Shown here piece after piece: positions 1 through 48,671 of a stretch of DNA of 48,671 nucleotides. Below the pieces are notes generated by a model. It was given only the letters and a program-made list of their open reading frames with translations. It did no database searches and was not told where the DNA came from. This DNA is from Candidatus Latescibacterota bacterium (lineage in GTDB: Bacteria > Latescibacterota > UBA2968). The translations under genes and the position numbers were made by a program. The first letter of the stretch is position 1. Every line of letters begins with the position of its first letter. The stretch covers positions 1 through 48,671 of the forward strand of contig JAJEDY010000086.1 in assembly GCA_022821275.1 (NCBI GenBank), given 5' to 3'.

Positions 1-144
1 ATCTTGCTCCGAGGGCGAGGAGCAACCATCGATGGTATCTCGAAACGTTCAGCGATTATCCGGCGCACCGCCGGGCCCTGATACCGGGCATCTACTGAGG
101 CCTGAGCGATCGCGGACACTTGACCGTTCGGATGCGACAACGCG
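1..144. other. Unassigned window edge
   Basis: Nothing is recognised here. On the reverse strand one frame stays open from about position 160 to the window edge (about 50 codons), beginning just where the Rieske reading frame loses similarity. It could be part of an unrelated gene or of DNA that replaced the end of the Rieske gene. I do not recognise the peptide. Confidence 0.3.
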
Positions 145-747
145 TCAGTTGTGGCATTGGTTGCGCGCAAGAGTTTGCCCCGTTCGAAAGGAGTAGCCCA
201 GTCCATAGACGTGGGTGACAGCGGAGGGTTCGTACACGAGGTCTTTTACACCCAGGATCCTGCGAACGCGTTTGAAGTCGAAGCAACTCTTCAGATAGGC
301 ACCATCCACCGTTACCGAACCGACCGGTTGCACTTTGTCGTAGCCGTGTACGTAGCGCAGGTGTCCCAGGTCCACGGAGTTCTCGGTTGTTTCCTGGGGA
401 TGGCCTCGGAACCGGAGTATGTTGAATCCCAGTTCACACCACTCTTGTCCAGTGGTTGGCTCGGTTGGCAACTCCCATTGTGGCGGCCAGCCGCCGACCT
501 CCGGCCCCAGGTACGAGCCCAGATGCGGACATACCGCGTCGGCCATGCAGACACGACCAACCTCGTCGCACCAGACGACGATTTCCTCGCCCATCCACGT
601 TTTTTCGATCAATTTTTCTCGCAGAATGGACTCGCGGGTTGCGACGAAATACCATCCTTCGGGAAACGCCGGTAGTGCATCAGCGTCATTCCTGGCCGGT
701 TGTTTAGTATAACTGGTTCGTAAGTCCGCAGATTCTTTCAAAGACAT
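145..747 (-). pseudogene. Rieske [2Fe-2S] oxygenase remnant with internal deletion
   Basis: This is a 200-residue open frame resembling the start of KshA-like Rieske non-haem iron oxygenases, which are usually well over 300 residues. The first cluster half is present (CPHLGSYLG near residue 74). The text then jumps from LGPEVGG straight to WPPQWELP, so the stretch that should carry the second cluster ligands (Cys-x2-His) is missing in frame. The mononuclear iron motif follows as ENSVDLGHLRYVHG. Similarity ends near GLGYSF and the protein stops about 15 residues later, so the rest of the catalytic domain is gone too. It could not bind a normal Rieske cluster, so it is probably a pseudogene despite the open frame. 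The family assignment is firm; the deletion is judged from memory of the family pattern. Confidence 0.75.
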
Positions 748-803
748 AAAGGTCTCATCATCGAGAGTTCCCTAAAGGCGCCTTGAACAGCACCGGTGGC
801 ACG

Positions 804-822
804 CTTATAAATTATCTATAAG
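804..822. promoter_or_regulatory. Short AT-rich inverted repeat upstream of the Rieske remnant
   Basis: CTTATA and TATAAG arms are separated by seven bases, about 60 bases upstream of the reverse-strand Rieske start and 180 bases upstream of the forward TIM-barrel gene. It could be an operator or overlap a promoter -10. The rest of the 252-base gap (748-999) is AT-rich with no gene seen. Confidence 0.25.
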
Positions 823-999
823 CCATTTGCGGCAGGTGGGCAAGGTGAAAGATGTAAAGGGTAAGACATGAATGGAGTCTTCTGGAACCTTCTTATATTT
901 TCTAATAAAGGCCTGTAACAAATTTTATTTTTTATATACAGAAAATCCTATAAATTGGTTCTTGTAAATTTTAATGAAACTTTTGAAAGGAGACTGATT

Positions 1000-1770
1000 G
1001 TGAAATACGGGATTCGAGATAATATGTTAAAAGCGCCGATGGAGGCGCTGTTTTCGGTGGCGAAAGATATTGGGTTTGATGGCGTGGAGTTTTGTGTTGG
1101 GCGAGACTATCGAGAGAATATTTTGTGGGAGGATGGTGGAGGGGATCGGTTGAAGGGATTGGCAGATGCGGCTGGTGTTGAGATTTCTTCACTGTCGCCG
1201 GGGGTATTTTCGCAATTTCATCCCGCCTTGCCAGAAGCGGAAAAGCGCGCCGAGGGCGTTGAGATTTTGACGCATGTAATTGCGTCGTGTGCGGCGGTTG
1301 ATACGCGGCATATTCTGGTGCCGATGTTTCCGCGCGATATGGATGAGTGGCCGGATGCGACGTGGGATCAACTGGTGGATGGGTTCAAAGCACTGGGCGA
1401 TGTTGCGGAAGAGCACGGCGTGATTTTGGATCTGGAAACGACCTTTAGCGCGGATCAACTGGTGATGATTTTGGACCGCGTGGGGTCTCCTGCGGTGAAG
1501 GTCTATCACGATACGGGCAATACGATGACGCGCGGTCAGGATCCGGCTGAGGAAATTTTAAAGCTGGGTAGTGAGGGTGTCGGGATGATTCACGCCAAGG
1601 ATACGGACCGACAGGCGTTGGGAGACGGGCGCGTGGATTTCGATTCGGTAGATGCGGCGATGCGCGAGATTGGTTACGATGGATACATCGTTTTGGAGAC
1701 GCCTTCGGGCGACGATCCAAACGCCGATCACGCGAAGAATCTGGCGTTTATCAAGAAGCTGGGGGTTTGA
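1000..1770 (+). CDS. Sugar phosphate isomerase/epimerase (xylose isomerase-like TIM barrel)
   Basis: This 256-residue protein belongs to the AP endonuclease 2/xylose isomerase-like TIM-barrel superfamily, whose members isomerise or epimerise sugars using a divalent metal. Typical blocks are seen: GFDGVEFCVG near the start, LDLETTF (metal-ligand Glu region), VYHDTGN, MIHAKDTDR and YIVLETPSGDD near the end. A GTG start at 1000 is chosen because GAAAGGAG lies seven bases upstream; the reading frame extends 15 codons further 5' without a ribosome site. It is probably cytoplasmic, with no signal peptide. It is followed by the outer-membrane operon but separated from it by about 100 bases. The substrate is unknown; similar proteins often sit with Gfo/Idh/MocA dehydrogenases in sugar catabolism. 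Confidence 0.85.
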   Translation: MKYGIRDNMLKAPMEALFSVAKDIGFDGVEFCVGRDYRENILWEDGGGDRLKGLADAAGVEISSLSPGVFSQFHPALPEAEKRAEGVEILTHVIASCAAVDTRHILVPMFPRDMDEWPDATWDQLVDGFKALGDVAEEHGVILDLETTFSADQLVMILDRVGSPAVKVYHDTGNTMTRGQDPAEEILKLGSEGVGMIHAKDTDRQALGDGRVDFDSVDAAMREIGYDGYIVLETPSGDDPNADHAKNLAFIKKLGV

Positions 1771-1817
1771 GCAGGGGGTTGGCGATAATCCGTTGTGCTC
1801 CCTGGAAAGGAGGTAAT

Positions 1818-1859
1818 ATGACAGGAGATGTGGAATGTTATACAACCGTTGATTGTTAA
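1818..1859 (+). CDS. Possible 13-codon leader peptide
   Basis: An ATG preceded by AAAGGAGG at near-ideal spacing opens a 13-codon frame ending in TAA. Its stop overlaps the ribosome site (AAAGGAG, from 1858) of the next gene at 1874, an arrangement suited to translational coupling. The peptide has two Cys and two Tyr and resembles nothing known. It may be only a chance frame behind a strong ribosome site. Confidence 0.3.
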   Translation: MTGDVECYTTVDC

Positions 1860-1873
1860 AAGGAGACATATCT

Positions 1874-2566
1874 ATGAATAGATATTTGATGTTGAAGATG
1901 TGGCTGCTGGCATTGTTGATCGCGGTGCCGGTCTCTGCCCAGGAGGCTCGATACGGCGCTGGCGTGTTTTTTAACCGCAGCGTGCCCGTGCTGGGATTTC
2001 ACGATCGGTATTCGGCTTCTCAGGTTTATGGTGCGGTGCTGGATTATCAGGTCAGCCCGCGCGCTACGATGGAGTTTGAATACCATCATCTGACAATGGA
2101 TGACGGAAAGATCGAGGGGCTGGCATTTACATGGCCCATTGACAAGCAAAAATATTTGAGTCCAGATGCGAATTCTCGGTTTAATCTCAACAGCTTTTTG
2201 ATCAATGCTCTGGCGTATCTCAATACCCGCAAGTCCGGCAGCGATTTGCAGCTTTTGCCATATATCGCTGTGGGGGCGGGGTTTTACGATTATCAGGATC
2301 GGATTACAGGTCTGATTTATCCGGGACAAAAAGAGGAGCCTTTGAATGCGGATCTGATGCTGGATGATCGAGAGGATGAACATACGGCTCTGGGTGCGAA
2401 TGTGGGGTTGGGAATGACGGTGGTGCAGGGGCGATTCGGGCTGGATATTCGCGGGCGTTATCACATAATTTTAGGTGATTTGCGACCGATGGAGGCGTGG
2501 AATCTGCCCGGGGTATTTCCCATTGCGATGTTCGATTTCAGGACGGCATTCAAATTGTACTGGTAG
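1874..2566 (+). CDS. Small outer-membrane beta-barrel protein
   Basis: The product is 230 residues with a clear signal peptide (MNRYLMLKMWLLALLIAVPVS, then AQE). The mature part alternates aromatic and polar residues as in outer-membrane strands (for example TMEFEYHHLTM, IAVGAGFYDYQD and GRFGLDIRGRYHI) and ends in FKLYW, a C-terminal aromatic typical of barrels inserted by BamA. The ATG at 1874 is chosen for AAAGGAG at 1858 and for the signal peptide; an upstream TTG is unlikely. It is the first gene of a four-gene set with the TonB receptor 20 bases downstream. The function is not known; it could be a porin-like or accessory barrel for the receptor. Confidence 0.75.
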   Translation: MNRYLMLKMWLLALLIAVPVSAQEARYGAGVFFNRSVPVLGFHDRYSASQVYGAVLDYQVSPRATMEFEYHHLTMDDGKIEGLAFTWPIDKQKYLSPDANSRFNLNSFLINALAYLNTRKSGSDLQLLPYIAVGAGFYDYQDRITGLIYPGQKEEPLNADLMLDDREDEHTALGANVGLGMTVVQGRFGLDIRGRYHIILGDLRPMEAWNLPGVFPIAMFDFRTAFKLYW

Positions 2567-2586
2567 ATCTCAAAGAGGAGAGGGTT

Positions 2587-5500
2587 ATGAAGCGATTAAT
2601 ATTGGGATTTATTTTGTTGTTGCTGATGGGTACATCGGCCATGGCGACAACAGCGGGTAAAATCACGGGTGTCATCACAGATGCCGCTACGGGAGAGTCT
2701 TTACCGGGCGCGAATGTGGCGCTCGAAGGAACCCGCAAAGGAGCTACTACCGATGCCGAGGGCCGCTATTTAATTCTGGCTGTAGATCCCGGCATGTACA
2801 CCCTTACGGCGACGATGGTGGGCTATGGCACAGAGAAGAAAGAATCAGTGCAGGTGATTGTGGATTATACATCCACAGTGAATTTTGCACTGAAAGAAGC
2901 CAGTCTCGAATTGGCCGAGTTAGTTGTCGTGGCGGAGCGTCCGCCTGTGGAGCCAGATAAAACCACGAGTAAATACGTGGTTTCTTCGGCAGATATTCAG
3001 GCTGTGCCGCAGGTGAGATCGACATCGCAATTGATCGCGTTGCAACCGGGGATGGCGCTGGATGGCACCAATCGCATTCGCGGAAGTACAACGCGCGCGC
3101 AGACGGGTACGCAGGTGGGCTATTATATTGATGGGATTGAGGTTGATAGGAGCTTGCTCACAGGCGTGAATACTACGGCTATTCAGGAATTGAGTGTGCT
3201 AACCGGCGGTATGAATGCGGAGTTTGGCAATGCGGGTGCTGGTATTGTGAGTCTGGTGACAAAAGAAGGTCGGGGCAATTTCTCTGGTCGGGTGGAGTAT
3301 AAGTTCACGCCTGCGGGCAAAAAACACTGGGGCAGAGATGTTTATGAAAGTCCCAACTTTGAAGACAATGTGCAGTGGGACAATCCCGATTGGGTGACCG
3401 AAACGTATATGGATCCGGGACCGGACCGCGTCATGGGGACATCTGATGATGTCGAGCGTATGGCGCACGAACGCATCGATTATACGGACAAGATCGGGCA
3501 CCGTCTGGAAGGCACGCTGGGAGGACCTCTCACACCCGATATTTCGTATTTTGCGAGTGTGAGTTATGCGCGCAGCCCGGCCAGGTTCCCGGCGGCTGAA
3601 CAGGTGTCGGACGATCCGCCGCGCATGCAGGGCACGTTGACGTATCGGCCCAGCGCAAATATCAAGGTTAAAGCACTGGGGATGTATCAACGGTCAGATC
3701 AGTTTCAGGGATCGACGCGCAATAATGCACAAAATATTTTTTTTCCGGAGGATTTTTCAGCTTCGGGCACTTATACATTATCCCGGCAACTCCAGGTGTT
3801 GACGCTGACACATACATTGGGCAAAAATACGTATTACGATCTGAGATTTTTCTACAACAAATACGATCGCGATGCGTTTGATGTGCCGGATGCGACCGAA
3901 GCCGTGCGCAAAGATAAAGCGGGTTTTTTCAATTTGCCCACGCTGTTGCGCCAATATACCGAAGAGGAAGATACAAAGTACGGCATCAAATACGATTTTG
4001 TGAGTCAGGTCAATCGGTCGCACTTGATTCAGACGGGATTGGTGCTCACGCAGCGGGCGTATCACCGTACGCACGAAAATTTTGCCAATACCAAGAGCCG
4101 CTTTCTCGAGTTTGTGGCCGATGGTTTTGAACTCGGCAAAAATGTGAAGCCGTGGACGCTGAACCTGTACGTGCAGGACAAGATCGAGTACGGTGGTCTG
4201 GTCGCCAACCTGGGTTTGCGCTGGGATTATTACAATTTTGGGCGCAATGGTTCAATGGGAGAGGCGCTGGGCAAATCGCCGATGTACAGCACGTTTACGC
4301 GGGCGCGATATGAGATGGATCATCTCGATAGTTCGACGCCAACGATGACGGCATTGAGTCCTCGCGTGGGGCTATCGCATCCGATTACAGACCGTCTGGC
4401 AGCGCACTATTTTATTGGTCGATCGCATGTCTTTCCCGTGCTACTCGAAACCCATCGCAGACAGTTTTCAAGTGAGGCACCGGACAACGATCTCAACGGC
4501 AATGGCAGGATTGATGAGACCGAAAAGTGGAATGCTATGGAAGTGCATACCACGGCACGGCAACCTTCCGATGGGATGAAACCCCAGCGCACGACGAGTA
4601 TGGAAATGGGGGTGGATTGGAATTTTGTGGCCGATTATACGGCCAGTATTACGGCACACTATCGGCGCGACGAGGGATTGTACGCCAGCAACAATATTTC
4701 TTATTGGGTAGATCCCCTCAAAGGCCAGTCTGCTCAGGTCAATGCCATACGCAATACCTACTGGCAAACGGCGCGCGGCCTCGAATTGTCGTTGAAAAAG
4801 ACGTTTAGCAATAATTTCCAGTTCAATTTGTCCTATAATGCCGAATGGGTACGCGATCCGGGCGGCATTCACTACGGCAAGCACTCTGCGAACTGGTATA
4901 TACTTCCCGATGCCGATTTTATTGGTGCCGGGCACTACTGGACCGATTGGGAAGTGCAACCCGATGGTTCGGAGAGGCCCGTGCCGCTCACATCTGATCA
5001 AGTGGCCGATATTAGCGCGAAAGCCGAGGCGAATATCGTGTCGTGGACCGAGCAGGCCGGGTCACAGGGGCCGGGTGCTGGTCCCTGGCAGCCGCCTATT
5101 AAAACCAATGAGAACGGTATCTGGACAGCTTCAAATGGGCAGGTTTTTTCTGCTGAGCCTACCAGTGGACAGCGCAGGAATCAGTTGTCGCTTCAGTTGT
5201 ATTATGCCACGCCGATGGCTTATGGACCCCAGATGGGCGCGATCAATCCATTTGGGGGGCTGCGCGTGAGCATGATCTACCGCATTTTCAGCGGCGCGCC
5301 GTTTGAGTACGTTCCCCCGGTTGGCCCGCGGGAATTTCGTACCGGGACACCGGTGATGAAGACGGATCTGTACGCGGCCAAAGATTTTCGAAATATTGGC
5401 AATTTGCGCCCCACGCTATTTGTGGAGGTGAGCAATTTGTTCAATGAAAAGAGTACCGAGAGCCGAAATTCGGATTTCACTTATGTGCAGTACGGACAAC

Positions 5501-5613
5501 GGCTACCCCCACCGGATGATACCGAGTATTTGCTGTATGGCGATCCGAATGAAGCTACGCGCTACAGGTACAATCCGCGCGAAGTGGAAATCGGTCTGGA
5601 AATTCAGTTTTGA
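2587..5613 (+). CDS. TonB-dependent receptor with carboxypeptidase-regulatory-like N-domain
   Basis: This 1008-residue protein starts with a signal peptide (MKRLILGFILLLLMGTSAMA), followed by a carboxypeptidase-regulatory-like beta-sandwich (GVITDAATGESLPGANV ... GRYLILAVDPGMYTLTA, residues about 28-110). A plug domain follows (YYIDGIEVDRS, LTGGMNAEFGNAGAGIVSLVTKEG, residues about 130-235), then a long 22-strand-type barrel ending in EIGLEIQF. It should sit in the outer membrane and import a ligand using TonB energy; no TonB, ExbB or ExbD lies in the window. The ATG at 2587 is chosen over an upstream frame extension because it follows AAAGAGGAGAG and begins the signal peptide. The architecture is SusC-like but no SusD is adjacent, so glycan import is possible but not shown. 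Confidence 0.9.
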   Translation: MKRLILGFILLLLMGTSAMATTAGKITGVITDAATGESLPGANVALEGTRKGATTDAEGRYLILAVDPGMYTLTATMVGYGTEKKESVQVIVDYTSTVNFALKEASLELAELVVVAERPPVEPDKTTSKYVVSSADIQAVPQVRSTSQLIALQPGMALDGTNRIRGSTTRAQTGTQVGYYIDGIEVDRSLLTGVNTTAIQELSVLTGGMNAEFGNAGAGIVSLVTKEGRGNFSGRVEYKFTPAGKKHWGRDVYESPNFEDNVQWDNPDWVTETYMDPGPDRVMGTSDDVERMAHERIDYTDKIGHRLEGTLGGPLTPDISYFASVSYARSPARFPAAEQVSDDPPRMQGTLTYRPSANIKVKALGMYQRSDQFQGSTRNNAQNIFFPEDFSASGTYTLSRQLQVLTLTHTLGKNTYYDLRFFYNKYDRDAFDVPDATEAVRKDKAGFFNLPTLLRQYTEEEDTKYGIKYDFVSQVNRSHLIQTGLVLTQRAYHRTHENFANTKSRFLEFVADGFELGKNVKPWTLNLYVQDKIEYGGLVANLGLRWDYYNFGRNGSMGEALGKSPMYSTFTRARYEMDHLDSSTPTMTALSPRVGLSHPITDRLAAHYFIGRSHVFPVLLETHRRQFSSEAPDNDLNGNGRIDETEKWNAMEVHTTARQPSDGMKPQRTTSMEMGVDWNFVADYTASITAHYRRDEGLYASNNISYWVDPLKGQSAQVNAIRNTYWQTARGLELSLKKTFSNNFQFNLSYNAEWVRDPGGIHYGKHSANWYILPDADFIGAGHYWTDWEVQPDGSERPVPLTSDQVADISAKAEANIVSWTEQAGSQGPGAGPWQPPIKTNENGIWTASNGQVFSAEPTSGQRRNQLSLQLYYATPMAYGPQMGAINPFGGLRVSMIYRIFSGAPFEYVPPVGPREFRTGTPVMKTDLYAAKDFRNIGNLRPTLFVEVSNLFNEKSTESRNSDFTYVQYGQRLPPPDDTEYLLYGDPNEATRYRYNPREVEIGLEIQF

Positions 5614-5631
5614 AAATTGGAGGATAGTGAT

Positions 5632-8007
5632 ATGAACAGGAAATTTCTCGCTGCTGTCCTGATGATAGTGGTTGTCGGGTGGGCATTTAATGTCTATTCT
5701 CTGGACACTCAGAATATGCGACAACTCACCCGCGGGCAACTCTGGACCGGATTTCGCAATGAGGGCACTCAGGGCGGCGTCTGGGACGACCGAAGTTCTC
5801 GCGGCGCGCCCCGCTTGACGTATCCGGGCATGGGCAATGGTCTTATGCTCAATATGGCGGGGGCTGACTATATCGAGTATTTCGGGAAAAAGGACGGTTT
5901 TAGCTGGGCAGAGCAAAAGCAAGAAGCGCAAAATTTATCGGGTGGTGAGGGAATATGGGTGTTGACCAATGTCGGCGGCGAATACGGGGTGTCGTATTCG
6001 GGACCGTGGACGCCTTCGGCAGATATCGCACCGATGTATTACGATATTGCCAATAGCCCCGAAGCGAACTGGGGGTATCAAGTCGAAGTGCCGCCCCATG
6101 GCGTGGGCGCGGGAGCAATTATGCCCAACTGGTATCCCGGTGCAGCATTGCAAACCGATGCGCCGAGGACAGGTGTGCCCTATGAAATCCTCAACCATCG
6201 GTGGGGGCAGTACATGGACGCCGATAAGGATGGTCGCGCAGAAGATATCGTTTTTAGCAAGTGGACGACCAAACACGGTGTTACGATTACGCGCAAGGCC
6301 ATGGCCTGGAGTTATCAGGGCTTTGATGACTTCTTTATTCTCGAAGTGGAATTTGAGAACACGGGTGATTCCGATGGCGATGGCATTGCAGATTTGAACG
6401 GTGGTGCAGGATATCCTTTGCAGGATGCGTATTTCGCATTTGTTCAGGGTTTTACCGTGAGCATGTCTGGCGATGGTAATAACCACAGCATGAGCGCGGG
6501 GATGCCCGGGCAATATACGCCGCAAGACGACCACTTTCGCTATACTGCGGCTCCCAATTACGACGGTCCGGCTGAATATGTGGAACTGAAGCTCAGCTAT
6601 CAGTGGGATGGGGATGATCCCACCAAATCGCAGGAAGATACGGGCCAACCCATTGATATTGAAAGTGTACATGGCAATGCCAAGCGGTTGCCCGGTGGTA
6701 TATCTGATGGACAATTGCGAGCACCCCAATACGTGGGTGTCGCACCATTGGCCTATCGCGATAGCGGGCCGTCTCATATGTTCAATGCCAATGATCAGGG
6801 CAAATACGTGAATCCCGTTGGGGAACAGCCTCGTACAGTCAAGTGGTACGAGACCGACCGCTTCTGGGGCTTGCGCACCAAATTGCCCAATTTGTCGAGC
6901 GATTCGGAACAGGGTATATACGAGGCATTTTCCGGTGCGACAGATAACAATCCCACAACGGTAACGGGTTTTGCCAATGTGCAGACTTACGGGCCGTACA
7001 ATCTGGCTGTAGGCGAAAAGGCCAAAGTGGTGGTGGCTTATGTCGCCGCATCGGGCGCGCAAGCAATCTCGCGGCCCGGTCAACCTGCTTATGCTATTGA
7101 TATTCAATCGTTTTGTCTGGATGGCATACCTCTGGAAGAATCGGTTCGCCTCGACCGCTTGAAACAGGGTGAGAGTGCTCTGATCGCACATCTGGAGGCC
7201 GCGCAATTTGCGTACGATAATATGTACGACCTGCCCGATTATCCACCCGATGTCATGTTCACGCCCGGAGTCAATCAAGACGCGGAAATTACATTGACGT
7301 GGAGCGATGGCGTCGAATCATCGGCACATCCCGATTTTGGCGATCCCGATGTGGTGGGGTATCGCGTGTTCCGATCTGCTTATCAGGAATTTGGTCCCTG
7401 GGAACACGTCGGTACGGTTACGGCAGGCACAAGTGGAACTACCTGGGACTATTCGGGCGGTCAATACGTGTGGCGTGATAATACGGCAGTTGCCGGGTTC
7501 CGGTATTTTTACAATGTGCGGGCTTTTGCCAAACCGCGCGATTCGTGGAGCAATGGCATGTCGAGTATGGCTGATTTGCCCGCAGAAGTGCAGGGGCATT
7601 TAAAGGCTGGACTCGAAGGTGGATATTCTGCGCCTGAACACCGCGTGAATCTGGACCTCAGCCCGTTTCAGCCGGGACTGGCTCCATCGTGGCCAGAAAA
7701 GCGCGTGCGCGTGGTGCCCAATCCGTTCAGTTTGTCGGAATCGGCTTATAATTACCAGAGTTCAAAAAAGATCCGCTTTCTGGGATTGCCCCCCAAAAGC
7801 CGCGTGCTGATTTACAATGTGGCGGGAGATATTGTGGGTGAAATCCTGCACGACGATGCCAGTTCAGGCGAAGCCTCGTGGTTCCAGATTGAACGCAATG
7901 TGACTGCGCCTGATGTGGCCAGTGGCATTTATTTTTACGTCGTTGAATCGCTGACGCCCGAAAGTATGGGGCAAACGGTGACGGGGACGTTTTACATTTT
8001 GAGATAG
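5632..8007 (+). CDS. Large secreted protein with FN3-like and type IX-like C-terminal domain
   Basis: The 791-residue product has a signal peptide (MNRKFLAAVLMIVVVGWAFN) and a long extracellular region. A fibronectin-III-like segment lies at about residues 545-650 (ITLTWSDGVES, VVGYRVFRSAYQEFGPW, FRYFYNVRAF). The end is the FlgD-Ig/type IX sorting-like pattern: VVPNPFSLSE, VLIYNVAGDIVGEI, SGIYFYVVES and final GTFYILR. Such domains route proteins through the type IX system or attach them to the surface in Bacteroidetes relatives. ATG at 5632 follows GGAGGA; the frame opens with a TTG 15 bases earlier. It lies between the TonB receptor and a PorV-like gene, suggesting joint surface function. 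The middle 500 residues match nothing I recognise. Confidence 0.7.
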   Translation: MNRKFLAAVLMIVVVGWAFNVYSLDTQNMRQLTRGQLWTGFRNEGTQGGVWDDRSSRGAPRLTYPGMGNGLMLNMAGADYIEYFGKKDGFSWAEQKQEAQNLSGGEGIWVLTNVGGEYGVSYSGPWTPSADIAPMYYDIANSPEANWGYQVEVPPHGVGAGAIMPNWYPGAALQTDAPRTGVPYEILNHRWGQYMDADKDGRAEDIVFSKWTTKHGVTITRKAMAWSYQGFDDFFILEVEFENTGDSDGDGIADLNGGAGYPLQDAYFAFVQGFTVSMSGDGNNHSMSAGMPGQYTPQDDHFRYTAAPNYDGPAEYVELKLSYQWDGDDPTKSQEDTGQPIDIESVHGNAKRLPGGISDGQLRAPQYVGVAPLAYRDSGPSHMFNANDQGKYVNPVGEQPRTVKWYETDRFWGLRTKLPNLSSDSEQGIYEAFSGATDNNPTTVTGFANVQTYGPYNLAVGEKAKVVVAYVAASGAQAISRPGQPAYAIDIQSFCLDGIPLEESVRLDRLKQGESALIAHLEAAQFAYDNMYDLPDYPPDVMFTPGVNQDAEITLTWSDGVESSAHPDFGDPDVVGYRVFRSAYQEFGPWEHVGTVTAGTSGTTWDYSGGQYVWRDNTAVAGFRYFYNVRAFAKPRDSWSNGMSSMADLPAEVQGHLKAGLEGGYSAPEHRVNLDLSPFQPGLAPSWPEKRVRVVPNPFSLSESAYNYQSSKKIRFLGLPPKSRVLIYNVAGDIVGEILHDDASSGEASWFQIERNVTAPDVASGIYFYVVESLTPESMGQTVTGTFYILR

Positions 8008-8017
8008 GGAGCCTGAC

Positions 8018-8974
8018 ATGAACAAACGAATATTACTGGTGCTGCTGGTCGGGCTGATGACAGGACCGGCCTTTGCACAGTCGGATTTTGGAGAATACGG
8101 TACGATTTTGCCGGTGAAGGGGCAGTCGTCGCTGGCATTTCTCAAAATCGGTGCGTCACCCCGTGCCGTTGCTATGGGTGAAGCTTTTGTCGCGATGAAC
8201 GGCGGTATTGATGCGTCTTTTTACAATCCCGGCGCATTGGGATTTGTTTCGGGCGGCGAGTACGCGCTGGCCTACACGCGCTGGCTGGTCAATTCGGGAT
8301 TGTATTCGGGGGCATTGGCTTACAAGTGGGGCGGCAACACGTTTGGCGTTTCCATTGTGAGCTTTGTGCCCGAAGAGGTGGAGGAAACGACGATCTTTCA
8401 GGCCACGGGTACCGGGCGCATGATCCAGGGCGGCGATACGGCCATTGGATTTATGTTCGCGCGTCAGATGACCGATAAAGTGTCCTGGGGTGTGCAGGCG
8501 CGGTGGGTTCAGGAAGATCTGGTGCTCAAGACGACGAGTACCTTCCAGTTTGATCTGGGCATTTCGGCATATACGGGCTATCGCAGTTTGCGTATTGCCG
8601 CTGCCGCGCGCAATGTGGGTACTGAGATTACTGTGGAGACCGAGCAGTTTTCACCGCCGATCAATTTCAATTTTGGGCTGGCAGGTGAGGTCTATGGGGA
8701 ACAGGGCGATCCGACGTATTTGACGCTTGCGGCCGAGACCATTATGGCTACTGATTACGGTCAGCGATGGAATTTTGGCGGTGAGTTGTGGCTTGCCAAT
8801 ATGCTCGCATTGCGCGGTGGGTATAAGGTCAACTACGACGTGGAGGATTACAGTCTGGGCGCTGGCCTGAAGCACAATTTTGGCGGGCGCGATATCCGCG
8901 TGGATCTGTCGTATAGCAATGGCGGCGTGTATTTCGATGCACCGCTGCGCATTGCTGTTAGTGGGTCGTTTTGA
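8018..8974 (+). CDS. PorV/PorQ-family outer-membrane protein
   Basis: The product is 318 residues with signal peptide MNKRILLVLLVGLMTGPAFA. The following motif FLKIGASPRAVAMGEAFVA, then DASFYNPGAL, is the hallmark of the PorV/PorQ (UPF0164) family, FadL-like barrels that in type IX secretion shuttle cargo from the translocon to the attachment complex. The rest shows barrel strands and ends in RIAVSGSF with terminal Phe. It begins 10 bases after the secreted protein with a type IX-like tail, which supports a cargo-shuttle pairing, although PorV-like proteins also occur in lineages without proven type IX secretion. No other type IX component is in the window. Confidence 0.82.
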   Translation: MNKRILLVLLVGLMTGPAFAQSDFGEYGTILPVKGQSSLAFLKIGASPRAVAMGEAFVAMNGGIDASFYNPGALGFVSGGEYALAYTRWLVNSGLYSGALAYKWGGNTFGVSIVSFVPEEVEETTIFQATGTGRMIQGGDTAIGFMFARQMTDKVSWGVQARWVQEDLVLKTTSTFQFDLGISAYTGYRSLRIAAAARNVGTEITVETEQFSPPINFNFGLAGEVYGEQGDPTYLTLAAETIMATDYGQRWNFGGELWLANMLALRGGYKVNYDVEDYSLGAGLKHNFGGRDIRVDLSYSNGGVYFDAPLRIAVSGSF

Positions 8975-9000
8975 AACCCATCCCCCGCCGCCAATATTAT

Positions 9001-9246
9001 CCGCAGATGGACGCAGATGGACGGGGCGATGGGTGAGGGTTGAAAGCTGAACGCCAATACTGGTGTGTGCAGGGGATGGATTCCTTGCACACACTTTCTT
9101 TTTGAGGTACATTGCACAACAATATCCACGAAGAGCACCAAGGGACACAAAGAAAGGCAAAAAACAATCACGCTTGCACGGATTTTATGATGAGCAACAA
9201 TGCAATTCTCTGTGTTCATCTGTGTTTATCGGTGGTTGCTTTTAAG
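9001..9246. repeat. Cluster of dispersed intergenic repeats
   Basis: The gap 8975-9254 holds no gene but three repeat-like stretches: CCGCAGATGGACGCAGATGG (9001-9020); CCACGAAGAGCACCAAGG continuing as a purine-rich run (9127-9160); and, near 9207-9243, the reverse complement of the AACCACAGATGAACACAGATG family also present at 20938 and 24862. The last one ends about 10 bases before the start codon of the DUF6785 gene, so it probably lies in its 5' leader. Confidence 0.7.
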
Positions 9247-9254
9247 AGATTGCG

Positions 9255-11231
9255 ATGGCCGAATTGAAAGCGATGGATCGGGATTTGCACCCGGAGAGCA
9301 AACATCTGAGCGTGACCACACGCGCCTTTTGCGTGGGGATTGCTGTGACGTTTCTGGTGAATTTTTTGCCCGCTTATTCGGCCTATATCGTGCATTCGTC
9401 GCGCATGGTTTTTGCCCATTTGCCCATGGCGACTATGGTGGTGTTCACGGTGCTGGCGTGGCCGTTGAATGTTTTGATGGCGCGGGTCAAGCCGCAATGG
9501 GCACTGTCGCGGGGCGAGATGGTGGTGGTTTTTTCGATGGGTTGGATTGCGGGAGCTGTGCCAGCGGCAAATTTTATGGGTTTGTTTATCGGGGGGATTG
9601 CCGCGCCTTATTATTATGCGTCGCCCGAGAATCAGTGGGGCGATTATTTGCTGGATGGGTTGCCAAAGTGGGCTGCGCCGCCCAATGAAGCAAAGCAGAT
9701 GACGTATTTTTTTGAGGGCAAGCCCCTAGGGGTTGATATTCCCTGGGATGCGTGGATGACGCCGCTTGTGTGGTGGGGTGTTTTTCTTATTGCACTGGCG
9801 CTGGTGAGCGTGGCGCTGATGGCTGTGTTGCGGCGGCAGTGGGTGGATCGAGAACGCCTGCCTTTTCCCTTAGCCGAAGCACCGCTGACGATGTTGGAGG
9901 AGGTTGAGGCAGGAAAATACAGGCTTCTGCATTCTCGCTTGTTCTGGGTTGGGCTGACCATTCCCGTGGTTGTGGTGGTGTGGAATATCGTGGGTTATTT
10001 TTGGCACACCTTTCCACCTATTCCGTTGATGGATAGATGGGCACTGCCACTTGGGCGCGGGTTTCCGAGTGTTACGATCAAATTGAATTTTTTTGTGCTG
10101 GGGTTCGCGTTTTTTACCAATCTCGATGTGTTGTTCAGTTTGTGGTTTTTCTACGCGCTGGGCATTGTGCAAACCGGTGTTTTTGACCGTCTGGGATATA
10201 CTATTGGCGCGTCGGATATCTGGGGGTCCCGTGGCGGTGCGGCATTGGGCTGGCAGGCGATGGGCGCTTTTTTTGCGTTTACGGCGTTGAGTATGTGGAT
10301 GGCGCGCGCGCATTTGCGGGATGTTTGGCGCAAGGCGATGCACGGCGACGATGCTGTGGATGATTCGGATGAGTTGTTGTCTTATCGGGCGGCGGTGTGG
10401 GGTATTATTGTGGGGGCGGCTTTTCTGTTTTTCTGGTTGTGGCATTCGGGTATGTCCGCGCTGGTATCTGGTGTTTTTCTCTTTGCGCTGATTTTGATGA
10501 CGGTGGGGGTGACGCGGTTTGTGGCCGAGTCGGGTTTGGCTTATGCGCGGATGCCCATTACACCGCAGAGTTTTACGTTTTATACGATTGGTATTCGGCA
10601 GATGGATACCAATAGTGCCGCGTCTCTGGCGCTGTCTTATTCGACGTTTGGCCTGGGCAATACTTTTGGTGCTTCCACACTGGCGCATATCGCGCAGATG
10701 GGCGCGAGGCTCAAGCTCAAGACCCGTTCGCTGTTCTGGACAACGATGTGCGCGCTGGTGGTGTCGATGGTTATTTCAGCGGTGTTCACACTTTATTTGG
10801 GGTATATGTATGGCGCGTACAATTTCAATGTTTATACGTTTAATTCCGGGAATGTGGTGATTTTTAGCAATGTGGTGAAAAAATTGCAAAATCCCTTTGG
10901 CATCAGTCTGGATAGGCTGATGTTTTTTGGTATTGGTGCGGGTCTCACTGCTGTGTGTAGTTTTTTGCGCTATCGGTTTTTGAGGTGGCCGTTAAGTCCT
11001 ATTGGACTGACGGTGTTTACTACGGGTATTTTGCAGCGGCAGGTGTTTACGGTTTTTGTGGCGTGGGCGGTTAAGTCCGTTTTGTTAAAAATTGGCGGTA
11101 TTGGACTTTATCGCCAATCTCTGCCTTTGTTTATGGGGCTGATGCTCGGTTATGTTCTGGGCATTGGGTTGATTTTTATTGTGGATGTGTTGTTTTTCTT
11201 TGGGCAGGGACATCTCGTGCATCACTGGTGA
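9255..11231 (+). CDS. DUF6785-type multi-spanning membrane protein (OPT-like transporter)
   Basis: This 658-residue polytopic protein has roughly a dozen or more hydrophobic helices. Recognisable blocks are WALSRGEMVVVF, AAPYYYASPENQW, GLPKWAAPP, IPWDAWMTPLVWWG, ERLPFPLAEAPL and the C-terminal FLRYRFLRWPLSPIGL. These fit the DUF6785/DUF6784 group, distantly related to OPT oligopeptide transporters, which is common in Latescibacterota and Planctomycetes near PhyH and Gfo/Idh/MocA genes. It should lie in the inner membrane; transport of a small organic solute is an inference. A paralogue of almost the same length lies at 39709. The ribosome site is weak (AAGAGA), and a dispersed repeat ends just upstream. 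A repeat-filled gap separates it from a sodium symporter. Confidence 0.8.
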   Translation: MAELKAMDRDLHPESKHLSVTTRAFCVGIAVTFLVNFLPAYSAYIVHSSRMVFAHLPMATMVVFTVLAWPLNVLMARVKPQWALSRGEMVVVFSMGWIAGAVPAANFMGLFIGGIAAPYYYASPENQWGDYLLDGLPKWAAPPNEAKQMTYFFEGKPLGVDIPWDAWMTPLVWWGVFLIALALVSVALMAVLRRQWVDRERLPFPLAEAPLTMLEEVEAGKYRLLHSRLFWVGLTIPVVVVVWNIVGYFWHTFPPIPLMDRWALPLGRGFPSVTIKLNFFVLGFAFFTNLDVLFSLWFFYALGIVQTGVFDRLGYTIGASDIWGSRGGAALGWQAMGAFFAFTALSMWMARAHLRDVWRKAMHGDDAVDDSDELLSYRAAVWGIIVGAAFLFFWLWHSGMSALVSGVFLFALILMTVGVTRFVAESGLAYARMPITPQSFTFYTIGIRQMDTNSAASLALSYSTFGLGNTFGASTLAHIAQMGARLKLKTRSLFWTTMCALVVSMVISAVFTLYLGYMYGAYNFNVYTFNSGNVVIFSNVVKKLQNPFGISLDRLMFFGIGAGLTAVCSFLRYRFLRWPLSPIGLTVFTTGILQRQVFTVFVAWAVKSVLLKIGGIGLYRQSLPLFMGLMLGYVLGIGLIFIVDVLFFFGQGHLVHHW

Positions 11232-11232
11232 G

Positions 11233-11319
11233 AGAAGTGTGAAGTAGGAAGTGTGAAGTGTGAAATTAACCCGTAGGAGCGGCATCCCTGCCGCGAATAC
11301 CATGGTGAAGTGTGAAGCA
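11233..11319. repeat. GAAGTGTGAA repeat interrupted by a hairpin repeat
   Basis: Copies of GAAGTGTGAA-type units (11234-11265 and 11306-11317) flank a different element at about 11271-11300, GTAGGAGCGGCATCCCTGCC followed by GCGAATA, whose GGCA and TGCC parts pair. One repeat appears inserted into the other. GAAGTGTGAA units recur at 13128-13234 and 48475-48512. The gap 11232-11365 has no gene. Confidence 0.7.
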
Positions 11320-11365
11320 AAGACGGTTGGGGGTTGGGTGGACTGACTAATCGGAGAATTTTTAT

Positions 11366-13126
11366 ATGAGTGAAGCATCGGTTGAGTACGTTGTGATCGG
11401 ATGTTATCTGGCCGTGCTGGTTGGGGTGGGGATGGTGTTTCGCCGTTTTAATGAAAATGTGAGTGATTATTTTCGAAACGGTTGTAAGGGTACCTGGTGG
11501 TTGGTGGGGTCGAGTGCGTTTATGACGGCGTTTAGTGCGTGGACTTTTTCGGGCGCGGCGGGTGCGGCGTATGAAGCTGGTTGGAGTGTGCTGGTGATTT
11601 ATCTGGCAAATTCAGTGGGGTTTGCGATTAACGGTTTGTTTCTCGCAAAATGGTTTCGACAGATCCGGGCTATTACGGGGCCCGAGGTCATTCGCCTGCG
11701 CTTTGGTATTCCGACGCAACAATTTTACGCGTGGATGTCATTTGTGATGCAAACTCTGTATTCGTCGCTGCATCTTCTGGGGTTGGCGATTTTCTGTTCG
11801 GCGGTGTTTGGATATAAAATTGAGCAGGTGATCGTGGTGGTGGGCGCGGTTGTGTTGGTCTATTCGCTGATCGGCGGTAGCTGGGCGGTGACGGCTACGG
11901 ATTTTCTGCAGACGCTTATCCTCATTCCCATTACTATCCTGGTGGGTGTGTTGTGTCTGGTGAAGCTCGGCGGCGTGGGTGCTTTGTTTCAGGGGATTCA
12001 GGATATGGGGCTGTCGTCGGCTTACGGCGTGTTTAACGCACCTGATCAGTTTCCGCTGCGGGCTTATACGTATGCGTGGGCTATCGCAATGCTGCTGAAG
12101 AATGTGATTGGTTATAATACGCTTACGTCGGCGCAGCGGTATTTTCTGGTTAAGGACGGACGCGAGGCGCAGAAGGCGGCGTGGCTGGGTTTTGTTCTGA
12201 TGACGGCGGGTGCGTTCCTGTGGTTTATTCCGCCGATGACTGCGCGGCTTTTGTTCCACGCCGAGGTGATGGCGGTCGATATTCCCAAGGCTGCGGAAGC
12301 GGCGTATGCAATTGCGAGTTTGAATGTGTTGCCGCTGGGTATGACGGGGCTGATGGTGGTGGCGATGTTTGCGGCGACGATGAGTTCGATGGATTCGGGG
12401 TTGAATCGCAATGCGGCGATTTTTACAAATGATATTTATCCGACGCTGTGCCGTTTGTTTGGGAGAACGGCTATGCAGGGCAAAAGTTTGATGCGGTTGG
12501 GGCAGGTGTTCTCTGCGGTGTTTGGGGTGTGCATTGTGAGTATTGCCACGTATTTTGCGAATACAGAAGGCCGAGGCGTGTTTGAACATATGTTGAATAT
12601 CGGCGCATTGCTGGCGCTGCCGATGGCTGTGCCTGCGTTGATGGGGCTGTTTATTCGCACGTCGCCGAGTTGGGCGGCGATTGTGACGGTGTGTGTGACG
12701 TTGATTCCTTCTGCAATCGGGTTTTTTAGCGCGGAACTCTTTGGCGAGACCTGGTCATTTCAGCAGAAGGTGTTTGTCAATCTCGCCGTGGGGATCGTGG
12801 TTTATTTGTTGACGATGCCGTTCTGGAATCGCGCACCGGAATTGTATAAGAAGCAGGCGCAGGACTTTTTTGATCGGATGTTGACACCGGTTGATTTTGA
12901 GAAAGAGATCGGCATACCAAATGATTTGCGTCAGCTCAAAATTATCGGTAGTTTTGCTGCGGTTATTGGTGGGGTAATTTGTATGCTCGTCTTGTTGCCC
13001 AATCCGCTGATCGGACGTCTGGGGATTTTGTTTGTGGGCGGTTTTGTGCTGGGTGTTGGCGGTGTGTTTGTGTGGTTGGGACGGCGCAGCGAGTTGGAGA
13101 CCTCGCGGATTGAGGCGGCGGATTAG
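11366..13126 (+). CDS. Sodium:solute symporter family protein
   Basis: The 586-residue membrane protein fits the SSS (solute:sodium symporter, LeuT-fold) family. It has a first helix VIGCYLAVLVGVGMVF, then DYFRNGCKGTWWLVGSSAFMT and FSAWTFSGAAGAAYEAG, which correspond to the SSS TM1-TM2 region. A conserved TM8-9 region follows (MVVAMFAATMSSMDSGLNRNAAIFTNDIYP), with serines placed like the Na2 sodium site. About 13 helices are expected in the inner membrane. The start at 11366 follows CGGAG about nine bases upstream. A dehydrogenase gene and a PhyH gene follow on the same strand, suggesting uptake then oxidation of the same compound. Family members carry sugars, amino acids, vitamins or osmolytes; the substrate cannot be read here. 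Confidence 0.88.
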   Translation: MSEASVEYVVIGCYLAVLVGVGMVFRRFNENVSDYFRNGCKGTWWLVGSSAFMTAFSAWTFSGAAGAAYEAGWSVLVIYLANSVGFAINGLFLAKWFRQIRAITGPEVIRLRFGIPTQQFYAWMSFVMQTLYSSLHLLGLAIFCSAVFGYKIEQVIVVVGAVVLVYSLIGGSWAVTATDFLQTLILIPITILVGVLCLVKLGGVGALFQGIQDMGLSSAYGVFNAPDQFPLRAYTYAWAIAMLLKNVIGYNTLTSAQRYFLVKDGREAQKAAWLGFVLMTAGAFLWFIPPMTARLLFHAEVMAVDIPKAAEAAYAIASLNVLPLGMTGLMVVAMFAATMSSMDSGLNRNAAIFTNDIYPTLCRLFGRTAMQGKSLMRLGQVFSAVFGVCIVSIATYFANTEGRGVFEHMLNIGALLALPMAVPALMGLFIRTSPSWAAIVTVCVTLIPSAIGFFSAELFGETWSFQQKVFVNLAVGIVVYLLTMPFWNRAPELYKKQAQDFFDRMLTPVDFEKEIGIPNDLRQLKIIGSFAAVIGGVICMLVLLPNPLIGRLGILFVGGFVLGVGGVFVWLGRRSELETSRIEAAD

Positions 13127-13234
13127 GGAAGTGTGAAGGAGGAAGTGTGAAGGAGGAAGTGTGCGATGGAGCACCAGCCTTTGGGTGGTTGGGCGGGGTC
13201 TTCTCACTTCTTACTTCTCACTTCTCACTTCTTT
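13127..13234. repeat. Facing GAAGTGTGAA repeats (imperfect inverted pair)
   Basis: Three direct GAAGTGTGAA-type units (13128-13162) are followed after a G-rich spacer by the complementary orientation, with CTTCTCACTTC units at 13200-13234. Together they could form a long imperfect hairpin between the symporter stop and the dehydrogenase ribosome site. This explains an open frame running upstream of the true dehydrogenase start. Confidence 0.65.
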
Positions 13235-13249
13235 TGGAAGGAGGATTTG

Positions 13250-14218
13250 GTGAAAGCAGCACACGTTGTCGCTCATCGGCAGATTGAGATGTTTGAGGCC
13301 GATGAGCCGAATATTGAGGATTTTCCAGGCGGATCGATAAAGGTTAAGGCGCATATGACCGCGATTTGTGGGTCGGATTCGCCAAAGTTTGTATTGAAAC
13401 AACCGGCCGCGGTGTATCCGATGAACATCGGGACTTCAATTCACGAGTGTATTGGAACGGTGGTTGCGTCGTCTTCGGATCGGTTTCAACCCGGGGATTT
13501 TGTGCAGGCGCGCCCCACGGCGGGTATTGGTGGGTTGGCTGAGTATTATATTTCGAGCGAAAAAGTGGGGGTGCATCTCACGGACTATAAACCCCTCGAT
13601 GAATTGTTGATGTCTCAGCCTCTGGGGACGGTGATTTGGGCGTGTCGCAAATTGGGCAATATTCTCAATTGGGATGCCGTGGTGGTGGGGCAGGGCCCCA
13701 TGGGTTTGTTGATGACGCATTTGCTGAGCAATTTGGGGGCGAAGACCGTGGTTGCTGTAGATACGGTCGATTTTCGTCTCGAAGCGGCAAAAAAGATGCG
13801 GGCAACCCATGTGGTGAATCCCGACAGGGAAGATGTGGTGGCTGTTGTTAGAGATATTACAGATGGGCGCATGGCCGATCTGACGGTGGAAATTGTGGGG
13901 CACAATCAGGATACGGTCAATTTGTGTCTGAATTTAACCAAACGTCTGGGTACGGTGCTGGCGTTTGGCGTGCCCGATGACGATGTGTACGCGTTTAATT
14001 ATCGCGCTTTTTTTAGTAAAAATGTGACGCTGATTGGCTCTGTGGGGCCAGATTCGCTGAATGATTATCCTCTGGCTATGGATATGATCGCACAGGGACG
14101 CATTGATGTTTCGCCGATTATCACACACCATTTGCCGTTTACAGAGGTGCAAAAGGGTTTTGAATTGTTTGTGGATCATCGGGATGAGGCGATTAAGGTT
14201 GTGTTGGATTATGAGTAG
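13250..14218 (+). CDS. Zinc-type alcohol dehydrogenase-like oxidoreductase (MDR family)
   Basis: This 322-residue member of the medium-chain dehydrogenase/reductase family probably oxidises an alcohol or polyol with NAD(P)+. Catalytic zinc-site residues appear as AICGSDSP (Cys40) and SIHECIG (His65-Glu66). The Rossmann motif GQGPMGLL lies near residue 147, followed by VVAVDTVDFRLEAAKK. The four-cysteine structural zinc lobe of classical members is not seen. GTG at 13250 is chosen because GGAAGGAGG lies just upstream and the N-terminus KAAHVVAHRQIE fits the family; the frame further upstream only translates repeat DNA. The PhyH gene follows after a G-rich 68-base gap. Confidence 0.85.
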   Translation: MKAAHVVAHRQIEMFEADEPNIEDFPGGSIKVKAHMTAICGSDSPKFVLKQPAAVYPMNIGTSIHECIGTVVASSSDRFQPGDFVQARPTAGIGGLAEYYISSEKVGVHLTDYKPLDELLMSQPLGTVIWACRKLGNILNWDAVVVGQGPMGLLMTHLLSNLGAKTVVAVDTVDFRLEAAKKMRATHVVNPDREDVVAVVRDITDGRMADLTVEIVGHNQDTVNLCLNLTKRLGTVLAFGVPDDDVYAFNYRAFFSKNVTLIGSVGPDSLNDYPLAMDMIAQGRIDVSPIITHHLPFTEVQKGFELFVDHRDEAIKVVLDYE

Positions 14219-14242
14219 GGGCTGGGACTGGGGGCTGATGGG
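14218..14242 (+). promoter_or_regulatory. G-quadruplex-type motif after the dehydrogenase stop
   Basis: Four runs of three or more G (14218-14221, 14224-14226, 14230-14234, 14240-14242) with loops of 2, 3 and 5 bases match the standard quadruplex rule on the sense strand. The motif starts in the TAG stop codon itself and precedes the PhyH ribosome site by about 30 bases. Confidence 0.5.
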
Positions 14243-14286
14243 ACTGGTGGTTGGGAACGACAACTGCTAACTGAAAGGAGATTCCC

Positions 14287-15033
14287 ATGCAGATGACCAA
14301 AGCTCAAAAGCAGCAGTTTTTCGAAGATGGATATGTGCTTGTGCGTGGTGCTGTGCCAAAGTTAATGGCCGATCAAGCGCGGAAGGCTATTAACCATCAC
14401 ATGCGTTTTCGCGTGATGCAACAGGGACGAAATCCAGGGTTGAGCAACGAGCCGGTGATTACAGATTTGTTTAATAAATCGCCGCTTTGGGGTCTGTGCG
14501 AGTCGGTTGTGGGAGAGGGGAAGTTGATCCCACAACAGGGAGGTAACGTGAAGCTCAATTTTCCCGATGCAGAGGAGCGTCCACTGACGCGAGGGCATCT
14601 GGATTTGGGTGGGAAGTTGAAGGATGGGTTGCTGAGTCGCGGTATGACGCTGCTGGTGGTGGTTCTGGTCCACGATGTTCCGCGACCATATATGGGCAAT
14701 TTCTGTTTTTGGCCCGGATCGCATCGCGCTTATGAGGCGGCGTTTCAAAAGGATCCCAATTACGTGGAGACGGCAAAGGCCAATCGCCGGATTCCCGATA
14801 TCGATTTGCCGCATGGGCCGATTCAGTTTATGGGCGAGGCAGGCGATGCGGTGATCTGCCATCACCAGATGTATCACAACGGAGGTCCAAATCATTCGCC
14901 CGATATCCGGTATGCTGTGATTTTCAGACCCCGACACGTCAATGCCAGAGAAAATAGCACGGATGCGATGACCGATATCTGGCGGGAGTTTGAAGGATTG
15001 ACGGATCTGAAGGAAGAGGCGATGGCGGTTTAG
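14287..15033 (+). CDS. Phytanoyl-CoA dioxygenase family protein
   Basis: This 248-residue protein fits the PhyH family of Fe(II)/2-oxoglutarate oxygenases, which hydroxylate small organic molecules with O2 and 2-oxoglutarate. The N-terminus QQFFEDGYVLVRGAVPK is the family start. The iron motif His-x-Asp is seen as GHLD near residue 103, the distal His in the QMYHNGGPN stretch near residue 197, and the oxoglutarate-binding Arg probably in DIRYAVIF. AAAGGAG precedes ATG 14287. It is the last gene of the symporter-dehydrogenase run and is followed by a strong terminator at 15079. The native substrate is unknown; few bacterial members act on phytanoyl-CoA. Confidence 0.88.
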   Translation: MQMTKAQKQQFFEDGYVLVRGAVPKLMADQARKAINHHMRFRVMQQGRNPGLSNEPVITDLFNKSPLWGLCESVVGEGKLIPQQGGNVKLNFPDAEERPLTRGHLDLGGKLKDGLLSRGMTLLVVVLVHDVPRPYMGNFCFWPGSHRAYEAAFQKDPNYVETAKANRRIPDIDLPHGPIQFMGEAGDAVICHHQMYHNGGPNHSPDIRYAVIFRPRHVNARENSTDAMTDIWREFEGLTDLKEEAMAV

Positions 15034-15078
15034 GTATTTGTTTCGCTATGGTTCATCCAGACCGATGGATAAAAGGTT

Positions 15079-15147
15079 CCCCCCCGATGACAAGTGCTCC
15101 AGGCGAGCACTCTCCTGTACGGAGTAGTCGGGGGGGTCATTTTTTTT
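15079..15147 (+). terminator. Branched (three-way junction) rho-independent terminator
   Basis: A perfect 9-bp stem pairs CCCCCCCGA (15079-15087) with TCGGGGGGG (15128-15136) and is followed by a run of eight T (15140-15147). Inside the stem are two further hairpins: AGTGCT/AGCACT (15093-15111, loop CCAGGCG) and CTCC/GGAG (15112-15124, loop TGTAC). It lies 45 bases after the PhyH stop and should end that operon. Confidence 0.8.
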
Positions 15148-15419
15148 CCATCAGTTCACTATTCTCTCGCGATTCTGTGATGGCTTTAAGCCAGAATAAG
15201 CCAACCGCAGTCTCACAGGCGTTTCTATTGCTCCCCATTACGCTCCAATTCTGTGATGCTCTGTCATAGCTTGTCACAGCTTGTCATAGCTCCCGAGTTG
15301 ACTATCTATCATTAAACACGTATCGTTTGCTGCGGTCCGTTGGACTCGTTGATTTTTTTATTCAATTGCGCCCCTATTACGCCTCCGAAATCAAGTCAGA
15401 CAGCAGTCGGATTTGGCTG
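15148..15419. other. Non-coding gap with 10-bp tandem repeats at 15251-15290
   Basis: No gene is seen. At 15261-15290 three 10-base units follow one another (CTGTCATAGC, TTGTCACAGC, TTGTCATAGC), preceded by a weaker copy CTGTGATGCT at 15251. The 10-base spacing places each copy on the same DNA face. They lie 130 bases beyond the 3' end of the reverse-strand methyltransferase and mark the left edge of the cassette. Confidence 0.55.
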
Positions 15420-16634
15420 TCATGGCTTCTCAAACATTACAACACTCTCTCGAGACGCCACTCGTCCATATTTTCCCATCTGCTGTGCACTATTTCCACG
15501 TCTTCGCACTACTCGTATTTCCTCACAGATGAGCCCTGCTTGTTCCCCGATCTCTGCCGTGAACTCATCAACAAGGATAGCCTTACCGTCATATTGTGCA
15601 TTCCCCACGACGAACGCTGCTTTAGCTCCTTTGCGACAAACACGGGCAACTTCGCAAAGACATAAATACATGTCCAAGAAATATCCCTCTAGCATGTGCT
15701 GCATGCGCTTGTCACGTAGATCTCGGATACTGTCGCTTAAAGCCTTAGGAGACTTATATCTTTCAGCCGCTGGTCGATTCGGACGAGCTTCCGGATGGGA
15801 ATGAAACGTCTGGTATCTAAGTGCTCGATTGGCTTCCCAGTCAAGAAAGGCAAACATCAATTCGACCCCAAAAATTCGCGTGTAGTCGTGACGGTTGGGG
15901 TACGGCGGAGAAGTAATCACGGCTGAGTATTTCTCATCAGATGCCGGCATGACACGCGCATCCGCGACACGGGCTTTCCAATATCTATTGACTTGGGGAG
16001 ATATGTCACAAATATCCGACAACATCATCTCAACTTGTTTTTTTAAAAAAATCGTAACGTTCTCGGCACCATCACCTTGATTCAACCACCTTAGCCAACC
16101 TCCAGTTGCGACCGCATGGCTGAAACGTGGTATGATGGAAATCAACGCTAATCGGAAGAAGTCCCGTTCCGAGGACGAACACTTGAGATTCTCGATACTT
16201 GTCGCGACTGTGTCAAGTGCTTCAAGCCGTCCCTCTGGGAGTGCCTTGTGAACCAGTTCCGGATAGGCGCGGCTCATGGGTGTCGTGCCGTTGTGTACCA
16301 ATGTATTTTCGAGTGTTCGCCATGCTGTTTTCAATCGCTTTCGAGAGAAAGTAGCGGTCTTAGTATTAGATGCGAGAATGGCGAGCGGAGAAAGATCATA
16401 GCCGTTACTCGAAACGCCCATTTCCTTGGCCGCCAATAGCGTTGTACCTGCGCCCACGAAGGGATCAAGGATCCTATCCTGACCGTTAAGGCCCCATTCA
16501 TCAATTAACGCGTGTACGAGGTTATCGGTGAAGCTATGGGGAAATAGATACCAACGGTGAACGGCTTTCTCTTTGGCATCTTTTGGAGTCACCCAATGTC
16601 TCCACTCTGCCTGCTCGGTGGTTTGATATTTCAT
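15420..16634 (-). CDS. Site-specific DNA methyltransferase (amino-methyltransferase fold)
   Basis: This 404-residue protein carries both hallmarks of S-adenosylmethionine-dependent DNA amino-methyltransferases: DPFVGAGTT (motif I, residues 57-65, cofactor binding) and ITSPPYPNR (motif IV, 240-248, catalytic). SPPY favours N4-cytosine methylation, although adenine methylases of this branch also carry it. About 175 residues separate motif I from motif IV, unlike the common beta order (IV before I), and could hold the target-recognition region. It is the last gene of the reverse-strand cassette, 13 bases after the PIN gene, with no conventional restriction endonuclease beside it. It probably marks host DNA; an orphan regulatory methylase is the alternative. 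Confidence 0.85.
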   Translation of the reverse strand: MKYQTTEQAEWRHWVTPKDAKEKAVHRWYLFPHSFTDNLVHALIDEWGLNGQDRILDPFVGAGTTLLAAKEMGVSSNGYDLSPLAILASNTKTATFSRKRLKTAWRTLENTLVHNGTTPMSRAYPELVHKALPEGRLEALDTVATSIENLKCSSSERDFFRLALISIIPRFSHAVATGGWLRWLNQGDGAENVTIFLKKQVEMMLSDICDISPQVNRYWKARVADARVMPASDEKYSAVITSPPYPNRHDYTRIFGVELMFAFLDWEANRALRYQTFHSHPEARPNRPAAERYKSPKALSDSIRDLRDKRMQHMLEGYFLDMYLCLCEVARVCRKGAKAAFVVGNAQYDGKAILVDEFTAEIGEQAGLICEEIRVVRRRGNSAQQMGKYGRVASRESVVMFEKP

Positions 16635-16647
16635 AACCAGACCTATC

Positions 16648-17424
16648 TCAAGGAAAAGATGGAGATGACAATCCTTTACGTCTGCCTGTATGCGTAACTG
16701 TGAAGGCTTGGGGTAGTTTGATCTCGATCTCCGTTTTAAGTATCACTTCGCTGATAAGCTCATTCAACTTTTGTCGAATTTCCTCGTATCGTTGCTCCTG
16801 TGAATCACGGATATAATTCACAGTTTCTATGAGGTAGCTATCAGCTGTGATCAAATAGTTTGCTCCGGCAGCCACTGCACTTGCGTAAATAATACTATCT
16901 ATCTCGCCCATGTAAATAAGACCAACTATGCCTTTCGCCAACTCAATTACCTCATTTGTACGGTCGCTATCACTTCGCGTAATCGTAACGCCAGACTCCT
17001 CTAACATTGAGTTAAGATCGTCAATACGATCCTTGATAGCTGCTAAATCCTCAATGGCTATCCGATCTCGAATTTCCTTTGGCAAAAAATTTGACCATAT
17101 TCGATGAGGGATGCCCTCTTGAGCCATTTTTACACGTGCTTCTCCCTCCGTAATTCCAGTGAGTATCTCGATTTCTGAGACGGGTGCGTATTCGACCTGT
17201 ACATCCCTTGATAGTAACACAATCGTCTCCAAGCCTTGTAGCAGTGATTCTTTTAGAAGTTTTTCAGAAACTTTGCCAAAATGGTTTTTCAATATTGAGA
17301 CCGTTTGCTCGTCCGTAGGAAATTCAAGACCATCCTTCTTTGCGGACTCCAGACAAAGCCGAATGTAGTGTAATGTCATCGTGTCCAGAAACACTACTTT
17401 CTGGAAGGGGTACTCCTCTTTCAT
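16648..17424 (-). CDS. PIN-like domain nuclease
   Basis: This 258-residue protein shows a PIN-fold acidic pattern. It has Asp14 in VVFLDTMTLHYI, Glu84/Glu86 in PVSEIEILTG, Asp176 in GEIDSIIYASAVAAGANYL and Asp195 in ITADSYL. The GA-x-YLIT-x-D tail strand is the most typical part. These residues would bind Mg2+ or Mn2+ for RNA or DNA cleavage. It is longer than toxin PIN proteins (about 130 residues), with extra helices between the second and third acidic positions and a 60-residue C-terminal tail. Its ATG overlaps the stop of the ATPase gene by four bases (ATGA), implying coupled translation and a shared complex. In context it could be the effector nuclease of the cassette; no antitoxin-like partner of VapB type is seen. 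Confidence 0.75.
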   Translation of the reverse strand: MKEEYPFQKVVFLDTMTLHYIRLCLESAKKDGLEFPTDEQTVSILKNHFGKVSEKLLKESLLQGLETIVLLSRDVQVEYAPVSEIEILTGITEGEARVKMAQEGIPHRIWSNFLPKEIRDRIAIEDLAAIKDRIDDLNSMLEESGVTITRSDSDRTNEVIELAKGIVGLIYMGEIDSIIYASAVAAGANYLITADSYLIETVNYIRDSQEQRYEEIRQKLNELISEVILKTEIEIKLPQAFTVTHTGRRKGLSSPSFP

Positions 17425-18602
17425 GGCTGTGCATTCTCGCTATTAGTCAATTGGGGATAAAGTTCGTCTTCGATTTTGTGAAGATAGTTTTCTGTAAATG
17501 GTAGTTGTACATCAGCATCCACTTGGGCAATCGCTCGAAAACATGTTTTTACGAGTCGTCTGGGATTCGAGTAGGTGTTGGGCCGGAAGACAATATTATC
17601 CGGAAACGGGAAAATATCTCCTATTGATTCGTTCTTCTCGCTTGATCGAGCAGCCTCTATCCGTGATCTCATTAAGGCCAGTGCTTCTGAACTCGTTAAG
17701 AGATCAATATTTAATATTTGGTCAGAAATGCGCTCAATCAGCGAAGGTTCAAACTCCTTGGTGATTTCATAAGCATCGGGAGTCATTGACATGACGATCC
17801 AGAAGTCGATCTGCTCGCTTTGAGCGAGGTTTATCAAACGTTTCAGCGTTGCCAAGTAATCATGTGCAGCGCGTCTGGTGAGCCTTTTTTGAAGACCTAT
17901 TTCCTCGAATTCGTCAATGAGAAACGCAATGGCTTTAGCACTCGTTCCTTGTAAGATCGTTTTCAATATTGCGCGGAAGTAAGGTGCTTCTTCCCCCTCC
18001 GGGACCATGCTGCTGCTCTGCCTCGGTACGAAGTCCCGATATTCGAAATATGGTTTTTTCACAATCTCGGTAACGATTCGGGCAAGACAGTGGGCAATTT
18101 CTTCATCTGGCGTAATCTCCGCCTTCCTGATTGCATCCTGGAGAGGGCTTGTAATATTTTGTTGTCGGCGCGAACTAGCTATTACGGATAGATATTCTTC
18201 AAAGCTCTTTCGAAAAAGATCTCCCTGATAGGCGAACGACACATGAGGACTAACGAGTTCCCAGATGAATTTAGCAAAATTTTTGCGTCCGATAGTGCGC
18301 AACAACATATTGGCAAGGTCGTAGAATTGCACCCCTGGATTGTCGAAGTAGAATGATTTAATTTGACGGTCTGGAAAGACTTCGCTATGAAGCCATTGCA
18401 AGAGGCAGGTCTTTCCGGTTCCATACTCGCCGACGATGACGATGGCCTTGACACCGGCTCCTGTTTGATGTAAGTCGAGGAGTTCTTTCATTCGAGTTTC
18501 CAACTCATTTGGAGGCGACAATTTTGCATGGAGGGGGGCACCTGTTGCCGCTGGCTCGAAGGGATTAAAGTCAAGCCGGAGTTTTTTCAGAATATTGGAC
18601 AT
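17421..18602 (-). CDS. AAA/ORC-like P-loop ATPase
   Basis: The 393-residue protein has a Walker A motif GEYGTGKT (residues 58-65), Walker B AFLIDEFE (226-233), a sensor-1-like strand DFWIVMSMTPDA and a late NPRRLVK segment. This resembles the ORC/Cdc6-like or STAND-related ATPases of phage-defence operons (such as BREX BrxD-type proteins) and transposition regulators. The start DFNPFEPAATGAP contains an NPFEP motif often found before this ATPase core. No membrane segment is seen. It overlaps the upstream winged-helix gene by 32 bases and the PIN gene by four. It probably senses or loads onto DNA and controls the nuclease; that role is inferred. Confidence 0.8.
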   Translation of the reverse strand: MSNILKKLRLDFNPFEPAATGAPLHAKLSPPNELETRMKELLDLHQTGAGVKAIVIVGEYGTGKTCLLQWLHSEVFPDRQIKSFYFDNPGVQFYDLANMLLRTIGRKNFAKFIWELVSPHVSFAYQGDLFRKSFEEYLSVIASSRRQQNITSPLQDAIRKAEITPDEEIAHCLARIVTEIVKKPYFEYRDFVPRQSSSMVPEGEEAPYFRAILKTILQGTSAKAIAFLIDEFEEIGLQKRLTRRAAHDYLATLKRLINLAQSEQIDFWIVMSMTPDAYEITKEFEPSLIERISDQILNIDLLTSSEALALMRSRIEAARSSEKNESIGDIFPFPDNIVFRPNTYSNPRRLVKTCFRAIAQVDADVQLPFTENYLHKIEDELYPQLTNSENAQP

Positions 18603-19650
18603 GGTTATTTGTCACCTCTTGGGATTTGATAGTTATCTCTTGATGTATGCGAATATGGGAGATATAGGGACCATTTGGAGTTCTATAATACCTTCGCAAC
18701 TCTAAATTTTCCCTCTGCGGCGATGTCGCTGTCAGCGTAGCGAGGGCACGAGATGTCGGGATTAGCAAAATATGATTGGGCCATTCTTTGAGTAACCAAT
18801 CAATGGCACGAAAGAGCACACTAATCGGTTGCCTTTGTTCTACACAGCAACGAGCGATGAGATCGGAAATGGATAACAAAGTCCATTCTCCTGGAGTACG
18901 TAGAGAAAGTAGTAAGCGCACTGTTCGCAGTACAGGGGAATCAATTTCTGTAGAGAAAGGCTCTAGGCGGGATAGAGGAAACATGATTGTATCACTGCCA
19001 GCTTGTTGACAGTATTCGTCAATGAGTCCTAATTCATCACGCGCCCAGTAGCGTACGCCATATAGGATCGCAGACACACTTACAGGTGATTCACAACGTA
19101 CCGTGTAGCCTGTTGTATTATTTTCAAAAACGACCTTCCCGGTGCGAGAGGAATGGTGGCGGGTCCACTTAACGGGGAGACCCTTTTGCCGGAAGTTGGA
19201 AACGGTATCAGAACTTATATCCAAAGGCATGAAAAGATCGAAGAAAAGCGATCTGCATTGTTCGTTTTTCAAAACCAGTGCTGCAAATGGGTCTTTCGCA
19301 GCATCACATAGAGATTGATCTTCGTTGTTTGGAACTGGCTGATGTAGGAGTTTGCAGACATCAGGATCATCGTAATTGACAAGCAACATCCGTCCATCTC
19401 GTTTGAGTGCATGCAGGTGTAACAAGGTATTTCGATAGTGGTAAAGGGTAGTAGGTGAAGGAGGGGAATTACGTTGCGTAAGCGAGATGTGGTTTTCCAG
19501 CACCAGGTTGTTAATTTCACTAGCTCTAAGTCCGCTCGGAAAGTCTGCAACGGCTTTCAAAATGCGATGGAGTCCGGCAAATGAGACGGTACGCATCCAG
19601 TATTCGCTCTGTTGCAAGTTGTCTTTGCTGCGATGTTGTGGCTGTGCCAT
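18571..19650 (-). CDS. Unrecognised protein with N-terminal winged-helix-like domain
   Basis: I do not recognise this 359-residue protein as a named family. Residues about 20-95 look like a winged helix: FAGLHRILKAVADF, GLRASEINNLVL, TTLYHYRNTLLHLHALKR, then a short beta wing GRMLLVNYDD. The remainder is mixed alpha/beta with no catalytic motif I can name. The ATG at 19650 is chosen because AGAGGGG lies eight bases upstream; the frame extends to a TTG at 19734 with no ribosome site. It is the first gene of the cassette and follows a consensus promoter at 19828-19857. It probably binds DNA, as a specificity factor or autoregulator of the system. Confidence 0.65.
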   Translation of the reverse strand: MAQPQHRSKDNLQQSEYWMRTVSFAGLHRILKAVADFPSGLRASEINNLVLENHISLTQRNSPPSPTTLYHYRNTLLHLHALKRDGRMLLVNYDDPDVCKLLHQPVPNNEDQSLCDAAKDPFAALVLKNEQCRSLFFDLFMPLDISSDTVSNFRQKGLPVKWTRHHSSRTGKVVFENNTTGYTVRCESPVSVSAILYGVRYWARDELGLIDEYCQQAGSDTIMFPLSRLEPFSTEIDSPVLRTVRLLLSLRTPGEWTLLSISDLIARCCVEQRQPISVLFRAIDWLLKEWPNHILLIPTSRALATLTATSPQRENLELRRYYRTPNGPYISHIRIHQEITIKSQEVTNNHVQYSEKTPA

Positions 19651-19827
19651 GTCGGCTACCCCTCTACATCCGTGCATTTTGAAATTGTGGGGCAATACCT
19701 CGGTAGATATGTCCTCATTTGCGGCAACCCCCAAGTTATCAAAATATCGACAAAATGTTGTCCTTAGTCAAACCCGTGGTCTCCAATTTGATGAAATCGA
19801 CACCAGGACGGATAAAGTCGCACATGA

Positions 19828-19857
19828 CGTATAACAGAAATTGATATAGACTGTCAA
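19828..19857 (-). promoter_or_regulatory. Sigma70-type promoter for the four-gene cassette
   Basis: Reading the reverse strand, a perfect TTGACA (19852-19857) is followed after 18 bases by TATACG (19828-19833). Transcription would start near 19820 and leave a leader of about 170 bases before the ATG at 19650. In the same 322-base gap the forward promoter of the aldo/keto reductase points the other way. Confidence 0.6.
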
Positions 19858-19914
19858 GAGTATTTTTATTTTATCATTTTTAATTTCCGACATAGAGCGG
19901 GGGATTTTTTCGCA

Positions 19915-19943
19915 TTGACACGCGGGGTTCTGTCGTCTATTAT
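19915..19943 (+). promoter_or_regulatory. Near-consensus sigma70 promoter of the aldo/keto reductase operon
   Basis: TTGACA (19915-19920), exactly 17 bases, then TATTAT (19938-19943) gives 11 of 12 consensus matches. Transcription would start near 19950, leaving a leader of about 20 bases with the ribosome site CAGGAGGA before the ATG at 19973. Confidence 0.75.
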
Positions 19944-19972
19944 GCGAGGGGTTTTTTCAGGAGGAGATTGCG

Positions 19973-20950
19973 ATGCAGAGTAAGATATTGGGCAGAACGG
20001 GGTTGGAGGTTCCAATTGTAAGTTTTGGCACGGCATTTCTCGCTCGTGTGATGGGGGAAGATGGTCATTTTTTACCGGGCGTCGATGAAGATGTGGGTGT
20101 AGAGAATGTGGTGGCTGCTGTTGAGGCTGGGTGTACGCTGATCGATACGGCGCCGCTTTACGGGAATACTGCGAGTGAGAAAATTATTGGTCGCGCGTTG
20201 CGCGAACGCTTCGATCTGGCTGAAAAGTGTACGGTGACGACAAAAGTGGGAAGATCGGGAAGTGAATACGATTTCTCTTTCGACGGGGTGATGCAACAGG
20301 TGGAAGGCAGTCAGGAGCGGTTGGGGCTGGATGCGTTTGACGTGCTGTATATTCACGATCCAATGGATTTTCCCATGCAACAGGTGATGGCAAAAGATGG
20401 CGCGCTTGGGGCATTGCGAAAATTGCAGGATGAGGGTGTGGTGCGGTTTGTCGGTATTGCGGCCAATGATCCCGATTCAAATGGTCCGTACATTGATACG
20501 GGTGAGTTTGATGCCTCGGTGGTTCCCGATGCGTGGAGTTTGTTGAATCGGGCGGCGGATACGTTCATTTTTCCCGGTGCTGAAAAACACAATGTGGGGA
20601 TTGCGCTCGCAACACCTCTGGAACGCGGTTTGCTGGCGACGGGACCCTTGCCCGGGCATTCTTATGTGAATCGCAATTTTAGTCAGTCGGTTTTGGACCG
20701 CGTTGGGAGAGTAAAAGCACTTTGCGACGATTATGGCATTCCACTGGTGGCTGCATCGCTGCAGTGGTGTACAAGGCATCCGTTGATTGCAACGGCGATT
20801 TGTGGAGGGCGAAACAAAGAAGAGACAATTCAAAATGCCGAGGCTGGCAGTATTGAAATTCCCGAAGCGTTTTGGGATGATCTGGAGCCGTTGATCCAGG
20901 ATTGGGATCAGGAGCATGTGGTGAAGGTGGGTAAAGGCAACCACAGATGA
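19973..20950 (+). CDS. Aldo/keto reductase
   Basis: This 325-residue NADPH-type oxidoreductase of the aldo/keto reductase superfamily has a TIM barrel and reduces aldehydes or ketones. The catalytic tetrad is visible: Asp and Tyr in LIDTAPLYGNTASEKIIG, Lys in CTVTTKVG and His in LYIHDPMD. It resembles the fucose/galactose dehydrogenase-like branch (long HDP loop, VPIVSFGTAFL start). CAGGAGGA precedes ATG. The last codons (GNHR and TGA) are read from a dispersed ACCACAGATGA repeat, so the natural C-terminus may have been altered. It opens a run of sugar-acid or polyol genes. Confidence 0.9.
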   Translation: MQSKILGRTGLEVPIVSFGTAFLARVMGEDGHFLPGVDEDVGVENVVAAVEAGCTLIDTAPLYGNTASEKIIGRALRERFDLAEKCTVTTKVGRSGSEYDFSFDGVMQQVEGSQERLGLDAFDVLYIHDPMDFPMQQVMAKDGALGALRKLQDEGVVRFVGIAANDPDSNGPYIDTGEFDASVVPDAWSLLNRAADTFIFPGAEKHNVGIALATPLERGLLATGPLPGHSYVNRNFSQSVLDRVGRVKALCDDYGIPLVAASLQWCTRHPLIATAICGGRNKEETIQNAEAGSIEIPEAFWDDLEPLIQDWDQEHVVKVGKGNHR

Positions 20951-20970
20951 ACACAGATGAACACAGAGTA
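20938..20970 (+). repeat. Dispersed CAACCACAGATGAACACAG repeat overlapping a stop codon
   Basis: The sequence CAACCACAGATGAACACAGA and its continuation repeat the ATGAACACAG unit. Copies lie at 24862-24896 and inverted near 9207-9243. The first TGA in the repeat is the stop codon of the aldo/keto reductase. Confidence 0.75.
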
Positions 20971-21010
20971 AAAGGCTAACAGGTAGCGATCAACTTTTAA
21001 GGAGCATAAC

Positions 21011-21736
21011 ATGACAGAACAGGAGATTTTGAAGGAGTTGGAGAATTTCGATACGCCGTCTATTACGAATGTGGTGGCGACTTATCCGAATAATCCGTTG
21101 TGTTTGGGACTTTACAATCCGTGGGTTGAGAATTGGTACACGGATCAGACGATTAAGTGTATGTATCCAGAACTCGGCGCGCGGTGTGGGTATGCTGTGA
21201 CGTGTACTTTTGGGTTGCCGGATGCGGGGTTTAGCCGGTTGTCGTTTATGGATGTGTCCGAGGCGCTGGATGCGTCGCCAAAGCCGACGATACTGGCGCT
21301 GGAGCAGAAGTTTCCGCCGGAGATTGCGGGTAAGGTGGGGCTTGCGGGCGGCAATATGACGACGACGATGAAAGCACTCGGGTGCGTGGGGTGCGTGTCA
21401 AATGGGCCGTCGAGAGATATCGATGAGATCCGTCCGATGGAATTTCAGTATTTGCTAACGGGTATATCGCCGGGCCATGGCGATCAGGCTGTGCAGGCGG
21501 TGAATGTGCCGGTGTCGATTTGCGGCATGGATGTTGCGCCTGGCGAGATTATTCACATGGATGAAAATGGCGCGGTTAAGTTTCCCGCAGATCGGATGGC
21601 AGAGGTGCTGGCGAATGTGAAAGAACTGATTGCAGGAGAAGAGGCCCTTCAAGAGCGCGTTAAGAAGGCGACCAATATCGCTGAGTTGCGCGCGGCTTAT
21701 CGCGGTGAAGAATACGGAGATGATGAGGAAGAATAA
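21011..21736 (+). CDS. RraA family protein (aldolase/decarboxylase-like)
   Basis: The 241-residue product matches the RraA/HMG aldolase fold: FDTPSITNVVATY at the start, then GGNMTTTMKALGCVGCVSNGPSRDIDEI, the family's GxVxDGxxRD block. Here the usual Asp of DG is Asn, while the Arg-Asp pair that binds substrate and metal is kept. Family members cleave 4-hydroxy-4-methyl-2-oxoglutarate, decarboxylate oxaloacetate or, in Enterobacteria, inhibit RNase E. In this catabolic setting a class II pyruvate-type aldolase is more likely. AAGGAG precedes ATG, and the stop codon is immediately followed by the next gene's ATG, indicating an operon. Confidence 0.82.
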   Translation: MTEQEILKELENFDTPSITNVVATYPNNPLCLGLYNPWVENWYTDQTIKCMYPELGARCGYAVTCTFGLPDAGFSRLSFMDVSEALDASPKPTILALEQKFPPEIAGKVGLAGGNMTTTMKALGCVGCVSNGPSRDIDEIRPMEFQYLLTGISPGHGDQAVQAVNVPVSICGMDVAPGEIIHMDENGAVKFPADRMAEVLANVKELIAGEEALQERVKKATNIAELRAAYRGEEYGDDEEE

Positions 21737-22729
21737 ATGGAAAAGATCAAGGCGGGTATTATTGGATTTGGGCGGGTGGCTGGTGGTCATCTGAGAACGA
21801 TGCGCGAGACGGGATTGTACGATGTGGTGGGGGTGTGCGATATTACGGAATCCAGGCGGGAAGAGGCGGTTGTCGAGGGCCTGCGTGCGACCGATAAACT
21901 CGATGAATTTCTCGGTTGGGATATCGAGTTGGTTTTGATTGCGACGCATTCGGCGGCGCATTATACGGACGCGCTCAAGGTGGCGGCGGCTAAGAAGCAC
22001 ATGCTGATTGAGAAACCGATGTCACTGACCGGGCCAGAGGCCGAGGAAATGGTGCAGGCGGCCAGAGAGAATGGCGTGGTGTTGACGATGCACCACAACC
22101 GGCATTACGACCGCGATTATTGTCTGGTGAAGCACGCGGTTTTAGATGGCGCGGTTGGCGAGATTGTTGCGCTTGAGAATCGCACGATGGGGGCGCGTCC
22201 CGCTGTGGGTTTTGGCGTGCCCGATTACAATCAGCAATGGCGCGTGACAGCCGCGGCGGGTGGGGGAACGTTGCTGGATTTTGGACCGCACTGGGTCGAG
22301 CAGATTATCGATTTGATGTCGGGTCACAAGGTGGTATCGGTATTTGCGGATGTGCGGCATACGAAGTGGGGCGATTCAGACGATTTGTTCGATATTGTGA
22401 TGGTGTTTGACAATGGGGTGCGCGCGCGTGCTGCCAAGGCGGATATTTCTTTTTATTCCCTGCCGTATAAGTGGGTTGTTCTGGGTACGGAAGCCACGCT
22501 TGTGTGCGAGCGTGGGGGCGGTGGCGAGGTTACGGTCTATGGTGAAGATTCTGAGGAAGTTCGCACCGATGCGATACCGCGCGAAAATTTGCACGCGAAT
22601 ATCGCGCGGCATTTGCGCGAGGGCGAGGAGTTGATTATTACTGCGGAACACGGTTTGCGGGTGATGCAGGTGTTGCACGCTGCACGCGAGTCGGGTGCTT
22701 CTGGCAAGAGTGTGGATGTGGAGATATAA
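21737..22729 (+). CDS. Gfo/Idh/MocA family oxidoreductase
   Basis: This 330-residue NAD(P)-dependent dehydrogenase has an N-terminal Rossmann motif GIIGFGRVAGGH (residues 8-19), the catalytic EKP block (MLIEKPMSL, about 90-98) and a C-terminal alpha/beta domain with GGGTLLDFGPHWVEQIIDLM, which contains the usual Asp-x2-x-His substrate region. Such enzymes oxidise sugars, inositols or their derivatives in the cytoplasm. It starts directly after the RraA stop codon, so the two are probably translated together and may act in sequence. Confidence 0.9.
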   Translation: MEKIKAGIIGFGRVAGGHLRTMRETGLYDVVGVCDITESRREEAVVEGLRATDKLDEFLGWDIELVLIATHSAAHYTDALKVAAAKKHMLIEKPMSLTGPEAEEMVQAARENGVVLTMHHNRHYDRDYCLVKHAVLDGAVGEIVALENRTMGARPAVGFGVPDYNQQWRVTAAAGGGTLLDFGPHWVEQIIDLMSGHKVVSVFADVRHTKWGDSDDLFDIVMVFDNGVRARAAKADISFYSLPYKWVVLGTEATLVCERGGGGEVTVYGEDSEEVRTDAIPRENLHANIARHLREGEELIITAEHGLRVMQVLHAARESGASGKSVDVEI

Positions 22730-22734
22730 TAGAA

Positions 22735-24177
22735 ATGGGCAAACCAAATATTATTTTTATTTTGCTGGACGATTACGGGTGGGCAGATTCGACGTGTTAC
22801 GGAAGTGAATTTTACGAGACGCCCAATTTGGATCGGTTGTGCGCCGAGGGGATGAAGTTTACGGATGCGTATGCGTCGTGCCCGGTGTGTTCGCCAACGC
22901 GCGCGAGTGTGATGAGTGGCAAATATCCCGCGCGGGTTGGGGTGACGAATTTTATCGATTGGAGCGGGAGAAACCATCCCAATCGCGGCAAATTGATCGA
23001 TGTGCCCTATTTCAAGTATTTGCCCCATGAAGAGCGCACGATAGCACAGGCGATGAAGGATGGGGGATATGCGACCTGGCATGTTGGCAAATGGCATTTG
23101 GGGGGACCTGGATTTTATCCCGATGAACACGGGTTTGAAGTGAATGTTGGCGGATGCGAACACGGTTCTCCAGGGCGTGGGGGTTATTTTAGTCCGTGGA
23201 CGATTCCGGTGCTGGATGATGTGGATGTGCCAGACGGGACGTATTTGACGGATTATTTGACGGATCGGGTTATAGATTTGATCGAGAACCGCGATGATCG
23301 ACCGTTTTTTCTGAATTTGTGGTATTATACGGTGCATACGCCCATTCAGGCGAAGCGAGAAAAGATCGAGAAGTACGAAGAGAAAGCGAAGAAGATGGGC
23401 CTGGATAAAATTGAGCCGTTTGAGGAGGGCGATTTTTTTCCGGGGGAACACAAAAAGGATAGGCGCATTACGCGGCGGAAGGTGCAGTCCGATCCAGTTT
23501 ATGCTGCGATGATCGAGAGCATGGATGAGAGCGTGGGGCGCATTTTGGATGCGCTGGAAGCAGCGGGTATTGCCGATAATACCGCGATTATGTTTACCTC
23601 AGATAATGGTGGATTGGCGACGAGTGAAGGCTCGCCAACGTGCAATGCGCCGCTCGCCGAGGGTAAGGGCTGGATGTATGAGGGCGGAACGCGGGAGCCG
23701 CTGATTGTCAAATGGCCCGGCGTGACACAGGCGAGATCTGTGTGCGATGTTCCGGTGACGAGTACGGATTATTATCCGACGATACTGGAAATGGCGGGTC
23801 TGGATTTGATTCCCGAACAGCATTGCGATGGCGTGAGTATTGCGCCTTTGTTAAAGGGAGACGATCTGGCGCGCGATGCGATTTTCTGGCATTTCCCGCA
23901 TTATGGCAATCAGGGAGGGACACCTGGGTCTTCTGTTCGAGCGGGGGATTATAAGCTGATCGAGTTTTTTGAATCCGGGCATGTGGAATTGTACAATTTG
24001 CGAGAGGATATTGGCGAGGCGCATGATCTCTCAGATGAATTGCCCGATGTGCGAGATCGATTGCACGGACTTCTGAAGGCTTGGCAAGAGGAGATCGAAG
24101 CCAAAATCCCCGAGGAGAATCCAGATTTTGAGCCGTGGCAGGAAAGGCCGGTTTGGGAGACAAATCGGGGGAGATAG
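22735..24177 (+). CDS. Type I sulfatase
   Basis: This 480-residue sulfatase of the alkaline-phosphatase superfamily hydrolyses sulfate esters. The start PNIIFILLDDYGWADSTCYG carries the metal-binding Asp pair. The signature CSPTRASVMSGKYPARVG begins at Cys52, which must be converted to formylglycine. Further family blocks are HVGKWHLGG, FTSDNGG and WMYEGGTREPLIVKWPG. No signal peptide is visible, which is unusual for a polysaccharide sulfatase and suggests a cytoplasmic small-molecule substrate. No maturase (anSME or FGE) is in the window. It begins five bases after the dehydrogenase stop, in the same operon. Confidence 0.93.
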   Translation: MGKPNIIFILLDDYGWADSTCYGSEFYETPNLDRLCAEGMKFTDAYASCPVCSPTRASVMSGKYPARVGVTNFIDWSGRNHPNRGKLIDVPYFKYLPHEERTIAQAMKDGGYATWHVGKWHLGGPGFYPDEHGFEVNVGGCEHGSPGRGGYFSPWTIPVLDDVDVPDGTYLTDYLTDRVIDLIENRDDRPFFLNLWYYTVHTPIQAKREKIEKYEEKAKKMGLDKIEPFEEGDFFPGEHKKDRRITRRKVQSDPVYAAMIESMDESVGRILDALEAAGIADNTAIMFTSDNGGLATSEGSPTCNAPLAEGKGWMYEGGTREPLIVKWPGVTQARSVCDVPVTSTDYYPTILEMAGLDLIPEQHCDGVSIAPLLKGDDLARDAIFWHFPHYGNQGGTPGSSVRAGDYKLIEFFESGHVELYNLREDIGEAHDLSDELPDVRDRLHGLLKAWQEEIEAKIPEENPDFEPWQERPVWETNRGR

Positions 24178-24200
24178 GTTATACTTTGAGGGGTATGATT

Positions 24201-24860
24201 ATGGACGATTCTATTAAGGTTGCAGTAGTGACCGGCGGCCACCGTTTTGATGTGCCGAATTTTCACGGGTTGTTTCGCAATCTTGAAGGCGTGGATGCCT
24301 ATATTCAGTCTCTGGAGGATTTTGCATCGCCACGAGCAGAGGAGCGCGATTTCTACGATGCGGTTGTGTTTTACAATATGCACAAGGAAGGTCCGACAGA
24401 TGAGAACCGTCCCGGGTGGATGGGGCGACCGCTAAGCGCGCTGGAGTCCTGGCTGGCAACGGGCAAGGGTATGGTGTTGTTGCACCACGCGATTTTGGCA
24501 TTTCCCGATTGGGATCCCTGGGTGCAGATGGCCGGTGTTGTGGCGGGATCGTTTGAATCGTTCAGCCACGATGAGGTGATGCGGATTGCGGTAGAGGATG
24601 GGGATCATCCGATTACGCGAGGGATATCCGATTGGGAGATGATCGATGAGACTTATGTGATGGGTGAACCGGATTCGGATAGCCATTTGCTGTTGACGAC
24701 AGATCACCCGGCGTGTATGAAGTCGATTGGCTGGACGCGACAATACAATGGTACGCGGGTGTTTTGCTTTCAGAGTGGGCACGACAATCAGACGTGGAAG
24801 GATGAAAATTTTCAGTCGGTGTTAATGCGGGGTATTCAGTGGGTCAGCGGGAAAATCTAA
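24201..24860 (+). CDS. ThuA-like domain protein
   Basis: This 219-residue protein has the ThuA/glutamine-amidotransferase-like fold: a start strand IKVAVVTGGHRFD, then YDAVVFYNMHKEG, GKGMVLLHHAIL and a final GTRVFCFQSGHDNQTW. The named member ThuA takes part in trehalose use, and the exact reaction of most homologues is unknown. ATG at 24201 is chosen because GAGGGG lies seven bases upstream; an ATG two codons earlier is too close to it, and the longer frame overlaps the sulfatase. It is the last gene before a repeat-filled gap (24861-24985). Confidence 0.8.
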   Translation: MDDSIKVAVVTGGHRFDVPNFHGLFRNLEGVDAYIQSLEDFASPRAEERDFYDAVVFYNMHKEGPTDENRPGWMGRPLSALESWLATGKGMVLLHHAILAFPDWDPWVQMAGVVAGSFESFSHDEVMRIAVEDGDHPITRGISDWEMIDETYVMGEPDSDSHLLLTTDHPACMKSIGWTRQYNGTRVFCFQSGHDNQTWKDENFQSVLMRGIQWVSGKI

Positions 24861-24861
24861 A

Positions 24862-24896
24862 GCAACCACAGATGAACACAGATGAACGCAGATGAA
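24862..24896 (+). repeat. Dispersed AACCACAGATGAACACAG repeat
   Basis: A near copy of the element at 20938 begins two bases after the ThuA stop codon, again in the gap directly behind a gene. The final unit varies (GAACGCAGATG). Confidence 0.7.
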
Positions 24897-24931
24897 AGTC
24901 AAAAGCAGGAACTGGCAAGTGAACCCGGATA

Positions 24932-24960
24932 TGTAGGGGCGATCCCACTGGGTCGCCCGC
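24932..24960 (+). repeat. GTAGGGGCGA hairpin repeat
   Basis: GGGCGATCCCACTGGGTCGCCC folds into a nearly perfect hairpin (GGGCGA-CCC against GGG-TCGCCC). It starts TGTAGGGG, like the GTAGGAGCGG element at 11272, suggesting related mobile hairpin repeats. It lies in the leader of the hydroxylase gene. Confidence 0.6.
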
Positions 24961-24985
24961 CAGTGGTGCGAAAAGGAGGATCAAG

Positions 24986-26002
24986 ATGGCTGATACCAGG
25001 GTGGAGAACGAAGTTGTAGATGGCGTTGCTCGGGATGGAAGTGGCGAGTGGCAGCCCGCAAAACGCCCGGAGCCTGCGCCGATTTTTGCATGGCCCCCGC
25101 GTCCTGTTGAGGCGCTGAAGTGGATGTTCGGTTTTCCGGGCTATTTGTGGCCCTGGAACGCGATTTATATGCTTATTGCCATTGGCACCTGGCTTTATTT
25201 GCAACCCGCGCTCGAGCGCTGTGTGGAATTCCGCGTGGATTGGATTGCCGAGATGTTTGTGCGCAATATTGCGATGCTCATCGTCATTGCGGGCGCGTGG
25301 CATGTGTATTTCTACAGGTTCAAGGCGCAGGGCACGCGGTATAAATACACGTCGAAATGGCTCGCGACATCTAATCGCAAGTTTTTGTGGGGCAATCAAC
25401 TGCGCGATAATATTTTTTGGAGTTGTGTGAGTGGAGGGACGATCTGGACGGCTTATGAAGTGGTTTCTATGTGGGCATTTGCCAATGAGATCATTCCCTA
25501 TGTCGATTGGCGCACAGAACCGGTTTATTTTGTGGCGTTGCTGTGCGGTATCCAGTTCTGGCGGCTTTTCCATTTTTATTGGGTTCACCGCCTGACCCAT
25601 TGGAAACCTCTGTATAAATCCGCGCACTATTTGCATCACAAGAATATCAATATTGGCCCCTGGTCCGGGCTGGCTATGCACCCGATTGAACATTTGTTGT
25701 ATTTTAGCTGTATTTTGATTCACTGGGTGGTGCCATCCCATCCGATTCACATGTTGATGAATGCACAACATGCGGCGTTTACACCGGCGCAGGGGCATGT
25801 GGGGTTTGATAAAATTGAGGTGGGAAGCAGTGATAGAATGCCCGCGGCGTCGTTTTTTCACCAGTTGCATCACCGCTATTTTGAGTGCAATTACGGCGAG
25901 AATGATTTTCCGTTCGATTACTGGTTCGGGACGTTTCACGATGGGTCGCCAGAATCGCACGCCAGTATGCGCGCGAAGCGCAAGGCGGTGCATCAGATTT
26001 AA
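24986..26002 (+). CDS. Fatty acid hydroxylase/sterol desaturase superfamily membrane enzyme
   Basis: This 338-residue di-iron membrane oxygenase has hydrophobic segments at about residues 45-70, 90-110 and 180-200. The histidine clusters that hold the two irons are present: HFYWVHRLTHW, SAHYLHHKN, AMHPIEHLLYF and FFHQLHHRYFE. Family members hydroxylate or desaturate lipids, sterols or carotenoids using O2. The N-terminal 30 residues are hydrophilic. AAAAGGAGG precedes ATG. It lies alone between a repeat region and a terminator-like hairpin. The substrate is unknown; together with the ceramidase-like gene at 38444 it hints at lipid metabolism. Confidence 0.88.
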   Translation: MADTRVENEVVDGVARDGSGEWQPAKRPEPAPIFAWPPRPVEALKWMFGFPGYLWPWNAIYMLIAIGTWLYLQPALERCVEFRVDWIAEMFVRNIAMLIVIAGAWHVYFYRFKAQGTRYKYTSKWLATSNRKFLWGNQLRDNIFWSCVSGGTIWTAYEVVSMWAFANEIIPYVDWRTEPVYFVALLCGIQFWRLFHFYWVHRLTHWKPLYKSAHYLHHKNINIGPWSGLAMHPIEHLLYFSCILIHWVVPSHPIHMLMNAQHAAFTPAQGHVGFDKIEVGSSDRMPAASFFHQLHHRYFECNYGENDFPFDYWFGTFHDGSPESHASMRAKRKAVHQI

Positions 26003-26028
26003 TATTCGGGGGAAATACAGGGTGTTTA

Positions 26029-26072
26029 CAACCGGGGCTTACGGCTGTGCTGCAGGTCCCGGTTTTGCGTTT
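26029..26072 (+). terminator. Hairpin terminator, copy 1 of a repeated element
   Basis: AACCGGG (26030-26036) pairs with CCCGGTT (26058-26064), followed by TTGCGTTTTT. A near copy lies at 28561, including the preceding CAGGGTGT, so this is a shared element. It ends the hydroxylase transcript. Confidence 0.65.
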
Positions 26073-26099
26073 TTGGAGCTTCAAAACTTTTTGATTGGA

Positions 26100-26128
26100 T
26101 TGGGTAAAAAGTTGGCGTACTATATAAT
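26100..26128 (+). promoter_or_regulatory. Promoter of the first two-domain PhyH gene
   Basis: TTGGGT (26100-26105), 17 bases, then a perfect TATAAT (26123-26128). The block around it, including TTGGC-TACTAT and AAACCCCAATC before a strong AAGGAGGT ribosome site, is shared with the paralogue's upstream region at 29595-29654. Confidence 0.6.
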
Positions 26129-26167
26129 GCAGAGACAAACCCCAATCTTCCAACAAGGAGGTCAGAG

Positions 26168-27907
26168 ATGGACCGGGAAGAGATGAGCAATGAAGAGAAT
26201 TATGCGTTTGATGTCGCCGGATATTTGCATGTCCCAGGGGTGTTGAGTCGTGGGGAAGTTGAAGCTTTGAACAGGGCACTGGACGAGGCGGATGCGTCTG
26301 AAGGCATGCTGGGCTGGGAGGCGCCCCAGCGGGATCTGTTTCGGGATTTGCTGGTGCATCCGCAACTGGTGTGGTATTTGAATCAGATTATTGGACATGG
26401 GTTCCGACTGGATCAGGCACCCCGGTTGTTGGGTTGCCGGGAAGGGGAGATCGGACAGGGCCTGGTGGGCGGAGACGAACCTCGGAATCCGTCCCGGGCG
26501 TATTTTATTCAAAATGGCCGCCGGTCGTGCCAGGGGGTGAAGGCGATCTGGGTTCTGGAGGATGTGGAGGAAGGCGATGGCGGACTGGTGGTGGTGCAGG
26601 CGAGTCACAAGAGCAATGTGGAAACACCCGAGGATCTGGCGACCGGGCAAGACGATATGGAGCTGGTGAAACAGCCGGTGTTGAAGGCGGGCGATTTATT
26701 TTTACTGGCCGAGACTGCGTTGCAGGGGATGCGTCCGTGGACGGGTTCACCGAGACGGCTGTTGACGTACTGGTATGCGGGGCGGGCGGTTATTCAGTCG
26801 AATGGGTCGGGACCGGGTGCTGAGATCGAAACGCGACCCGGGTGGACGGAGAGTGCGCCTCCCGAACAGAAGGCGGTGATGTACAGGCCGGGGGCTAAGG
26901 GATCTAATCCGCCGCCTGTGCTGAATACCGATGGCGAAAAGACGTGGGTGGAGGGGAGTTCTGAGGTGATTCATCCGTCGATTTATATTCGGGATCCAAA
27001 TTCAAAAATTGATGAGAAGGAATTTTATTTTTGGGATTTGAACGGGTATCTGGTGGTGCGTGGGGTGATGGACGAGGAATGGCTGGAAAAGGCGAATGAG
27101 GCGGTGGATAAATTCCAGGACCGGATTGAGGTTGGTGCAGAACTGGCGCGAGGGTCGAAGAGTCAGGCCGGGACGGGGCGGCCGTTGCTGCCGGGGCTGG
27201 TGGATTTACCCGCGCCTTATTGCGAGCCGTTCCGGCGGATGATTGCCCATCCCGCTGTGGTGCATCGGCTGAACTGGATGGGAGCCAGTGGGTATCGCAC
27301 GGGTGGCGGTACGGTGTTTTGCGCTGTGCAAGGGACGTCGGGCCACGCGTTGCACGATGGGAATGAGCCGATGAGTCCGTCGCGGGGTTACCAGTTTAAG
27401 AATGGGCGGAGTTATTGTGAGACGGTGACGATTACGTGGCAGTTGCGAGATGTGGAGCCGGATCTGGGCGGGTTTGCCTGTGTGCCGGGTTCTCATAAGA
27501 CGCAGTATTCTATGCCTCCTGGAATCCGCACGTGCGACGAGACGATGGGGCTGGTGGTGCAGCCAGCGATGAAAGCGGGAGATGTGTTATTTTTTATGGA
27601 TGGCGGGTGTACACACGGCGCGCTGGCGTGGAAAAATCCGATTCCCAGACGGGGCGTGCTGGTTAAATATCAGTCCAAAAATTCCAACTGGGGCGGTGGC
27701 GTGATTGACCCCCAGGAGCGCTGGGGCGATATGGTGGAGGATATGACCGAGGAACAGTTTGCGGTTATGCGCGGTCCGGAACGCGATGGAGGGGATCGCA
27801 CGGTGCCCAGGTTGGTCGTGCGGGATGGACAGGTGCATGTGTCGTACGATCCGGAGGGCGACCAGTACGCGTCGTCTTATCGCAAGCCGGGGGAGAAGTC
27901 GGGATAG
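26168..27907 (+). CDS. Two-domain phytanoyl-CoA dioxygenase-like protein (copy 1)
   Basis: This 579-residue protein contains two PhyH-like halves (about 10-235 and 285-530). Both begin with the family's entry helix (FDVAGYLHVPGVLSRGEVE; FYFWDLNGYLVVRGVMDEE) and share NGR, LEDV/LRDV and SHK blocks. In the second half the expected metal region reads GHALHDGNEP (His393, His396, Asp397), the distal His is in CTHGALAW (His483) and PRRG follows. In the first half the equivalents are GLVGGDEP and TALQGMRPW, so both histidines are lost (Gln186 replaces the distal one). The first domain is therefore probably inactive and structural or regulatory. AAGGAGGT precedes ATG. It is followed 14 bases later by a purN-like gene. 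Confidence 0.82.
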   Translation: MDREEMSNEENYAFDVAGYLHVPGVLSRGEVEALNRALDEADASEGMLGWEAPQRDLFRDLLVHPQLVWYLNQIIGHGFRLDQAPRLLGCREGEIGQGLVGGDEPRNPSRAYFIQNGRRSCQGVKAIWVLEDVEEGDGGLVVVQASHKSNVETPEDLATGQDDMELVKQPVLKAGDLFLLAETALQGMRPWTGSPRRLLTYWYAGRAVIQSNGSGPGAEIETRPGWTESAPPEQKAVMYRPGAKGSNPPPVLNTDGEKTWVEGSSEVIHPSIYIRDPNSKIDEKEFYFWDLNGYLVVRGVMDEEWLEKANEAVDKFQDRIEVGAELARGSKSQAGTGRPLLPGLVDLPAPYCEPFRRMIAHPAVVHRLNWMGASGYRTGGGTVFCAVQGTSGHALHDGNEPMSPSRGYQFKNGRSYCETVTITWQLRDVEPDLGGFACVPGSHKTQYSMPPGIRTCDETMGLVVQPAMKAGDVLFFMDGGCTHGALAWKNPIPRRGVLVKYQSKNSNWGGGVIDPQERWGDMVEDMTEEQFAVMRGPERDGGDRTVPRLVVRDGQVHVSYDPEGDQYASSYRKPGEKSG

Positions 27908-27921
27908 GAAGGAGCGAGAAA

Positions 27922-28539
27922 ATGCCGAGTAGAAGGGTCTTGCAACTGGGTTTTCTGGCTTCGCATAGGGGTACCAATTTGCAGGCTATTCTCGACGCCT
28001 GTAAAACAGGACGCTTGCAGGCCAGGCCCCGGGTGGTCATCAGCAATAACTCGGATTCCGGTGCTCTACAGCGGGCCGGGAAGGCGGGCGTGCCAGCGGT
28101 GCATTTGAGTACTTATACTCACCCCAAGTCCGGTGCTCTGGATGGGGCTATTCTGACGATTTTACAGGCGTATGGGGCCGAGGTGGTCTGCCTTGCCGGG
28201 TATATGAAACGGTTGGGCCCGCGGACTTTGGCAGCGTATAGGGGGCGCGTTCTCAATATCCATCCATCCCTGTTGCCCAAATTTGGCGGTCGAGGTTTTT
28301 ACGGGGAGGTCGTGCATCGAGCGGTGTTGGCCGCGGGTGAACGCGAGACCGGGGCTACGGTGCATCTGGTTGACGAAGAATACGACCACGGTCAAGTTTT
28401 GGACCAGATCCAGGTGCCGGTTGAGCCTGGCGATTCGGTCGAGACCCTATCGGCCCGGGTGCTACAACAGGAACACAGGCTTTACGTCCAGACGTTGCAG
28501 CGCATTGCCTCTGGTGAGATAGAGTTGCAGGGGCTATAG
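27922..28539 (+). CDS. purN: Phosphoribosylglycinamide formyltransferase (PurN-like)
   Basis: This 205-residue protein resembles PurN, which transfers formyl from 10-formyltetrahydrofolate to GAR in purine synthesis. The start LGFLASHRGTNLQAIL is the GAR-binding loop. The catalytic block is LNIHPSLLPKFGG with Asn and His, followed by ETGATVHLVDEEYDHGQ, whose Asp is the third catalytic residue. The length matches the usual 190-215. AAGGAG precedes ATG. No other purine gene is nearby; it sits between two paralogous PhyH-like genes and is followed by a hairpin terminator. A related formyltransferase with another amine substrate cannot be excluded. Confidence 0.88.
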   Translation: MPSRRVLQLGFLASHRGTNLQAILDACKTGRLQARPRVVISNNSDSGALQRAGKAGVPAVHLSTYTHPKSGALDGAILTILQAYGAEVVCLAGYMKRLGPRTLAAYRGRVLNIHPSLLPKFGGRGFYGEVVHRAVLAAGERETGATVHLVDEEYDHGQVLDQIQVPVEPGDSVETLSARVLQQEHRLYVQTLQRIASGEIELQGL

Positions 28540-28560
28540 ATGGTTTTGCAGGGTGTATAG

Positions 28561-28590
28561 AACCGGGGCTTATCGCAAGTCCCGGTTTTG
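28561..28590. terminator. Hairpin terminator, copy 2 of a repeated element
   Basis: AACCGGGGCTT, loop ATCGC, then AAGTCCCGGTT followed by TTG forms an 11-base-arm hairpin with one mismatch. It lies between the convergent purN and DHDPS-family genes and closely matches the element at 26029. Confidence 0.65.
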
Positions 28591-28613
28591 TGTATGAAAA
28601 AGGGCTGCACATT

Positions 28614-29519
28614 TTAGCCATTCGGGAGCAGGCCGATCTGATCCAGAGACGCACGGAGAAATTCCAGGTCTTCTTCGGTGGCAGAGAGTTGGGGCGATCT
28701 GAGATATCGGGCGGAGACGCCGTAGAGTTCCAGGATGGCGCGCCACATGGTTTGCCAGCCGCCTCGGAAATTGGGCTGCAGATCCCAGAGCGGGCGTTCG
28801 ATTTCGACGGTGATCCGCCGTGCTTCGGCTATGTCGTTGCGGCAGAGAGCCTGGTGGAATTCCGCGCCGATGTGGGGGGCGAATGAGGTGGACCAGTCCA
28901 TGAAGGTGGTGCAGCCAAAGGGCCATTCGAGGAGGTGACGCCACAGGGTGCCTCCGGTCATGATTTTCCAGTGGTGGCCGTATTTTTGCAGGGTTTCTAC
29001 GGCATAGGCCGTGTCGCCGTCTTCTTTGAAGCAGCAGATGTCGGGTTCGTCTATGAGCATATCCAGGGCGCGGTGCGAGGGATAGCCGACGAGCATCACC
29101 GGGATGATTTTGCCGATTGCGACATTGTGAGCGGCCACGCCTTCGGGGTCTGAGCCGTGGAATGTGGTGACGGACATGAGCGTATCTGCGCCCCATTCGA
29201 CACATCTGTGGGCAAATGCTTCTGCCTGCCGGGTGGGCCATGCCCCGGTCGCGGCGATGGTGAGGGCGCGGCCAGCGGTGCGCTCGATGGTAAATTGTGT
29301 GAGTTGTGCGATTTCATCTTCGCTCAGGCAGAAGTACTGGCTATCGCCCGCTGTCAGCAAGATGACGCCACTGCCGCCTCCAATGCCGATTTCGATGATG
29401 TTGTCCACGCCATCCCAGTCGATGTCTCCATTTGATAGAAAAGGCGTCGGTATCGATGTGACGGGACCTTCCAGGAGATTTTTTATTTCCTCGGGCGATT
29501 TTCGCGTTCGTGTGGTCAT
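28614..29519 (-). CDS. Dihydrodipicolinate synthase/N-acetylneuraminate lyase family protein
   Basis: This 301-residue class I aldolase-type TIM barrel has the Schiff-base Lys in ICCFKEDGDT and the catalytic Tyr region as VMLVGYPSH. The early substrate loop is LLTAGDSQYF rather than the usual GTTGE, so the substrate probably differs from that of DapA. Family members condense or cleave pyruvate with aldehydes, as in sialic-acid or keto-sugar-acid breakdown. ATG at 29519 is chosen because AAGGAGTG lies six bases upstream; the frame extends 12 codons further without support. It is the only reverse-strand gene between the two large PhyH genes. Confidence 0.85.
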   Translation of the reverse strand: MTTRTRKSPEEIKNLLEGPVTSIPTPFLSNGDIDWDGVDNIIEIGIGGGSGVILLTAGDSQYFCLSEDEIAQLTQFTIERTAGRALTIAATGAWPTRQAEAFAHRCVEWGADTLMSVTTFHGSDPEGVAAHNVAIGKIIPVMLVGYPSHRALDMLIDEPDICCFKEDGDTAYAVETLQKYGHHWKIMTGGTLWRHLLEWPFGCTTFMDWSTSFAPHIGAEFHQALCRNDIAEARRITVEIERPLWDLQPNFRGGWQTMWRAILELYGVSARYLRSPQLSATEEDLEFLRASLDQIGLLPNG

Positions 29520-29594
29520 GTTTGTCACTCCTTGTCCAATTTTTTTTCGCGGCACCTCATATTATAAGCATTTTTGTTTTGAATTGATCCAGAA

Positions 29595-29654
29595 ATTGGC
29601 TTACTATGTATTAAATGCACTAATAAACCCCAATCATATAGCAGGAGGTCACCG
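29595..29654 (+). promoter_or_regulatory. Upstream block shared by both two-domain PhyH genes
   Basis: TTGGCTTACTATGTATTAAATGCA and AAACCCCAATC, then AGCAGGAGGTCA before the ATG, align with 26112-26167 upstream of the paralogue. Identity is highest at the putative -10 area, the AAACCCCAATC box and the ribosome site. The -10 is less clear here (TATGTA or TATTAA). Confidence 0.5.
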
Positions 29655-31418
29655 ATGGACCGGGAAGCGATGAGCAACGAGGAGAATTACAGCTTTGATG
29701 TGGCAGGCTATTTGCACATCCCGGGCGTGTTGAACCGAGGTGAGGTGAAGGCGCTGAATGAGGCGCTGGACAAAGGGGGGCAGAGTGAGGGGATGCTGAG
29801 ATGGGATTCCCCACTTCGGGATCTGTTTCGGGATTTGATGATTCATCCACAATTGGTGTGGTATTTGAATCAGATCGTGGGCTATGGATTCCGGCTGGAC
29901 CGGGAGCCAGAGTTGTTGTGCGATGAGACCTGGGATGTGGAGGCCCCCCTGGTGGGAGGCAATGAGCCGAGAAATCCGGCCAGGGCGTACTATTTTCAGA
30001 ATGGTCGCCGGTATTGCCAGGCCGTGCGGGCGATCTGGGCGCTTGAGGATGTGGAAGAGGGCGATGGTGGATTTGTGATGGTGCCGTGTACCCACAAGGT
30101 GAATGTGGAGACGCCAGAGGACGTGGCTACGGGTGAGGACGATATGGGGCTGACATTTCAGCCAGCACTAAAGGCCGGAGATCTGTTTCTGGTGGCGGGG
30201 ACGGTGTTGCAGGGGGTGCGGCCCTGTAAAGGGTCTCAGAGATTATTGAGCTACGAGTATGTGGGGCGTGCGGCGATTCAGTCTGCGGGGACAGGTCCCA
30301 TGGTTGCGGAGGATCCCTCTCCTGAATGGCAGGCTGCGCTCAGCCTCGAACAGCGCGCGTCTCTTTACAAACCGGATTATGCGTATTCGACGCCTCCGCC
30401 GGTGATTGTGACGGATGGCGAGACAGTAAAACTCGATGAATCGCGGGAGGTGTTTCATCCCTCGATTTACAGTCGGGATCCCAATTCCGATATCGATGAA
30501 AAAGAGTTCTATTTTTGGGAATTGAACGGGTATTTGATTCTCAAAGGGGTGATGGATGAGGCGTGGTTGGAGAAGGCGAATGAGGCGATTGACAAGTTTG
30601 AGGATCAGATTGTGGTGCAGGAGGAATTGTCGCGGGGGTCAAAGAGCCTGGCGGGCACGGGGCGTCCGGTGTTGGGCGGTTTGTTGGATCTTCCCGAGCC
30701 GTATTGCGAGCCGTTTCGGAAGATGGTGGCTCACCCGTCCGTGCAGCACAGGTTGACGTGGATGGGCGGGAGTGGCGCGCGAATGAGTGGGCCTGCGGCG
30801 TTTTGTTCGGTTCAGGGGACGTCTGGCCATGCCCTGCACGATTCTGGGGAACCGATGTATCCGCCGATGGGCTATCAGTTTCAGAATGGGCGGAGCTATT
30901 CGGAGGCGGTGACGATTACGTGGCAGTTGCGGGATGTGCCGCCCGGTCTTGGCGGGTTTGCCTGTGTTCCGGGTTCTCACAAGGGGAAATACCCAACGCC
31001 GCCGGGCGTGCGGTCCTGCGATGATGACATGGGTCTGGTGAAGCAACTGGTGATGGAGGCGGGCGATGTGCTATTTTTTGCCGATGGCGCGACGACACAC
31101 GGCACCACGGCGTGGAAGAATCCCATCCCGCGGCGGGGTATTTTGATCAAATATTCGTCGCGGAGTTTTCACCGTAGCGGCGGGGATATGGTGCATCCAT
31201 GGAATCGGTGGGGCGACGACATGGTGGAGGATATGACGGACGCACATCTGGCCGTGATGCGCGGCACAGATCGGGATGCGCGCAATTACAATGTGCCCCG
31301 GCTGGAGGTGAGGGATGGCGAGGTGGAGGTGTCCTACGAGCGGGGGCAGGCACTTTACAGCGGCGAGGCGCCAACGACGCCGGTGGTCGAACAGATGCGA
31401 AATAGAACAGACCGTTAG
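29655..31418 (+). CDS. Two-domain phytanoyl-CoA dioxygenase-like protein (copy 2)
   Basis: This 587-residue paralogue of the protein at 26168 is similar along its whole length (same MDRE-MSNEENY start, FDVAGYLHIPGVLNRGEV, DPNSDIDEKEFYFWELNGYL linker). The second domain keeps GHALHDSGEP (His392, His395, Asp396), the distal His482 in TTHGTTAW and PRRG. The first domain again lacks them (PLVGGNEP, and Gln186 in TVLQGVRP). Keeping the same losses in both copies suggests the dead first domain existed before duplication and is under selection. AGGAGGT precedes ATG. Its last four bases overlap the end of the opposing PhyH gene. Confidence 0.82.
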   Translation: MDREAMSNEENYSFDVAGYLHIPGVLNRGEVKALNEALDKGGQSEGMLRWDSPLRDLFRDLMIHPQLVWYLNQIVGYGFRLDREPELLCDETWDVEAPLVGGNEPRNPARAYYFQNGRRYCQAVRAIWALEDVEEGDGGFVMVPCTHKVNVETPEDVATGEDDMGLTFQPALKAGDLFLVAGTVLQGVRPCKGSQRLLSYEYVGRAAIQSAGTGPMVAEDPSPEWQAALSLEQRASLYKPDYAYSTPPPVIVTDGETVKLDESREVFHPSIYSRDPNSDIDEKEFYFWELNGYLILKGVMDEAWLEKANEAIDKFEDQIVVQEELSRGSKSLAGTGRPVLGGLLDLPEPYCEPFRKMVAHPSVQHRLTWMGGSGARMSGPAAFCSVQGTSGHALHDSGEPMYPPMGYQFQNGRSYSEAVTITWQLRDVPPGLGGFACVPGSHKGKYPTPPGVRSCDDDMGLVKQLVMEAGDVLFFADGATTHGTTAWKNPIPRRGILIKYSSRSFHRSGGDMVHPWNRWGDDMVEDMTDAHLAVMRGTDRDARNYNVPRLEVRDGEVEVSYERGQALYSGEAPTTPVVEQMRNRTDR

Positions 31419-32233
31419 ACGGTTCTGTTATCCAGCGAGTACTCGCGGTTTCCATTTGGACCGCCGCCAATTGCCCAGGTGCCGCGGAAGAGGGTTCGCC
31501 GCCTTGGGGGCATGGCTTCGATTGTTTCGTGGTCGAGGTTGAGGCGGTGCCACTGCGCCCAGATGGAGTTGTAGCAGTTGAAGACCGCGCATCTCGGGTT
31601 GTTGGGGTTGATCCAGTCGTTGGCAGCGTGGATCAGGCTTTCCGTGAAGATGACCACCGAGCCTGCGGGACAGCTATAATCTTCCATTGCGTCTCTCATA
31701 CTGGATTCATAGGGGGAACCGCCGATATTTGGTCGAAACCGATCCGGACCGCCGTAATTGAAGTGGGCTTTGTGCGACCCGCTGAGAAAAGAGGTTCCGC
31801 CCTGTCCCGACACTACTTCCTCGAGTTCCCACACGACCCGGGTCAGCCCGGCAAAAATTTTATTTCCCGCGACCTGATAGCGCATGGCGTTGGCTTGTTG
31901 GGGGGGACGCACTACGTGGGGCATGCCGTTGTCTCTCCGTTCCGATTTGTCCCATCCGGGAGGCCGCACGGTGGTGAAGGAGCCTTCGCAGCGAAAGCCG
32001 TAGCAGTCGTCTTTTACAAAGGGGTCCTCGGATAGGATTTCGTTTAGAATGCCGACGATTGCCGGGTGGTCCAGCAGGTTCTGAAGCGCGCCCTCATAAC
32101 TCCGCCTGGCGCCGGCATATACTTCGGCTTTCATTTCTTCTATCTCGGCTGCCGATAGCACCGAAGGCAGCAGGATCCAGCCGCGAAGGTCGAAGAAGAA
32201 TTTTTGCTCGTCGGTCATAGGTATGGGTGTCAT
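31415..32233 (-). CDS. Phytanoyl-CoA dioxygenase family protein
   Basis: The 272-residue protein begins KFFFDLRGWILLPSVLSAAEIEEM, typical of the family, and has LEEVVSGQGGTSFLSGSHK and FTESLIHAANDW with the distal His. A canonical His-x-Asp is not seen; the nearest candidate is GMPHVVRPPQ, where Val stands for Asp, as in some divergent members. It is likely cytoplasmic with unknown substrate, and its activity should be treated with caution. AAAGGAGG precedes ATG. The preceding Gfo/Idh/MocA gene ends in an ATGA overlap with this start, so the two are co-translated and may act in one pathway. Confidence 0.8.
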   Translation of the reverse strand: MTPIPMTDEQKFFFDLRGWILLPSVLSAAEIEEMKAEVYAGARRSYEGALQNLLDHPAIVGILNEILSEDPFVKDDCYGFRCEGSFTTVRPPGWDKSERRDNGMPHVVRPPQQANAMRYQVAGNKIFAGLTRVVWELEEVVSGQGGTSFLSGSHKAHFNYGGPDRFRPNIGGSPYESSMRDAMEDYSCPAGSVVIFTESLIHAANDWINPNNPRCAVFNCYNSIWAQWHRLNLDHETIEAMPPRRRTLFRGTWAIGGGPNGNREYSLDNRTV

Positions 32234-33486
32234 TTTTCCTCCTTTTGTCCATTGAGACGAACGGTTTCGCCTCCCTGGTCGATAGATTGCATTGCGGATA
32301 GGATCATTCGCGTGGCTTCCATGCCGTATTGGCCATCTACTGGGGATGGACCGCCGCGGGCAAATTTGGCAATTTCCTGCACCAGCTTGCGGTCTGCACC
32401 GAAGTGAGAGGTTTCAAAGGCTTCGGCTTTGCATTGTATGAGTTCTTCTCTGCGTTCCCCATAGTCCGTGACGAGGTCGATTTCGCCTTTCAGGCGCGTC
32501 AGGATCATTCGCCCTTTTGTGCCGACCAGTTCAAAGGTTTCTTCGTCTTCGGCTTTGGGACCGTAAATGGCGTAGAAGATGGAGGCGACGATTCCGTTGT
32601 CGTACTGGAAGTGGATGGATGCGTGGTCGAAGATGTCTGCGCCGGGTTTATATACGCAATTGTCTTTTCGGCGCATGGGATCGGTTTCACGGGCGAAGGT
32701 CTGATCTATTGCGCCCCGAGCCTGATCCTGTGTGCCCGTTTCGACCAACTCCGCTCGATAAGGACAAGTGTCGTCGTCGCATACGGCACAAAATTCGGGT
32801 GCGTCTTCGCGCACTTCAAAGAGGTTGCGTCCCCCAAAGGCGTTGACTTGAAGACAATGGCCGTTCGCAAACCAGTTGAATACGTCCGTGTAGTGCGATG
32901 CCTTGTCGTTGAGCGCACCGCCGCTCAATGCCCGCGTGCGATGCCAGGTCATGAAATAATGCGTGTAGGGGATTACGGAGCGAATGAGCATCATTTTGAG
33001 GTCGCCGATGACGCCGCTTTTCAGCAGGTTGTAGAGTTCGATCCAGGGCTGTTCATAGCGCCTGGTAAAGCCCATGATCATCGGATTATTTGTTTTGTGC
33101 TCTTCTTTGTGGATGGCTATGGCATCTTCGAGTGTATGTGCAATGGGTTTGTCCAAATAGACCTTTTTGCCCGAGCGCAGCGCGGGTATTGCCGCTTCGC
33201 GATGGGCTGCCGTGGGCGTGGTGATGACAATTAGATCTACGTTGTCGTCGGAGATTAGGTCTATTGGATCGCTGTAGAATGTGGGTGAAAACGTCCTGTT
33301 GCCCGCTGCCGCCGCGATTCTGTTCACATCTTCGAGGGCGATGTGCATGCGGCCTTCTGTGCGGTTGCAAAAAGCGGTGATCGTGATGTCCAGATCGCTG
33401 GCTTGTTCGGCAATTTGATGTCCAATACAGTTGATGCCGCGGCTGCCAGTTCCGATGATGCCCACGCGAATGGTATTTGTCGTCAC
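32230..33486 (-). CDS. Gfo/Idh/MocA family oxidoreductase
   Basis: This 418-residue protein has a Rossmann motif IRVGIIGTGSRG at the start, TPTAAHREAAIPAL, and DKPIAHTLEDA in place of the usual EKP. A cysteine cluster CAVCDDDTCPYRAE in the middle (a CPY-type motif seen in longer members) may bind metal or stabilise a loop. The GTG at 33486 is preferred because GGAG lies nine bases upstream and the Rossmann strand then begins near residue 8; the frame extends 23 codons further to a TTG. It overlaps the next gene by four bases. It probably oxidises a sugar or cyclitol with NAD(P)+. Confidence 0.87.
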   Translation of the reverse strand: MTTNTIRVGIIGTGSRGINCIGHQIAEQASDLDITITAFCNRTEGRMHIALEDVNRIAAAAGNRTFSPTFYSDPIDLISDDNVDLIVITTPTAAHREAAIPALRSGKKVYLDKPIAHTLEDAIAIHKEEHKTNNPMIMGFTRRYEQPWIELYNLLKSGVIGDLKMMLIRSVIPYTHYFMTWHRTRALSGGALNDKASHYTDVFNWFANGHCLQVNAFGGRNLFEVREDAPEFCAVCDDDTCPYRAELVETGTQDQARGAIDQTFARETDPMRRKDNCVYKPGADIFDHASIHFQYDNGIVASIFYAIYGPKAEDEETFELVGTKGRMILTRLKGEIDLVTDYGERREELIQCKAEAFETSHFGADRKLVQEIAKFARGGPSPVDGQYGMEATRMILSAMQSIDQGGETVRLNGQKEEK

Positions 33487-33611
33487 TGTTGGTTTCTCCG
33501 GGAAAATGCAGATCAAAGTTATTGTGAAGAATATACCAATTATTTCCAAAAACAAAAGCTATCTTGAGACCCTCGGGATGATTCCGAGGACGTTTATAAG
33601 AGGATCGGAGT

Positions 33612-35882
33612 ATGGGGCGTTTGCAAATTCGATTGTCAGAGCATAACCGAGAGCATGTGGATAAAGATCCGGCGCTGACCGTAGATGGTTCTGGTCGGTT
33701 CTGGGTGGCATGGCACGGGTATAGGCCCAAAGAAGATAGGATTCTGGTGCGGTCTTTTAAAGGGCAGGAGCGAGGTCCTTTGCTACCGGTGAGCGAAGAG
33801 GTGGGGATCAATTTTCAGCCGCGGATTGCGTGCGGGGGCGATGAGGTATGGGTGGTGTGGTGCGCTGTGCGGGAGGGACGGTGGTGCGTGCTGGCCCGGT
33901 CGGTAGGCGAGATGGGCGAGGTGGTGCGACTGGCCGAGGCGGATGCGAGTCTGGCTTTCCCAAATGTGACTTCGGACAGTGAGGGCAGAATATGGGCAGT
34001 CTGGACTGCGTTGGTGGGTAGAAGGCGTCGGGTATTTGGGAGGTGTCTGGACGAGGATCGCTGGACTGAAGCCGTGGATCTGTCGCAGGGTGGAGGAGAT
34101 CACTATCGGCCCGTGCTGTGTGGTCATGCTGGGGGTGCCTGGGTGGCTTATCAGACGCTCCAGAATGGGAAATGCGATCTGTTTTTGAGGAAGTGGACAC
34201 CGGATGGGGTGGAACGACTGGGGAAGTTTTCGCTTACAGATGACTGGGAGTTGTTTCCGAGGTTGTGTTCCGACGGATCAGACGGGGTCTGGGCGACGTG
34301 GGCGGTCACGCGCGATGTGGTCCATCCCAAGGGATTTGTGGATCACAAAGTGGAGGCGATGGCTTCGCATTTTGACGGTCGATCCTGGACTCCCTATAGG
34401 GGACCGGATCGCACTATGCCCGAAGGGTATGTGGCTCATCTCTACGATGGATTGCTGGGGCGCGAGCATTATATGGGGTTTGTGGGGTGGCGGCGGCGGC
34501 CGCAGATTGTGCGGGAAACGGATGGGGATGTCTGGGTTCTCTATGAGCGCAAAGAGGACGAGTTGGTCAACCGGCACGGTCCGGATGCGCTGTTTTACGC
34601 TCGGCCCCTGACTGGGAGAAATCAGGGGCGGTCCTGCGAGGTGGATGGGCAGGTACACGCCTATACGGTGAACGGAGATTTACCGGTGGTGGATGGGAGG
34701 CTGCCGTTTGCCGCCCAGATTTCCGAGGGGCGATATTATGCGGATATCTGTACCGGGTATTTGCCGCTGGATCGGGCGCAGCCCGTGGAGGAACGCCCGG
34801 TCTCGGCATGGCGATCGTGGCGGCCGATCCGACTGCCCGAATCGCCTGTGTTTGATCGGCGACCCGAGATAGAGATGGGGGGAAAGACCTATAAACTTTA
34901 CTGGGGAGATCTCCATTGTCACGGCAATCTGTCGGGTGATGCAGAGGGCGAGATCGACGAGAATTACGCGTATGGGCGCTACAAAGCACGGCTGGATTTT
35001 ATGGCGGTGACGGATAATGATGCGCTTTACGATAATATTCTCACGCCATCAGAGCTCGAGTTGATTTTGGCGGAGGCCGATCACTTTAACGATCCGGGAC
35101 GGTTTGTAGCCGTCCCCGCCTATGAGCGCACCTATCGCAAGGAATCAGAGCGCGGACCGAATCATCGGATTATGCTATTTCCGGACGGAGAAGTGCCGCT
35201 GTATCATTTTACCGAGTCCGATGCGGATACACTGGAGAAGTGGGTGGCTGCGATGGAAGAGACACAGGCTTTCACATTTCCGCACCATCCCACCTGGTGG
35301 GTGATTCCGAGCAGTCGGCTCGGGGGCGTGGAATTGTGTTCGTGCTGGGATATTTACATTCACATGCGGGATACGATTCCAGAGGCTCTGCGGCAGGGCT
35401 ATCGCCTGGCGTTTATGGGGAATAGCGATTCCCATCGGATTGTGCCCGGAATGGGCGGTGCTCTGACGGGTGTGTGGGCAGAGGCTCTGACCCGGGAGGC
35501 GCTGTTTGAAGCCCTGTGGGCACGGCGGTGTTTTGCCACCAGCGGTGCTCGTGTTATGCTGGATATGCGGGTGAACGATATGCCCATGGGATCGGAGATG
35601 ATGGTGGCTGGCCAGGTACACTTAATCTGCAGGGTGCAGGCGTCCCGAATGGTGCAGGAGGTCGCGCTGTTCAGGGATGGAGAGCAGGTGCTGGCGCAAT
35701 GGGTTGGAAAAAAACAGGCCGTTTTGAGGTTTGAGGATGAGCCAGATGTTGGAGAACATTTTTATTTTGTAGAGGTTAGACTAAAGCCGCTTCGCCGGGT
35801 GCCGATGGGCGGGCGTTGTGGAAATTTGCAGGTGGCGCAGGGCGATTTTGCATGGTCGAGTCCAATCTGGATTAAAAGGTAG
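33612..35882 (+). CDS. Propeller-PHP (DUF3604-like) metal-dependent hydrolase
   Basis: The 756-residue protein has two parts. Residues 1-330 contain repeated strands with WVAWHG, VWVVWCA, IWAVWTA, AWVAYQT and VWATWAV, as in a beta-propeller. From about residue 430 comes a PHP-type phosphoesterase domain: GDLHCHGNLSGDAEG (His-x-His metal site), AVTDNDALYD, TFPHHPTWW near 555 and GNSDSHR near 602. A C-terminal beta domain follows. Such DUF3604-like proteins bind metals and probably hydrolyse phosphate or other esters. No signal peptide is visible although propellers often bind glycans. ATG 33612 follows AAGAGGA. It diverges from the Gfo/Idh/MocA gene across a 125-base gap. Confidence 0.8.
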   Translation: MGRLQIRLSEHNREHVDKDPALTVDGSGRFWVAWHGYRPKEDRILVRSFKGQERGPLLPVSEEVGINFQPRIACGGDEVWVVWCAVREGRWCVLARSVGEMGEVVRLAEADASLAFPNVTSDSEGRIWAVWTALVGRRRRVFGRCLDEDRWTEAVDLSQGGGDHYRPVLCGHAGGAWVAYQTLQNGKCDLFLRKWTPDGVERLGKFSLTDDWELFPRLCSDGSDGVWATWAVTRDVVHPKGFVDHKVEAMASHFDGRSWTPYRGPDRTMPEGYVAHLYDGLLGREHYMGFVGWRRRPQIVRETDGDVWVLYERKEDELVNRHGPDALFYARPLTGRNQGRSCEVDGQVHAYTVNGDLPVVDGRLPFAAQISEGRYYADICTGYLPLDRAQPVEERPVSAWRSWRPIRLPESPVFDRRPEIEMGGKTYKLYWGDLHCHGNLSGDAEGEIDENYAYGRYKARLDFMAVTDNDALYDNILTPSELELILAEADHFNDPGRFVAVPAYERTYRKESERGPNHRIMLFPDGEVPLYHFTESDADTLEKWVAAMEETQAFTFPHHPTWWVIPSSRLGGVELCSCWDIYIHMRDTIPEALRQGYRLAFMGNSDSHRIVPGMGGALTGVWAEALTREALFEALWARRCFATSGARVMLDMRVNDMPMGSEMMVAGQVHLICRVQASRMVQEVALFRDGEQVLAQWVGKKQAVLRFEDEPDVGEHFYFVEVRLKPLRRVPMGGRCGNLQVAQGDFAWSSPIWIKR

Positions 35883-35888
35883 GTTTTT

Positions 35889-36665
35889 ATGACTCTCAGG
35901 CCCGATCAAATCCGGGATTACCACGCAGACGGTTTTACCATTGTAGAGAGACTCATTCCGCCGGGGCTTCTCAAAGAGATCGCCGAACACCTGGATCGCG
36001 CTGCGCTCGGGCAACTCGATTCTGGGATTGCCGTGCAGGTCGAACCCGAGGTCCAGCGTCTGGGTATTCGTCCCGATAATCCCCTGAACCGCATCCGCAA
36101 AGTCAGCCGCGTCGTCCGGCACGATTCTTTCTTTCGGTCTGTGGCTACCTGTGAACCCATTCTGTCGTGTATGCGGGATATTCTGGGCGATAACTTGCGC
36201 TTTTTCGGCGACGAAGCCCAGCTCAAACCCGCTTTCTATGGGTCTGCTCATGCCTGGCACCAGGACGCGCCCTATTTTTATTCCATACCACTTCCGGTTG
36301 CCACTATCTGGATCGCTGTAGATGATGCTACTCCTGAAAACGGTTGTCTTCAAGTTGTGCCCGGCTTGCACCGGCAGGGCATTTTGAAACGCCCCAATTC
36401 GGACCAACCCTGGTTTGACGAGGGGGAATTCGATACCACCGATGCGGTGCCCGTTGTTCTGAATGCCGGCGATGTCCTCTTTTTTCACCTGTGCCTGCCC
36501 CACGGCTCCGATCCCAATACGTCTTCTGACCGGCGTCGTTCCCTGATCTACCGCTATATCAACGTGGATCGCATTACTCCGGATATGATTCCGCTTGTGG
36601 ATCGCCACGGATGTCTCTCAAACGCGCCCGATAGCCATCCCATTTTCAGGATGGCGATTCCGTAA
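35889..36665 (+). CDS. Phytanoyl-CoA dioxygenase family protein (canonical motif)
   Basis: This 258-residue member has textbook motifs: IRDYHADGFTIVERLIPP at the start, AWHQDAPYF (His-x-Asp, near residue 123), ENGCLQVVPGLHRQG, then FHLCLPHGSDPN with the distal His near 205 and the following RRRSLIYRY, whose Arg binds 2-oxoglutarate. Of the PhyH genes here it is most like human PHYH and ectoine hydroxylase. It begins six bases after the PHP gene stop, so it is probably co-transcribed, though the ribosome site (AGGT) is weak. The substrate is unknown. Confidence 0.92.
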   Translation: MTLRPDQIRDYHADGFTIVERLIPPGLLKEIAEHLDRAALGQLDSGIAVQVEPEVQRLGIRPDNPLNRIRKVSRVVRHDSFFRSVATCEPILSCMRDILGDNLRFFGDEAQLKPAFYGSAHAWHQDAPYFYSIPLPVATIWIAVDDATPENGCLQVVPGLHRQGILKRPNSDQPWFDEGEFDTTDAVPVVLNAGDVLFFHLCLPHGSDPNTSSDRRRSLIYRYINVDRITPDMIPLVDRHGCLSNAPDSHPIFRMAIP

Positions 36666-36725
36666 ACGGCGATCGCTGCTATACATCACAGACCAACCTC
36701 TATACACGAAAAATAGGAGAGGGTT

Positions 36726-37541
36726 ATGATATCAGAAATGCGTCAGCATTTTGAAGAACACGGTTGGGTGCGACTGGAGGGTGTATTGGATGCAAAAAAA
36801 ATAAACGCTTATAAGTCCACGTTAGATCGCATCGCGTCTGGTATTTGGTCGCTGACGGGTAATGATGTAACGACTACTCGAATAGATACCCTCATCCTTC
36901 GAGATGATTCTTTTATCGAGTTCATCAAAATTCCCTGCATCCTGGAAGCTTACACCGAGATCGGCGGCATTGCAGCCACACTCAAGAATTCCTGGGCTTT
37001 TATCAAGCGACCCGCTGATTTTCGTCATAACGCTGAAGAGGTGCAAAGATACAAGCAAGACATGAGCTACAGGAAGGGCTGGCATCGAGGCAGTACGCCA
37101 AAATGGGGGATGTACGGAGACGAGTGCCACCCGGGAATGCACCATTTCCCTTACCTGAATTTCTTTGTGTACCTGACGGATGTAGGACCTGGTGATGGCG
37201 GAACCTGGGCTATGGATAAGTCCCATAAGGTTCACGGTGACTACGCGGAAGTGAGTAAGTCCTGTGAGCCTATCGAGGCCACTTGCAGAGCTGGAGACGC
37301 CTTCCTGTTTACGGAATCGCTGATGCATTCGGCACCCCATATCCTGACCGATAATACGCGGTATTCGATGACATATACATTCATTCCGCCCTTCTACTGC
37401 AATATGCGGCATTACGAGGTGCCCGAATGGTTTCTCCAGAATATACGGAATGACGATCTCCGGGGCGTTTTAGGCGAGTGGCGAGGTAAGCTCGACCAGT
37501 GCTATCGGGGGCCGTACACGTACAATTTCGAGGATGTATAA
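36726..37541 (+). CDS. Phytanoyl-CoA dioxygenase family protein (divergent)
   Basis: The 271-residue protein starts MRQHFEEHGWVRLEGVLDA and carries YLTDVGPGDGGTWAMDKSHK and FTESLMHSAPHILTDNTRYS, giving the distal His and the Arg. The first iron motif is not His-x-Asp; candidates are GWHRGSTPKWG and the His-rich ECHPGMHHFPYLN around residues 118-145. It is therefore either a variant site or an inactive enzyme. AGGAGAG precedes ATG. It lies between the canonical PhyH gene and an esterase on the same strand. Confidence 0.8.
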   Translation: MISEMRQHFEEHGWVRLEGVLDAKKINAYKSTLDRIASGIWSLTGNDVTTTRIDTLILRDDSFIEFIKIPCILEAYTEIGGIAATLKNSWAFIKRPADFRHNAEEVQRYKQDMSYRKGWHRGSTPKWGMYGDECHPGMHHFPYLNFFVYLTDVGPGDGGTWAMDKSHKVHGDYAEVSKSCEPIEATCRAGDAFLFTESLMHSAPHILTDNTRYSMTYTFIPPFYCNMRHYEVPEWFLQNIRNDDLRGVLGEWRGKLDQCYRGPYTYNFEDV

Positions 37542-37563
37542 CTAAAATTTTCAAGGAGAAACA

Positions 37564-38421
37564 ATGGACAAACCTACTTTTCGAGATGTGGCTTATGGGG
37601 ATCACGAGCGGGATGTGGTGGATCTGTATCAAGCGGATTCGAAAGATCCGGCACCGGTGTATGTGTATATTCACGGCGGGGGATTTCGGGGTGGGGACAA
37701 AGCAAGTATTTCGCAGGTGTTGCTGGAAGGATGCCATGAGGCGGGTATTTCTGTGGCGGCGATCAATTATCCACTTTCGGGAACGGACCGGTATCCGGCG
37801 GCGATGGAGCACAGCCAGCGGGCAATTCAGTTTATCCGCTGGAAGGCAGGAGAGTGGAATTTGGACACTTCCCGGGTGGCGGCCGGAGGGGGATCTGCTG
37901 GGGCCGGGATATCGATGTGGATCGGGTTTCGCGGGGAAGAAGCAGAGCCGGAAAGCGAAGATCCGGTGGCCCAACAATCCACGCGGCTGACGTGCGTGGC
38001 GTCGTGGCAGGGGCAGTGTTCGTACGATCCGCATTTTATCCGGACGATTATTTCGGGACCGGCGTATGCACACGAGGCACTGCAACTATTTTTTGGATTT
38101 TCGCCTGAGGAATTCGATAAGCCGGAGGCACGGGCGATGTTTAAAGCAGCTTCGGCAATCAATTATGTGTCTAAAAATGCGCCGCCTGTGATGTTGTGGT
38201 ACACCACGCCAAATTTGCCAATGGACCCCGAGCCAGATGCGGGTCAGGGAATCCACCATCCGATATTCGGGCTGGTGCTGAAGGAGAAGATGGATGCGCT
38301 GGGTGTGGAATGCGTGGTGCGGATGCGAGAGGATGTGTTAGAGGAGGATCAAGGGGCGATTCAAGTGCGGTTTTACAGGGAGACAGTTGAGTTTTTGAAG
38401 CGGCAGTTTGGATTGGGTTGA
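37564..38421 (+). CDS. Alpha/beta hydrolase (HSL-type carboxylesterase)
   Basis: This 285-residue esterase of the hormone-sensitive-lipase type has the oxyanion motif YIHGGGFRGG (near residue 36) and the nucleophile elbow AGGGSAGAG with Ser near 110, where GGSAG replaces the usual GDSAG. The acid and base residues probably lie in the C-terminal third (DPEPDAGQGIHHP region). No signal peptide is seen. AAGGAG precedes ATG, 22 bases after the PhyH gene. It probably cleaves short-chain esters released from the compound handled by this cluster. Confidence 0.85.
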   Translation: MDKPTFRDVAYGDHERDVVDLYQADSKDPAPVYVYIHGGGFRGGDKASISQVLLEGCHEAGISVAAINYPLSGTDRYPAAMEHSQRAIQFIRWKAGEWNLDTSRVAAGGGSAGAGISMWIGFRGEEAEPESEDPVAQQSTRLTCVASWQGQCSYDPHFIRTIISGPAYAHEALQLFFGFSPEEFDKPEARAMFKAASAINYVSKNAPPVMLWYTTPNLPMDPEPDAGQGIHHPIFGLVLKEKMDALGVECVVRMREDVLEEDQGAIQVRFYRETVEFLKRQFGLG

Positions 38422-38443
38422 ATGACCACTAAAGGAGTGTTCT

Positions 38444-39712
38444 ATGATTACCGCAGGAGCTGCATGTCTGGATATTACACCGCCGCTGGGTACGATGATT
38501 CCGGGATCGTTTGAGGATCGGTTTGCAGAGAAGGTGCGCGATCCATTGCATGTGCGCAGTTTTGTGGTGGAACGAGAAGGGGAAGGCGTGGCGATTGTGG
38601 TGTGCGATTTGATCGGGGTGAAGCGAGATTATCTGGACCGCGCGAAGGAAAGGATCGCTGTGGAGACGGAACTGAGTGCGGAACGGGTTTTGATTTGTTG
38701 CACGCATACGCACACGGGGGCGGTCACGGGCGATGATGCTTATACGGCGTTTTTGATTGATCGGATTGCCGATGCCGTGAGGCTGGCGTGGCAGGACCGA
38801 AAGCCAGCACTGGTGGGATTTGGGCAGACGTTGGAGGACCGCGTGGTTTTTAACCGCCGCTATCGCATGAGAGATGGATCGGTGCGCACGAACCCGGGGG
38901 TGGGCAATCCCGATGTGGTGGCGCCAATGGGACCGATTGATCCGGAGATTGGCGTGGTGTGTTTGCAGGGGGTTGATGGGAGGGCGATTGGTTTGCTGGC
39001 CAATTACGCGCTGCATTATATCGGTATGCCCGAATCCACGTATTCGATCTCTGCGGATTATTTTGGAATTTTTTCAACGCTGATTCAGCGGATGCGGAAT
39101 GCCTCTTTTGTCGCGGCGCTTTCAAATGGCGCGTGTGGAGATATCAATAATATAGATGTGCTGGGGGATAGGCGTCCTGTGAAAGACCGTTCTCTGCATG
39201 CAGAACGCGTGGCAGGGCTGATTGCAGCGGGTGTCCTGTGGGTGTGGAATGAGATGGATTTTGCAGCCGATGTGTCTCTTGGAGCGGCGATGCAAGAGGT
39301 GGTTCTGGCGCGCAAGCCAGCACCTTCGGAGGCCGATATAGCGCGGGTGAGGGAGATTGAGGACATGGCGCGTCCCACGATGGCCGAGCGCGCTTTTGTG
39401 CGGCGAATAACCAGGCGCATGGCCGATGTGCCGGATCAGGTGCGGACATGGGTGCAGGCACTTCGCATTGGGGATCTGGGGATTGCGGCTGTGCCGGGGG
39501 AGTTGCTGGTGGGGTTGGGATTGGATTTGAAAGCTCGGTCTCCGTTTTCGCAGACGATAGTGATCGAGTTAGCCAATGATTCGGTGGGTTATTTGCCGAC
39601 GAGGCAGTCTTATGAAGAAGGGGGATATGAGCCGGAGGCGAGCGTCTTTGCGCCGGGCTGTGGCGAGCAGATTGTCGATGCGGCTTTGGGATTGCTGGAG
39701 CAATTGCGATGA
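38444..39712 (+). CDS. Neutral/alkaline ceramidase-like amidohydrolase
   Basis: The 422-residue protein resembles the N-terminal domain of neutral/alkaline non-lysosomal ceramidase: AGAACLDITPPLGTMIPG at the start, then CCTHTHTGAVTG near residue 86 (zinc-binding histidines), LANYALHYIGM and FVAALSNGACGDINN. True ceramidases are about 600-700 residues with an extra C-terminal domain and a signal peptide, both absent here, so it is a short cytoplasmic relative whose substrate may be another amide or ester. AAAGGAG precedes ATG. Its stop overlaps the start of the second DUF6785 gene by four bases, so it is tied to a transporter. Confidence 0.82.
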   Translation: MITAGAACLDITPPLGTMIPGSFEDRFAEKVRDPLHVRSFVVEREGEGVAIVVCDLIGVKRDYLDRAKERIAVETELSAERVLICCTHTHTGAVTGDDAYTAFLIDRIADAVRLAWQDRKPALVGFGQTLEDRVVFNRRYRMRDGSVRTNPGVGNPDVVAPMGPIDPEIGVVCLQGVDGRAIGLLANYALHYIGMPESTYSISADYFGIFSTLIQRMRNASFVAALSNGACGDINNIDVLGDRRPVKDRSLHAERVAGLIAAGVLWVWNEMDFAADVSLGAAMQEVVLARKPAPSEADIARVREIEDMARPTMAERAFVRRITRRMADVPDQVRTWVQALRIGDLGIAAVPGELLVGLGLDLKARSPFSQTIVIELANDSVGYLPTRQSYEEGGYEPEASVFAPGCGEQIVDAALGLLEQLR

Positions 39713-41682
39713 CGGAAAGGGTCGCTACCGATGAAAAGCAGGGGGTGGAAGAACGGGCCGGAGATCTCCGCGAACGGGTGACGGGGCGCGCGCTGGTGAT
39801 TGGTGTGCTCACGATTGTGGGGATGGCGCTTTTCATGTCCTATTTCGGGCGGAATCTGGTGAAGAATTATATGCCCGTAGCAGTGGCACTGCCGTTTGTG
39901 GTGTGGCTGGGGATCAATACGGTGTTGAAGCTGTTTGCGCGGGGATGGGCACTGTCCCGGATGGAGATGTTGACGGTGTTTTTCATGGTGTGGCTGGTGG
40001 GGAATTTGCCGGGTATTGGGTGGGCGATGTATATGGTGACCGATATTGCGGCTCCGGCTCACTATGCCTCGCCTGAGAACCGGATGCGAGAGGTGGTGAT
40101 GCCCTATTTCCCGCGCTGGCTGTTTCCAGAGGAATCGGAGGTGGTGATCGGGCAGTTGTTTACCGGGGTGGAGGTGGATGGGGCTATCCCGTGGCTGGCC
40201 TGGGTACGGCCGCTGTTCTGGTGGTTGATGGCGTGTTTGTCGCTGGTTGGGGCGGGTTTTTTTTCGAGTGTAATTTTTTACAAACAGTGGCACGAGAAGG
40301 AGCGGCTGGTCTTTCCGATGGCGACGTTTCCGATGGATATGCTCAGGCAGTCCGCGGGCAGTCGGGTGCCGGATGTGTTTAAGAACAAGGTGTTCTGGAT
40401 TGGGTTCGGTTTTGTGGCGGGGGTTATTGGCTGGAATATCATCGGGTATTTCGCTCTCAGCTTGCCGCCTATTACCCTGTTTTATTCGACGGCGTACAAA
40501 GCCGTTCCCCTGGGACATCATTTTCCGGATTATTTTTTGCGGGTGCAGCCGATGATTATGGGGCTGGCGTATTTGTGTCCGCTGGATATTCTGTTCAGTT
40601 TCTGGTTTTACGATTTTGTGAATATTTTGAAAAAGGGTTTGCTGAACCGCACGGGGTTTACGGTGGGTTTGCCCGGGCAACCGGCGATGGGCGGCGAGAT
40701 CGCGATGCTGGAATCGCACGGGGCACTGGTTTTTCTGGTGGGATGGTCGGTGTGGGTCGCCAGAGGGCATTTGCGGGAGACGCTGCATAAAGCGTTTGAA
40801 AGGGGGCGCGAGGGTGATGACGGGACGCCGGTTTCTTATCGCACGGCGTGGTTGGGGTTGTTGTCTTCGGCGGTGTTTCTGGGCGGGTGGATGGTATCTG
40901 CCGGAATGCGGGTTCCCGTGATGCTGGTGCAGTTGCTGTTGCTGTTTATCTGTTTTTTTGGGATTACCAAATACGCGGCGACTACGGGATTTATTTTTTT
41001 GTCTCCTGCGGGTGGGAAGGGAGCCGAGGTGCTCCTATCGCTGGGCGGAACGTCGAATCTGCCACCTGCGACACAGACGTCTATCTGGCTGGTGAATAGC
41101 AACGCGCTTTGCGGCGTGCCGATTCGGATTACGTGTATTCCGTCGGTGACGCATTTTTTTCGAATGTTGGGCGATCACCTGCGGCGGCATCCGCTGATCT
41201 GGGGCTGTATCCCGGTGGCGTTTGTGACGGGTTTTGTGGCTTCTGTGGGCGCACAGCTTTACCGATGTTATACCGAGGGCGGTCTGAATGGGCACATGGC
41301 GCTATGGGACTGGGGTGTGTTGATGGGCAGGGTGTCGCTAATTGAGGGAAGCAAGCTGACGGTGTTCGATCCGCAGAAGTTGGGGGTGTGGTTTTTTGGA
41401 TTTGCAGAGGCAGGGATGCTGACTTATTTGAAGGCGCGGGTGTCCTGGTGGCCGTTTCACCCAGCGGCGATTGCTTTGCCCGTGGGACGATACGGGTTTT
41501 GTTTGCTAATTGTGTGGTTGATGAAGACTTTTGTCATCCAGTTTGGGGGCGTGAGTCTTTACCGGCGGTCGTTGCCGTTTTGGTACGGGGCGATTGTGGG
41601 GTATTTGTTCGGGATTGGGGTCTCCAAGGTGGTGGATATAATCTGGTTCCCCGATGCGGGGCATGGGGTGCATGGGTGGTGA
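39709..41682 (+). CDS. DUF6785-type multi-spanning membrane protein (second copy)
   Basis: This 657-residue polytopic protein is paralogous to the one at 9255. Shared blocks include WALSRMEMLTVF, APAHYASPENRM, AIPWLAWVRPLFWW, ERLVFPMATFPM and the C-terminal WWPFHPAAIALPVG, followed by VSLYRRSLPFWYG, which parallels IGLYRQSLPLFMG of the first copy. Unlike that copy it has a hydrophilic 25-residue N-terminus. It begins in an ATGA overlap with the ceramidase-like gene. Transport of the substrate or product of that hydrolase is a reasonable guess. Confidence 0.8.
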   Translation: MTERVATDEKQGVEERAGDLRERVTGRALVIGVLTIVGMALFMSYFGRNLVKNYMPVAVALPFVVWLGINTVLKLFARGWALSRMEMLTVFFMVWLVGNLPGIGWAMYMVTDIAAPAHYASPENRMREVVMPYFPRWLFPEESEVVIGQLFTGVEVDGAIPWLAWVRPLFWWLMACLSLVGAGFFSSVIFYKQWHEKERLVFPMATFPMDMLRQSAGSRVPDVFKNKVFWIGFGFVAGVIGWNIIGYFALSLPPITLFYSTAYKAVPLGHHFPDYFLRVQPMIMGLAYLCPLDILFSFWFYDFVNILKKGLLNRTGFTVGLPGQPAMGGEIAMLESHGALVFLVGWSVWVARGHLRETLHKAFERGREGDDGTPVSYRTAWLGLLSSAVFLGGWMVSAGMRVPVMLVQLLLLFICFFGITKYAATTGFIFLSPAGGKGAEVLLSLGGTSNLPPATQTSIWLVNSNALCGVPIRITCIPSVTHFFRMLGDHLRRHPLIWGCIPVAFVTGFVASVGAQLYRCYTEGGLNGHMALWDWGVLMGRVSLIEGSKLTVFDPQKLGVWFFGFAEAGMLTYLKARVSWWPFHPAAIALPVGRYGFCLLIVWLMKTFVIQFGGVSLYRRSLPFWYGAIVGYLFGIGVSKVVDIIWFPDAGHGVHGW

Positions 41683-41695
41683 GGGTTTTGAAGGG

Positions 41696-42757
41696 TTATA
41701 AAAGACTATCTAAGAACTCCTGTGGGATTTTTGCACCATAGACTTGGGGGTGGCCGCTGCGGGTGGAGGTGTAGATGAGCCACGCATTGTCAGAGGTCAT
41801 GTAGGGATGGGTGTGCGACCACTGGTTGCTGTCGTGTTCGGTGTGGCTGAGGACGAGGCATTCGTGACGACCCGATTCGAGAGAACCGATGTGGATGGGG
41901 ATATTTTCTTCCTGGGTGGCGTCTCCGATCCAGTAACGACCACAGCGGGAGACGCTGACGTGGCCGAAGCGGTGGGGAGTTTTGCTGGCCAGATTTGGGG
42001 CATTGTCGCGTAAGCCAGCAGTCCAGATATTGCCTTCGCTGTCTTCGTCTTGCCCTGTGGAGATGAAGATGTGGTCGGTTGTGCCGATCCACGCTTCGTG
42101 GCCGGTAGGTCGCGGTGTGTGTGGGCGATCGACGGGAAACCAGGTGATGCCTTCGCGGTCGGGTTCAAGGGCGCCGAGGTGGACGAATTTGACGTCGGGC
42201 ATTTTGTTGGCCTGAATGAGGATGCGGTTGTTGCCGTCGAGGGAGAATTGTTCGTGTTTGAAGTGGTAGTCGTCCCGCTGGGCAAGGGTGCCGCATTTCC
42301 CGGTTGAGAGGTCTGTACACCAGACTTTGCTCGATCCGCCTTCGGGGTGGACACTGGCAGCGTAGTAACGCCCGTCCTGGGAAGTGGTGCCATAGCTGAA
42401 TCGGCCCTCTTCGGTCGGCAAAACTGTGATGTCTTCTTTTTCGAGGGTCTGATAGTTGCAGCGTTTGAGCACGAGCGCGTCCTCGTCTTGTTGCTGGTAG
42501 TAGAGGTGTTCGCCCCAGGCGTGGAAGGCGGGGAAACGGGGTGCTTCGACGAGTACGGTGTGGAGACTGCCGTCTGTGAGGTCGAGGAAGGACAGGCCGC
42601 CGTCCTGGTCGTTTTGGGGATAATATCGGATTGTGACGCGGCTTCCATCAGCCGAGGAATAGGGCTGTTCGCCATAGATGTTGTCGGCGGGGCGGGGATC
42701 GTCGATGAGCTGGTAGATTTCAGCGCCGGAGTTGGGATCGGTTTCGACGAGTTTCAT
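41696..42757 (-). CDS. Oligogalacturonate lyase-like beta-propeller protein
   Basis: This 353-residue protein has TolB/WD-like repeats (for example GTTSQDGRYYAASVHPEGG and HVSVSRCGRYWIGD) and the conserved GHEAWIG and HTHPYMTSDNAWLIYTSTRSGHPQVYG blocks of the oligogalacturonate lyase family (PF14583). That family degrades unsaturated pectin fragments in the cytoplasm with a Mn2+-binding His-rich site. It lacks a signal peptide and is slightly shorter than the characterised lyases (about 385). AGGAGA precedes ATG. It faces the DUF6785 gene tail-to-tail with 13 bases between and diverges from the transglutaminase-like gene. Confidence 0.8.
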   Translation of the reverse strand: MKLVETDPNSGAEIYQLIDDPRPADNIYGEQPYSSADGSRVTIRYYPQNDQDGGLSFLDLTDGSLHTVLVEAPRFPAFHAWGEHLYYQQQDEDALVLKRCNYQTLEKEDITVLPTEEGRFSYGTTSQDGRYYAASVHPEGGSSKVWCTDLSTGKCGTLAQRDDYHFKHEQFSLDGNNRILIQANKMPDVKFVHLGALEPDREGITWFPVDRPHTPRPTGHEAWIGTTDHIFISTGQDEDSEGNIWTAGLRDNAPNLASKTPHRFGHVSVSRCGRYWIGDATQEENIPIHIGSLESGRHECLVLSHTEHDSNQWSHTHPYMTSDNAWLIYTSTRSGHPQVYGAKIPQEFLDSLL

Positions 42758-42866
42758 GGCTTGTCTCCTGAGACTGGGAGGTTAGAGGATAGATTTAAGG
42801 AAATATAACATGCCTGTGGATGACCTATCAAGCGTTTTTCCGCTTTGATCGGAGGGAGGATCAGAG

Positions 42867-45014
42867 ATGTCGCTCAAAATTTTGGATACGGCTGTCAATT
42901 GCGTTACGATGCAGGTGGATTGCAAAAACACACGGGGGATGCGGATCTATCGGGCGGATCGGGCGGATGGTGCATTTGAAGAAGTTGGTGTTGCCCGAGA
43001 GGACCGGTTTGTGGATGTGGCGGATTTGATACCGGGGAAGACTTATTGTTATATCGCCGTTGGTTCTGATCGGTACCCCGAGCAGGACGAGTTAAAGGAT
43101 ATGGAACTCGTTGAGGCACAGGTGCCCCGCGCGCCCTGTGAGAGAGAGGTAGAGCTGACACAAAAGGCAGAGGCATTTGAGATTCGGATGGGTGGGTATG
43201 TAGATGAGTCGAATGCTGTGACTCTTGGGCCAGAGGTGTATTGCCCGGGGCCAAATTCGAGTATGCCGCCTTATGATCAGGTGTTTGAGCCAAATCTGTA
43301 TGCGGTGATCGAGAATACGGGTGAGATAGATGTGGTGAATCCGTGGTTGGTGGCAAACGGACAGCGGGATTGGTGGTCGGTTGAGACGATGGCGAAAGAG
43401 GCGATAGGTGAGCGGGATTTGGATGAAGAAGAGCGGATGATGGCGTTGTGGCAATTTGTGGTGGATGAGGTTTACGATAGCCGATGTGGGATGTCGTGGT
43501 ATGACGATGTGAGCGATCCGGTGAAGTTGTTTAATGCGTATGGGTTTGAAGGGTGTATAGGGTATGCGATTGCCACGAGTCGGTTGGGTGAGGGGATGGG
43601 GGTGAAGTCGCGGGAGGTATGGGTTGGTGGTATTCTGGATGGGCATGGTCGAGGGCGGCAGTGCAGTCATACGATTTTTGAAGCGTGGGCAAATGGGGCG
43701 TGGCATTTGCTCGATACAGATCAGATGGTGTTTTTCTTAAAACGCGATAATCGCACGGTGGCCAGTGTCGCTGATCTGGCGCGGGATCCAGAACTGATGA
43801 GCAGGTCGCACAGGAACCTGGGGCTGGCGGGAAAGGATCTGGCGGAGAAGGATTATTACAGCGCACAGTTCGAGAATCGGGAATTTGTGTATCCGACCAA
43901 TCCGAGTGCCTCATGGACGCAGAAAGATGGCCGTGTGCAACAGGATACGACGCAGTTGCCGCCGCCCCATACGATGGCGATGCGCTTGCGGCCGGGCGAG
44001 AAGTTGGTGCGCTATTGGGAGCAGGTGGGCAAGACGGTGGTGCGGGGGCGTCGGCTGCACCCAGAGGTGCGGTATTCCAACGGCAAGCTGATCTATCGGC
44101 CCAATCTGCGAAATCCACTGGCGTTGCAAGGATTAGAACGGCATGTGAACGTGGTGCAGGAAGTGTCGAAGCGGTTGCCTGCTGTTCACCCGATTCAGGA
44201 ACAGTGCGTTTCTCGATTGGTCTGGAAGATATGTTCGCCATACCCAATTGCCGGAGCGAGGGTGGGTTTGTCCTACAGACGGGCGAGTCGGGAAGACGGT
44301 CTTGAGGTATTGCTGTCTCTGGATGGAAAGGACTGGCGGTCGGTCTGGGTGGCAGCGGGACATCGAGCAAGTGCATGTGTCGATCTGGACTGGTATTTGA
44401 ATCCGGCTTTGTTCGACTGGCGGGGAGATTGGGATCCGGGATGGCGGGTTGGGCCGCGTTATGAATATTATGTTCAGGTGGCGATGTGGGCTGGTGCGAA
44501 TGCCGGTGATGTGGGGGTGGACAAGATCTGGTTTGATACGGATTTGCAGTGTGCAACGCGATCTTTGCCATCGCTTTTCTGTGGCGAAAACCGCATTCAA
44601 TATCGAGATGAGACAAAGGGAAAACGGAATGTTCGGATCATTTATGGGTGGCAGGAGGAACATCGCATCAAACCGCCGGATATACCCGAACCGGTTTTCC
44701 CGGATGACGGTGTAGAGTTAGATCAGACGGATTTCGAATTTCGTTGGAAAAGCCCCGATGGAAACGGGTCAGAGGTGGATGATTATCACGTACAGGTGAG
44801 CAGGTACCCGGATTTCAGGTGGTGCGTATGTCCCGCTTTTGACCGGTATGTGAGCCGCACGGCATACGCGGGGAAGACGCGTTGGCAACCGCAGTTTGGG
44901 GGACTGTTGAATCAGGGTGAGCGATATTATTGGCGCGTGCGTGCGAGAAATGCACAAGGGGTGTGGAGCGATTGGTGCCGAGCGTTCTCGTTTCGCAGTT
45001 TTCAGAAGGATTGA
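42867..45014 (+). CDS. Transglutaminase-like protein with FN3-like ends
   Basis: The 715-residue protein has an FN3-like N-terminus (GMRIYRADRADGAFEEVGV, PGKTYCYIAVG). A transglutaminase-like core follows at about residues 190-290, with candidate triad Cys in FEGCIGYA (near 229), His in CSHTIFEAW (near 267) and Asp in LLDTDQ (near 283). Next come a beta-rich region and a C-terminal FN3-like domain (DDYHVQVSRYPDFRW, RYYWRVRARNAQGVWSDW). This architecture suggests a protease or peptidoglycan/protein-modifying enzyme. No signal peptide is seen at the start chosen by GGAGGGAGGATCAGAG. The closest named family is the transglutaminase-like superfamily; the function is not known. Confidence 0.7.
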   Translation: MSLKILDTAVNCVTMQVDCKNTRGMRIYRADRADGAFEEVGVAREDRFVDVADLIPGKTYCYIAVGSDRYPEQDELKDMELVEAQVPRAPCEREVELTQKAEAFEIRMGGYVDESNAVTLGPEVYCPGPNSSMPPYDQVFEPNLYAVIENTGEIDVVNPWLVANGQRDWWSVETMAKEAIGERDLDEEERMMALWQFVVDEVYDSRCGMSWYDDVSDPVKLFNAYGFEGCIGYAIATSRLGEGMGVKSREVWVGGILDGHGRGRQCSHTIFEAWANGAWHLLDTDQMVFFLKRDNRTVASVADLARDPELMSRSHRNLGLAGKDLAEKDYYSAQFENREFVYPTNPSASWTQKDGRVQQDTTQLPPPHTMAMRLRPGEKLVRYWEQVGKTVVRGRRLHPEVRYSNGKLIYRPNLRNPLALQGLERHVNVVQEVSKRLPAVHPIQEQCVSRLVWKICSPYPIAGARVGLSYRRASREDGLEVLLSLDGKDWRSVWVAAGHRASACVDLDWYLNPALFDWRGDWDPGWRVGPRYEYYVQVAMWAGANAGDVGVDKIWFDTDLQCATRSLPSLFCGENRIQYRDETKGKRNVRIIYGWQEEHRIKPPDIPEPVFPDDGVELDQTDFEFRWKSPDGNGSEVDDYHVQVSRYPDFRWCVCPAFDRYVSRTAYAGKTRWQPQFGGLLNQGERYYWRVRARNAQGVWSDWCRAFSFRSFQKD

Positions 45015-45137
45015 TGGAATAGGCAAAGCTGAGGGAATGCAGAGTAAGTCGAGAAAAATAAATCTGATTTTTTAGCATATCTCTGCGAAAGTTGTTAGAT
45101 TAGGTAATATGTCGTTTACTTGGCAAAGGGTTATCTA

Positions 45138-46166
45138 ATGAACAAAAGGTCTGTTACCATCAAAGATATTGCAAGGCAGTTGGGGATTTCGTATTCAACC
45201 GTTTCACGTGCGCTGTCTCCACACGCTTCGGTATTGGTGAAGGAGAAGACCCGAGAACTGGTGCGCCAAACAGCCGCCGATATGGACTACAGTCCCAATT
45301 TGATGGCGCGGGGAATTGTGATGGGAAAGACGGGTACACTGGGTTTGTTGACCTATCAGATATTCCAGGAGGCGTTTGGGAATCAGACCGATCAGATATT
45401 GCGTGCGGCTGACGAGCATGAGTATCAGATCATGATGGGTGTGGCCTCTGGCCGGGTTCCTGAAAGTTCACGGGCTGACGAGACTGTGCAGATCAGGCAA
45501 TTGATTTCCTGGGGTGTAGATGGACTTTTGATTCATACGCGGGGAGAAGAGGGAGAGTCAGAGCGCATTTTGGATGCTGTGAAGGGACAGGTGCCAGTGG
45601 TGACATTGCACTATCCAGTTGAAGATCTGAGCGGCGTTGTGTTAGATCATGTATCGGATTTTTACGAGGTCACAGAGCATTTGATCAAGCTGGGTCACGA
45701 GCGGGTTGGGTTTATTGGAGAGGACTGGAATGGGTCCAGCCCTGTTTCAGGTAGGGGTAAAGGGTATTTGCAGGCGATGCAAAAGCATAGCATGACGCCT
45801 GAACACATACCTGTTAGCGATATTTTAGCAGAATCTGGGTATCGTCAGAGCAAAGAACTCGGTGATCGGTTTACAGCCCTTGTATGCCGGGATGATTATA
45901 CGGCAATAGGCGTTTGTCGGGGGCTATGGGAATCGGGTATTCGCGTACCCGATGATGTAGCTGTGGTGGGTAATGGCAATATAGAAGCTGCTGCTTATAT
46001 GACGCCGGCACTAACCACGCTGGTAACGCCTTACGAGGCGATTGCTCAAGCGGCGATGGATTTGATGTTGGAGCAACTCGAGGGACAGGATACGCCGCGG
46101 CAAATAACTATGAGATCTGATCTGGTGGTAAGGGAATCGTGTGGAGCTAACAATAGTAAAGAATGA
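45138..46166 (+). CDS. LacI-family transcriptional regulator
   Basis: The 342-residue regulator has a full N-terminal LacI helix-turn-helix (VTIKDIARQLGISYSTVSRA) and hinge region (DMDYSPNLMARG). The periplasmic-binding-like effector domain follows (DGLLIHTRG, HERVGFIGEDW, ALVCRDDYTAIGVCRGL, PDDVAVVGNG). ATG 45138 is chosen because AAAGGG lies seven bases upstream. Such proteins repress sugar-use genes until a sugar or sugar-acid binds. The targets may be the catabolic genes upstream or its own promoter. A tandem copy without the DNA-binding domain follows at 46444. Confidence 0.93.
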   Translation: MNKRSVTIKDIARQLGISYSTVSRALSPHASVLVKEKTRELVRQTAADMDYSPNLMARGIVMGKTGTLGLLTYQIFQEAFGNQTDQILRAADEHEYQIMMGVASGRVPESSRADETVQIRQLISWGVDGLLIHTRGEEGESERILDAVKGQVPVVTLHYPVEDLSGVVLDHVSDFYEVTEHLIKLGHERVGFIGEDWNGSSPVSGRGKGYLQAMQKHSMTPEHIPVSDILAESGYRQSKELGDRFTALVCRDDYTAIGVCRGLWESGIRVPDDVAVVGNGNIEAAAYMTPALTTLVTPYEAIAQAAMDLMLEQLEGQDTPRQITMRSDLVVRESCGANNSKE

Positions 46167-46178
46167 TAGAAAAAATAC

Positions 46179-46207
46179 TTGACATTGGACCAGATATCAG
46201 GAATAAT
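46179..46207 (+). promoter_or_regulatory. Near-consensus sigma70 promoter upstream of the truncated LacI copy
   Basis: A perfect TTGACA (46179-46184), 17 bases, then AATAAT (46202-46207) gives 11 of 12 matches. Transcription from about 46214 would yield a leader of some 230 bases before the truncated regulator. Confidence 0.65.
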
Positions 46208-46278
46208 TGTAATATATTTGGTATATCTTTAAGTCAGGTAAATACAAACGTATGCAAACGCGGTTTATAAATAAAAGC

Positions 46279-46314
46279 CGAACGAGGATAGGTCCTGTCA
46301 GACGACCCCGTTCG
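46279..46314 (+). other. Stem-loop in the leader of the truncated LacI copy
   Basis: CGAACG (46279-46284) pairs with CGTTCG (46309-46314), and inside it GGTC (46291-46294) pairs with GACC (46304-46307). No T-run follows, so it is not a simple terminator. It lies 70 bases after the predicted transcription start. Confidence 0.4.
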
Positions 46315-46343
46315 ACCCAAATGCACAACGTAAAGCACTGTGC

Positions 46344-46412
46344 TATATAAAATATAATTCAAGGGAAAGTGTCGCGCAAGTAGCATATTTAGTGGGATGA
46401 AACAGAATAAAT
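46344..46412 (+). pseudogene. Possible relic of a helix-turn-helix segment
   Basis: One frame reads YIKYNSRESVAQVAYLVG, stop, NRIN, stop. The ESVAQVAYLVG part looks like the second recognition region of AraC regulators, or like the first helices of a LacI head if a frameshift is allowed. It lies directly upstream of the truncated LacI copy. The stretch is short and could be chance. Confidence 0.3.
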
Positions 46413-46443
46413 TAAACTGGTCTCGCTGTGAAAATCGTTCGAT

Positions 46444-47328
46444 ATGGACTATAGCTTCAAATTGATGGCGCGAGGGATTGTAATGGAGAAAACGGATACA
46501 CTGGGGTTGCTGGCCTACCAAATTTCCCTGAAGACGTTTGGGATTATAATCGATTGCCTCTTGAGGGAGGCCAATAGGCAGAATTATCAGTTACTGATGA
46601 GAGTGGCTTCTGATCGAATTCCTCAGAATCCGCTGGAAGATCAGATCATGCAGGTCAAGCAGTTGATTTCCCGCGGCGCAGATGGGCTTTTAGTTCATAC
46701 GCGGGGAGGCGAAGGAGAATCAGAGCGCATTTTGGATGCGGTAAAGGGACGTGTGCCAGTGGTGACATTTTTCTATCCAACTCAAAATCTCAGTGGGGTC
46801 GTATTGGACCTTGTATCGGATTTTTACGAGGTCACAGAGCATTTGATCAATTTGGGTCACGAGCGGATCGGATTTATTGGAGAGGACTGGAATGAGTCCA
46901 GCCCGCTTTCAAACAAGGGTAAGGGGTATCTTTTAGCGATGCAACAGCACGGTCTGACGCCCAACCGCATACCTGTTAGCGACATCTATTCAAAAGCGGG
47001 GTATCGCCTGGGGAAAGAGCCTGGTGGCCAATTTACGGCTCTTGTATGTCGGGATGATTATACGGCAATAGGCGTTTGTCGGGGCCTGCGAGAATCGGGT
47101 ATTCGCGTACCTGATGATGTAGCTGTGGTGGGTAATGGAGATATAGATGTAGCGGCTTATATGATGCCGTCACTGACGACGTTGGCAACTCCTTACGAAG
47201 CGATTGCTCAAGCCGCCGTAGATCTGATGCTGGAACAACTCGAGGGGCAGGACAAGCCAGGGCAAGTAACTCTGAGGTCTGATCTGGTTGTACGGGAGTC
47301 GTGTGGGGCTAACAAAAGCGAAAAATGA
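46444..47328 (+). CDS. LacI-type effector domain lacking the DNA-binding head
   Basis: The 294-residue frame is a close tandem copy of the regulator at 45138 from its hinge onward (MDYSFKLMARGIV, DGLLVHTRGGEGESERILDAVKG, FTALVCRDDYTAIGVCRGL, PDDVAVVGNGDI, RSDLVVRESCGAN). The first 45-50 residues with the helix-turn-helix are missing. An in-frame TGA lies five codons upstream, so the head is not simply misannotated. No good ribosome site precedes the ATG. It could be a decaying duplicate, or a stand-alone ligand-binding or dimer-partner protein that modulates the full regulator; the intact reading frame favours recent origin or selection. Confidence 0.75.
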   Translation: MDYSFKLMARGIVMEKTDTLGLLAYQISLKTFGIIIDCLLREANRQNYQLLMRVASDRIPQNPLEDQIMQVKQLISRGADGLLVHTRGGEGESERILDAVKGRVPVVTFFYPTQNLSGVVLDLVSDFYEVTEHLINLGHERIGFIGEDWNESSPLSNKGKGYLLAMQQHGLTPNRIPVSDIYSKAGYRLGKEPGGQFTALVCRDDYTAIGVCRGLRESGIRVPDDVAVVGNGDIDVAAYMMPSLTTLATPYEAIAQAAVDLMLEQLEGQDKPGQVTLRSDLVVRESCGANKSEK

Positions 47329-47367
47329 TAGAAATGTCGAATCTCAGTCCTTTGTGTTGTGGTGTGC

Positions 47368-47404
47368 AAAAAGGTGACCGAATAAAAGTTCGGTCGCCTT
47401 TTTT
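47368..47404. terminator. Bidirectional rho-independent terminator
   Basis: AAAGGTGACCGAA (47371-47383 with flanking A) pairs with TTCGGTCGCCTTT around a TAAAAG loop, with one G-T pair. Six T follow on the forward strand and five on the reverse. It separates the convergent truncated LacI copy and cytochrome c peroxidase genes. Confidence 0.88.
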
Positions 47405-47406
47405 AG

Positions 47407-48516
47407 TTATTTAGGAAATTTAAATGGTGGCTCAATGTGGAGCCAGTTGATGCCGTTGAGTGCTTTGAGGAAGGCGATCAGGTCCTGTTTTTCGGCATAG
47501 GTGAGATTGAGGGGCGTAATCAATTCATCGAGAAATGGATTGGGAGTACCGCCTTTGTCGTAAAATTCGATGATTTTCTGCAGGGTTTTAATGCTGCCGT
47601 TATGCATATAAGGAGCTGTGCGTGCAACTTCGCGCAGGGTAGGTGTTTTCATTGCGCCAAAGTGTTCTGGCTTTTGGGTTTGTGCGTAACGCCCGGGATC
47701 GATGCCTTTGATGTCTTCTAAATTGCCAGTTTTTTCGTAAGTGGAAAGATCGATGCGATCCCAGCCCGTACCGATGTTGTGAAAGTCTTCGTCGGTGTAG
47801 TTGAATCCCATGTGGCAAAGTGTACAGCGCGCTTTGGTGCGAAAGAGGCGCAGACCCCGGATGGCGGATGCGGACATGGAGCCTCTGGGACCGCCGTATT
47901 CGAACAAATCGTAGGGCGATTCGCCAGAGATCAGCGTGCGTTCGAAAGTGGCTAAGGCTTTGGCGATGCGGTCGGACGTGATGGTGCTGTCTCCAAATGC
48001 GGCTTTGAAGTGGGGGCGGTAACCGGAGATGGCTGATAAAGTGGCGACGACCTGCTCGAGGGTGTTGCCCATTTCTGTGGGACTCTGGATGGGGATGAGG
48101 GCCTGTTCTTCGAGGGAAACAGCCCTGCCGTCGTAAAAATAAATCGTGCCGTAGGCCCGGTTGATGAGGGTGGGTGCATTGCGCCTGGGGGTCTGACCGT
48201 CAATACCGGTGGGCAAGACGCGGCCATCGGTAAAGGCGCGATGGGGCTGGTGGCAAGAGCCACAGGCTATGCTGCCGTCTCTGGAGAGCCGCTTGTCGAA
48301 AAATAGGAGTTTGCCCAGGGCTATTTTAGTCTGGGTGAGGGGATTGTCTTTGGGAATGCTGTTGAGATAGCGGATTTCGTCATGGCCCAATGGCACGCGG
48401 GGTATGTCGCCACTATATATGGCTATTGGAGAGGCGATTAGCAGGGCGCAGAGAAGTGTGAGGCGGATTGGCATGGTGAAGTGTGAAGTATGAGGTTTGA
48501 AGTTTGAAGGGGTCAT
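47407..48516 (-). CDS. Di-haem cytochrome c peroxidase family protein
   Basis: This 369-residue protein has two haem c sites, CGSCH (residues 85-89) and CTLCH (231-235), in the arrangement of bacterial cytochrome c peroxidase/MauG proteins. LGKLLFFDKRLSRDGSIA precedes the first, and MKTPTLREVARTAPYMHNGS follows the second. It reduces H2O2 or oxidises a cofactor or protein in the periplasm. A signal segment (MPIRLTLLCALLIASP) begins at residue 15. Two starts are possible. The ATG at 48516 has GGAG five bases upstream but adds 14 residues read from repeat DNA; the one at 48474 gives a standard signal peptide but has no ribosome site. Confidence 0.88.
   Translation of the reverse strand: MTPSNFKPHTSHFTMPIRLTLLCALLIASPIAIYSGDIPRVPLGHDEIRYLNSIPKDNPLTQTKIALGKLLFFDKRLSRDGSIACGSCHQPHRAFTDGRVLPTGIDGQTPRRNAPTLINRAYGTIYFYDGRAVSLEEQALIPIQSPTEMGNTLEQVVATLSAISGYRPHFKAAFGDSTITSDRIAKALATFERTLISGESPYDLFEYGGPRGSMSASAIRGLRLFRTKARCTLCHMGFNYTDEDFHNIGTGWDRIDLSTYEKTGNLEDIKGIDPGRYAQTQKPEHFGAMKTPTLREVARTAPYMHNGSIKTLQKIIEFYDKGGTPNPFLDELITPLNLTYAEKQDLIAFLKALNGINWLHIEPPFKFPK
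48475..48512. repeat. GAAGTGTGAA repeat inside the peroxidase N-terminus
   Basis: GTGAAGTGTGAAGTATGAGG and a following GTTTGAAGTTTGAAGG belong to the family seen at 11233 and 13128. It lies between the ribosome site and the signal-peptide ATG of the reverse-strand peroxidase. Confidence 0.6.
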
Positions 48517-48671
48517 CCCGTCTCCAGCCCCTTAGAAGCTGTTTTAAAAACCCGAACAGTCTTTGAAAAGTTGTCAAATCAACCGCCTGATGCTAGCCAA
48601 AACGCCCCATATCGCCGATATATCCACCCTATTTGCCTAATTTTTTGCTCCGATTCAGGGCTTACCGATAA
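48517..48671. other. Unassigned window edge
   Basis: No gene or known element is recognised. The sequence includes GAAGCTGTTTTAAAAACCCG and is AT-richer than the genes nearby. It could be the edge of an insertion sequence but no transposase is visible. Confidence 0.3.

Follow-up and report, generated by a model that had tools for sequence, protein, structure and literature searches.

The stretch of DNA analysed here (48,671 bp, the window) carries behind a gene of the PhyH family a structured RNA element that is probably an orphan copy, about 75 nt long, of a DUF3800-IX-like small RNA (sRNA), reused as the PhyH terminator after its insertion at this site. Judging from its sequence, the element most likely terminates PhyH transcription by means of its basal stem P1 and the U tract that follows. 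The DUF3800 partner of the RNA family and the orphan state of the window copy add to the initial annotation of this DNA, which had described a terminator with an unusual loop.

Fold of the element in the window

The PhyH-family gene (Pfam PF05721), whose transcript the element would end, spans 14287..15033 on the plus strand. It is followed on the same strand by the element (15079-15136), a three-way junction with helices P1 of 10 bp, P2 of 7 bp and P3 of 4 bp. The P1 arms, CCCCCCCGAU at 15079..15088 and the 3' arm at 15127..15136, are defined by the fold, RNAalifold and pair counts, and form nine Watson-Crick pairs (15079-15087/15128-15136) plus a U15088-G15127 pair. Junction strand J12 (15089..15092) reads GACA, which is conserved core in the alignments and unchanged in the seven copies found at the PhyH site. 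The P2 hairpin AGUGCUC-CAGGC-GAGCACU (15093..15111, arms 15093-15099/15105-15111) and the P3 hairpin CUCC-UGUAC-GGAG (15112..15124, arms 15112-15115/15121-15124) come next, followed by the UA of junction strand J31 (15125..15126), also placed by alignments. Beyond P1 a UCA spacer (15137-15139) precedes a U8 tract (T8 in the DNA, 15140-15147), which starts 3 nt past the stem. The spacer is UC[AG] in most copies, and most other copies have U-rich tails as well. A leader, ATGGTTCATCCAGACCGATGGATAA (15048..15072, plus strand), lies in the PhyH 3' UTR and is by eye like the 5' region of copies that have a promoter-like sequence (locus L052, near 4505 on the minus strand); a blastn match in genome G041 extends back to 15047.

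The segment 15070-15160 has a minimum free energy of -36.5 kcal/mol (z -3.5), with 1 of 200 shuffles equally good. A scan of both strands of the window for terminator-like structures (a stem of 8 bp or more with 28-60 nt inside it and a T-rich 8-mer after it) has this element as its sole match. The initial annotation had claimed a terminator loop with two extra hairpins, which the fold, the window scan and RNAalifold on 37 copies bear out. Its 9-bp G/C stem stands, with the U-G pair added, but the T8 tail that it attached to this stem is not flush with it. A G/C-rich stem followed by a U tract is a trait of intrinsic terminators, also seen in the native PhyH terminator that occupies the same place of the transcription unit in genomes G003, G005 and G008. 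The element differs from an ordinary intrinsic terminator by its 38-nt loop structured as two hairpins instead of a short simple one, its conserved unpaired residues, its covariation, and the 3-nt spacer where the U tract would directly follow the stem. The whole window has no Rfam match at the gathering score, a tRNA/tmRNA search of it returned none, and no direct repeats were found flanking the element.

Distribution and covariation of the RNA family

A blastn search with 15040-15165 in 60 genomes, the element's own included, gives strong copies in 13 others (E 5e-9 or lower) and weak matches only in 28 further genomes; some loci hold two or three copies. From public bacterial genomes a DNA pattern made from the core retrieves 27 stretches, some of them the same loci; one viral contig matches a similar pattern. 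Among the carriers are Vulcaniibacterium thermophilum, Tepidimonas alkaliphilus and Pseudoxanthomonas taiwanensis, whose records come from strains and not from MAGs. According to record titles, in which some MAG names may be loose, the carriers belong to Latescibacterota, Chloroflexota, Terriglobia, several Proteobacteria, Nitrospira and others, besides viral contigs. With covariance model R1, 14 of 64 genomes from the phylum of the window have the element (its own genome among them), as do 5 of 399 from the order of G066 (Propionivibrio, locus L066), one of these five matches being false. Model R2 finds it in 10 of 41 genomes of the class of the Chloroflexota genome G069 and in 2 of 398 of the order of the Vulcaniibacterium genome G067. 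The R1 and R2 genome samples contain the genomes on which they were centred. A match in L169 (G230, 25 bits) is by eye a coding-frame false positive and was taken out before the A3 alignment described below; model matches of about 12-22 bits on the minus strand mirror the fold and do not add copies.

This patchy distribution resembles that expected for a mobile module. Mobility finds no explanation in plasmid, phage and E. coli records, since blastn of the L067 copy against plasmids, phages and E. coli genomes gave no match. Rfam, searched with E up to 1 in six RNA-bearing loci, has no match at the RNA.

RNAalifold without a preset structure, applied to 37 distinct copies aligned with MAFFT, returns three helices identical to those of the window fold. 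Both sides change in 5 of the 21 pairs of this alignment (one in P1, four in P2, none in P3), and its covariation is 0.141, where shuffles give 0.068 and slid pairings no more than 0.051. The A3 alignment joins 12 rows to the 37 copies (49 rows, 44 distinct). It is aligned to the covariance model and hence biased toward it, and has compensatory change in 14 of 21 pairs and in all three helices, with a covariation of 0.262, where shuffles give 0.119 and slid pairings no more than 0.085. Family-wide, compensatory change reaches 6 of the 7 pairs of P2 and 3 of the 4 pairs of P3. The conserved columns are partly a selection effect, because the copies obtained by blastn and by the DNA pattern were found by sequence. 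In copies reached from the protein side, such as L195-L196 and, by eye, L187-L189, the letters of P1 differ and its pairing is kept. The proposal of a structured RNA element, put forward with a covariance search as its check, has come through that search: homologues covary in all three helices, P1 and P2 doing so in the independent alignment too, and there is no refutation on that count.

Some loci carry additional RNA-like sequences. A diverged sister three-way junction lies just upstream of the full copy in L046 (5174-5237, plus), L047 (5014-5078, plus) and L048 (5607-5671, minus); these score 28-39 bits with R1, lack a U tract and are possibly co-transcribed with the full copy. In L085 a second diverged copy (5618-5695, 62.9 bits), whose P1 sequence is largely different, stands in tandem before the main copy. 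Another conserved G/C-rich sequence, GGCGGTCGTCGCCTGGTGTAACCGGGGGCGGCCGTTTTC, is found upstream of the RNA in L085 (near 5730-5770) and in similar form in L063, L067 and L088; it is possibly another structured RNA.

Pairing with a DUF3800 gene

Past the U tract, most copies face the 3' end of an opposite-strand gene, identified with Pfam on three proteins as DUF3800 (PF12686). A profile built from 15 of these neighbour proteins has a match downstream of the RNA and on the opposite strand at 30 of the 53 copies, five of these matches (at two copies of L048 and one each of L072, L074 and L082) being to truncated DUF3800 genes. Two more of the 53 copies are too near the edge of their stretch, yet are paired in longer stretches, and 21 have no DUF3800 match beside them. 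At the nearest copy the DUF3800 frame, counted without its stop codon, ends between 6 nt inside and 28 nt beyond the model end.

The association also holds when it is approached from the protein. The 60 genomes of the window's relatives have 24 PF12686 matches, of which three belong to the DUF3800 clade and have the RNA (3/3); at the other 21, outside the clade, the RNA is absent within the loci examined. The clade is present in 4 of 399 genomes of the order of G066, all four with the RNA and the same four as in the RNA-first search, and in 6 of 400 genomes of the phylum of G069, again all with the RNA. Viral contigs hold five clade loci, four with the RNA by model. In total the covariance model places the RNA at 17 of 18 DUF3800 clade genes, and at 10 of 11 after the seven that derive from genomes or contigs that entered through the RNA are dropped (G066, G073, the viral contig of L063, G069, G075, G079 and G491). 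The fifth viral locus, L190, has by eye a tail-to-tail stem with UGAUGA...UAGUC; it is counted as a miss, as R2 has no match there at E up to 0.1 and RNAfold gives no clean three-way junction.

Type III toxin-antitoxin systems have a short RNA repeat array on the strand of the toxin and upstream of it. The RNA of the paired loci is a single copy or two spaced copies and lies downstream of DUF3800 on the opposite strand, a different layout. For six copies from the class of G069 (L170, L171, L172, L174, L178 and L179), no DUF3800 match lies within 1.5 kb; the gene upstream of the RNA in L170 and L174 resembles the gene that precedes the paired copies L080, L086 and L177. Near the DUF3800 module of a viral contig, L187:2508-2585 gives sub-threshold matches to the plasmid antisense RNAs Plasmid_R1162 and PtaRNA1.

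The paired copies are preceded by a promoter-like motif. TANNNT is found at -14 from the AAGG start in 14 of 33 paired copies, against at most 6 at any single position in 1000 letter shuffles, and at -14 to -12 in 24 of 33. This box type is at -14 to -12 in none of the seven copies of the PhyH site, the window included; the window copy and that of G002 have one TANNNT, at -26. Such a -10 box would start the paired RNA at about the conserved AAAGG, with some 75-80 nt to the U tract, and it is likely from this arrangement that the RNA is a transcript of its own in the paired loci. The position of this box in the 24 paired copies also weighs against a plain bidirectional or reinforced terminator devoid of RNA function. 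The G/C stem and U-rich tail retained in most copies, and the location of the fold between convergent genes, are as a terminator would have them, but termination should need neither invariant junction residues nor compensatory change in P2 and P3, and the minus strand has only AACCUUUUA after the stem. Already disfavoured by the covariation of P2 and P3, a plain terminator is very unlikely. An attC or transposon-end identity, considered for the tandem copies and the position at an island edge, was dropped because of the -10 box in most paired copies, the covariation and the fixed partner gene.

Relation to known RNA families

The closest described RNA is DUF3800-IX (Rfam RF02968, typed 'Gene; sRNA'), one of the DUF3800 RNA families that reportedly stem from a 2017 paper. 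L188, from a viral contig, matches it over its full length with 30.9 bits, below the gathering score of 36.8 (E 4e-5 in 161 nt, 0.0086 in 34.7 kb), at the same place where the model of the present family scores 67.7 bits. DUF3800-IX matches neither the window copy nor L085 with E up to 10, and seven other loci searched gave no match like that of L188. The two RNAs share their plan: a long P1, a 4-nt J12 beginning with GA, P2, P3, UA, the P1 3' arm and a U-rich tail. They differ in the sequences of P1 and loops and in J12, which is GACA here and GAAC in DUF3800-IX. The linkage of DUF3800-IX to a DUF3800 gene is found in the wider family but not at the window copy, which has neither a DUF3800 neighbour nor a -10 box at the usual place. 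The L188 match and the shared plan, with the other loci unmatched, suggest that the family is a divergent branch of the DUF3800-IX kind. The window copy is, on these sequence grounds, an orphan of this branch and not a member of DUF3800-IX.

DUF3800-VI (Rfam RF02915, typed 'Cis-reg') is likewise linked to DUF3800 and has, in L096, a P1 around two hairpins followed by T8. It differs in that it lies in L096 upstream of DUF3800 on the same strand, and its junction sequence is by eye unrelated; its model has no match in the window with E up to 10. Since DUF3800-VI, whose model does match L096, likewise combines a three-way junction and a T tract, this plan recurs among DUF3800 RNAs. The portions of the literature searched state no role for the named DUF3800 RNA families, and passages of PMC10910872 link DUF3800 to putative ncRNAs.

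Genomic setting and possible role of the paired module

Of 19 loci mapped, 11 have hsdR and/or hsdS near the RNA-DUF3800 module, which lies between hsdS and hsdR in eight (L052, L066, L067, L074, L085, L087, L090 and L188); in L052 hsdS is farther away, beyond another frame. Among proteins hand-picked as likely HsdR or HsdS, Pfam finds HSDR_N in 10/10 presumed HsdR and Methylase_S in 9/9 presumed HsdS, with HsdM in L067. No restriction gene was seen among the neighbours scanned in the other 8 of 19 loci. A large upstream frame of L088 is YgjP-like only, and neither a neighbour in L051, with TPR, nor L070:1945-3789, with no family, is suggestive of restriction. A phage integrase adjoins DUF3800 in L187.

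The AlphaFold model of the L085 DUF3800 protein (mean pLDDT 86.3) matches best RNase HII (1eke; Foldseek E 2.8e-5; VIA Z 12.3, 3.0 A, 166 residues), with PIWI domains ranked lower. No sequence relative of the DUF3800 clade was found in the PDB with E up to 1. Each of three DUF3800 proteins has DUF3800_VII as its sole PADLOC match (E 4.6e-8 to 1.5e-4), a name that refers to a retron effector class.

By analogy with PrrC, the RNA of the paired loci might neutralise a harmful RNase H-like DUF3800 protein that is freed upon an attack on the linked type I restriction system, a serious possibility although not the probable one. PrrC, a tRNA nuclease, is likewise an extra nuclease-like gene among hsd genes, in place of which the present loci have DUF3800 and a small antisense-strand RNA. 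According to the abstract of PMC2610378, PrrC is silenced by a linked type I enzyme. The asymmetry between the RNA at 17 of 18 proteins and the RNA without DUF3800 in 21 of 53 copies is that expected if the protein needs the RNA. A protein hardly ever found without the RNA, with an RNA often found without the protein, leans toward restraint of DUF3800 over its activation. The frequent proximity of hsdR or hsdS and the predicted RNase HII-like fold agree with toxin neutralisation. However, orphan RNAs would persist too if the RNA had a second use besides that of a cofactor, and the loci as scanned include the eight where no restriction gene is seen.

The high rank of PIWI domains after RNase HII also brings to mind an RNA-directed nuclease for which the RNA would be guide or scaffold. 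In line with such a role, DUF3800 occurs in some Cas12a2 (V-A2) and type VI-F loci, where passages of PMC10910872 and PMC12669027 present it as a protein with an RNase H fold. Nevertheless, long variable unpaired stretches are absent from this 75-nt RNA, its unpaired junction is among its most conserved parts even across phyla, and there is no variable spacer as in a CRISPR-like guide; a guide or scaffold is thus rather improbable.

The PhyH site

The element follows PhyH in seven genomes, namely that of the window (G000) and G001, G002, G004, G006, G007 and G009, with a U tract in 7/7 copies. In G003, G005 and G008 an ordinary terminator, CCCCTGYTCT...AGAGCAGGGGATTTTTT, stands behind the same PhyH gene; in G005 and G008 an aldo/keto reductase gene comes next and the sites lack the island cargo. 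The 5' half of this native terminator is missing in the window. Its 3' half, ACATAGAGCGGGGGATTTTTT (19890..19910, plus strand), identified by comparison with G003, G005, G008 and G006, is about 4.8 kb away at the far island end, just before the reductase gene. G006 shares the right island junction of the window; the right end is readable in these two of the seven genomes only. The native terminator, split in the window and intact in relatives, indicates that the island entered the PhyH terminator, most simply once. This state fits the earlier suggestion of a terminator facing the cassette, the native one being intact in the three relatives.

In the window the island carries, on the minus strand (15420..19734), defence-like cargo recognised with Pfam and PADLOC: a type II-like DNA methyltransferase, two unassigned proteins and an AAA ATPase. 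The two unassigned proteins (16651-17424 and 18574-19734) lack Pfam and PADLOC matches; placed beside the methyltransferase and the weakly BrxD-like AAA ATPase they make this a candidate defence operon. Cargo differs between islands, that of G001 including hsdR and a DUF3800-RNA pair. The second RNA copy of G001 (L052, 4404-4475, minus) has by eye a promoter-like sequence, and its leader resembles the relic leader of the window copy. PF12686 has no match in G000 (97.52% complete), which holds one real RNA copy, nor in G002, G006 and G009; G004 and G007 have one match each, outside the clade. G001 alone of the seven retains a cognate DUF3800.

A structured domain that ends in a terminator is the usual layout of a riboswitch or attenuator, but control of a downstream gene by the element is extremely improbable. 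The large frames of 15420-19734 (two of the four with family matches) belong to the minus strand, the next large gene of the plus strand (at 19973) has its own promoter-like site (19915-19943), and in paired loci the neighbour is convergent.

In G003 (L054, after 6419) the intact native terminator is directly followed by a different sequence, and the site may be an insertion hot spot. A repeat, AAGCCAGAATAAGCCAAC...CACAGGCGTTTC, recurs with variation at 15189-15232 of the window and in L046 and L058, with GCGCCCCTATT-like repeats nearby. Repeats like TGTCAYAGCTTGTCATAGCT come soon after the RNA in several island-bearing genomes (window 15260-15295, similar in L056, L057, L058 and L059).

Constraint on the copies at the PhyH site

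On the tree of the seven PhyH genes fourfold sites underwent 0.70 changes each (69 changes at 98 sites), and fourfold divergence among the seven reaches 0.30. The 24 core positions of the RNA (GAUGACAAG, CUCUCC and GAGUAGUCG) have 0 changes versus 16.9 expected (Poisson 5e-8), these positions having been picked for family-wide conservation with the seven rows already seen aligned. The five distal columns of each P2 arm have five changes, in matched pairs, and one P2 pair is mismatched in G002. Indels, an extra G in G009 and a missing C in G001, are outside the change count. P2 types do not follow the PhyH tree, the sisters G007 and G009 having different ones, so that the likeness of the cores may be owed in part to exchange between copies. 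A constant core would mean that something still reads the fold or that termination itself needs it. This constancy exceeds what termination by P1 and the U tract should need, and a mere terminator explains too little of it.

The window copy might accordingly still be an active RNA, either an sRNA derived from the PhyH 3' UTR with some factor other than DUF3800 as its trans target, or an anti-addiction RNA against incoming DUF3800. This is unlikely, though the unchanged core with P2 changing in pairs speaks for it, as do the four of seven genomes without PF12686 (G000, G002, G006 and G009) and the two with matches only outside the clade. The fold is also kept in other copies lacking an adjacent DUF3800, the six from the class of G069 among them, and the module is present in viral contigs. 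Against an active copy, G001 keeps its cognate DUF3800, and losses elsewhere may be too recent for decay, even at the fourfold divergence observed. The more specific proposal of a domesticated anti-addiction or trans RNA, its core kept against DUF3800 of mobile elements or for a new host partner and P1 doubling as terminator, is rather improbable.

An orphan sRNA copy reused as PhyH terminator remains the preferred explanation. In paired loci the RNA would be made from its own promoter, end at its own U tract, and bind or control the RNase H-like DUF3800 protein as part of a defence module. In an ancestor within the genus an RNA-bearing island, comparable to that of G001 with two RNA copies, hsdR and DUF3800, would have recombined into the PhyH terminator, an event that would have removed the promoter of the RNA and fused its body to the PhyH 3' UTR. 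P1 and the U tract would then have become the terminator of the PhyH unit, blocking read-through into the oppositely transcribed cargo, and the core would have stayed constant afterwards. Several points count against this explanation: the 3-nt gap between stem and U tract may weaken termination, one genome of the seven (G001) has a second RNA copy in addition to its cognate DUF3800, some of the protein-first sample entered through the RNA, and the likeness of the cores may owe something to exchange between copies.

Significance of the RNA family

With these copies the DUF3800-IX kind of RNA now extends to several phyla. It is tightly paired, tail-to-tail, with one DUF3800 clade, and the module is placed in type I restriction loci. 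The sister copies at the PhyH site amount to a natural experiment in which the RNA core is kept, in 6 of 7 cases in genomes with no detected DUF3800 of the clade. Such orphan copies with a kept core make the role of the RNA directly testable, through binding of the junction and through the harm that DUF3800 may cause in the absence of the RNA.

Follow-up and report, generated by a model that had tools for sequence, protein, structure and literature searches.

A four-gene cassette with a PIN nuclease and a DNA methyltransferase at a chromosomal defense hotspot in Latescibacterota is probably an unnamed antiviral system

Phosphorothioate defense by SspBCD(E) sets a DNA modification enzyme and a nuclease effector alongside the proteins SspB and SspC. 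SspB is a triple wHTH protein, and SspC is an Orc/Cdc6 ATPase (PMC10853773). The Orc/Cdc6-HerA/FtsK "capture" systems combine an Orc/Cdc6 ATPase with a DndG/SspB-like multi-wHTH protein, a nuclease, and sometimes HerA, and were described with REase or inactive-REase domains (PMC10853773). PIN effectors in validated anti-phage systems have been described as RNases (PMC13092281), and PIN, HEPN, and Schlafen RNases beside BREX have been proposed as suicidal back-ups (PMC12839542). Here we describe a cassette in a window of 48,671 nucleotides, the whole stretch of DNA analyzed, from a Candidatus Latescibacterota bacterium. Four genes on the minus strand encode a winged-helix protein (WH; first gene, 18571-19650, 359 aa, from ATG), an AAA ATPase (17421-18602, 393 aa), a PIN nuclease (16648-17424, 258 aa), and a DNA methyltransferase (MTase; 15420-16634, 404 aa). 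All four open reading frames proposed in the initial annotation were found in the sequence, and its description of their packing was exact: WH and the ATPase overlap by 32 bases, the ATPase and PIN overlap by 4, and a gap of 13 separates PIN from the MTase. The WH start codon lies at the same position as in Nitrospira homologues. The single consensus promoter that had been proposed (TTGACA-18-TATACG, near 19857-19828) was not upheld, being unlisted by the promoter scan in a region where promoter-like sites were no commoner than in shuffled sequence. Judging from sequence, we put at roughly 0.7 the probability that the cassette is a horizontally spread, modification-guided, four-protein antiviral defense with Ssp/BREX-type logic and a PIN effector.

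In its plan of a predicted multi-wHTH DNA-binding protein, an ATPase apparently of the Orc/Cdc6 class, a DNA modification enzyme, and a predicted nuclease effector, the cassette is like SspBCD(E). Unlike Ssp, it has a base methyltransferase, not sulfur chemistry, and PIN in place of SspE; none of the four proteins was a sulfur-incorporating enzyme (SspA/SspD, DndA/DndC) by Pfam, PADLOC, or NCBIfam. With the capture systems it has in common an apparent Orc/Cdc6 ATPase, a predicted multi-wHTH protein, a nuclease, and, in some loci, HerA. It differs from them in that its nuclease is a PIN protein and HerA/FtsK is absent from the insertion that carries it in the window. With BREX, especially type 2 BrxD and the BREX-related HerA capture (BRC) systems, it shares an MTase, an apparent Orc/Cdc6 ATPase, and a predicted tandem wHTH protein; the likeness extends to BrxD matches, though weak, among the ATPases (10 of 12) and to the addition of HerA in two loci. 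Unlike BREX, the insertion lacks PglZ, a 1200-aa BrxC/PglY, a methyltransferase of PglX size, and BrxL/BrxHI. The cassette ATPase, at 393 aa, is not a large BrxC/PglY ATPase, and its best PADLOC match is BrxD, weakly. PglZ/BrxZ was not among the PADLOC matches listed for the four proteins (E ≤ 1), and the insertion holds no further gene. For DISARM, the insertion has no helicase or PLD gene, and the four proteins gave no DrmA/DrmB/DrmC match. The initial annotation was right that the classic markers are missing, with no PglZ, BrxL, helicase, or restriction enzyme in the insertion. Of its comparison with BREX and DISARM, the restriction-like logic is kept, but the nearest systems by parts are those with Orc/Cdc6 ATPases (BrxD, SspC). 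It was also right to name no system, since the set is without a match in PADLOC 2.0, Pfam, and NCBIfam. The open-access literature describes related systems (PMC10853773, PMC12839542), not this four-gene set, and an earlier description elsewhere is possible. As far as these libraries and that literature go, the cassette is probably an unnamed antiviral system. Two of its four proteins, WH and PIN, are invisible to PADLOC, and annotation by that route would pick up little beyond a solitary methyltransferase and overlook the system.

The cassette lies in an insertion (~15042-19889) between a phytanoyl-CoA-dioxygenase-like gene on one side and an aldo/keto reductase gene on the other. Two sister genomes preserve the empty site, running unbroken over 15041|19890 (G032) and 15043|19894 (G038) of the window, and GC content is 0.461 in the insertion versus 0.52-0.53 in its flanks. 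By direct reading, the empty allele carries a stem-loop, CCCCTGTTC...GAGCAGGGGATTTTTT, at the junction position. In the window, the right half of this dioxygenase terminator stem-loop, AGCGGGGGATTTTTT (19890-19911, plus strand), is kept at the right junction, and the left half is missing. A fragment at 19679-19774 resembles DNA associated with AAA_21/AAA_15 (AriA/GajA-like) defense genes that occupy this site in sister species, matching L041 3544-3629, within such a gene, at 82.6% and L043 11007-11104 at 78.6%; it is likely the scar of a previous occupant. In sister species the site is either empty or occupied by genes of type I RM, by Avs/Cap4-like, AriA/GajA-like, or AbiU-like genes, or by Schlafen genes. 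Because these occupants are defense genes, the insertion site is a chromosomal defense hotspot, brought to light here in the Latescibacterota, a poorly studied group, and because the cassette sits where sister species carry known virus-defense genes, it is probably antiviral. The hotspot is the strongest evidence for the defense reading and was not available to the initial annotation. Many distant copies adjoin type I (hsdM/hsdS/hsdR) or type IIG RM genes; Hma-type ATPase or PLD-helicase genes also occur as neighbors of distant copies.

The same surroundings bear on whether the genes might instead form a mobile-element maintenance or transposition accessory module, in which a TnsC/Orc-like ATPase would work with a DNA-binding protein while the MTase and nuclease confer stability. 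Such a module would fit the patchy horizontal distribution and the match of the ATPase to AAA_22, a broad class that includes TnsC-type proteins. Against it, the cassette is chromosomal here and located in a defense hotspot, and its four genes are the entire gene content of the insertion, with no transposase, integrase, replication, or partition gene. Flanking repeats were looked for and not found, and mobility by an integrase or such repeats was rejected. Nor did tblastn against plasmids match WH, the ATPase, or PIN at 1e-5 (the ATPase gave chance-level matches only, at E up to 5), and scans of viral contigs found none of the three; a plasmid or viral origin was rejected on these grounds. We regard this non-defense reading as very unlikely.

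The ATPase served as the query against 84,980 species genomes, and profile searches were added; because the ATPase was the route to the loci, any branch that uses another ATPase may have escaped notice. Conserved co-occurrence, which the initial annotation had put forward as a check, was borne out by 12 of 12 other complete loci carrying the four genes together, across at least six bacterial phyla plus archaea. These loci come from Nitrospirota, Acidobacteriota, Kapaibacteria, Chloroflexota, Planctomycetota, and archaea, and the intact set ranges from Latescibacterota to Methanophagales-type archaea. Chance clustering of open reading frames was rejected, given the same four genes in 12 other loci. 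WH, ATPase, and PIN genes are contiguous in every locus; NurA-HerA is inserted into the operon in two Kapaibacterium loci, and HerA is absent from the other 10 of 12. The four gene trees largely agree (pairwise-identity correlations, 0.87-0.95), and their common main branching, which for example joins the window copies to those of Nitrospira and the Kapaibacterium copies to those of Ardenticatenaceae, runs against the species phylogeny. The four genes are thus one co-inherited unit, rare and horizontally spread. Close pairs gave dN/dS of ~0.06-0.41 for all four genes, and selection on them is purifying.

The winged-helix assignment of the first gene is supported by its AF2 model (pLDDT 84.4) but backed by no sequence library. 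The protein had no sequence match in Pfam, NCBIfam, or PDB and none usable in PADLOC. Three HTH/wHTH-like modules can be made out in the model, at about 24-91, 150-225, and 238-336; they may correspond to the triple wHTH of SspB/DndG, to which no sequence match was found. Foldseek returned FokI as the top match (E = 0.1, not significant) and a MotA winged helix at probability 0.99; the lack of a significant PDB match for this fold was counted against the defense reading. WH, a homologue of which occurs in 12/12 other complete loci, is the probable DNA-recognition/scanning subunit. The ATPase belongs to AAA_22 (Pfam, E = 2.8e-10), and the Walker motifs claimed for it are intact, the Walker A sequence GEYGTGKT and the Walker B sequence FLIDEFEE both being largely invariant among homologues. 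PADLOC profiles matched family members weakly, BrxD in 10/12 (best, 8.4e-6) and SspC in 3/12 (best, 7e-4), and PF10923 (BrxC_BrxD) reached 21.0 bits against a cut-off of 22.2, over 37 residues only. The ATPase therefore appears weakly BrxD/SspC-like, of the Orc/Cdc6 class.

The third protein fell below acceptance for Pfam PIN (E = 0.14) and had no usable PADLOC match, while 7 of 11 homologues matched Pfam PIN (best, 2.4e-7). It has the four acidic residues (D14/E86/D176/D195), which line up with those of the homologues, and its predicted fold matches VapC/PIN structures in Foldseek (probability ~1). Together, these bear out the proposed PIN nuclease with its acidic residues, and we predict that PIN is the effector nuclease. 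A match of the PIN profile to BsoBI (E = 0.032) was weak and judged to be chance. Two archaeal copies (2/13) have N at the position of D176, a missing acidic residue that was counted against the defense reading.

With VapC toxins as its nearest fold matches, PIN could be an RNase toxin restrained by WH and the ATPase, the MTase acting as sensor or brake; loss or inhibition of the WH-ATPase complex or of DNA methylation would then free the toxin, and the infected cell would die. The RNase effectors of validated systems (PMC13092281) and the suicidal back-ups proposed beside BREX (PMC12839542) lend weight to this abortive-infection or toxin-antitoxin-like alternative. The cassette shares with VapBC the PIN fold of VapC type. 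Unlike VapC, however, PIN is about twice as large, with a long helical insert, and lies in an operon with an ATPase and an MTase; a small, VapB-like antitoxin gene is absent, and the MTase found at each locus points to self-marking of DNA. We consider this alternative possible but short of probable. More tentatively, the cassette might represent a distinct bacterial and archaeal defense class in which base methylation is read by a multi-wHTH/Orc-Cdc6 complex and PIN then cuts RNA, not DNA, a doubtful proposal that, if true, would bring restriction-modification logic together with abortive immunity by tRNA/mRNA cleavage in a single machine of four proteins.

The fourth gene was correctly called a DNA methyltransferase, as its product matches N6_N4_Mtase (PF01555, E = 8.4e-9) and, over its full length, the type II PADLOC profile MTase_II (209 bits, 2.7e-62). 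Motif I (DPFVGAGTT) precedes motif IV (TSPPYPNRHDY); among aligned homologues, motif IV is invariant and motif I nearly so. The enzyme probably methylates N4-cytosine or N6-adenine. The MTase is ~25-26% identical, over its full length, to methyltransferases that accompany type II enzymes, including one enzyme of the AvaI/BsoBI family, and shares with type II RM a conserved motif I and TSPPY. Unlike type II RM, there is no restriction enzyme (no REase match in Pfam or PADLOC), and WH-ATPase-PIN stands in that place.

The MTase is also the movable member of the set, upstream in archaea and parted from the triad by NurA-HerA in Kapaibacteria. It is probably exchangeable, since relatives occur in AvaI/BsoBI-type and McrBC-like systems, and it could be less firmly bound to the triad. 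These features, including relatives that pair with other restriction enzymes, would suit a WH-ATPase-PIN defense triad that merely shares its island with an independent, solitary or type II, MTase. Such a pair of neighbors is unlikely, though, given an MTase in 12/12 complete loci with a tree congruent with the other three, its overlap with or distance of a few bases from its neighbor in most loci, and the lack of another restriction enzyme in the window insertion. A match to a Cryobacterium plasmid MTase (L062) beside an "AAA family ATPase" was rejected as a cassette relative and assigned to an McrBC-like system: that ATPase is AAA_5, a second neighboring protein has a weak McrBC match, and the profiles of WH, the ATPase, and PIN match none of these proteins.

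The catalytic motifs of the cassette are intact. In the modification-guided defense that we favor, the MTase would mark a short motif in host DNA as self, and WH and the Orc/Cdc6-type ATPase would form a DNA-scanning complex that recognizes DNA lacking the mark or foreign in some other way. As this complex assembles or moves, driven by ATP, it would license PIN to cut nucleic acid. The substrate may come from the invader, as DNA or RNA, or may be host RNA, in which case the response would be abortive. In Kapaibacteria the machinery would also include a HerA-NurA translocase-nuclease. We infer that the cassette blocks phages or plasmids. It is a small set, open to experimental test, in which a methyl mark and an Orc/Cdc6-type ATPase could govern a PIN nuclease, a type of effector whose validation in phage defense is only recent.

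The probable exchangeability of the MTase and an ATPase standing alone in one genome were also counted against the defense reading. In that genome (G031), the ATPase survives without the other cassette genes, with a dN/dS of 0.21 versus the window copy, and could have a separate role.

Reading of the sequence confirmed four minus-strand open reading frames (15420-19650), with the order, strand, 32- and 4-base overlaps and 13-base gap given in the initial annotation; its proposed promoter for the cassette found no support. In the ATPase (17421-18602) both Walker motifs are intact, as had been claimed (A, GEYGTGKT; B, FLIDEFEE), and the protein matches AAA_22 in Pfam at 2.8e-10. Its best library relatives, both weak, were BrxD (10/12 members) and SspC (3/12 members), classed as Orc/Cdc6-type ATPases (PMC12839542; PMC10853773). 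The call of a DNA methyltransferase (15420-16634) was borne out by matches to N6_N4_Mtase (Pfam, 8.4e-9) and, over the whole length, to a PADLOC type II methyltransferase model (2.7e-62). Motif I precedes TSPPY, and N4-cytosine enzymes are found among its relatives. The family is widespread, with members also serving AvaI/BsoBI-type and McrBC-like systems; an AvaI/BsoBI-type enzyme accompanies one relative of the cassette methyltransferase.

From its own sequence, the PIN protein (16648-17424) matches Pfam PIN too weakly for assignment (E = 0.14). The claim of a PIN nuclease with its acidic residues stands on Pfam PIN matches in 7 of 11 homologues (best 2.4e-7), on the alignment of D14, E86, D176 and D195 across homologues, and on an AF2 model (pLDDT 88.7) whose best Foldseek matches are VapC/PIN structures (probability about 1, best E 0.005). 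A profile from the family alignment also weakly matched the restriction enzyme BsoBI (E = 0.032), probably by chance. The start codon of the winged-helix protein (18571-19650) was placed at the ATG at 19650, since Nitrospira homologues align with a start there. Sequence searches of Pfam, PADLOC, NCBIfam and the PDB gave no match for this protein. Three HTH/wHTH-like modules were read from its AF2 model (pLDDT 84.4), making the annotated winged-helix fold class likely. Its Foldseek matches, each of them weak, included FokI (E = 0.1), the MotA winged helix (probability 0.99) and, lower in the list, the BpuJI binding domain, and did not establish specific kinship.

Scanning 84,980 species, one genome each, for the ATPase returned 11 loci: a Latescibacterota sister in the window's genus, two Nitrospira, one Vicinamibacterales, two Kapaibacterium, one Ardenticatenaceae, one Thermoflexus, two Planctomycetota and one Methanophagales archaeon. 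Among 64 genomes of the window's phylum, only the window and one congeneric genome carry the ATPase. Homologues of all four proteins occurred in 10/10 scan loci outside the genus; the Methanophagales methyltransferase frame is broken. Searching 393 genomes of the archaeal phylum with an ATPase profile added two more distant copies (G530 and G548; ATPases ~27% identical to that of the window), both with all four genes in the order methyltransferase, winged-helix, ATPase, PIN. The co-occurrence proposed as a check in the initial annotation was thus seen in each complete locus found. Winged-helix, ATPase and PIN genes were contiguous in 12/12 complete loci other than the window's, the first two overlapping in 11/12; the methyltransferase follows PIN in bacteria and precedes the winged-helix gene in archaea. 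The winged-helix/ATPase family is rare: with counts as lower bounds, searches of three further phyla found the winged-helix protein in at least 1/400, 1/343 and 1/357 genomes, every hit being an already known locus, and the ATPase was found in at least 2/396 Nitrospirota genomes.

The four protein trees, built by maximum likelihood, agree in their main branching: the window groups with the Nitrospira pair, with Vicinamibacterales outside and then Planctomycetota; Kapaibacterium groups with Ardenticatenaceae, and archaea stand apart. In the ATPase tree, the placement of the Methanophagales row is unstable. Correlations of pairwise identity among the proteins were 0.87-0.95. The shared branching does not follow the phyla, so horizontal transfer of the genes as one block is the most likely history. 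In close pairs, the cassette genes have dN/dS of 0.06-0.41, and GC content is 0.461 inside the insertion (~15042-19889) versus 0.52-0.53 outside.

A phytanoyl-CoA-dioxygenase-like gene (14287-15033) and an aldo/keto reductase gene (19973-20950) flank an intergenic site (window 15033-19973; L039-L045) that is a defence hotspot in the window's Latescibacterota genus. No fewer than five distinct occupants were seen there, as well as two empty alleles. The empty alleles are joined at W15041|19890 (G032) and W15043|19894 (G038). The insertion broke the dioxygenase terminator, whose right half remains, and a short probable scar at 19679-19774 matches DNA of AAA-type occupants in sisters. Sister occupants comprise type I restriction-modification genes (hsdM, hsdS, hsdR) with a DUF45-like gene (G034); an HsdR-like protein, Schlafen/AlbA_2 and a Fic-like gene (G033); an AriA/GajA-like ATPase with a Fic-like gene (G029); an Avs1b/Cap4-like STAND protein, AAA ATPase and IS element (G037); and an AbiU/AIPR-like gene adjoining a decayed cassette (G031). 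The Fic, DUF45, AIPR, IS and G033 HsdR labels come from reading the sequences rather than library search. In the decayed copy (L003:1-5372), the ATPase is open and 85% identical, only the 3' end of the winged-helix gene remains, and the PIN and methyltransferase genes are deleted; the orphan ATPase may reflect neutral decay or retention for another reason. Short tandem repeats of 10-11 bases lie in sister inserts (L040:11583-11685, L043:1027-1189), and a 1474-aa STAND protein with a Cap4-like nuclease and Avs1b-like NTPase (L043:3457-7881) is perhaps a divergent Avs.

Outside the genus, restriction-modification or related genes often adjoin the cassette, which lies between hsdS and hsdR in one Nitrospira (L029). 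A type IIG enzyme sits directly upstream in Kapaibacterium and G530; PADLOC PDLC03630 (type IIG) matched this gene in two domains of life (L032:5695-9027, L058:505-4230), and L034:5695-9027 holds a gene similar in appearance. Such an enzyme is possibly a recurrent fifth partner. In Planctomycetota (L038) the enzyme directly upstream is a different type IIG. The L031 cassette has an HmaC-type ATPase nearby, and L059 has the bare four-gene set beside metabolic genes, near the end of its own sequence. In Kapaibacterium, NurA (PF09376, 3.6e-5) and HerA (7e-41 to solved HerA) genes sit between PIN and methyltransferase (L032/L034:11904-14845).

These data show that the cassette is one co-inherited unit with conserved catalytic motifs and defence surroundings. 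Markers of named systems are missing: PglZ and a helicase of the DISARM kind, in line with the initial annotation, and also BrxC, the sulfur enzymes and a type II restriction enzyme. The cassette probably works like an Ssp/BREX-type system but is not a member of that group. Our search of the open-access literature, with supplements, preprints and subscription papers beyond its scope, found no description of the set; what is probably new is the effector and the way it is coupled to methylation. A template exists in described systems that pair Orc/Cdc6-class ATPases with nucleases and multi-wHTH proteins, in some cases together with HerA (PMC12839542; PMC10853773), and the Kapaibacterium NurA-HerA insertion fits it. 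Under this model, the methyltransferase would mark self DNA, the winged-helix protein and ATPase would scan DNA, and PIN would act as effector. Since recent work has validated PIN effectors of other phage-defence systems as RNases (PMC13092281), RNA is a real possibility as its target; the presence of NurA-HerA points to DNA.
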